IMG/VR virus record: IMGVR_UViG_3300046683_000084
Location: 1 to 29,181 of that record
Reading direction: 5' to 3' (one strand)
Length of the DNA: 29,181 nt
DNA from: a virus
The notes under the pieces were generated by a model. It saw nothing but the letters and a program-made list of their open reading frames with translations. It ran no database searches and was not told the DNA's origin. The position numbers and the translations under genes are program-made. Positions within the stretch are counted from its first letter, which is position 1. Each line of letters opens with the position of its first letter. Shown here piece by piece: positions 1 through 29,181 of the stretch.

Positions 1-1
1 A

Positions 2-211
2 GACAGCATGCCTGCCGAGATCAAGGAGCTTGCCGACCGCGCCGTGAAGCTGGTCGAGCTTCAGAAGGGCCCCGGCAAGTACGAGCAGCTTCTGCGTGAG
101 CGCGACGGCAAGATCAAGGTTCTGGAAGAGACTGTCGAAGAAGGCAAGAAGACGATCATGGGCATGCAGAGCCTGATTGAGGCTCTCAAATCACAGAAGG
201 CAACGGGCTGA
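2..211 (+). CDS. Small coiled-coil virion-region protein, possibly 5'-truncated
   Basis: The reading frame is open to the left window edge. The first ATG is at position 8, but only seven bases precede it and none looks like a ribosome binding site, so the gene may begin outside the window. From that ATG the product is 67 residues, very rich in Lys and Glu, with heptad-like spacing typical of a coiled coil over about residues 25-62. No catalytic motif is visible. It ends in TGATG, overlapping the next start by one base, so it belongs to the same late operon. Its position just before the nozzle gene suggests a capsid- or neck-associated role, but this is inference only. Confidence 0.55.
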   Translation, partial: DSMPAEIKELADRAVKLVELQKGPGKYEQLLRERDGKIKVLEETVEEGKKTIMGMQSLIEALKSQKATG

Positions 212-633
212 TGGCTGCGCTGATCACCGTCCTGCAGGCAGTTTCCGATGCATCGATGGAGATCGGCATAGCGCAGGCAGCGCTGGTGCAGGCACTGGGC
301 TCGCAGGACGAGGACACGATACAGATGTCCGCCCTGCTGGCCTCGGTCGCTGACGACGTGATGCTCGACGAGCACTATCAGGATGTCCTTGGCGACGGCA
401 TGTGGCTGATCAGCAAGGATGGCGTCTACGGCGACCGCCCGAAGAGCGACGAGGATCGCATCCTGTTCGACAGCCGGATAGCGATATCGGGCCTGAAGTA
501 CAAGTTCCTGCAGGCCAAGGGGCTGGAGTTTGGAGAGCAGATGCGTGACTTCATCACCCGGCTAAACAAGCTGGCGGTCCGGGCCAACAACCGCGTCCTC
601 GACCTCGACCTCGACAGCGGGAGGGTCGTATGA
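211..633 (+). CDS. Hypothetical neck-region protein (140 aa)
   Basis: A 140-residue acidic, mostly helical protein. I do not recognise a family. The C-terminal half (roughly residues 85-140) has a helix-rich pattern ending in an Asp/Leu-rich tail. The start ATG overlaps the previous stop (TGATG) and the stop overlaps the next start (ATGA), so translation of the three genes is probably coupled. Small helical proteins immediately upstream of the propeller/nozzle gene are often head-to-tail adaptors in podoviruses. That placement is the only support for such a role here. Confidence 0.8.
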   Translation: MAALITVLQAVSDASMEIGIAQAALVQALGSQDEDTIQMSALLASVADDVMLDEHYQDVLGDGMWLISKDGVYGDRPKSDEDRILFDSRIAISGLKYKFLQAKGLEFGEQMRDFITRLNKLAVRANNRVLDLDLDSGRVV

Positions 634-2480
634 GGATTATCCCGAACCGCTTCAGCTTCCCCGAGAGGCCCGTCATCGTGAAGAAGCAGCGGGCGCTGCT
701 GGTGCATCTGTCACCGCCGGTCAAGGGGCTGATGGACGATGCCAAGTCGGGCGTCGTCGACGCGCAGTTCGCCGCCATCCTCACCAACATGTACGTGCAG
801 GACGACCGCCTGACCTGTCGTGCCGGGTACGAGAAGGTCACCACGGTGGCGGGCGGCAACCCCATCGAACACCTGATCCCCTACTACGGGAGCCCCGAGC
901 TACTGCTGGCGGCGACCAACGGTGAACTGCACGACGCCCAGACGGGGGCTCTCCTGAAAGGCGGCTTCACGTCAAACGACTGGCACTGGACGATGCACTC
1001 CGACCTTGGCGACACCGACTATGTCGTGATGGTCAACGGCAACGACGGTGTCTGGTCGTGGGACGGGCTCGCCGCTGCCGACATCGCGCCCGTCACCATC
1101 ACCAAGATCGGCATGCCCACCGCCCCGGACACCGACGCCGTCATCACTGTCGCCGCCGGGGACATCGCCAAGTTCCACAACAACGATGCCGTGGTCATCT
1201 CCGGCGCGGACCCGGCGCACAGCATTGCCAACGGTCCGCAGAGGATCGGCAGCGTCGACAGTACGGCGAACACCTTCGTGCTGCTGGGCACCAACGCCTC
1301 GGCGTGGCTCTCCGACCAGACGACCGGCACCATGCTGGCCACCGTGCAGGGCTCCTTCACCGTCGAGGCCGTGAAGCCTCCGGTGGGCAACACATGGCTG
1401 AAGGTCAACGAGTTCGCTATCGTCACCTCGCACATGAACCGGCTGTTCTTCGCCGGTAAGGACGAGCTTGCCATCTACTACCTGCCACTGCAGCAGCGCT
1501 ACGGCGAGATTTCCGTCCTGCCCCTGAACTCCATCTTCCGGCGCGGCGGCACCATCAAGGCGATGGGGACGTGGACGGTCGACGGTGGTCGAGGGATGGA
1601 CGACCAACTGGTGATCTTCACCTCGAACGGCGAGGTCGCCATCTACTCCGGTGTCGACCCCGACAACGACTTCACCTTGGTTGGCGTCTTCCGCATGGAG
1701 GCTCCGATGTCGAAGTGGAGCGTCATGAACTACGGCGGCGAACTCTACCTCCTCAACCCCGTGGGGCTCGTACCGATGTCGACGGTGCTGAAGTCCGGGC
1801 GCGAGGGCCTTGAAGCCTCCGACAAGACGGTCGTCACCCGCTTCCAGACCTACACTTCGACCTACCGCGACAACCCCGGCTGGGAACTGCAGTTCAACCC
1901 CAACACCGGGCGGGCCATGTGCAACATCCCGCAGGGCGGCGGCGTCTACAAGCAGATGATGCGCAACATGGCCAAGCCGTCGTGGGCCGAGTGGAAGGGT
2001 GTCCCGGCGCGCTGCTGGGGGTGGATCAATCCGTACCTGTATTTCGGAGACGATGTCGGCAACATCTACCGCATGCACTCGTCCATCCAGAGCGACAACG
2101 GCAAGCCGATCTACATCGACGTGCAGACGGCGTGGTCGCAGTTCAAGACACCCGCCATCAAGCATTTCAAGATGATCCTGCCCTACGTGCTGACGGACGG
2201 AGCCCCGAAGCCTTCCGTCGACGTGAAAGTGGACTTTGACAACTCGATCCCCATCAACACCCCGTCGATCACCGAACTCGGCGCGAACAACGCCACGTGG
2301 GACTTGGCGGACTGGGACACCTCGGACTGGGTCTGGAGCAGCAAGAACTGGTCTAACTGGACCGGCGTCGGCAGCATCGGACGCGTCGGCGCGATCCGCA
2401 TGACGGCGGCGGTCTACAACTGCTCATTCTCCATCCTCGGGTGGGATGTGCTGTACGACAGGGGGAGCGTCTTTGGCTAG
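630..2480 (+). CDS. Tail nozzle / packaged-DNA stabilization beta-propeller protein (P22 gp10 / T7 gp12-like)
   Basis: A 616-residue protein dominated by short beta-strands with repeated aromatic-Gly blades (for example VVMVNGNDGVWSWDG and LYFGDDVGNIYR). This is the look of the six-bladed propeller proteins that close the podovirus tail tube and hold packaged DNA in place. The N-terminus contains a RxGYEKVTTVAGG-like segment near residue 70, which is usual in this group. The C-terminal 90 residues form a separate Trp-rich beta domain. The start is an ATG overlapping the upstream stop, with a GGGAGG site just before it. It is followed directly by a GNAT-like gene and the ejection genes, the usual podovirus order. 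Family assignment is by pattern and context, and the exact homologue (gp10 versus gp12 type) is uncertain. Confidence 0.68.
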   Translation: MRIIPNRFSFPERPVIVKKQRALLVHLSPPVKGLMDDAKSGVVDAQFAAILTNMYVQDDRLTCRAGYEKVTTVAGGNPIEHLIPYYGSPELLLAATNGELHDAQTGALLKGGFTSNDWHWTMHSDLGDTDYVVMVNGNDGVWSWDGLAAADIAPVTITKIGMPTAPDTDAVITVAAGDIAKFHNNDAVVISGADPAHSIANGPQRIGSVDSTANTFVLLGTNASAWLSDQTTGTMLATVQGSFTVEAVKPPVGNTWLKVNEFAIVTSHMNRLFFAGKDELAIYYLPLQQRYGEISVLPLNSIFRRGGTIKAMGTWTVDGGRGMDDQLVIFTSNGEVAIYSGVDPDNDFTLVGVFRMEAPMSKWSVMNYGGELYLLNPVGLVPMSTVLKSGREGLEASDKTVVTRFQTYTSTYRDNPGWELQFNPNTGRAMCNIPQGGGVYKQMMRNMAKPSWAEWKGVPARCWGWINPYLYFGDDVGNIYRMHSSIQSDNGKPIYIDVQTAWSQFKTPAIKHFKMILPYVLTDGAPKPSVDVKVDFDNSIPINTPSITELGANNATWDLADWDTSDWVWSSKNWSNWTGVGSIGRVGAIRMTAAVYNCSFSILGWDVLYDRGSVFG

Positions 2481-2976
2481 GCGAGACTACAAGGTGGAGT
2501 TCGAACCGCTGTCCCCGACAGCCGTAACCCTGCTGTCGTGGGCGACCGACATCGACTTCTCCGAGGTCGATTTCGGGGACATGAACGTCTGGATGTGCTG
2601 TACGGTTCGCGATGGCTACGGCGTGCCGGTGATCGTCATCGTTTTCGAGTTCAAGAGCCCTTGGGACGCGCACGCGACCGTCGTCTGCATCGACCCGCGT
2701 CCCCTGACCCGGAGGCTGCTGACGGCCATCTTCCGGGGTGTATTCACCCACGCGGCGCGGATCACGGCACTGATAGAGCCCTCGAACCACCGCGCCCTCA
2801 AGCAGATATACCGGTTTGGCTTCCGCCGCGAGGGTACCCTGCGGCGGGGCTACGACGGCGAGCGGGACGCCTTCGTATTCGGCCTGCTGCCGGAGGATTG
2901 TCCGTATTTGTGGGGAAAACCCTTCCGGATCAGGTCCGTGCAGGTGACCCACGAACCAGCACAAAGGATGCAGTGA
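2473..2976 (+). CDS. GNAT-like acetyltransferase-fold protein
   Basis: I place the start at TTG 2473, which follows a GGGGGAG site at good spacing and overlaps the propeller stop. The product is then 167 residues. Upstream in-frame ATG 2446 would add nine residues and lacks such a site. The central and C-terminal part reads as a GNAT fold: a hydrophobic strand pair (VIVIVFEFKS), a helix with LTRRLLTAIFRG, then IEPSNHRALKQIYRFGFRRE and a final strand, the classical N-x-x-x-x-x-x-Y-x-x-x-GF-x-x-E/R layout. GNAT-like proteins recur at this point of podovirus structural operons, where several are thought to be structural or modifying proteins. Whether this one is catalytic, and what it would acetylate, is unknown. 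Confidence 0.72.
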   Translation: MARRDYKVEFEPLSPTAVTLLSWATDIDFSEVDFGDMNVWMCCTVRDGYGVPVIVIVFEFKSPWDAHATVVCIDPRPLTRRLLTAIFRGVFTHAARITALIEPSNHRALKQIYRFGFRREGTLRRGYDGERDAFVFGLLPEDCPYLWGKPFRIRSVQVTHEPAQRMQ

Positions 2977-3917
2977 TGGGCAGCGCACCAAAACCGGTAG
3001 ACCCGTACAAGCAGGCCGACGCCCAGCGTAAGGAAAATACGTGGACCTCGCAGTACAACACGATTGGCGCGAACGCCAACCAGAGCACGCCCTATGGCAA
3101 CGTCACCAACGCCCCCGGCGCGCAGATCCCGATCTACGACACCAATGGCAAGGTCAGCGGCTACGGCACGCAGTGGAACCAGACGACGACCCTGAGCCCG
3201 CAGGAACAGGCGATCTTCGATCAGGAGGAGAAGGCCAAGCTCGGTTTCGGCACGCTCGCCAACAACCAGCTTTCCAACGTCTCCAGCACGCTGGCCAAGC
3301 CGTTCAGCACGGAGGGAGAGCAGGCTTGGGGAACCTACGGGGCCGCGCCGACGCTGCGCAACGATCAGGCCCCCACCGACCGCGCCTCCATCGAAAAGGC
3401 GATGATGGATAGTTACACCCGTGGCACCGCGCCGACATATGCGGCGCAGGACGCCCAGATGGCCGCGCGCGGCATGGGAGCCCCGGGCTCCAAGTACGGC
3501 TACAACACCGATCTGGCGCGCAATGACAGCGCTGCCGAGGCGACCCGGCAGGCTTATCTTGCTTCCGGGGCGGAGAGCCGCGCGGCGCAGGAGGAGTACA
3601 ACAAGACGGCGCAGGCCGACTGGCAGAACCAGAACAACATCGTCGATCAGGGTAATGCCCTGCGGCAGGCGCAGACGGCGGAGGGAGAAGGCGTCCGCAA
3701 CCAGAACCTCAACGAACTCGCCGTGCTGATGGGCGGCGGGCAGGCGACGGTGCCGCAGGCGCAGGGCTTCCAAGGCTCCTCGGTCAACCCGTTCAACATA
3801 GCGGGAGCGATGCAGCAGAACTACCAAGACCAGCTTTCGGCGTACAATGCCAAGCTGTCCGGTATCTTTGGCATCGGCAAGAGCCTCGTAGGCCTGCCAT
3901 TTGGAAAGATCGGGTAG
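2976..3917 (+). CDS. Putative internal virion / ejection protein (313 aa)
   Basis: The ATG at 2976 overlaps the previous stop and is preceded by AAAGGA. The same frame is open upstream to 2538, but that stretch is antisense-like shadow under the GNAT gene. The protein is rich in Gln, Asn, Ala and Gly with low hydrophobicity until a short hydrophobic C-terminus (about residues 295-313). It has an extended N-terminal segment with Asn/Thr-rich turns, then Ala/Gln-rich helices. This composition is typical of podovirus proteins ejected with the DNA. No enzymatic motif is visible. It lies between the neck genes and a peptidoglycan hydrolase, consistent with a component of the ejection channel. Confidence 0.72.
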   Translation: MGSAPKPVDPYKQADAQRKENTWTSQYNTIGANANQSTPYGNVTNAPGAQIPIYDTNGKVSGYGTQWNQTTTLSPQEQAIFDQEEKAKLGFGTLANNQLSNVSSTLAKPFSTEGEQAWGTYGAAPTLRNDQAPTDRASIEKAMMDSYTRGTAPTYAAQDAQMAARGMGAPGSKYGYNTDLARNDSAAEATRQAYLASGAESRAAQEEYNKTAQADWQNQNNIVDQGNALRQAQTAEGEGVRNQNLNELAVLMGGGQATVPQAQGFQGSSVNPFNIAGAMQQNYQDQLSAYNAKLSGIFGIGKSLVGLPFGKIG

Positions 3918-5159
3918 ATGTTTGGACGTAGCCCCATTTTCGACGGCGTAGACCCCCAACTGCTGCAGTTGCTGCAGTCGGTGGGCTCGACCTACGCGCC
4001 GTACAAGATGAACATCACCTCCGGCTTCCGGAAGGGAGACCCGAGATACCACGGGGCTGGCAAGGCTCTGGATGTCCAGCTTTCCGACCCCAAGACCGGG
4101 CAGGCTCTCCGCAACTACCAAGATCCGAAGAACGCCCTCGCCTACCAGCAGTTCGCCAACGCCGTCTACAAGGCCGCTTCGCCGGAGATGAAGGCCAAGC
4201 TCAGGTGGGGCGGCTACTTCAAGGAAGGTGGCCCGGGTACCTACGGAGCCCTCGACCTGATGCACTTCGACGCTGGCGGGGACAAGACCCCGATGGCCGG
4301 GGGCTCTTGGGAGGGAGGCTTCTCGCCCGAGCAGATGAAACTTTGGAACATGACAAACGCTGGGGGCATCGGCGGAGCCCCGGTCACCAACTCGGATGCC
4401 ATCGGTCCGCCGATGCCGAGGGCTCCGATGGACTATACGCCCGAACAACGTCGACGAGCCATCGCCTCCATCGAAAGCGCGGGCTCCGGCGACTACGGGG
4501 CTCTGGGGCAGTGGACCGGCGATCCCGTGGAGGGGCGTGACAGGGCATATGGCCGCTTCCAAGTCATGGGCAGGAACATCCCGCAGTGGACGAAGGAAGT
4601 GCTGGGCCGGTCGATGACACCGCAGGAGTTCATGGCCGACCCGAAGGCGCAGGACGCCGTCTTCGACAAGAAATTCGGTGACTACGTGCTGAAGCACGGC
4701 GAGGCCGGAGCCGCCAACATGTGGTTCACCGGGCATCCTGAAAGTATTGGCCGCAAGGACGCCCTCGGGACGACCGACAATTCCTATGAGGCCCGATACC
4801 TCAAGGCTCTGGGGGCTCCGCTGCAGATGGGCGAGAGCTACCCGGACGCGATGCGCCCGAACCCCGCCGGGACCGGAACCAGTGGCGGCGGTGCGGGCGC
4901 ACCCGTGGCCGGGGCACCACCGGGCACGACAGCAAAGGACAAGATGGCGGCGGCGGCGAGCGGTGTCGTCGGCGGCGTAGGGGACATCTTCGGCGCGAGC
5001 CGCAAGACCACCCAGATGCCGATTGCCCGCACCACGCCCACGGCGACCCAGACGATGAGCCAGCCGGGGCAGACCTTCGACCCACAGGCGATGGACATGC
5101 AGAGGCAAAGGCTGGCGATGGCACTGTCGCGGCTGAACTCCGGCAAACTATGGATGTAA
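3918..5159 (+). CDS. Virion peptidoglycan hydrolase: M15-like peptidase plus lytic transglycosylase
   Basis: A 413-residue protein with two cell-wall domains. Residues about 30-120 look like a LAS/M15 D,D-peptidase: SGFR at 35-38, zinc ligands H45 and D52 (H-x6-D), and DLMH at 113-116 giving the D-x-x-H pair. Residues about 172-300 match the phage SLT/lysozyme-like domain: IESAGSGDYGALG with candidate catalytic E186, then AYGRFQVMG near 210-218, and MWFTGHP near 268. The Gly/Ala/Pro-rich tail (about 310-413) has no recognised domain. It begins directly after the upstream stop, with GGAAAG before it. As a virion protein in the ejection cluster, it probably opens peptidoglycan during DNA entry rather than causing lysis. 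The lysis endolysin is a different gene at 19912. Confidence 0.85.
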   Translation: MFGRSPIFDGVDPQLLQLLQSVGSTYAPYKMNITSGFRKGDPRYHGAGKALDVQLSDPKTGQALRNYQDPKNALAYQQFANAVYKAASPEMKAKLRWGGYFKEGGPGTYGALDLMHFDAGGDKTPMAGGSWEGGFSPEQMKLWNMTNAGGIGGAPVTNSDAIGPPMPRAPMDYTPEQRRRAIASIESAGSGDYGALGQWTGDPVEGRDRAYGRFQVMGRNIPQWTKEVLGRSMTPQEFMADPKAQDAVFDKKFGDYVLKHGEAGAANMWFTGHPESIGRKDALGTTDNSYEARYLKALGAPLQMGESYPDAMRPNPAGTGTSGGGAGAPVAGAPPGTTAKDKMAAAASGVVGGVGDIFGASRKTTQMPIARTTPTATQTMSQPGQTFDPQAMDMQRQRLAMALSRLNSGKLWM

Positions 5160-5162
5160 GCA

Positions 5163-6671
5163 ATGGGCAACGTATTTCCAGCCGCCAGCGGCTACCGCGA
5201 CCCCCTGAAGGCGATGACCCTGAAGGCTCTGGAGGCGCGCGCCAAGGCGGCAGCGGAAGCCAGTAGCACGGCCATGCAGCCCCAGCAGATCACCAGCCCT
5301 TGGCAGGGCGCGGCGGGCATGCTGGATGTCGTCGGCGCGCGGATGAACGAGAACCGCGTCAATGCCGCCGAGGTCTCCGGGCGTCAGGAACTCGCCAACA
5401 CGATGGCAGGCATCAACATGGACACCGGGCCGGACATGGCCACCATCGCCCGTGTCGCCACCCGCGACCCCGAGCTTGCCCAGCACCTCTACGATCAGGC
5501 GATGGAGCGCAAGGCCAAGCAGGAAGAAATGAAGTTCCAGTCCGGCGAGCACGCTCTCGACCGCAACCAGAGAAGCGCTCTCCAACTGGAAAGCGAAGAG
5601 GCGACTGCCCGCGACAACGCCCTCGGGCGGAAGTCGCAGGAGGGTATCGCCGCTGGCGGCTGGAAGTCCGCGGAGGGCATCAACGCCAACACCCAGACCC
5701 ACGAAGACACCCGCACCGGCCTGACGATCCAAGGCCAGAAGGACATCAACACCAACACCCAGAGCCACGAAGACACCCGCGCACAAGCTGGCCTCGACGC
5801 CACAAGGATCAATCAGGACGACCAGCAGAAAGCAACGGCGGATCTGGCGACCCAGAATGCGAATGCCGCCATCGCTCTGGAGCGGGAGAAGGCCAAGCTC
5901 ACGCCGGACAGCGCCATCGGCAAGATCATTCAGGACTTCGACCAAAGCAAGTCCCTGCTGCCGGGGGAGACCCAACAGAGCCCCGCAGCGATCCAGCGCC
6001 TCAACGACGCCATCGCCGCCGAGAACCTCAAGGGTACGCCAGCGAAACCGGAGAACACCTACGCGGTGACCGCTGCCAAGGAAGCCGCCACGAGGCACAG
6101 CAAGATCGTAGAGGGGGGAAGGGCGGCTGTCCCGTTCAAGGCTCAAGTCAACCGCCTCGTCGAAATCGGCAAGACCCTCGACACGTCACCGAAAGCAGCC
6201 ATTCTTCAGTCCCTCCAGCCGTTTGCGTCGGCGGTGGGCATCACCCTTGCCGACAATCAGGACCAGTTTCAGGCCTTCAAGAGCATTACTGACGCTCTGG
6301 CACCCGCCATGCGCATCGAAGGCTCGGGCCCCTCTTCCGACATGGATGTCAGGATGTTCCTGAGCAGCCTGCCGTCAGTCTCCAAGTTCCCTGCGGCCAA
6401 CCAGATCATCGAAGCCACCCTCTTGGCGGCACAGCAGAACAAGATTGACGCCGGGATAATCGCCAGTCGGGGGTTCCTTGACCCCAACGAACCGAACTTC
6501 CTCCCTTGGAACAAGGTCGATGCGCAGATCGCCGCCCTGCCAGACCCGTTTGCAGCAGCCAATGAGCAACTCGCCAAGCTTCAGGCTGGCGGCGGTGGTG
6601 GTGGCGGCGACGACGACGCTGCCAAGGCCGCGCGCAAGGCCGCGCGCGATGCCAAATATGGGACGAAATAA
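5163..6671 (+). CDS. Large internal virion / ejection protein (502 aa)
   Basis: A 502-residue Ala/Gln/Asn-rich protein without transmembrane segments. It is likely one of the proteins ejected into the cell envelope with the DNA. Residues 100-230 are charged and helical and contain two near-identical 12-residue units, INANTQTHEDTR at 173-184 and INTNTQSHEDTR at 195-206, spaced 22 residues apart. The C-terminal part (about 315-465) is a predicted helical globular domain with GSGPSSDMDVRMFLSSLP near 345. A seven-glycine tract (DNA 6588-6608) followed by Asp and Ala/Lys/Arg ends the protein. It lies three bases after the hydrolase stop and three bases before the next gene, so it is translated from the same operon. 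No catalytic motif was seen. Confidence 0.78.
   Translation: MGNVFPAASGYRDPLKAMTLKALEARAKAAAEASSTAMQPQQITSPWQGAAGMLDVVGARMNENRVNAAEVSGRQELANTMAGINMDTGPDMATIARVATRDPELAQHLYDQAMERKAKQEEMKFQSGEHALDRNQRSALQLESEEATARDNALGRKSQEGIAAGGWKSAEGINANTQTHEDTRTGLTIQGQKDINTNTQSHEDTRAQAGLDATRINQDDQQKATADLATQNANAAIALEREKAKLTPDSAIGKIIQDFDQSKSLLPGETQQSPAAIQRLNDAIAAENLKGTPAKPENTYAVTAAKEAATRHSKIVEGGRAAVPFKAQVNRLVEIGKTLDTSPKAAILQSLQPFASAVGITLADNQDQFQAFKSITDALAPAMRIEGSGPSSDMDVRMFLSSLPSVSKFPAANQIIEATLLAAQQNKIDAGIIASRGFLDPNEPNFLPWNKVDAQIAALPDPFAAANEQLAKLQAGGGGGGGDDDAAKAARKAARDAKYGTK
5679..5780 (+). repeat. Internal direct repeat encoding INxNTQxHEDTR twice
   Basis: Within the 502-residue ejection protein, codons 173-184 (5679-5714) and 195-206 (5745-5780) encode the same 12 residues except at two positions. 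The 22-residue period fits a short helical repeat. The DNA copies also remain similar, so this looks like a fairly recent tandem duplication. Confidence 0.8.
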
Positions 6672-6674
6672 GCC

Positions 6675-7838
6675 ATGGCAGCGGATATCAACAAGATCAA
6701 AAGCAACGTCCAGAAGATGATGGATCAGGGAGCCCCTGACGAGGAAATCGACAGCTATCTTGCCGATGAAGGCGTCACGACGGACATGCTGAAGGCTCCC
6801 CAGAGTTCCGGCTGGAAACAGACTATCGGGGACGTGGGCCGCATGGCCGCAGATACCATGACCCGGGGTTTTGGCGACAAGATTTCCGATACGATAAGCG
6901 GTGGCCACGAGCAGGCCGACACGGCGGCGGCGCGCGAGCGCCAGCCGTGGTATGTCGAGTTTCCCACCGACGTTGCCGCCGGTATCGCGTCCTCGCCCTA
7001 CCGTGTCGGCAGCGCCGTTGCCGGGGCGGGGATAGGCGGGGTGGAGGGTTTCGCCAACGCCTACGCCCACCAGAAGAACTGGCTACCGCATAGCTGGGGC
7101 GAAGCCGGTGACCTCGCCGCTGGCACGGCTATGGGAGCCGGGGGAGGTGCGCTTGGCTACGGCTTGGGCGATGTCATAGGCCGCTACGGCAGCAAGGCGT
7201 TCAACTGGGCCAGACAGGGCTACAAGAGCGACGACGCACTCAAGAAGGCTATCACCAGCGGGAAGATACGTTACGAGCTTCCCGAAGCCCAGCAGACCCT
7301 GAAGAACGTCGAGGACATACGCAAGATACAGAAAACATCCCGCATGGACCGGGAGGCCGGTCTTAAAGGCGAGCGCGGCAAGGCGGAATTGCAGGGCTAC
7401 GTAGACGCCTCCGGGACCGACCTGAGTTCCCCGGAGATGCTCAAGGCGCGGAGCATGCTGGAGCGTGCCGACGCCCCGCCATCCAATGTCGCCCCACAGT
7501 TGGCTAAAACCGGCGGGGGGCTCGGCCTCACTGGCGGGGGCATGCTGGGAGCTTATGTCGGCAAGACGACTGGATTGGACCCGCGCATGGCCGGTGGTAT
7601 CGGCGGGGCTGCTCTCGCGACGGCTGGCTACTTTGGTGGCGGTGCTGTCGGCAAGGCGGTCGATGCTATCCGCAACGCGGGCAGGGGAACCCTGAAGGAT
7701 GCCGATTTCAATGAACTGGCTGCAATCATCCGCGACAGGTACAGGAACGGATACAGCCCCAACCAGAAGGCGATGGAAGTGGGCCGGGACATGCTGTCCA
7801 AGACAATGATGACCGGTTCCAAGGAAAGGAACTACTGA
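6675..7838 (+). CDS. Glycine-rich ejection protein with amphipathic segments (387 aa)
   Basis: A 387-residue protein. It begins with a small helical module (about residues 5-36, INKIKSNVQKMM and GAPDEEIDSYLADEGV) that resembles N-terminal modules of other phage ejection proteins. Three Gly/Ala-rich hydrophobic stretches, near 100-125, 135-165 and 285-330, could insert in or span the host membrane after ejection. A charged helical linker at about 190-265 separates them. The stop overlaps the next ATG (TGATG). Composition and position, directly after the 502-residue protein, suggest a channel-forming ejection component similar in role to podovirus internal proteins. No catalytic residues were seen. 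Confidence 0.72.
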   Translation: MAADINKIKSNVQKMMDQGAPDEEIDSYLADEGVTTDMLKAPQSSGWKQTIGDVGRMAADTMTRGFGDKISDTISGGHEQADTAAARERQPWYVEFPTDVAAGIASSPYRVGSAVAGAGIGGVEGFANAYAHQKNWLPHSWGEAGDLAAGTAMGAGGGALGYGLGDVIGRYGSKAFNWARQGYKSDDALKKAITSGKIRYELPEAQQTLKNVEDIRKIQKTSRMDREAGLKGERGKAELQGYVDASGTDLSSPEMLKARSMLERADAPPSNVAPQLAKTGGGLGLTGGGMLGAYVGKTTGLDPRMAGGIGGAALATAGYFGGGAVGKAVDAIRNAGRGTLKDADFNELAAIIRDRYRNGYSPNQKAMEVGRDMLSKTMMTGSKERNY

Positions 7839-8917
7839 TGCCGATCCGGCCCGGTCGTCCCCCCACCCCGCAGAGCGATGTTGCCGACGTTTCGTGGCTA
7901 CCGTCGTTCCTGCTGCGCGGCGGTACGAAGACCGGTGAAGAGATCCGCAACATGGCGCGGGGCCTGCACGGCGAGGGCGCGAACCCCGAGGAGATCTACC
8001 GGGAGACCGGCAAGCACGTCCACCCCACCGAGGAGACGGGGCTGGCCTACGGTCCCGGCGGAGACTGGCAGTTCCAGATCCCCGACAACAAGATGGAGCT
8101 GACGCCGCAGGCGATGGCGTGGCTGCAGTCCCGCACCGGGGAGCTTGGCGGCAGCACGCCAGTAATGAACCTCGACGAGGCCATGCAGCACGACCTGCTG
8201 TACGACCGCGTCCCGGGGATGCGCAAGGTAAAGACCGAACTCAACCAGCTTGAGGAAGGCGAGACCACGCTGCCCGGGGGCGAGTACACGGAGCCCCACG
8301 GCGCGTCTTCTGATCCGATGGGCCGGATCAAGGCCTACGGCAAGGCCGGGGTGGAGCCCCGGGACAGGAGCGAGCGGTCCCTTCGCGGCATCCTCGCCCA
8401 CGAAATCAACCACCCCCTGCAGTGGAAGTACGACATGCCTCGCGGCGGGAGCCCTGACAGCCCGGGGCTCGACAAGTTCTACAACAAGCAGATGGTGCCG
8501 CAGGCGGCGGAGATGCGGAAGGCGCTGATCGACCACTACAAGCAGTTCGTCAAGCGCGACCCGGAGAACCCCAAGGCCTTCGACCTGTGGAGGCAGACCT
8601 ACCCGGAGAAGGCGCAACTGCTGGACGAGGCCTCGCGCGTCGGCGGCTTCAACAGCAGCCTGCCGGGAGCGATGCAGCACAAGAAGCTGCTGCCGTATGA
8701 CCAGTACATCTCGCTCGCCGGGGAGCAGCGGGCGATGCAGGGAGCCCGCCAGAGCAGCATGAGCGCAGAGGAACTACGCAACGACCCGCCGATGAAGTTT
8801 CATCCATATGGCAATAGCTGGAAGGGCAAGACCGGCATACCGGAGCCCCTGCAGATCGTCCGCCGGGGCGATACCTACAGCAGGGCAGACCTCCCCTACT
8901 TCAAGAAGGGGTACTGA
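7838..8917 (+). CDS. Putative co-ejected zinc metallopeptidase-like protein (polyvalent-type domain)
   Basis: A 359-residue protein. Residues 35-85 contain a repeat-like entry module (GEGANPEEIYRETG then DWQFQIPD) that I associate with large polyvalent protein-associated domains of phages. Residues 180-205 read LRGILAHEINHPLQ, giving an HExxH zinc site (H188, E189, H192), followed by RGGSP. Further on, ISLAGEQRAM supplies a candidate third ligand, E296. The order HExxH, RGG, then LAGE is the same as in those polyvalent domains, where proteolysis is predicted but largely untested. The gene overlaps its upstream neighbour (TGATG) and abuts the next gene, inside the ejection cluster, so the product is probably packaged and delivered to the host. 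Confidence 0.7.
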   Translation: MPIRPGRPPTPQSDVADVSWLPSFLLRGGTKTGEEIRNMARGLHGEGANPEEIYRETGKHVHPTEETGLAYGPGGDWQFQIPDNKMELTPQAMAWLQSRTGELGGSTPVMNLDEAMQHDLLYDRVPGMRKVKTELNQLEEGETTLPGGEYTEPHGASSDPMGRIKAYGKAGVEPRDRSERSLRGILAHEINHPLQWKYDMPRGGSPDSPGLDKFYNKQMVPQAAEMRKALIDHYKQFVKRDPENPKAFDLWRQTYPEKAQLLDEASRVGGFNSSLPGAMQHKKLLPYDQYISLAGEQRAMQGARQSSMSAEELRNDPPMKFHPYGNSWKGKTGIPEPLQIVRRGDTYSRADLPYFKKGY

Positions 8918-10375
8918 ATGGGTATCACCTACCACAAGTCCAAGCCCATATCCTACGCGGAGAGCCGCAGGGAGCCCCGTCCGCAGGGCCCTGCCGCCAC
9001 GGCGGACTATGCCGACAAGCGGGTGGCGGATGCGTTTGGTTCGTCTTACGAAGACTACAATCAGGGCGTTGGCGACTGGATGTGGCAGACGGCGAAGAAG
9101 GGAGCCTCTGCGGCCCACGACTTCATGAAGAAGCCGATCCAGCCCGAGGACTTCAAGGATCTTGCGCAGTCTGTCCCCAGTGCCCTGACCAAGGTGGGCG
9201 AGAATTTCCTCGGGGCTCCGATGGACACCAGCGAGATGATCTGGAGCCTCGCCCATGCGATGAACAAGGGCCAGCAAAAGCTTACCGGCTACGACGCGAC
9301 CCTGCCCCTGATGCGGGCCCAGAAGCTTGATCGTGACTGGGCTCCCGGGAGCCTTCCAACGTCATCGGAGCTACACGATAGCGCCAAGCAGAACCTGCCG
9401 GAGTTCATGACCCACGAGCCCCAGAGCAACCTCGGGAGCCTCCTGCACACTGCGGCGGACTTCGTCGGTCCCGGCGAACTCGGCGCATACAAGGGTCTCG
9501 AAGCCCTGTCCGGCGCGAACAAGGGGCGCAAGGCTCTCGGCAGGCTGGACAGGCTCCCCGGGGCTCCGTCGCATATCGAAGGCCCGGTGCCGGAAGTCGC
9601 CAAGGCCGCAGAAGACTACGCCGCCAGCCGGGGCATGAACCTGACGCGGCAACCGAACTACGCCGTTGCCGACCCGCGCCGGGGCAGGTACATCGCCAAG
9701 GCATACGACGACATGCCGCACGCCCCCAATGATCCGAAGGTGGCGGCGGCGTACAAGGCCCTGTCCGACGAGACGATGGCGCAGTGGCACGCCCTTCAGG
9801 ATGCCGGGATCGACATCGACTTCCTCAAGCAGGGAGCCCCGGACCCCTATCCCGGCGGGCCGCGCGATGCTCTGGCCGATCTCAGGAACAACCGGCACCT
9901 GCACGTCTTCCCGACCGATCAGGGTTTCGGTTCCAGCGAGGCGTTCAACCCGGACAACAATCCGCTGCTGGCTCCGACCGGTATCGAACACAAGGGCCAT
10001 CCGATGGTGGTCAACGATGCTTTCAGGGCTGTCCACGACGTGTTTGGCCACGGCTTGGAGGGAGCCAATTTCGGAGCCCGTGGCGAAGAGAACGCATGGC
10101 GGGCGCACCAGCGGCTGTTCTCGAAGGAGGCTCTCCCGGCACTGACCAGCGAGACGCGCGGCCAGAATAGCTGGGTGAACTTCGGACCTTTCGGGGATGC
10201 TAACCGCGCCAACCAGCGCGAAACGATCTTTGCCGACCAGAAGACCGGTGTCATGCCGAAATGGACCCAGAAGGAGGGCGGCATGCCATTGGCCTATCGG
10301 CTGCAGCAAGTAGGATTGCCTGCGACCTTGGCCGGAACACTGATGCTGTCCGGTTCGACTAAGGATCGTAAGTGA
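8918..10375 (+). CDS. Ejection protein with conserved HDxFGH domain (485 aa)
   Basis: The N-terminal half (1-215) is a variable helical region with a short hydrophobic stretch near 175-200. The C-terminal half (about 225-450) is a globular domain I have seen in many phage virion and polyvalent proteins: AYKALSDETMAQW, then RNNRHLHVFPTDQGFG, then FRAVHDVFGH (H373, D374, H378), GEENAW (389-394) and TSETRGQNSWVN (410-421). The clustered His/Asp/Glu residues suggest a metal site. Function is unknown to me. The H-x4-H spacing resembles the iron site of aromatic amino acid hydroxylases, but that is only a motif-level likeness. The gene starts immediately after its neighbour's stop and ends overlapping the next start. 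Confidence 0.65.
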   Translation: MGITYHKSKPISYAESRREPRPQGPAATADYADKRVADAFGSSYEDYNQGVGDWMWQTAKKGASAAHDFMKKPIQPEDFKDLAQSVPSALTKVGENFLGAPMDTSEMIWSLAHAMNKGQQKLTGYDATLPLMRAQKLDRDWAPGSLPTSSELHDSAKQNLPEFMTHEPQSNLGSLLHTAADFVGPGELGAYKGLEALSGANKGRKALGRLDRLPGAPSHIEGPVPEVAKAAEDYAASRGMNLTRQPNYAVADPRRGRYIAKAYDDMPHAPNDPKVAAAYKALSDETMAQWHALQDAGIDIDFLKQGAPDPYPGGPRDALADLRNNRHLHVFPTDQGFGSSEAFNPDNNPLLAPTGIEHKGHPMVVNDAFRAVHDVFGHGLEGANFGARGEENAWRAHQRLFSKEALPALTSETRGQNSWVNFGPFGDANRANQRETIFADQKTGVMPKWTQKEGGMPLAYRLQQVGLPATLAGTLMLSGSTKDRK

Positions 10376-11628
10376 TGGCCAACATCATCCGAAAAGGCAT
10401 CAACCTCCTCGACCGCGAAAGCGGCAACGGCAAGCGTGTCGCCAAGGCTCTGGAGGAAAGAGCCGCCGGAAAGGTCGCCAAGGAAGCCGAGGGTGCTGGC
10501 TGGGATCCGTTTGGCGTCGTCGGCAAGAAGCCCATCGTCGATCAGCCGCCGTCGTCGCTGATCATGCCGCCCAAGCCCGGGTTCGACCCGAGCCCCGGGA
10601 CCATGCAGGAGCGCAGCGGCGTCTTCGACTACGACTACAAGATGCCCCACCGCGACAGCGGCGTGCAGAGATACCAGCCCAAGGGGGGCGTCCCGCAGCG
10701 GTCGCAGGATCTGCTGACCCGGCCAGATGTCTACGACAAGATGGTCGAGGGCACCCAGAAGGGCATCGACATGGCTGGTGGTCAGGACTGGTACGAGACC
10801 GGACCGCTGTTCAAGGACTTCATCGACCGGTTTGGGCCGGAGGTGGGGCAGAAGCGTTTCGACGCCTTCATGGCGGCAGTCGCCAGCACCAGCCCGCGCT
10901 CCGATGTCGGCGCAAACGTCCGCAACGCCTCGTTCTACTACGGCAAGGCCAACCCGCCGCTGCGCCCGGGGCAGAACTCCCGACCGGGTCTGGAAGACCT
11001 GTACGAGAAGAACCCGTACCCCTACGGCCATCTGGCGCAGAACCTGCACAAGGGAAACATCGAAAAGACCCTGTATACCGGCGAGGGCTTCGACCCGCGC
11101 AAGAACCCGAAACCTCTTTCTTTCATGTGGAACCTGATGGGAGACCCGAACCTCGTCACCGTCGACACCCACGCCTTCAGGGCTCCGGCGATGCTGGGGA
11201 AAGACCCCAACTTTCTGGAGACCTCCTTCATCAACAAGAAGGGCATGCAGCCGCAGAACATCCAGCAGGAGTATCTCTCCGGCAATCGCAACATGGACGA
11301 CCTCTCCAAGTGGGGTGCTGGCTGGCAGAGCAAGCCGCGCGAGAACGAGTACGGCTACTGGGAAGACTACTACAAGCGCATCGCCAACGACCTCGGCGTC
11401 AGCCCCCGGCAGGCGCAGGGTGGCGCGTGGATCGGCCACGGGGATATGACCGGACTGGAGAGCGCCCCCAAGCCCTTCATGGACTTCATAGAAGAGCGTA
11501 TCCTCAAGACTGCCAAGGAGCGTAACATGGACCCCAAGGATGTCTGGCGGCAGGCGATTACCGGCGAGAGGCCCCTGACGAAGAAAGACGAAAACCTCAA
11601 TTTGCCGGGAGCCTCGGCGGTAGGATAG
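10375..11628 (+). CDS. Putative HhH-GPD-type DNA glycosylase-like ejection protein
   Basis: I use ATG 10375 (417 aa), which overlaps the upstream TGA and has AAGGA nine bases before it. GTG 10372 is the alternative. After an N-terminal linker (1-105), residues 135-375 form the conserved core: FMAAVASTSPRSDVG, NPKPLSFMWNLMGD, LVTVDTHAFR, then YYKRIANDLGVSPRQAQ and AWIGHGDMTG. VTVDTHAFR closely resembles the AVDTHIFR strand-helix of endonuclease III, and K246 lies exactly 18 residues before D264, the same spacing as catalytic Lys120 and Asp138 of that enzyme. The Cys residues of an iron-sulfur loop are absent. This supports a base-excision glycosylase/lyase fold, but not a known substrate. As part of the ejection cluster it may be delivered with the genome. 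Confidence 0.68.
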   Translation: MANIIRKGINLLDRESGNGKRVAKALEERAAGKVAKEAEGAGWDPFGVVGKKPIVDQPPSSLIMPPKPGFDPSPGTMQERSGVFDYDYKMPHRDSGVQRYQPKGGVPQRSQDLLTRPDVYDKMVEGTQKGIDMAGGQDWYETGPLFKDFIDRFGPEVGQKRFDAFMAAVASTSPRSDVGANVRNASFYYGKANPPLRPGQNSRPGLEDLYEKNPYPYGHLAQNLHKGNIEKTLYTGEGFDPRKNPKPLSFMWNLMGDPNLVTVDTHAFRAPAMLGKDPNFLETSFINKKGMQPQNIQQEYLSGNRNMDDLSKWGAGWQSKPRENEYGYWEDYYKRIANDLGVSPRQAQGGAWIGHGDMTGLESAPKPFMDFIEERILKTAKERNMDPKDVWRQAITGERPLTKKDENLNLPGASAVG

Positions 11629-11637
11629 GAGAGCCCC

Positions 11638-12717
11638 ATGCCCTTTGACAGCAACGGCGTATTTACCCGCGTCCACAACTGGGTCTCCGATGCGTCGGCA
11701 GCGATCAAGATCCGTGCCGACCGCCACGACGAGGAAGACAACAACTTTGCCTCGGGGCTCTCGACCGCCCTGACCAAGGACGGCAGGACGCAGCCCACCG
11801 CGAACATCCCCCTCAACGGCCATCGCATCGTCAACGTCGGGGAGCCCGTGGGCCTGCAGGATGCCGCCACCAAGAACTACGTCGACCAGCCAAAGCCGTT
11901 CACGGGCGGCATCACCATCTCCGGTGCCGACAGCAACGGCATGGTCAACTTCACCTCTGTGACCGGGTCCAACGGCCTGAGCTTCATCGGCTCCGACCTG
12001 TCGTGGCTGGCTCGCCATTCCTCTGCCGCCGGACCCGGTACGCCCCCGGTGCCACCCGCGACCCTGAACCGGCTGGTGCTGAACACCAAGCCGAACGGCT
12101 CAGGCACCGATGTCGCCATCATCAACGACGACGGCTCGGCGTCCTTCGTATCGATGAATGCCACCTCGATTACCTCCACCGGCACGGTCACCGGCACCGG
12201 GCTGGTCTCCAAGGGCGTGGCTGGCGCGTCTTCCACATTGGCGTTCCAAGGAGCCGATGGCGCGGCGCGGGCGGCGTTCACCACCCCGTCCGACGCCCAA
12301 GGCAGTGTCACGCTGCACGTCAACCCCTTCAACTTCGACTTCGACAACACGGTGGGCAAGTTCACGGCGCAGGGACCGCTCTACGCCGGTGCTGCTTTCC
12401 TCAACACCAACGGCAACATCACCGGCACGATCTGGGCCAACCTCGGCTACAACGACGCCTACACCGCCATCGTCAACCGCATCGAAAGCCGCGCCTCGGC
12501 CTTCGCGGTCGCCTACAGCAACAACTGCGTGCAGTCCAACCGCATGGCCGGTGCCATCGATACGGAGCAGGGCATCGGCGCGGCGACGATGTATGAATGG
12601 GCGGGCTACGTCCTCACCGGCTATGCCCGCATGGACGCCGACCGCTATCGCTTCCGGCTGCGCCAGCCGCAACTCTATTACCCAAGTCAGGGCTGGCTTG
12701 TCGCCTTCCCGTTCTAG
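11638..12717 (+). CDS. Tail fibre protein with conserved N-terminal anchor
   Basis: A 359-residue protein preceded by AGGAGAG. Residues 1-95 show the usual phage fibre N-terminus: ADRHDEEDNNFASGLS, LTKDG, IPLNGHRIVNVGEP and DAATKNYVD, which normally attach the fibre to the virion. The remainder is beta-rich with many Ser/Thr/Gly/Asn residues and VSMNATSITSTGTVTG-like stretches, consistent with a trimeric beta-helical or triple-spiral shaft. A C-terminal tip (about 260-359) has Tyr/Arg-rich strands and is probably the receptor-binding part. It is the first of a block of adhesin genes that follow the ejection module. Confidence 0.82.
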   Translation: MPFDSNGVFTRVHNWVSDASAAIKIRADRHDEEDNNFASGLSTALTKDGRTQPTANIPLNGHRIVNVGEPVGLQDAATKNYVDQPKPFTGGITISGADSNGMVNFTSVTGSNGLSFIGSDLSWLARHSSAAGPGTPPVPPATLNRLVLNTKPNGSGTDVAIINDDGSASFVSMNATSITSTGTVTGTGLVSKGVAGASSTLAFQGADGAARAAFTTPSDAQGSVTLHVNPFNFDFDNTVGKFTAQGPLYAGAAFLNTNGNITGTIWANLGYNDAYTAIVNRIESRASAFAVAYSNNCVQSNRMAGAIDTEQGIGAATMYEWAGYVLTGYARMDADRYRFRLRQPQLYYPSQGWLVAFPF

Positions 12718-12726
12718 GAGAGAACC

Positions 12727-13104
12727 ATGCCAAAGAACTTCGGCAAGCTGCGTCTGGAACCGGTCGAAATCCCGGCGATCCTGCTGCCCAAGCTGCGGGA
12801 CGAAGACCCGGACGTGGTTGTCGTCCCGGCACGCACCGCTGGCAAGCCGGTCGATGCGCAGAACGATGCGTGGAACGATGTCTGCAGAACGGTCAAGACT
12901 GGCCCGAACACATGGTTCATCGCCGTGCAGGACGACGGCTGGATCTTGATGGCTGAACGAGATCCGACGATGATATCGATCCCGGGCTACGACATCTGGC
13001 AGATCGAGCACAAGGGGCCGGACACGGAGATCCGCACCCGCAAGTGGGACGGCAAGAACGTCGTGGACTGGCCGGTCAAGGAGAAGCCCGATGGCAACGA
13101 TTAA
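12727..13104 (+). CDS. Hypothetical tail-region protein (125 aa)
   Basis: A 125-residue protein preceded by AGGAGAGAACC. It is mixed alpha/beta, with KLRLEPVEIPAILLPKL at residues 7-23 and a Trp-rich second half (WFIAVQDDGWILM, IWQIEHKGP and RKWDGKNVVDW). I do not recognise a family. It lies between a tail fibre and a beta-sandwich tail protein, overlapping the latter by 14 bases. A structural or fibre-assembly role is therefore likely but unproven. Confidence 0.75.
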   Translation: MPKNFGKLRLEPVEIPAILLPKLRDEDPDVVVVPARTAGKPVDAQNDAWNDVCRTVKTGPNTWFIAVQDDGWILMAERDPTMISIPGYDIWQIEHKGPDTEIRTRKWDGKNVVDWPVKEKPDGND

Positions 13105-13792
13105 CCGCGCGCTGATCCTCAACCCGGTCGAACCGGCTCCCTTCTCGTTCCGGGCCACATCCGGCCTGCAAACGTCTATCAACGTCAGCCTGTTCGACAC
13201 CAACGGCACCATCCTGCGGCAGGATCTCGGGCTGCAGATGCAACTGACCAGCCGCAGCCGGGGCTCCGTGACATCCTACACCATGCCCGCCACCGACGTT
13301 GCCAACGGCAAGGCGATGGCGTCGATCCCCGCCGACGACCTCACCGACCCGAACGGTTACAACGTCCACATCTACGGCACGTGGAAGAGCGGTGCTGAAC
13401 TGCTCGGGCGTGGTATCCTGCGCCTCACGGGCGGACCCGGTATCAGGCAGCAGCCAAAGGACGTGATCGACGATATCCAGCTTTTCTTCACCTACGGGCT
13501 CAGTGCCAGCATCACCATCAACCTGTGGCAGGACGCCGCCAAGACGATACCGTTCGACCTCGACAGCGCCCTCATCAGCGCCGCCGTCTACGCCTCGCAG
13601 GACAGTCCCACGGTCATCTGGCCGTTCGATATCACCCGTCCCGGAGAACCCGGGCAGGTCATCCTGTCGCTGACATCAGACCAGATCGACACGCTCTACG
13701 ATCCGTCATGGTGGGCGTTGAGAGCCTCGTCCGGCGGCGGGCTGATCACCCTCTGCCAAGGCTCCGTGCAGATAGCGGGGGTCAAGCCATGA
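13091..13792 (+). CDS. Beta-sandwich tail/baseplate-like protein (233 aa)
   Basis: A 233-residue protein of two similar all-beta halves, about residues 1-115 and 125-233. Each half has a pattern of alternating hydrophobic strands with FDTNG- or WQDAAKT-type turns. Such tandem Ig-like halves resemble BppU-type N-terminal domains of phage baseplate/receptor-binding complexes, although I cannot confirm homology by eye. The stop overlaps the next start (ATGA). It is probably a linker or support protein for the fibre proteins encoded around it. Confidence 0.72.
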   Translation: MATINRALILNPVEPAPFSFRATSGLQTSINVSLFDTNGTILRQDLGLQMQLTSRSRGSVTSYTMPATDVANGKAMASIPADDLTDPNGYNVHIYGTWKSGAELLGRGILRLTGGPGIRQQPKDVIDDIQLFFTYGLSASITINLWQDAAKTIPFDLDSALISAAVYASQDSPTVIWPFDITRPGEPGQVILSLTSDQIDTLYDPSWWALRASSGGGLITLCQGSVQIAGVKP

Positions 13793-14622
13793 CCGACGTT
13801 GTCTCTTCGACCCAGAACGTCGTCGTCGCGGTCAGGCAACAGGTGCTGACGCCCGGTGTCGCGCCGCCGAAGGTTGGCCTTGTCGAAATCCACGGGGCCG
13901 GGTCCGGGGGCGGTGGCGGTGGCGGCAGCAAGATCACCATTGGCGATACCCCACCGGCTAACCCGGTACACGGCGACCAGTTCTGGGAGAGCGATACCGG
14001 CGGGCTGTTTGTCTTCTACGATGACGGCAACTCACAGCAGTGGGTGCAGATCGCCCCCGGCAGCAGCAGCGCCATCTTCTCGCTCGACAGCGCCGATGGC
14101 CTTACGGTGGATACCGGCGAGAAGTACCGGATCATCATGCTGTCGAACGGCTCGACGTTCGCCATTCCGTACGCCGCCGTGCCCCCCACCGCGCCGACCG
14201 GGGTGGTGGCGATTGCCCGGTTGACCAGTGTCAACCTGAACTGGGGGATAGTGTCCGGTGCGACGAGCTTCGTCATCAAGCGCAACGGCATCCAGATCGG
14301 CACGACGGGCAACCAGACCTACCGCGACACCAACATCGTCATCGGCAATACCTATAGCTACACGGTGTCGAGCGTCGATCAGTACAAGCAGCGCTCCCCG
14401 CCATCCGCCACGGTCAGTGCCTTCATCGACCCCAGCCTGAACGCCGCACCAACCAATGTTGCGATCTACTGCTGGCCAAACCCGATCCCCACGGATGGAC
14501 CGGCGTATATACGGGTCAATGCCCGCGAAATCGACGTACAGAACATTGCCTACATGCTCGGCGTTGACGCCGGTTCGCTGTCTGCCACAGCCGACCCGTC
14601 CGTCTGGGCATTCAGGATCTAG
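13789..14622 (+). CDS. Tail protein with glycine hinge and fibronectin type III domain
   Basis: I place the start at ATG 13789, which overlaps the upstream TGA, so the product is 277 residues. The longer in-frame extension upstream is antisense-like shadow. After a short N-terminal arm and a seven-glycine tract (13906-13926) comes PPANPVHGDQFWESDTGGLFV and a WVQIAP segment, a module common in phage tail proteins. Residues about 132-215 form a fibronectin type III domain: PTAPTGVVA, NLNWG, FVIKRNG, YRDTN and YSYTVSSVD. The last 60 residues are beta-rich with no recognised motif. The layout suggests a virion-anchored adhesin or carbohydrate-binding accessory protein. Confidence 0.78.
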   Translation: MTDVVSSTQNVVVAVRQQVLTPGVAPPKVGLVEIHGAGSGGGGGGGSKITIGDTPPANPVHGDQFWESDTGGLFVFYDDGNSQQWVQIAPGSSSAIFSLDSADGLTVDTGEKYRIIMLSNGSTFAIPYAAVPPTAPTGVVAIARLTSVNLNWGIVSGATSFVIKRNGIQIGTTGNQTYRDTNIVIGNTYSYTVSSVDQYKQRSPPSATVSAFIDPSLNAAPTNVAIYCWPNPIPTDGPAYIRVNAREIDVQNIAYMLGVDAGSLSATADPSVWAFRI

Positions 14623-14631
14623 GAGACAGAC

Positions 14632-14790
14632 ATGCCTGAAGAACCCGGACCAATCGTATTGCCAACCTACAGCACCGCCGCGCGATGCGATGTCTGTGGC
14701 CGCACGCGGTGGTATGTGCGCGGGCAGTGGGTCTGCAAGAACTGCATCTGGCGCGAGGACGAAGCCAAGGCCAAGGAGGCAAAGACATGA
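14632..14790 (+). CDS. Zinc-ribbon micro-protein (52 aa)
   Basis: ATG 14632 follows AGGAGACAGAC, a good ribosome binding site. The ORF encodes 52 residues and ends overlapping the next start (ATGA). It contains CDVCGRTRWYVRGQWVCKNC, a C-x2-C-x12-C-x2-C zinc ribbon at residues 19-38, followed by a Lys/Glu/Ala-rich helical tail. The spacing to both neighbours and the strong binding site support a real gene. A zinc ribbon in the middle of an adhesin block is unexpected. It could be a structural knuckle in the tail, a chaperone, or a small nucleic-acid-binding protein. No family name can be given. Confidence 0.75.
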   Translation: MPEEPGPIVLPTYSTAARCDVCGRTRWYVRGQWVCKNCIWREDEAKAKEAKT

Positions 14791-15287
14791 GCGTCGTGGG
14801 CTTGACTGGAAATGTCGAATGGGAAGTCTCCCTCGACGGCGTGGTGCTCAGGCGCGGCCACAGCAGGAACCTCGTCACGCAGGTGGGCGACCAGCTATAC
14901 GCCGAACGCGGCGCGGCCATCGCCAGCCCTCCCGCCACGCCGACCGGGATGAAGCTCGGCACCGGCAGCACGTCGGCGTCGAAGAGCGGTGCCGGTGCGG
15001 CGCTGACGACCTACCTCGCCAACAGCCATCTGGCGTTCGACAGCACCTACCCAAGCTCGGCACTGTCGGGCTCGGCGCGGCGCATCACCTACGTCTGCAC
15101 CTTCGCCCCCGGCAAGGCGACCAGCGGGGTGCCGATCACCGAAGCTGTGATCGTCAACGAGGCCTTGACAGACGCCACCAGCGTGGAGGCGAAGACGATT
15201 TCCCGCGCCCTGCTCATCGGTATCGGCAGCAAGGGCGCGGGCGAGACACTGACCGTGACGTGGACACATGATTTGATGGGTGCGTAA
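14787..15287 (+). CDS. Structural tail protein, beta-rich (166 aa)
   Basis: I place the start at ATG 14787, overlapping the upstream TGA, giving 166 residues. The N-terminus reads TGNVEWEVSLDGVVLRRG and is followed by a conserved-looking helix (NLVTQVGDQLYAERG), then PTGMKLGTGS and alternating beta-strands ending in ETLTVTWTHDLMGA. Proteins with this organisation are common among phage tail and baseplate-wedge accessories. No enzyme motif is present. The stop overlaps the start of the 809-residue tailspike (TAATG), so the two are probably made together and may assemble together. Confidence 0.75.
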   Translation: MSVVGLTGNVEWEVSLDGVVLRRGHSRNLVTQVGDQLYAERGAAIASPPATPTGMKLGTGSTSASKSGAGAALTTYLANSHLAFDSTYPSSALSGSARRITYVCTFAPGKATSGVPITEAVIVNEALTDATSVEAKTISRALLIGIGSKGAGETLTVTWTHDLMGA

Positions 15288-17716
15288 TGGCAACCTTTAC
15301 GATCTTCGGGACAGGAGCCCCAACTGGTGTCACCGCCAGTGGCGATACGTCGGCCATCGCTGTCTCCACCGGCTTCTACGTCCTCGGCGTCACCGGCTGG
15401 CGGGTGCAGGGCATCCGGTTCTGGATACCGGCGGGCACGACAATCGCGTCGAGCGGCCAGAAAGCCTACCTGTGGATCGGCACCACCAACACCCCGGACA
15501 GCATACTGGCGACCGCTGATTTCAGTGGCGTCACCGCCGGGGCGTGGAACGTGGTGTTCTTCTCGTCGCCGGTCAACCTGATCGCCGGACGCTACTACTG
15601 GGCGCAGGTGCATCACCCGGCGGGCGGCTACGGGGTCACCGTTAGCAAGTTCAGCACTCCCGGTTCGACGGTTTCGGTGGACACACCCGTGCTGTTCGCA
15701 GCGGCGGCGAGTGAAATCACCACCGGTCAGGGCTCTTACGTCACCGGGGCTCCCGGGCAGGCTCCGACCAACAACTTCAATTCCACATGGTACGGCGTCG
15801 ATGTGCTGATCGATGACGGCACCGGGGCAAGCGGCCCGGGCGCGAACGACAATGTCGGCATTGCCGACGCCGTCGTGACGGTGCGCAGCGGGTTGCCGTC
15901 AGCGATCCACGCCACCGGCTCGGCTGCCGACGCGCTGGGCCTGTCGGCCTCGGCCACCGGCACCTTCCCGGTGGGCGGCGCGACGGCATTCCACACCAAG
16001 CGGCGGGGGCTGTTCGAGACCCGTATCGCGTGGGGCGCGGTGACCAACGCCAACGTCGCTGGGCCGGACTTCCTCACAGACCCCTCCGGGTCGTTGACCC
16101 TCGGCGTCGAGTTCCACGTCCAGTGGCCAGTGCGGTTTGTCGGTGGCCGGATCTACAAGGCTCCCAACTGCCACGGCTCCATCCCGGTGCGACTGTGGGA
16201 CATGCAGGGAGCCGGTGGCGTTGCCCGCCAGCTTGGCATCTCCACGGTGACGTGGGTGGCTGACGGCGGTGGCTGGCAGGATGTTACCTTCAGCCCGCCA
16301 ATCGCCCTCGAAGCCAACATCAACTACACGATGTCGTACTACTCACCGACCTCCGACTACGCCATGTCGGACTATGTGTTCTTCTGGTGGAGCGACGTGG
16401 TCTCGCCAATGGTGGTCAACACCTACGCCTCCGCCGGAACGACAAGGACGGGTGGCTCGGCCTACCGGCTGGGCAGCGCCCAGCAGATCCCCGACCAGCA
16501 CACCCCGGCCAACTACTATATCGAGCCGATTGTCGAGTGGGACGACACCGAACCGGTGTTCGTCCCTGACCCGCAGCAGTCCTATTACGACCAGTGGGTC
16601 AACGGCAAGCCGAACCACAAGTTCATGATCGGCATCTTCTTTGCCGACCCGCCATACCTGCAGGGGTACGCGGACATGGGCTTCAACACCCTGCTCGCCG
16701 GTTACGGGACACCGGAGTACGTGACGGCGGTCAAGGCAGCGGGGCTCGACCACTATCCGTTTGTCTCCATGTTTGACGACCCGGAACGGATAGGGCTCCG
16801 CGCCGTGCAGGAAGACGCGGCCTACGCGGCTCTGGTGAAGGGCTACATGGTCATTGACGAGCCCGACCAGTTCGCGCCGTTCTCGCCGCCCAGCACCATC
16901 AGGACATGGTGCAACGAGATCCGGCAGATCGACAGCACCCGCCCGACATACATCGGCATGGGCCGGTTGCCGGGTGTCAACCAGTCTTTCACCCACCAGC
17001 CACAGGGCTCCAACATGGACGTGGCCAACGAGTTGTGGAGCGGTTGGGCCAAGCTGCCGGATATCCTGTCGGGTGACTTCTACGCCCTGTCTCCGGAGAG
17101 CGACCCCGATCATCGTTGGGGCGTGTGGATCTATCCGGTCTATGTGCGCCGGTTGCGCAATCTCAACGAGGGCCGGACACCGATCATGGTCACGGTGGAG
17201 ACGACCAGCGAGGTCGCCGGTTATCCAGTGATCGAGAATGTACGGAAGGCGACGTGGGCCTGCATCATCGAGGGCTGCAACGGCATCGAGTACTTCGACC
17301 ACCGCTTCGGCAACTACTCCGTCTCCCGCGACTTCGCGGCGATGCTGCACGACCCGCCGATGAAGGCGATGGTGACGGCGCTGATCATCCGCATCAATTC
17401 GATGGTCGATGCCATCAACAGCCCCAACACGCACCGGGTCACCGCCGTGACCTCGTCCAATACGACGCAGGGTCCGTACGGCGGCATCTTCGGGGTGCCG
17501 ATGCACTACACCACCCGCTCCGACAGCACCTACGAATACCTGTGGGCGATGGGCATCCGGCCCGGGTCCACGACGGCGACCTTCACCATCCCGGCGTGGG
17601 CGGGCCAGACGCTGACGGTGATAGACGAGAGCCGGACGATCACGGTGGACGGCTCCGGTATCCTCGTTGACAACTTCCCGGCTGACTACACCGTGCATCT
17701 TTACCGGAAAGGATAG
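15287..17716 (+). CDS. Tailspike-like adhesin with DUF4082-type domains and glycoside hydrolase-like barrel
   Basis: An 809-residue protein. Residues about 30-120 and 270-380 each resemble DUF4082 beta-sandwich domains (GIRFWIPAG, AYLWIG, VNLIAGRYYWAQV; then GGRIYKAP, VRLWD, IALEANINYTMSYY). Residues about 440-700 look like a TIM-barrel glycoside hydrolase: FMIGIFFAD, GYADMGFNTLLAG, GYMVIDEPD with candidate acid/base E525, PTYIGMG, SGDFYALSPE, and PIMVTVETT with candidate nucleophile E638. The C-terminal 100 residues form a beta domain (WAMGIRPGSTTATFTIP) like those that follow hydrolase barrels. It probably binds and degrades a surface polysaccharide of the host. Fold and catalytic residues are inferred from motifs, and the substrate is unknown. 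Confidence 0.75.
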   Translation: MATFTIFGTGAPTGVTASGDTSAIAVSTGFYVLGVTGWRVQGIRFWIPAGTTIASSGQKAYLWIGTTNTPDSILATADFSGVTAGAWNVVFFSSPVNLIAGRYYWAQVHHPAGGYGVTVSKFSTPGSTVSVDTPVLFAAAASEITTGQGSYVTGAPGQAPTNNFNSTWYGVDVLIDDGTGASGPGANDNVGIADAVVTVRSGLPSAIHATGSAADALGLSASATGTFPVGGATAFHTKRRGLFETRIAWGAVTNANVAGPDFLTDPSGSLTLGVEFHVQWPVRFVGGRIYKAPNCHGSIPVRLWDMQGAGGVARQLGISTVTWVADGGGWQDVTFSPPIALEANINYTMSYYSPTSDYAMSDYVFFWWSDVVSPMVVNTYASAGTTRTGGSAYRLGSAQQIPDQHTPANYYIEPIVEWDDTEPVFVPDPQQSYYDQWVNGKPNHKFMIGIFFADPPYLQGYADMGFNTLLAGYGTPEYVTAVKAAGLDHYPFVSMFDDPERIGLRAVQEDAAYAALVKGYMVIDEPDQFAPFSPPSTIRTWCNEIRQIDSTRPTYIGMGRLPGVNQSFTHQPQGSNMDVANELWSGWAKLPDILSGDFYALSPESDPDHRWGVWIYPVYVRRLRNLNEGRTPIMVTVETTSEVAGYPVIENVRKATWACIIEGCNGIEYFDHRFGNYSVSRDFAAMLHDPPMKAMVTALIIRINSMVDAINSPNTHRVTAVTSSNTTQGPYGGIFGVPMHYTTRSDSTYEYLWAMGIRPGSTTATFTIPAWAGQTLTVIDESRTITVDGSGILVDNFPADYTVHLYRKG

Positions 17717-17720
17717 CGCC

Positions 17721-18740
17721 GTGGCTTTCGATTTCCCCAACGCCCCGGTGACGGGGCAGACATTCGAGCCTGCAGGCGGGACCACCTATACGTGGGACGG
17801 CACCATGTGGAGGGTCAACATCGCCAGTGACGGCAGCGGCGGTGGCGGTGGTGGCGGTGGCACGCCTGCGTGGGACGATATCACCGGCAAGCCCGCGACC
17901 TTCCCGCCCACCGTGCCGATTGCGTGGGCGGACGTATCCGGCAAGCCCGCGACCTACCCGCCGACGCTGCCGATCACGGAAGGCGATGTCACCAACCTGA
18001 CCACGGATCTTGCGGCCAAGGCTCCTCTGGCCTCTCCGGTCTTCGTCGGAGACCCCAAGGCTCCGACGCCAGCCACCGGAGACAGCGACACCAGCATCGC
18101 CACGACGGCCTTCGTCAAGGCTCAGGCCTACCTCACCGACGCCCCCAACGATGGCCTGCTGTACGGTCGCCGCAGTGCCGTGTGGGACGAGATGGTGGCG
18201 CTGTCCTACGGCTCTGTGCAGAACTACATGTTCAACGCCGGGACGGTGCCGCCACCCGCTGCCGGGGGCATCCGCTTCAACAACCCGTCACAGCATCTGG
18301 TGACGATCATCTACCTCAACTACACCACCAACGACACCATCGCTGTCAACCTCAAGACCTACTTCGTCCAGCGTGTCAACGTCGGTGACACCTTCTACAT
18401 TCAGGACAAGGACACGCCGACCAAGTGGCAATTGTTCAGGCTCAACGCCGCCCCGGTCGATAACAGCACTTACGCGGCCATGCCGGTCACGTGGCTGGCC
18501 GGTGGCACCGATCTGACTGCCGCGAGGGTCGTTGTATCCCGCGAGGGCGCAAGCGTCTCCAGCCCCGTCAGTGACGCCCCCAACGACGGCAAGCCCTATG
18601 TCCGGAAGTCGCTTGGCTGGGACGATTTCACCGACGACATGGCGGCAAAGGTCACGGGTGTAAACACCGCCAAGATCACCGTCGCCAGCACCGCGCCCGG
18701 GAGCCCCGCCACCGGAGACCTGTGGGTGGATACGACATGA
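17721..18740 (+). CDS. Tail fibre protein with tandem GKPATxPPT motifs
   Basis: I choose GTG 17721, giving AFDFPNAPVTGQTFEP, a common phage fibre N-terminus. AAAGGA lies seven bases upstream. In-frame ATG 17667 would begin inside the tailspike gene. The product is 339 residues. An eight-glycine tract (17838-17861) separates the anchor (TYTWDGTMWRV) from two near-identical units, WDDITGKPATFPPTVP and WADVSGKPATYPPTLP. Two further repeated modules read DAPNDGLLYGRRSAVWDEM and DAPNDGKPYVRKSLGWDDF. Such units recur in many phage fibres as interchangeable shaft or linker elements. The middle (190-275) is a beta-rich domain without a known motif. The stop overlaps the next start. Confidence 0.8.
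   Translation: MAFDFPNAPVTGQTFEPAGGTTYTWDGTMWRVNIASDGSGGGGGGGGTPAWDDITGKPATFPPTVPIAWADVSGKPATYPPTLPITEGDVTNLTTDLAAKAPLASPVFVGDPKAPTPATGDSDTSIATTAFVKAQAYLTDAPNDGLLYGRRSAVWDEMVALSYGSVQNYMFNAGTVPPPAAGGIRFNNPSQHLVTIIYLNYTTNDTIAVNLKTYFVQRVNVGDTFYIQDKDTPTKWQLFRLNAAPVDNSTYAAMPVTWLAGGTDLTAARVVVSREGASVSSPVSDAPNDGKPYVRKSLGWDDFTDDMAAKVTGVNTAKITVASTAPGSPATGDLWVDTT
17884..17974 (+). repeat. Direct repeat encoding GKPATxPPTxP
   Basis: Two copies of about 37 bases, beginning near 17884 and 17938 (period 54 bases), are nearly identical in DNA and encode GKPATFPPTVP and GKPATYPPTLP. They form a tandem repeat inside the fibre gene and could support homologous recombination between fibre alleles. Confidence 0.75.
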
Positions 18741-19453
18741 GCGTCGAATGGCTCTCCAGCGGTTATACATCGTTTACGCCGTCATACAGCGGAACGGAAA
18801 ACAGCGACGGCGGCACCGGCCTGTCGATTGGCACGGTGTTTTCCACGATCATGGCCGGGTTCATCACCCAGATCCGCTTCTGGAAGACCTCCATCGACAC
18901 CACCACGTCGCGGTCAGTCGGTATCTACAATGCATCCGGGACGCTGGTCGCCAGCCAGACAACGTCGGGCGAGCCTGTCGGCACGGCGCAATGGATCACC
19001 GTTGCGCTGTCGTCGCCGCTGGCCACGGTGGCTGCTGCCGCGCTCGTCAATGAGTTCGTCGTCGTGGCCGAGCAGCCGCAGCAGAAGTATCCCGCCACGG
19101 GCGGGCTTTTCAGCACCGGGCAACCCGGGCAAAGCAAGTACAGCACCCCCGCCGGGGCTCTCTACAGCCCCAGCGGTTCCGAAAGCGTCCAAGCCAGCAT
19201 CGCGGGCAACGGCTTGTACCTGTACGGGGCGGGCCTGAACTTCCCGACCAACCCCGCCTCCCAAGCCTATTTCTGGGTGGACGCAGGATGGGAACTGACC
19301 AGCGGCGGCGGTGGCGGGGGCTCCACCGGCAAGATCAAGGTGCGCTCCGCTGGGGGCACATGGGACGAAAAACCGGTCAAGTACTGGACGGGCTCCGCGT
19401 GGGTGGCGAAGCCGCTCAAACTGTGGAACGGCACGGCATGGGTGCTGGCATGA
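18737..19453 (+). CDS. Tail adhesin with DUF4082-type domain and repeated Trp C-terminus
   Basis: I place the start at ATG 18737, overlapping the fibre stop (ATGA), giving 238 residues. Residues about 30-190 resemble the DUF4082 beta-sandwich also seen twice in the tailspike: FITQIRFWKTSIDTTTSRSVGIYNASG, VALSSPLA, ALVNEFVVVAEQP. A six-glycine tract (19304-19321) leads to a short C-terminus with three Trp units (WDEKPVKYW, TGSAWVAKPLKLW, NGTAWVLA), a pattern found at the end of minor tail proteins. It is probably an accessory adhesin or attachment point for the tailspike. The next gene starts inside its stop. Confidence 0.78.
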   Translation: MSVEWLSSGYTSFTPSYSGTENSDGGTGLSIGTVFSTIMAGFITQIRFWKTSIDTTTSRSVGIYNASGTLVASQTTSGEPVGTAQWITVALSSPLATVAAAALVNEFVVVAEQPQQKYPATGGLFSTGQPGQSKYSTPAGALYSPSGSESVQASIAGNGLYLYGAGLNFPTNPASQAYFWVDAGWELTSGGGGGGSTGKIKVRSAGGTWDEKPVKYWTGSAWVAKPLKLWNGTAWVLA

Positions 19454-19722
19454 CGGACGGTCTGAAAAGCTGGTGGCGGGAGAACCAAGTCTTGGCCATC
19501 ACCCTGATGGGCCAAGCCATTATCGGCGGGATCTACCTCGTCAACCTTGAGGCCCGGGTCTCGACACTGGAGACCCGGGGCTCCCCGCACCTAGCCGAGA
19601 TCAACACAAGGCTGACGGTGCTGGAAGGCACGACACGCGACAACAAGGAACGCATCGACAGCGTCGTCCACATCATGACCAAGGAATTGCATATCAACCC
19701 GATCAACCCGGGAAAGGAGTGA
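19450..19722 (+). CDS. Membrane-anchored coiled-coil protein of the lysis cassette (spanin- or antiholin-like)
   Basis: ATG 19450 overlaps the upstream TGA. The in-frame extension upstream lies in the adhesin gene and is a shadow. The product is 90 residues: a short N-terminus (1-12), one hydrophobic segment (about 13-33, VLAITLMGQAIIGGIYLVNL), then a coiled coil (about 34-80) with regular Leu/Ile spacing. This topology fits an inner-membrane spanin subunit or a regulatory lysis protein. No outer-membrane partner with a lipobox is visible, either nested or nearby, so spanin function is unproven. It is followed by the holin candidate and the endolysin. Confidence 0.65.
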   Translation: MTDGLKSWWRENQVLAITLMGQAIIGGIYLVNLEARVSTLETRGSPHLAEINTRLTVLEGTTRDNKERIDSVVHIMTKELHINPINPGKE

Positions 19723-19727
19723 CTATC

Positions 19728-19928
19728 ATGCACGAGCTTATAAGCCTGCTGATCTTCCTGCTGATCATCGGCATCGTCATCGCGGTGATCTTCTACGTGC
19801 TGCGGGTGATACCGCTGCCGGAGCCCCTTGCCGCGATCTTCCGGGTCGTCGCCGTGGTGATCTGTTGCCTGATCCTGATCGTCTTCCTGCTGCAGTTCGC
19901 CGGGGGCTCCTATGCGATCTTCCATTGA
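19728..19928 (+). CDS. Putative holin, two transmembrane segments (66 aa)
   Basis: I choose ATG 19728 because GGAAAGGAG sits eight bases before it. GTG 19719 lies on top of that site. The 66-residue product is almost entirely hydrophobic: TM1 at about 3-25, a short polar turn with RVIPLPEPLA, and TM2 at about 37-58. Size, topology and position directly before the endolysin fit a class II holin. Similar two-TM small proteins with PLPEP in the loop occur in other phages without proven function. The last 17 bases overlap the endolysin start. Confidence 0.65.
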   Translation: MHELISLLIFLLIIGIVIAVIFYVLRVIPLPEPLAAIFRVVAVVICCLILIVFLLQFAGGSYAIFH

Positions 19929-20499
19929 CCGCGAAGCCTACTTCGACCGGGTGCGTGACGAGCTATTCGGCGGAGCCCTGACCCAGCAGCAGGTTGACGG
20001 CCAGAACGTCATTCTGTCTGTCTGGGAATACGGCGCTGGCGGCACGCCGATGACCGACATCCGCTGGCTGGCCTACATGCTGGCGACGACTTACCATGAG
20101 ACTGCCGAGCGGATGTGGCCGACGACAGAATACGGATCGCAGGAGTACCTGCAAGGCAAGGACTACTATCCTTATGTCGGTCGCGGCTACGTGCAACTGA
20201 CGTGGGAAGAGAACTACAAAAATGCGGGGATTGCTCTTGGTCTTGTTGATGACCGTGATCTTGTTGATCATCCAAGTGTTGCTCTCGACAGCCTTATCGC
20301 GGCAAGGATCATGTTCCGGGGCATGGCCGAGGGCTGGTTCACCGGGGTCAAGCTGGGGCAGTACTTCAACGACACCGAGGACGACCCGGTGAATGCCCGC
20401 AGGATCATCAACGGCACCGACTGCGCCTACATGATCGCGGACTATCACTGGATCTTCCTGAATGCCCTTGGAGACGACGAGGAGGAGTTCCTGACCTAG
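19912..20499 (+). CDS. GH19-type endolysin (chitinase-like lysozyme)
   Basis: A 195-residue glycoside hydrolase family 19-type lysozyme that cleaves peptidoglycan glycan strands at the end of infection. YMLATTYHETAERMWP holds the candidate catalytic glutamate E63. YYPYVGRGYVQLTWEENYK (about 85-103) is the conserved substrate-binding motif, followed by IAARIMFRGMAEGWFTG and IINGTD. No signal peptide is visible, so release should need the upstream holin. The start ATG 19912 lies inside the holin gene. Codons at 20218-20280 use many T-ending forms, unlike the rest of the gene. The stop overlaps, tail to tail, a minus-strand gene ending at 20496. Confidence 0.88.
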   Translation: MRSSIDREAYFDRVRDELFGGALTQQQVDGQNVILSVWEYGAGGTPMTDIRWLAYMLATTYHETAERMWPTTEYGSQEYLQGKDYYPYVGRGYVQLTWEENYKNAGIALGLVDDRDLVDHPSVALDSLIAARIMFRGMAEGWFTGVKLGQYFNDTEDDPVNARRIINGTDCAYMIADYHWIFLNALGDDEEEFLT

Positions 20500-20663
20500 C
20501 GCTCCACCTTGTTGATGACATCAAGGTAGGCCCTGACGGCGCGGGCGAAGTCCTTGCGCAGGGTTTCCTTGTTGACCTCGACGTAGCCCCAGCGGGAGCG
20601 GTGGAACCAAGCCCGGAGCCCTGCGTCTATAGCCTTCTCCTGCAGTGGGTCATCTACGGCCAT
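20496..20663 (-). CDS. Small hypothetical early protein (55 aa)
   Basis: Read on the minus strand from ATG 20663, this encodes 55 residues, MAVDDPLQEKAIDAGLRAWF then a basic and helical remainder ending in VINKVER. The start is preceded by GGAGGGGCGCG, an excellent ribosome binding site, which makes the gene credible despite its size. It overlaps the upstream gene by 14 bases and converges with the endolysin, sharing three bases. No family is recognised. It is the last gene of the minus-strand operon in this window. Confidence 0.72.
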   Translation of the reverse strand: MAVDDPLQEKAIDAGLRAWFHRSRWGYVEVNKETLRKDFARAVRAYLDVINKVER

Positions 20664-20817
20664 CGCGCCCCTCCAGAGCCCGCAGGCGCTCGCTGAGGCG
20701 CTCTATACGGCTGTTGTAGTATTCCTCATTGTTGGCGCAGCGGATATGGGCGGCGAGGGCCGCGCCAAGCGCGGCGCTGATGACAAGGAAGGTGAGGACG
20801 TGCGCGGCGAAACTCAT
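20650..20817 (-). CDS. Small single-pass membrane protein with coiled coil (55 aa)
   Basis: Read from ATG 20817 on the minus strand, this encodes 55 residues. Residues 4-24 (AAHVLTFLVISAALGAALAA) form one transmembrane helix, followed by a polar segment with Cys27 and a short coiled coil (about 36-50, IERLSERLRALEG). The ATG overlaps the stop of the upstream gene and the stop region overlaps the next gene, so the set is translationally coupled. It could be an envelope-directed early protein or a lysis accessory protein. No lipobox is visible. Confidence 0.68.
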   Translation of the reverse strand: MSFAAHVLTFLVISAALGAALAAHIRCANNEEYYNSRIERLSERLRALEGRDGRR

Positions 20818-21122
20818 GGCTCGTACCCCTGTTCCTTGGCCTTGGCGAGGGCGTCGGCGGATATGCTTTCTACGTTTGTTATGATCTCAGCGTAGTAACA
20901 GGCGTTCAGCGCCGCCACCAGTTCGCGGATCAGGGCGTGGGCGTCGTCCGCCTCCTTCTCCGCGCCGACAGCAGTCATGCTCATCAGCCTGAGCTGTGCC
21001 GTCAGCCGCTCTATCTCAGCGTCCTTGTCTTTCACCAGCAGCAGCCACCCTGCCCCGGTCCACTCGTAGTCCCTGCCGGTATCCGGGTCGTGCCGGATGG
21101 TCCCCTCTTGGATCTTTGTCAT
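20814..21122 (-). CDS. Hypothetical protein with coiled coil (102 aa)
   Basis: A 102-residue protein. The N-terminus MTKIQEGTIRHDPDTGRDYEWTG resembles a small beta domain, and residues 33-95 are helical with a likely coiled coil (AEIERLTAQLRLM and ADDAHALIRELVAAL). The start is preceded by GGGAGAACGACC, a variant of the leader shared by several early genes. It lies just after a strong minus-strand terminator, so expression would need read-through or its own promoter. None is obvious in the short gap. Function is unknown. Confidence 0.75.
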   Translation of the reverse strand: MTKIQEGTIRHDPDTGRDYEWTGAGWLLLVKDKDAEIERLTAQLRLMSMTAVGAEKEADDAHALIRELVAALNACYYAEIITNVESISADALAKAKEQGYEP

Positions 21123-21134
21123 GGTCGTTCTCCC
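21123..21134 (-). promoter_or_regulatory. Shared early-gene leader, variant copy
   Basis: GGGAGAACGACC on the minus strand directly precedes ATG 21122. It matches GGAGAAACGACC except for one missing A and an extra 5' G. Confidence 0.65.
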
Positions 21135-21140
21135 TTCAAT

Positions 21141-21179
21141 AAAAAAACCGGACCGGGGTGCTGCGAAACCCCGGTCCGG
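21141..21179 (-). terminator. Rho-independent terminator of the early operon
   Basis: A perfect 12-bp GC-rich stem (21148-21159 pairs with 21168-21179) encloses an eight-base loop. Read on the minus strand it is followed at once by seven T residues (21147-21141). It lies 46 bases after the stop of the ssDNA-binding protein gene and just before the last three small genes of the minus-strand cluster. Confidence 0.9.
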
Positions 21180-21225
21180 CGACAGGCAAGGGGCAAAGCG
21201 CTACTCACCCCCGCGCCATCTGAAA

Positions 21226-21771
21226 TCAGAACGGTGCTTCTTCTTCCTCTGTGACCTGCCCGTCGTCGAAGGCGCTGGAGGCGGAGCCCCTGCCGTCGAG
21301 GCGCGGCGTGTCGGTGCGGACGATCTGCACATGGTTGAGGCCAAAGCTCACGCCCTTGCGGCCCGAGTTCATCCACGCGAAGGGCGAGACGTTCATGCGC
21401 ACAAGCTGCCCGCCCCAGACCTCTTCCGGCAGGAGCACGTCCTGCCGCTGGGAATTGACGATGCCCGGGCGGCTCTTCGACCAAGGCGACAGGAAGGTGT
21501 GGCCGACTTCGAAGCCACCCCACTGACCGGCCTTCTCCCCGGCATCGCGGAAAGGCATCTTCAGTTCCTTGAGGTTGACGCGGTCGCCCCATTCCTCCTT
21601 GGCGGCGGAGATGCAGGCATCCTGCAGCGCCTTGTAGGCGGCATTCTGCTGCTGTGCCGGAGAGAAGATGATCACCGCCGAGTAGACCGGGTCGCCGCCA
21701 TCGGCGCGCGGCTTGGGCTGGAAGAGGGAGGGAAACGACAAGACGCCATAGGGGGTGTTGAGGCTGGACAT
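21226..21771 (-). CDS. ssDNA-binding protein, DUF2815 / Enc34 family
   Basis: I place the start at ATG 21771 (181 aa), with AAGGAACTGAA just before it. A longer frame to 21849 would translate the promoter. The sequence matches the DUF2815 (Enc34-type ssDNA-binding) family pattern: MSSLNTPYGVLSFPSLFQPK, a PVYSAVIIFSP strand, helix NAAYKALQDACISAAKEEWG, GHTFLSPWSKSRPGIVN, then VWGGQLVRMNVSPFAW, GVSFGLNHVQIVR. It ends in the acidic tail (DDGQVTEEEEAPF) usual for such proteins and probably involved in partner contacts. It should coat single-stranded DNA during replication and recombination. It is directly followed by a terminator and has its own promoter, consistent with a high expression level. 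Confidence 0.85.
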   Translation of the reverse strand: MSSLNTPYGVLSFPSLFQPKPRADGGDPVYSAVIIFSPAQQQNAAYKALQDACISAAKEEWGDRVNLKELKMPFRDAGEKAGQWGGFEVGHTFLSPWSKSRPGIVNSQRQDVLLPEEVWGGQLVRMNVSPFAWMNSGRKGVSFGLNHVQIVRTDTPRLDGRGSASSAFDDGQVTEEEEAPF

Positions 21772-21790
21772 TTCAGTTCCTTTCAGTTCC
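21771..21790 (-). repeat. 10-bp tandem direct repeat in the ssDNA-binding protein leader
   Basis: On the plus strand TTTCAGTTCC occurs twice in tandem (21771-21780 and 21781-21790), and a third partial copy, CAGTTCC, lies at 21800-21806. On the transcript this puts repeated GGAACTG units immediately before the start codon, spanning the ribosome binding site. Confidence 0.8.
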
Positions 21791-21817
21791 TGAGTTCTAC
21801 AGTTCCATTGTCCGATA

Positions 21818-21833
21818 CCAAGCATATGCTTGG
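21818..21833. promoter_or_regulatory. 16-bp perfect palindrome overlapping the -10 box (operator candidate)
   Basis: CCAAGCATATGCTTGG is a perfect 16-bp palindrome covering the -10 region of the promoter. Its position would let a dimeric repressor block transcription. The HTH-like protein encoded at 25024-25299 is the obvious candidate in this window, which is inference only. Confidence 0.6.
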
Positions 21834-21849
21834 CCTTGCATGATGTCAA
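21821..21849 (-). promoter_or_regulatory. Sigma70-like promoter for the ssDNA-binding protein gene
   Basis: On the minus strand, TTGACA (21849-21844) is followed after exactly 17 bases by TATGCT (21826-21821), a perfect -35 box and a 4/6 -10 box. It lies between the DUF2800 stop and the ssDNA-binding protein start, which leaves a leader of about 40 bases. Confidence 0.68.
21832..21845. promoter_or_regulatory. Early-promoter motif, copy 1
   Basis: GGCCTTGCATGATG on the plus strand lies between the -35 and -10 boxes. A copy differing at one base lies in the divergent promoter region at 25619-25632. It begins an inverted repeat, CCTTG with CAAGG (21834-21838 and 21847-21851). Confidence 0.6.
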
Positions 21850-22574
21850 GGGGCGTCGTCGAAAACAGCGGAGGCCTGTACGTTCTTGTGATTTTTGTAA
21901 GCATTACAATCACCTTTGCGGACGCACCAGCGGCACCAGTGACCATACTTCTCTGTGGTATCGCCTTGCTGGATGCGTTTCATCGCCGGTTGAAGCTCGA
22001 CGACGCCCCACCCCAGCAGGTCGTCGAATGACATCTTGCACGTCTGCGGGATCGGGTTTATACGCGGCTGGATGACTGTTAAGTTGACCTCGTCGAGCAG
22101 TGAATAATCTTGGGGCCAGAGCGTATGGACGGAAGCAAGGGCATAGATTTTGAATTGAGCGTGATCTGGATCGACCGGCACCCCTTTGCCGTACTTAAGG
22201 TCAACGATGTGGAGTACGCGGCCAGCCTTCGCCACACAATCCGTCGTGCCCCAGACAACGCCCCCGTCAAGACCAACCCGCTTCTCTATCCACACATCAA
22301 CGGTCTGGTCCTGAAGCTTCTGGATGAAGTCGACATATGGGTTCAGAGCCCTCAGCATGGGAAGGCCGACGATAAACTCAGAGCCCTCGACTGTGATCCT
22401 GTCGGGCGGGAATAACTCACCCGACAGGATCAATTCAGCAATGCTATGCGCCGCCGTGCCCTCCTTCGCATAGAGGGAGGATGGTCGCGTCCGGCCCTCC
22501 GCCAAGGTGACGGAGGCGGGGCAGTTCATCCACATCTCAGCAGACGAGGGTGAGGCGGCGGCGTGATCGGTCAA
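21846..22574 (-). CDS. DUF2800 Cas4/RecB-like nuclease with probable Fe-S cluster
   Basis: The start is TTG 22574, overlapping the upstream TGA and preceded by AAGGGGAAG. It gives the family N-terminus HAAASPSSAEMWMNCPAS (242 aa). Core nuclease motifs are GTTD (D112), VDLKYGKG (D125 and K127) and AQFKIYA (Q140, Y144), a PD-(D/E)XK arrangement. H43 lies in a Cas4-like helix. C18 together with C214, C217 and C223 (C-x2-C-x5-C) match the four-cysteine iron-sulfur layout of Cas4 and AddB. It probably resects DNA ends during phage recombination, together with the ssDNA-binding protein encoded next to it. Confidence 0.83.
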   Translation of the reverse strand: MTDHAAASPSSAEMWMNCPASVTLAEGRTRPSSLYAKEGTAAHSIAELILSGELFPPDRITVEGSEFIVGLPMLRALNPYVDFIQKLQDQTVDVWIEKRVGLDGGVVWGTTDCVAKAGRVLHIVDLKYGKGVPVDPDHAQFKIYALASVHTLWPQDYSLLDEVNLTVIQPRINPIPQTCKMSFDDLLGWGVVELQPAMKRIQQGDTTEKYGHWCRWCVRKGDCNAYKNHKNVQASAVFDDAP

Positions 22575-22804
22575 CCCAGCTTCCCCTTGATCTCCGCCGA
22601 GAGTTCCCGGACCTTGCGGATCAGCCTCTCTATCTCCACCAGACTGCGCTCGACGCTGTCGGGCGACGAGGGGCTGCTGGCGTACACTGGCGTGTGCAGC
22701 GGGCTGCGGGGCGCGAGCTTCTGGGCCATCGCCCGGATGCCGAAGTCGTCTTCTACACCGTCTGCAAGCTCCTGTTCGATCTTGTCTGCCGTCTTGTCGG
22801 TCAT
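22571..22804 (-). CDS. Hypothetical early protein (77 aa)
   Basis: A 77-residue acidic protein. Residues 1-30 are helical (KIEQELADGVEDDFGI), then a Pro/Ser-rich linker (32-49), then a coiled-coil-like helix (SVERSLVEIERLIRKVRELS, 50-69). Both ends overlap neighbours (ATGA upstream, TTGA downstream), so it is embedded in the replication operon. No family is recognised. It may be a small partner of the adjacent nuclease. Confidence 0.75.
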   Translation of the reverse strand: MTDKTADKIEQELADGVEDDFGIRAMAQKLAPRSPLHTPVYASSPSSPDSVERSLVEIERLIRKVRELSAEIKGKLG

Positions 22805-23229
22805 GCGCCTAGCTCCTTGTCTATGTCTTTCTTGATGGCGGGGAACTGTGCGGCGTCAACCTCCGGGAAGACCTTGGCACCGCCCCCGTGCTTCTTCAGC
22901 AGGTCGCGTACATACGTGCCCTTGCCTGCGTTGAACAGATCCCGGAGCCGGTCCAGTTGCTCGTTCTTGAGGTTCTGCAGGTCGATGGCGATCTTGGTCT
23001 TGTCTTCCATCTGGGCCTCCTGCTGGGGCTCCGCCTTGGGAGCCTTGGTTTTCTTGGGTGGCGGCGCGGGCTCCGGCGCGGCCTGCGCGTTATCGGGGAT
23101 GTTCTCGTAGGGGTCCGCCTTGAGAGCCTCCACCCGCTCCTTGAGCGCAGGCTGGGGACCGTTCAGGAACAGTACCAGTTGCTCCCGCAGGCGGAGGACA
23201 TCGTCCGCTTCGAATGTAACCCTGATCAT
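22801..23229 (-). CDS. Hypothetical early protein with Pro/Ala/Lys linker (142 aa)
   Basis: A 142-residue protein preceded by GGGAGAGACG. The N-terminus (1-36, MIRVTFEADDVLRLREQLVLFL) is a small alpha/beta segment. Residues 46-76 form a Pro/Ala/Lys/Glu-rich flexible linker. The C-terminal domain (about 77-142) is helical, with LKNEQLDRLRDLFNAGKGTYVRDLLKKHGGGAKVF split over two helices. A compact helical domain behind a linker suggests a protein- or DNA-binding accessory of the replication module. Only 12 bases separate it from the helicase gene. Confidence 0.75.
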   Translation of the reverse strand: MIRVTFEADDVLRLREQLVLFLNGPQPALKERVEALKADPYENIPDNAQAAPEPAPPPKKTKAPKAEPQQEAQMEDKTKIAIDLQNLKNEQLDRLRDLFNAGKGTYVRDLLKKHGGGAKVFPEVDAAQFPAIKKDIDKELGA

Positions 23230-23241
23230 ATGCGTCTCTCC

Positions 23242-24573
23242 CTAATTGAACAGTTCTGCGAAGTCCTTCGCCTTGCGGGCGAGGATCGACTGGATGCGGT
23301 CGTCTATGGTCTTGTGGGCGGTCAGGAACCTCGCCACCACGGCGGCTTTCTGGCCGATGCGGTGGACACGGGCAGACGCCTGCACGTTGTCGCCCACGGC
23401 GTAGCTGGCCTCGACAAAGATCACGTCGGAGCACAGGCAGGTGGGCCCAACCAAGGTGAACCCGGTCCCGGCGGCTTGGATGTTGCCGATGAAGATCCGG
23501 CACTTGTTATTGGTCAGGAAGGTGTTCACCGCTTGCGTCCGCATCGCCGGGGTCGAGGCTCCGTCGATCTTGACGGGGCTCCAGTTCTGCAGGCCCGACA
23601 TCAGTCTTTCGATGACTTCCTTGTGGTGCGCAAAGACAAGAACCTTGCGGCCCTCCGGCAGGTTCTGCATGAAGTCGTCGATATACTCTATCGCCGGGTT
23701 GACCTTGCAGAGCCCTAGCTGCCGCCGCAGCCGCATGACGTTCTCGTCCTTGATGTTGTTGGCGAGATACTTCAGCAGGGCGTTGTCGTCCGCCGGGAGC
23801 CCGAGCGTGGGAAGCTGGCCGACGCGCGGGTCGATGCCGATGGGGACGACATCGTAGCGGATCGACGGCAGGTCCGTCAGCACCATCTCCTTGCGGACCC
23901 GCAGCATGAAGCCTTCGATCCGCTGGCGAAGCTCCGCGAGGTTGCGAGAGCCCTCTATCACCCGGACCGCCGTGCCGCCCATCGCGAAGCGCTTCATCGT
24001 TACGTTGCAGTAACGGTTTTCAAACTCCCACTGCATGAGGTCGCGGCCCGTGCCGGACTTCAGTGCCTGCGGGTAGAGAGCCTTCAGGATCGGGTAAAGC
24101 TCACCCGCATGGTTGGGTGCGGGCGTGCCGCTCAGGGGCAGGACATAGCCGAGCTTGCCCAGCATGCGCCCGAGGACGGCCTTGGTGCGGTTGGATCCGA
24201 CGTTCTTCAGGGCTGCGGCCTCGTCGAGGACGGTCATGTCAAAGGGCTGGCCGCTGGCGACGGCCTCGACGAAGGGCGAGCCCTGCTGCGATATGAGCCC
24301 GTAGGTCAGGACGAAAACGCCTTCGCCCTTGAGGTCTTTTACGTCACGGACCGTGATCACCCGGTAGGGGCTCCAGAGCCTCGTCTGCTCCTCCCAGACG
24401 TACCTGCCAGATGCAAGGCAGGTGACCAAGATCCGCTTGGCCCCGCGCCGCTGGGCGGCTTCAAGGGCGGTGCGTGACTTTCCGAGGCCGGGGTCGAAGC
24501 CGAGGTAAACCGGCTCCCCCCGCTCTATCTGCCGGACGGCGGCGGATTGAAACTTGTAGAGTGGCGCAGTCAT
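23242..24573 (-). CDS. SNF2-type superfamily 2 DNA helicase/translocase
   Basis: I place the start at ATG 24573 (443 aa), which overlaps the RuvC-like gene stop and has the GGAGAAACGACC leader. An upstream frame extension is shadow. Motifs in order are Walker A DPGLGKS (27-33), motif II VLDEAAALKN (D117, E118), motif III PLSGTPAPN (146-154), motif V AAGTGFTLV (367-375) and motif VI SARVHRIGQK (400-409) with its arginine finger. The third residue of the usual DEAH/DEAQ box is Ala. It is an ATP-driven DNA translocase of the kind found beside phage polA, ssDNA-binding and DUF2800 genes, and probably acts in replication fork or recombination handling. Confidence 0.9.
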   Translation of the reverse strand: MTAPLYKFQSAAVRQIERGEPVYLGFDPGLGKSRTALEAAQRRGAKRILVTCLASGRYVWEEQTRLWSPYRVITVRDVKDLKGEGVFVLTYGLISQQGSPFVEAVASGQPFDMTVLDEAAALKNVGSNRTKAVLGRMLGKLGYVLPLSGTPAPNHAGELYPILKALYPQALKSGTGRDLMQWEFENRYCNVTMKRFAMGGTAVRVIEGSRNLAELRQRIEGFMLRVRKEMVLTDLPSIRYDVVPIGIDPRVGQLPTLGLPADDNALLKYLANNIKDENVMRLRRQLGLCKVNPAIEYIDDFMQNLPEGRKVLVFAHHKEVIERLMSGLQNWSPVKIDGASTPAMRTQAVNTFLTNNKCRIFIGNIQAAGTGFTLVGPTCLCSDVIFVEASYAVGDNVQASARVHRIGQKAAVVARFLTAHKTIDDRIQSILARKAKDFAELFN

Positions 24574-25058
24574 GGTCGTTTCTCCTTGTCGCGGAACCAG
24601 TCGAGCATCAAAAGGGCTTCCGCGCGGCCCTGATGTTTCTTGAGTTGGAGCCCCCAGACAGCGGGGTGCCGTTGAATAGCCAGAGCCCTCCCGGCCTCCT
24701 TGTCCTTGCCGATCAGGCTGAAATGCTTCTTCCACGTCTGTGGCGTGACATAGTAAATCGGGATCTCCAGCGCGGCCAGCACGCCGTAGATGGCTCCGCA
24801 GGCGAAGCCGAATTTGAAAGTGGAGGCGACACCCTGCTTGGGCATCGCCCCCACGCGCTCGACCACCGCGACCCTGACGCGCGCGGCGCGCAGCGTCCTC
24901 CCCAGCGTAGCGGCGTCAAGCTGACCATTGGCGACCGGCAGGTCAGCCACTGTAATGAGATCGTCGCAGTCCAGCGCCATCGCGCCGGAGACCGCGCCCG
25001 GGTCGATGGCGACGACGGCGGGGTCAGGCTTGCGGATCAGGAGTTCGACGCTTGACAA
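24570..25058 (-). CDS. RuvC-like Holliday junction resolvase-type nuclease
   Basis: The best start is TTG 25058, seven bases after AAGGAG. The product is 162 residues with an RNase H/RuvC-like fold: VVAIDPGAVSGAMAL (D19), VAVVERVGAMPKQG (E67), a FACGAIYGVLAALE helix, then VTPQTWKK and KHQGRAEALLMLDWF (E147). The two first acids and the last acidic residue match the catalytic carboxylates of RuvC-type enzymes. It should cleave branched DNA made by recombination or replication, before packaging. It overlaps the HTH gene upstream by 35 bases and the helicase downstream (ATGA). Confidence 0.82.
   Translation of the reverse strand: MSSVELLIRKPDPAVVAIDPGAVSGAMALDCDDLITVADLPVANGQLDAATLGRTLRAARVRVAVVERVGAMPKQGVASTFKFGFACGAIYGVLAALEIPIYYVTPQTWKKHFSLIGKDKEAGRALAIQRHPAVWGLQLKKHQGRAEALLMLDWFRDKEKRP
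24574..24585 (-). promoter_or_regulatory. Shared early-gene leader GGAGAAACGACC (helicase)
   Basis: GGAGAAACGACC on the minus strand directly abuts ATG 24573. The GGAG part is the ribosome binding site and fixes the helicase start. The AAACGACC part is conserved beyond what a binding site needs. Confidence 0.75.
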
Positions 25059-25299
25059 TCTTTCTCTCCTTGAGGTCGTCGATGGAGCCGATCACCCGTC
25101 CCTCAAGCGCCAGAGCGATGACCGCAGGCAACCAAGAGGAGGGGATCGAATTGCGGTGGGCCCACGCCGTGACGGTGCTTTCCGGCAGGAGCGGGTAGCC
25201 CCGCTGCTGGAGCAGGGAGGCCACTTGGTTGTATGATCCGAGGCTCTGGATCAGGTGCCGGAACCTCCACTTGGGGGCACTGTAGTGTTGTGACTTCAT
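25024..25299 (-). CDS. Putative helix-turn-helix regulator (91 aa)
   Basis: A 91-residue protein whose residues 12-62 have an HTH-like layout: HLIQSLGSYNQVASLLQQRG, then LPESTVTAWAHRNSIPSSWLPAV. The AVASLL/STVTAWxxRxSIP pattern is typical of phage Cro/YdaS-type DNA-binding proteins, with the second stretch as recognition helix. The tail is basic (KERKIVKRRTP). ATG 25299 overlaps the upstream stop and has GGAGAACCCGGA before it. It is the second gene of the minus-strand operon and the natural candidate to bind the palindrome and motif at the two early promoters. Confidence 0.72.
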   Translation of the reverse strand: MKSQHYSAPKWRFRHLIQSLGSYNQVASLLQQRGYPLLPESTVTAWAHRNSIPSSWLPAVIALALEGRVIGSIDDLKERKIVKRRTPDPQA

Positions 25300-25577
25300 T
25301 CCGGGTTCTCCTTCTTCGCGAGCTTGAGCGAGCGCACGTCGGTCTTCTTCAGGAACGGCGCGATGACATCCTCGCCAAAGGCGGCGATCAGCGATGGCTT
25401 GTCGACGCTCTCGCGGCTGGACGACTGGATGTAGGCGCGATACTGCTTGCCGTCGCGGTCCGCCTCAGAGGCGTTCATCAGCGCCATGCGCAGGGTGTTC
25501 TCGCGGTCCTCGAGGATCTTGATCTCCTCGCGAACGGCGGCGAGTTCGTCGGCAGGGTGAATGTTGAAAAGGGTCAC
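25296..25577 (-). CDS. First gene of the early minus-strand operon (93 aa, unknown)
   Basis: The start is GTG 25577, set by the GGAGAAACGACC leader ending one base before it. A longer open frame upstream (to 26252) runs through the promoter and under polA and is a shadow. The product is 93 residues: an amphipathic coiled-coil helix (ADELAAVREEIKILEDRENTL, broken at 12-32), a central KQYRAYIQSSSRESVD, and a C-terminal helix FGEDVIAPFLKKTDVRSLKL. No family name is recognised. As the promoter-proximal gene it is probably expressed first, which is often the place for host-takeover or regulatory proteins. Confidence 0.72.
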   Translation of the reverse strand: MTLFNIHPADELAAVREEIKILEDRENTLRMALMNASEADRDGKQYRAYIQSSSRESVDKPSLIAAFGEDVIAPFLKKTDVRSLKLAKKENPE

Positions 25578-25589
25578 GGTCGTTTCTCC
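25578..25589 (-). promoter_or_regulatory. Shared early-gene leader GGAGAAACGACC (93-aa gene)
   Basis: An identical 12-mer directly abuts GTG 25577 and is the main reason for choosing that non-ATG start. Confidence 0.75.
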
Positions 25590-25612
25590 GGTGGTTTGCG
25601 TGTTGCATCCTG

Positions 25613-25641
25613 TATATAGGCCTTGCAAGATGAAAGCGCAA
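25613..25641 (-). promoter_or_regulatory. Minus-strand early promoter candidate
   Basis: On the minus strand TTGCGC (25641-25636) is followed after 17 bases by TATATA (25618-25613). The -35 box is weak (3/6) and the -10 box is fair (4/6). It would drive the 25577-to-20496 operon with a leader of about 30 bases. It overlaps the shared motif at 25619-25632. Confidence 0.5.
25619..25632. promoter_or_regulatory. Early-promoter motif, copy 2
   Basis: GGCCTTGCAAGATG, differing at one base from the copy at 21832-21845. Its distance to the -10 box differs between the two promoters, which points to a protein-binding operator rather than a core promoter element. Confidence 0.58.
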
Positions 25642-25651
25642 GGGCTATTTA
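25623..25651 (+). promoter_or_regulatory. Plus-strand promoter candidate for polA
   Basis: TTGCAA (25623-25628), 17 bases, then TATTTA (25646-25651), in an unusually AT-rich stretch upstream of the DNA polymerase. Match to consensus is moderate (4/6 and 3/6). It overlaps the divergent minus-strand promoter and an inverted repeat, CCTTGC (25621-25626) with GCAAGG (25638-25643). Confidence 0.42.
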
Positions 25652-25666
25652 AAAGGGACGCAAAAA

Positions 25667-25678
25667 GGAGAAACGACC
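25667..25678 (+). promoter_or_regulatory. Shared early-gene leader GGAGAAACGACC (polA)
   Basis: The identical 12-mer on the plus strand, one base before ATG 25680. It is preceded by an A-rich stretch that should keep the site unstructured. Confidence 0.75.
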
Positions 25679-25679
25679 C

Positions 25680-27551
25680 ATGACAGCCAACAGGGTGCTG
25701 CATCTGGATTTTGAGACGTTTTCTGACGCCGACATAAAGAAGGTCGGGCTCGAGAATTACGTGCGCTCGACCGAGTTCGCGATAACCGTGGTGGCGTGGG
25801 CCTTTGACGACGGGGCGGTGAAGTCCACGGTGTGGCCAAATTTTTGTCTTCCCGAGAGCATACGCGCGCACGTAAAGGCCGGGGGCGAGATCAGGGCGCA
25901 CAACGCCCTGTTCGAATGGACCATCTTGAGGGACTACTACAATGTCGATGTCAGCCCCGAGCAGATGGTCTGCACCATGCAGAAGGCTCTGGCCTATGGC
26001 CTGCCGGGGGGCCTGCTGAAGGCGGGCGTGGCACTCAAGGCACCAATCATAAAAGACGAGAGCAAGCGGCGGCTGATGCTGCAGATGTCGCGACCCCGGA
26101 AAGGGTTTCCGCCGTGGCACCAGACGGACCCCGGGAAGCTGGCCGAGCTTGCCGAGTACTGCCGGGGCGACGTGGAGGCGGAGTGGTGCCTCGACAAGCT
26201 CGTGCCTGACCTGCACCCGTTCGAGCAGCGGCTGGCGTGGCTGGACATGCATATCAACCGGGAGGGGATACTGATCGAACGGCAGTCAGTGATGGCGCTG
26301 GATCGCGTGGCGAGGTGGGAATTGATGGCCATCGATGCCGAGTGCGGGACGCTGACCGAGGGCGACGTGACGAGGCCCGGATCGCAGGTGGACAGGCTTA
26401 TGTCTTGGTTGCGGGGAAAGAATTTCGAACTCCCGGATGTCAGCAGGGAGACCGTCACCAGAGCCCTGACCGAGGAGCCCCCGGCGGATGTCCGGCGGGT
26501 GCTGGAGCTTAGGCAGATGGCGGCTAAGTCGTCAGTCGCGAAGCTTGAGCGGATGCTGGACGTGGCTTCGACGAACGACGGCAGGGCCCGCAACCTGCTT
26601 CAGTTTTATGGGGCGGGCCGGACGGGGCGCTGGGCGGGGAGGCTGATCCAGCCGCAGAACCTGCCGAGGACACCCAAGGGGTTCCGGCCCGAGGCGGTGA
26701 TCAATGCAGCCTGCATCGACCTCGCGGCTCCGGGGCTCCTGTGGGGAGACGCGATGGACGCGATCAGCAAGTGCCTGAGATCCTGTTTCATCGCCAAGCA
26801 GGGGTGCGTGCTGGTGTCGGTGGACCTGTCGCAGATCGAGGCGCGGGTGCTGGCGTGGCTGGCGGGCCAGCAGGACATCGTGCAGGCCTTCCGGCAGGGG
26901 CAGGATGTCTACACCATGCAGGCGTACAAGGTGGGGTCGCGCGACCGGCAGTTGGGCAAGGTTCTGACGCTGGCGTGTGGCTTTGGCATGGGGGCGCGAA
27001 AGTTCTGGGAGACCGCTTGCGGGGCTCCATACAACCTTGTCCTGACATTTGATGAGGCCGTCTATCACCTCGCGTCGTGGCGGCGCGCGAACCCCGACAT
27101 CATAGGGTACTGGAAGACAGTCGAGGATGCAGTGCGATTGTCTATTAGCAATGTCGACAAGATAGTGAACCTTACGGGAACGATGGCGGTACGAACTAGG
27201 CACGGTGTAACGCAGGTAAGAAAACCCAACGGTGTCAAGCTCACTTATCACAATATGCGGCTGGAAAACGGCGGGCTGGTCTTTGATGGCGTCAATGGCG
27301 TGACCAAGCAGTGGGGCACCGAGCGGACGTATGGCGGGCGACTGGTCGAAAATATCGTGCAGTCGGTGGCGCGCGACGTGATGGCCGAGGGCATGCTGTC
27401 CAGCAGCCACCAGCCGGTGATGACTGTCCACGATGAAATCATCTGGGAGGTGCCGGGGGACGATGCGGTGCTGGCGACGTTCAGTCCGCCGTGGGCGTCG
27501 GGCCTGCCGGTGGCGTCGGAGACGACGGTGGGGAGAAGGTACGCCAAATGA
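25680..27551 (+). CDS. polA: Family A DNA polymerase with 3'-5' exonuclease domain
   Basis: A 623-residue replicative polymerase. The N-terminal proofreading domain has Exo I LDFETFS (D10, E12), Exo II AHNALFEW (N75, with E79 where Asp is usual) and Exo III YCRGDVEAEW (D164). The polymerase domain has motif A VSVDLSQIEARVLAWLAG (D382), motif B RDRQLGKVLTLACGFGMG (K427) and motif C TVHDEIIWEVP (H584, D585, E586). No 5'-3' exonuclease domain is present, as usual for phage enzymes. By my alignment the O-helix residues equivalent to E. coli Phe762 and Tyr766 are L431 and F435. It has its own leader and probably its own promoter, and is followed by the primase-helicase gene, giving the core replisome. 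Confidence 0.93.
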   Translation: MTANRVLHLDFETFSDADIKKVGLENYVRSTEFAITVVAWAFDDGAVKSTVWPNFCLPESIRAHVKAGGEIRAHNALFEWTILRDYYNVDVSPEQMVCTMQKALAYGLPGGLLKAGVALKAPIIKDESKRRLMLQMSRPRKGFPPWHQTDPGKLAELAEYCRGDVEAEWCLDKLVPDLHPFEQRLAWLDMHINREGILIERQSVMALDRVARWELMAIDAECGTLTEGDVTRPGSQVDRLMSWLRGKNFELPDVSRETVTRALTEEPPADVRRVLELRQMAAKSSVAKLERMLDVASTNDGRARNLLQFYGAGRTGRWAGRLIQPQNLPRTPKGFRPEAVINAACIDLAAPGLLWGDAMDAISKCLRSCFIAKQGCVLVSVDLSQIEARVLAWLAGQQDIVQAFRQGQDVYTMQAYKVGSRDRQLGKVLTLACGFGMGARKFWETACGAPYNLVLTFDEAVYHLASWRRANPDIIGYWKTVEDAVRLSISNVDKIVNLTGTMAVRTRHGVTQVRKPNGVKLTYHNMRLENGGLVFDGVNGVTKQWGTERTYGGRLVENIVQSVARDVMAEGMLSSSHQPVMTVHDEIIWEVPGDDAVLATFSPPWASGLPVASETTVGRRYAK

Positions 27552-27578
27552 GTTGCGTGACAGGGAAGGGGCGCATAG

Positions 27579-27612
27579 ATTTAAGGCGGCGCTTTTCAGC
27601 ACCGCCCTAAAT
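27579..27612 (+). repeat. Inverted repeat in the polA-primase gap
   Basis: ATTTAAGGCGG (27579-27589) and CCGCCCTAAAT (27602-27612) pair at 10 of 11 positions around a 12-base loop. No T-run follows, so it is not a standard terminator. The gap (27552-27688) is more AT-rich than its surroundings and holds no convincing gene. Confidence 0.65.
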
Positions 27613-27688
27613 ACCGCGCTCTCACAAGAAACGACCAAGAAACCGGCGAGAGCCGAGGGTTCGTCCCAGAAAGAGGAAGATAAACCCC

Positions 27689-29181
27689 ATGCCCATAACT
27701 AAGACCTCCAAGCAATTTTTGCAAACCGTTTTCGGTATGAAAGCACGCGATGCCACGGTGGAATGGTGGCATTTTGATAAAAACAGCAAAGCCGTGGGAC
27801 GACAACACGCAAGGGCTGTCGCGGCGGCTCCCGGCCCGGGTGACAGCGTCTATTGGTCCGTGGGGCTGATGAAGCCGGGGACGACGCGCGGCAACACCAA
27901 CGTCGAGGCGGTGTATGCGCTGGTGGCCGACGATGTCGGCACCAAGGTCGACGAGGGTCTGGTGGGGGCCTTCATGCCGACGCCGACAATGGTCGTCGAA
28001 ACGTCTTCAGGGAATTTTCAGTACGTGTGGGCAGTGCCCGGGGGCATGACGCCCTTCGAGCACCTATGCGCGTGGCGTGGGATGGAAGAGCGTCTGGGCC
28101 GCAAGATGGACGGGTCCGACATCTCGCACCTGTTTCGCTTGCCCGAGGGCATCAACGGGAAACCCGGCAAGCACGGGTATACGGTGCGAAGGGTGATGGC
28201 TGGCGGGCCGGTGTATGGCGTGGACGAACTGCCCAAGGGCTCCGTGAGCGCTCCGGGAGCCCGGGGCTCCGGGCAGAAGGCTCCGGGAGGCGTAGAGGCC
28301 GTAAGAAAGCTCCTCGTCAGCGCTTTACAAAACCCGTGGGACGGTAGTGACAACTCCGGTTTGCGCGGCTGGTGGATCGAGATCCTGCACGGCATCAAGG
28401 GCGCGCTGGTGGATTACCCGGAGGAGGCGCGGGAGTTGGCGGAGGAGTGGTCCGGCGACGATCCGGACTTTGAAAGGGTGTGGGATAGCATTTCACCCAT
28501 GTCGGCGGGCTGGGGCCTCTTGGAGATCGCGGCCAAGCAGAAGGCCCCGGCGGTGATGGCAGGGGAAGCATTCGACGACGGTGTGGGACCGCCACCGCCA
28601 CCGCCATCCGGCAGCGGCATGACCGTGCCGTTGTCGGCGGAGCAATTGCTGGTGGCTGACTGGATCGTGGTCAACTGCGCGGGGCTTATAAAGTTCAACG
28701 TGTCGCGGCGAATATGGATGGTGTTCGAGAGCGACATCTGGGAGGAGGTCCATGTGGATGCCGGGTTCAATGCGGCTCAGGAGTGGGCGCGAGGCAACCC
28801 GACGAAGGCGGCAAAGACGGCTGGGTTTGCTCGCGGGGTGTCGGAGATGCTGCGCAACGATCCTCGCATGATCGTCGTGGACGGGCAATTCAACCGGGGC
28901 GGTTGGCTGTATGGCGTGCCGGGGGGCGTGCTGAACATGGTGACCGGCGCGGTAAGACCGGGGCGGGCGTCGGACATGATCAGCAAGCGGGGGCGGGTCG
29001 CGCCCGACAGCAAGGTGGCGTGTCCGGCGTGGCTGAAGTTTCTGGCGGAGGCGACACAGGGTGATGCGGGCATGCTGGACTTCCTGCAGCGCTGGGCGGG
29101 CTATTGCCTGACTGGCGACGTGAGGGCGCAGAAGTTTGTTTATCTCTGGGGCCCGGGCGGCAACGGCAAGTCGCTGTTCGT
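27689..29181 (+). CDS. AEP primase / SF3 helicase (D5/P4-type), cut by the window end
   Basis: Open from ATG 27689 to the window edge: 497 complete codons, no stop. Residues about 70-165 look like an archaeo-eukaryotic-type (RepB/PrimPol-like) primase: YALVADDVG with D81/D82, TMVVETSSGNFQYVW, and SDISHLFRLPEGINGKPGK with H147 and R150. A Gly/Pro/Ser-rich linker (about 183-200) and a six-proline tract (301-306) separate further domains. Residues about 310-480 match the D5_N region (LNMVTGAVRP, CPAWLKFLAEATQGD, LQRWAGYCLTGD). The SF3 Walker A GPGGNGKS follows at 488-495, at the cut. Hence a bifunctional replicative primase-helicase working with the adjacent polymerase. GAGGAAG lies about ten bases before the start. 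Confidence 0.88.
   Translation, partial: MPITKTSKQFLQTVFGMKARDATVEWWHFDKNSKAVGRQHARAVAAAPGPGDSVYWSVGLMKPGTTRGNTNVEAVYALVADDVGTKVDEGLVGAFMPTPTMVVETSSGNFQYVWAVPGGMTPFEHLCAWRGMEERLGRKMDGSDISHLFRLPEGINGKPGKHGYTVRRVMAGGPVYGVDELPKGSVSAPGARGSGQKAPGGVEAVRKLLVSALQNPWDGSDNSGLRGWWIEILHGIKGALVDYPEEARELAEEWSGDDPDFERVWDSISPMSAGWGLLEIAAKQKAPAVMAGEAFDDGVGPPPPPPSGSGMTVPLSAEQLLVADWIVVNCAGLIKFNVSRRIWMVFESDIWEEVHVDAGFNAAQEWARGNPTKAAKTAGFARGVSEMLRNDPRMIVVDGQFNRGGWLYGVPGGVLNMVTGAVRPGRASDMISKRGRVAPDSKVACPAWLKFLAEATQGDAGMLDFLQRWAGYCLTGDVRAQKFVYLWGPGGNGKSLF

Follow-up and report, generated by a model that had tools for sequence, protein, structure and literature searches.

Does a 14-bp sequence that recurs at two promoter regions of one phage mark the operator of a single regulator, or do two promoters simply look alike? 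The question arises from a sequence-only reading of an entire IMG/VR virus record of 29,181 bp (the window, i.e. the whole stretch of DNA analysed here), which proposed that near-identical copies of the sequence form an operator for one regulator of the divergent early promoters and of the gene for a ssDNA-binding protein (SSB), with a nearby HTH-like protein as the likely binder.

Gene order of the window and its relatives

In the ORF list of the window, long rightward ORFs extend to about 20.5 kb, a leftward gene block spans 25.6 to about 20.5 kb, and from 25.68 kb the genes again run rightward, with a family A DNA polymerase (25680–27551, plus strand) followed by a primase-like gene that is truncated at the end of the record. 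Counted from the divergent point, the leftward block encodes x94, a conserved small protein (25296–25577, minus strand), the 91-residue HTH protein (25024–25299, minus strand), a RuvC-like resolvase, an SNF2 helicase, two small proteins without a family match, a DUF2800 PD-(D/E)XK exonuclease-like protein (21846–22574, minus strand) and the Enc34/gp2.5-like SSB (21226–21771, minus strand). Close relatives, whose DNA polymerases are 48–62% identical to that of the window, have the same gene block wherever their available sequence extends that far. At the DNA level the window gives weak matches to six phage records, and L003/L009 represents a near-identical fragment (6756 bp, 5 mismatches).

The GTG start of x94 is inferred from a 12-base leader, GGAGAAACGACC, which is present in identical form at 24574–24585, 25578–25589 and 25667–25678; it adjoins the starts of the SNF2 and x94 genes and lies one base further from that of the DNA polymerase, and three such matches were reached in 0 of 100 shuffles. 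The predicted structure of x94 (pLDDT 82.8, pTM 0.52) combines a long helix with two strands and several short helices. In bacterial genomes x94 has two partial matches of 30–31 residues, in the MAG contigs L208 and L209 (Loktanella, Rhodobacteraceae), which offer a weak hint at a host group.

A predicted interleaved pair of divergent promoters

The region between x94 and the DNA polymerase gene can be read as two sigma70-type promoters that occupy almost the same DNA. The rightward promoter (25623–25651, plus strand), read from the sequence and aligned with 10 relatives, would serve the DNA polymerase gene and consists of a -35 TTGCAA (25623–25628), a 17-bp spacer and a -10 TATTTA (25646–25651); the leftward promoter (25613–25641, minus strand), directed toward the x94/HTH operon, consists of a -35 TTGCGC (25641–25636), a 17-bp spacer and a -10 TATATA (25618–25613). 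Together they make up a symmetric element of 39 bp (25613–25651) in the order -10, 4 bp, -35, 7 bp, -35, 4 bp, -10, within which each -35 sits in the spacer of the opposite promoter. Copy A of the motif (GGCCTTGCAAGATG, 25619–25632, plus strand) takes in the 4-bp gap beside the leftward -10, then the entire rightward -35, and ends 4 bases into the central 7 bp. The earlier placement of the copies in promoter-like sequence is borne out, with the amendment that this copy coincides with a pair of overlapping promoters, its TTGCAA being the rightward -35 itself. Correctly described, too, were the CCTTG...CAAGG arms and the unequal spacing of the two copies from the leftward -10 (0 and 5 bp); at 25619, the inverted repeat is accounted for by the contexts of two opposed -35 hexamers, which counts against the operator reading.

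A consensus scan did not flag the divergent pair (2 promoter-like sites in 9.7 kb against 1.9 expected; the SSB promoter was flagged), and the case for it therefore relies on relatives. For the layout scan the best promoter was picked independently on each strand, using rough sigma70 weights, in 24 distinct intergenic regions including that of the window, identical ones having been dropped; L004/L025 and L014/L040/L029 are close kin within this set. The -35 hexamers overlapped in 21 of the 24 regions, with TTG...CAA spans of 19 bp in nine, 18 in one, 7 in ten and 6 in one. The misses were L225, where the promoters do not overlap, L228, and the plus strand of the window, for which the scan chose a site different from the 25623–25651 promoter; in L228 and the window the overlap is seen by eye only, with spans of 10 and 19 bp. 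Across nine aligned elements the retained columns fall mostly within the hexamers. On these sequence comparisons the conserved interleaved layout is well supported. In a more distant clade (L015, L017–L024 and L069) both -35 hexamers of the divergent pair overlap within a single TTGTCAA-like heptamer, the span being 7 in 10 of 10 distinct regions.

The predicted SSB promoter and the SSB leader

The predicted SSB promoter (21821–21849, minus strand) matches the consensus at 10 of 12 positions, with a -35 TTGACA (21849–21844), a 17-bp spacer and a -10 TATGCT (21826–21821). Its -35 begins over the DUF2800 stop codon (21846–21848), so that the 3' end of that gene includes part of the hexamer, and copy B of the motif (GGCCTTGCATGATG, 21832–21845, plus strand) abuts the stop codon and lies in the spacer and at the edge of the -35. 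By eye, relatives (e.g. L010, L011, L060, L061 and L014) also show a -35/-10 pair ahead of SSB, there without the 14-mer. The window has in addition a perfect 16-bp palindrome, CCAAGCATATGCTTGG (21818–21833), which covers the SSB -10, overlaps copy B by 2 bp and is a candidate for an alternative or additional operator.

The leader of the SSB gene contains four copies of GAACT[GC] spaced by 8–10 nt (21774–21806 of the window). Leaders of L060, L061 and L011 have 4, 5 and 3 copies with 9–10 nt spacing, and the other 30 of 34 distinct SSB leaders have 0–2; the repeats are a possible site for SSB autoregulation. In L205 a tRNA-Asn (gtt) gene (2093–2167) separates the SSB gene from its promoter, and in the distant clade many SSB promoters show, by eye, an inverted AGGG...CCCT pair.

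Rarity and conservation of the 14-bp motif

The two copies of the motif, GGCCTTGCAWGATG, differ by one base, as had been reported, and the proposed scan of the whole 29,181-bp record with one mismatch returned these two sites and no further copy on either strand; a control scan with the reversed pattern gave 0 matches. Allowing three mismatches, 11 matches were found against 5.26 expected, a number reached by 2 of 100 shuffles, and the nine besides copies A and B all have 3 mismatches. The motif falls short of a clean palindrome. Near-repeats of this quality are common in the record, where 1037 pairs of 14-mers differ by no more than one base, versus 327–359 in three shuffles. Confined to these two promoter regions the 13/14 match is rare: when the intergenic stretches concerned, of 75 and 99 bp, were shuffled by dinucleotides, 1 of 1500 shuffles equalled it, and of 2411 windows placed along the record in 12-base steps none matched the 25.6-kb core as closely as the 21.8-kb promoter. 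Exact GGCCTTGCAAGATG also occurs in at least 119 stretches of viral contigs, matches that were set aside because a collection that large should contain chance occurrences of a 14-mer.

Conservation in relatives, by which the sequence-only reading had asked to be judged, is absent. Ten relatives match 6–9 of the 14 bases in homologous columns, and apart from L003/L009, which is the same phage, the best match anywhere in the regions compared, a set that left out the divergent regions of L225, L228 and L234, is at most 11/14. One operator sequence common to the whole clade was rejected on the grounds that these columns are not conserved.

Sharing between promoters within and across phages

A drifting regulator that reads both promoters should leave each phage sharing its own sequence between them, and this expectation can be put to a comparison in which every divergent-promoter core is matched with the SSB core of the same phage and with those of the others. 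The set comprised eight close-clade phages (the window, L006, L013, L014, L005, L028, L226 and L225); L004/L025, whose available sequence does not include an SSB region, were left out. The score was the best ungapped local match, evaluated by exact permutation, between cores that were placed by hand; the resemblance in L006 and L014 had been seen by eye before testing. Own pairs scored higher than other pairs with a mismatch penalty of -1 (10.38 versus 7.38, exact p 7e-5) and of -2 (9.00 versus 6.46, p 1e-4). When the window, which had prompted the comparison, was left out, p was 6e-4 and 8e-4; each leave-one-out p was at most 8e-4; removal of the window together with one further phage gave 0.004–0.006; and an earlier run that included the kin L014, L040 and L029, of which the final set retains L014 only, gave 0.0012. 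Purely positional regions, which for L013 and L005 miss a promoter, gave p ≤0.0078 with all eight phages and 0.0002–0.052 without the window. Masking of the promoter hexamers weakened the signal to p 0.026–0.053 (all eight) and 0.009–0.023 (without the window), a range that tempers the operator reading.

Controls at other genes showed no excess, either for the divergent-promoter core against the regions upstream of DUF2800, SNF2, RuvC and HTH (p 0.36–0.997) or for the SSB core against those upstream of DUF2800, SNF2, RuvC, HTH and x94 (p 0.07–0.65), and random windows scored slightly higher in own than in other genomes (6.57 versus 6.36; 5.96 versus 5.78). Against windows of each phage's own genome, Fisher's combined p without the phage of the window was 6e-6 or 2e-7; this background test disregards promoter likeness, for which the cross-phage test controls. 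Taken singly against that background, L013 (p 0.10–0.15), L005 (0.05–0.14) and L226 (0.21 or 0.003, depending on the mismatch penalty) are less distinct, and L013 and L005 have only 7–8 bases common to both promoters. The shared segment is TTGAAGAGWTCAA in L006 and TTCAAGWGTTCAA in L014. Its offset from the -35, read by hand, differs between one promoter and the other in the window, L014, L226 and L028, and is equal in L006 and L005; in L006 it begins at the -35 of both promoters and is, at SSB, also DUF2800 coding sequence.

The nine phages of the distant clade gave no own-versus-other signal in two analyses (p 0.52–0.62 and 0.49–0.79) and a genome-background p of 0.058. In this clade, 6/9 and 7/9 phages carry 8-mers such as ACAGGGGT and GGTTGACA, respectively, at one mismatch or fewer in each of their two cores, against maxima of 2–4 in 60 random draws, a result that the -35 confounds. 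Since the HTH recognition helix is far less variable in this clade, a common operator, which would produce no own-versus-other difference, may account post hoc for the null result.

The HTH protein as candidate regulator

The HTH gene is the second of the leftward operon and keeps this place in the relatives whose available sequence covers it. Its product matches carph-isopro (NF046037) with 43.3 bits, above the cut-off of 38, as do 29 of 31 homologues at E 0.001; the name carph-isopro was not found in the literature searched. The AlphaFold2 model predicts a confident HTH (pLDDT 88.9), with structural neighbours up to Z 5.7 that are mixed: a POU domain heads the list, and the others include an XRE antitoxin, C protein, Stl, a lambda repressor mutant and further POU domains. 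We obtained no Foldseek match at E 0.001, no Pfam hit and a lone match to solved structures by sequence (E 0.62); a tblastn search of 50,697 phage records at E 0.01 gave nothing for either the HTH or the 94-residue protein. Position and predicted fold make the protein a plausible binder of the motif. In the HTH helix, the window, L060 and L061 have W-A, and L004, L005, L006, L013, L014, L027, L029 and L226 have W-R; the three with W-A also have CATGCA in the SSB spacer, a pattern that fits a joint change of regulator and operator, with kinship as a confounder.

Discussion

The layout, its conservation and the excess of sharing within phages are properties of the sequences themselves; from them we infer promoter activity, mutual exclusion, repression and the identity of the binder. 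The replication module would be driven by the interleaved divergent promoters (25613–25651) and by the separate leftward SSB promoter (21821–21849). The divergent promoters overlap nearly fully, so RNA polymerase would be expected to occupy only one at a time. We take the 14-bp sequence found at 25619 and 21832 to be, most likely, a private operator of this phage, bound by one phage regulator that is most likely the HTH protein. Bound at 25619, the regulator would sit on the rightward -35 together with the leftward spacer, and so may block transcription either way; its site at 21832 would place it over the SSB spacer. The predicted outcome is that the replication operons and the regulator's own synthesis are jointly shut down or timed. 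That relatives have the same promoter layout with a different shared sequence is what co-change of regulator and operator would produce. We put the probability of this explanation as a whole at about 0.5; its narrower part, a probable private operator seated on the conserved divergent promoter, is moderately supported. The shared operator first proposed is partly supported: the within-phage excess in the close clade, present also without the window and absent at four to five other genes, speaks for it, and the lack of conservation of the 14-mer and the null result in the distant clade count against it.

The match may instead be a chance likeness of two sigma70 promoters, with the interleaved divergent promoter as the sole real feature at 25619. 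We regard this as a serious if doubtful explanation. It would account for a motif that relatives do not conserve and whose retained columns are mostly hexamers, for arms at 25619 that contain the TTG ends of both -35s, for 1037 equally good 14-mer pairs in the record and for the weakening of the signal upon masking. It fits poorly with the 1 in 1500 shuffles that match for this pair of regions, with the seven further phages in which, as a set, own exceeds other (p 6e-4 to 8e-4) and controls at other genes are negative, and with offsets from the -35 that, by hand, differ between the promoters of the window, L014, L226 and L028.

That the shared element reflects the host, as the site of a host regulator or as a promoter preference common to two promoters serving the same host, is improbable in our judgement. 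Such an origin also predicts sharing within a phage without conservation across phages, yet other upstream regions of the same phages, though possibly promoterless, show no own-versus-other excess, the shared segment of the window takes in spacer sequence at differing offsets, and the HTH gene is retained in the operon. Still less probable is that CCAAGCATATGCTTGG is the real SSB operator and the 14-mer incidental. The palindrome is perfect, lies over the -10 and is the sole copy within 3 mismatches, but the divergent promoter has no copy of it, no equally long perfect palindrome was noticed by eye in the SSB promoters of relatives, and the sharing between promoters would be left unexplained.

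The proposed phage-private operator has partial counterparts. In the lambda-type PRM/PR region a small HTH gene (CI/Cro) stands beside divergent early promoters that an operator overlaps. The window likewise has a small HTH gene adjoining divergent early promoters and an overlapping candidate operator, but shows no visible array of several operators and would have replication genes as targets on both sides. For overlapping divergent promoters with a flanking regulator there is a precedent in pLS20, with its Pr/Pc pair and the regulator RcoLS20, where evidence of DNA looping is reported and the -35 and -10 boxes are proposed to coincide on opposite strands (PMC4207663). Both systems have one promoter serving the regulator gene and an operator over the pair, regulator and operator being candidates in the window; unlike Pr/Pc as described there, the window has each predicted -35 in the opposite spacer (PMC4207663). 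Bidirectional promoters with a shared -10, described with start sites 7–25 bp apart (PMC12825309, PMC10268837), similarly set two polymerase orientations in competition for one DNA stretch. The window does not belong to this E. coli type, its separate -10 boxes (25613–25618 and 25646–25651) being the outer ends of the 39-bp element, with predicted starts some 50 bp from each other. Repressors and stoperators of mycobacteriophages resemble the present case in the asymmetric sites (here putative) of a phage regulator and in specificities that evolve among relatives (PMC6550527, PMC9283540); stoperators are numerous and genome-wide, whereas the window has just two copies, one per promoter.

A bolder and rather unlikely extension is that this uncultivated clade keeps the interleaved layout while each phage has a private operator, repeated at SSB and read by a fast-diverging carph-isopro regulator, in which case turnover of specificity may create incompatibility at the level of replication between related phages, temperate or not. 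If the phage-private operator is real, carph-isopro proteins would gain a candidate function and target, and a swap of the HTH protein between relatives would be predicted to swap operator specificity. The conserved interleaved promoter would itself offer a compact natural case of two polymerases competing over one stretch of DNA.
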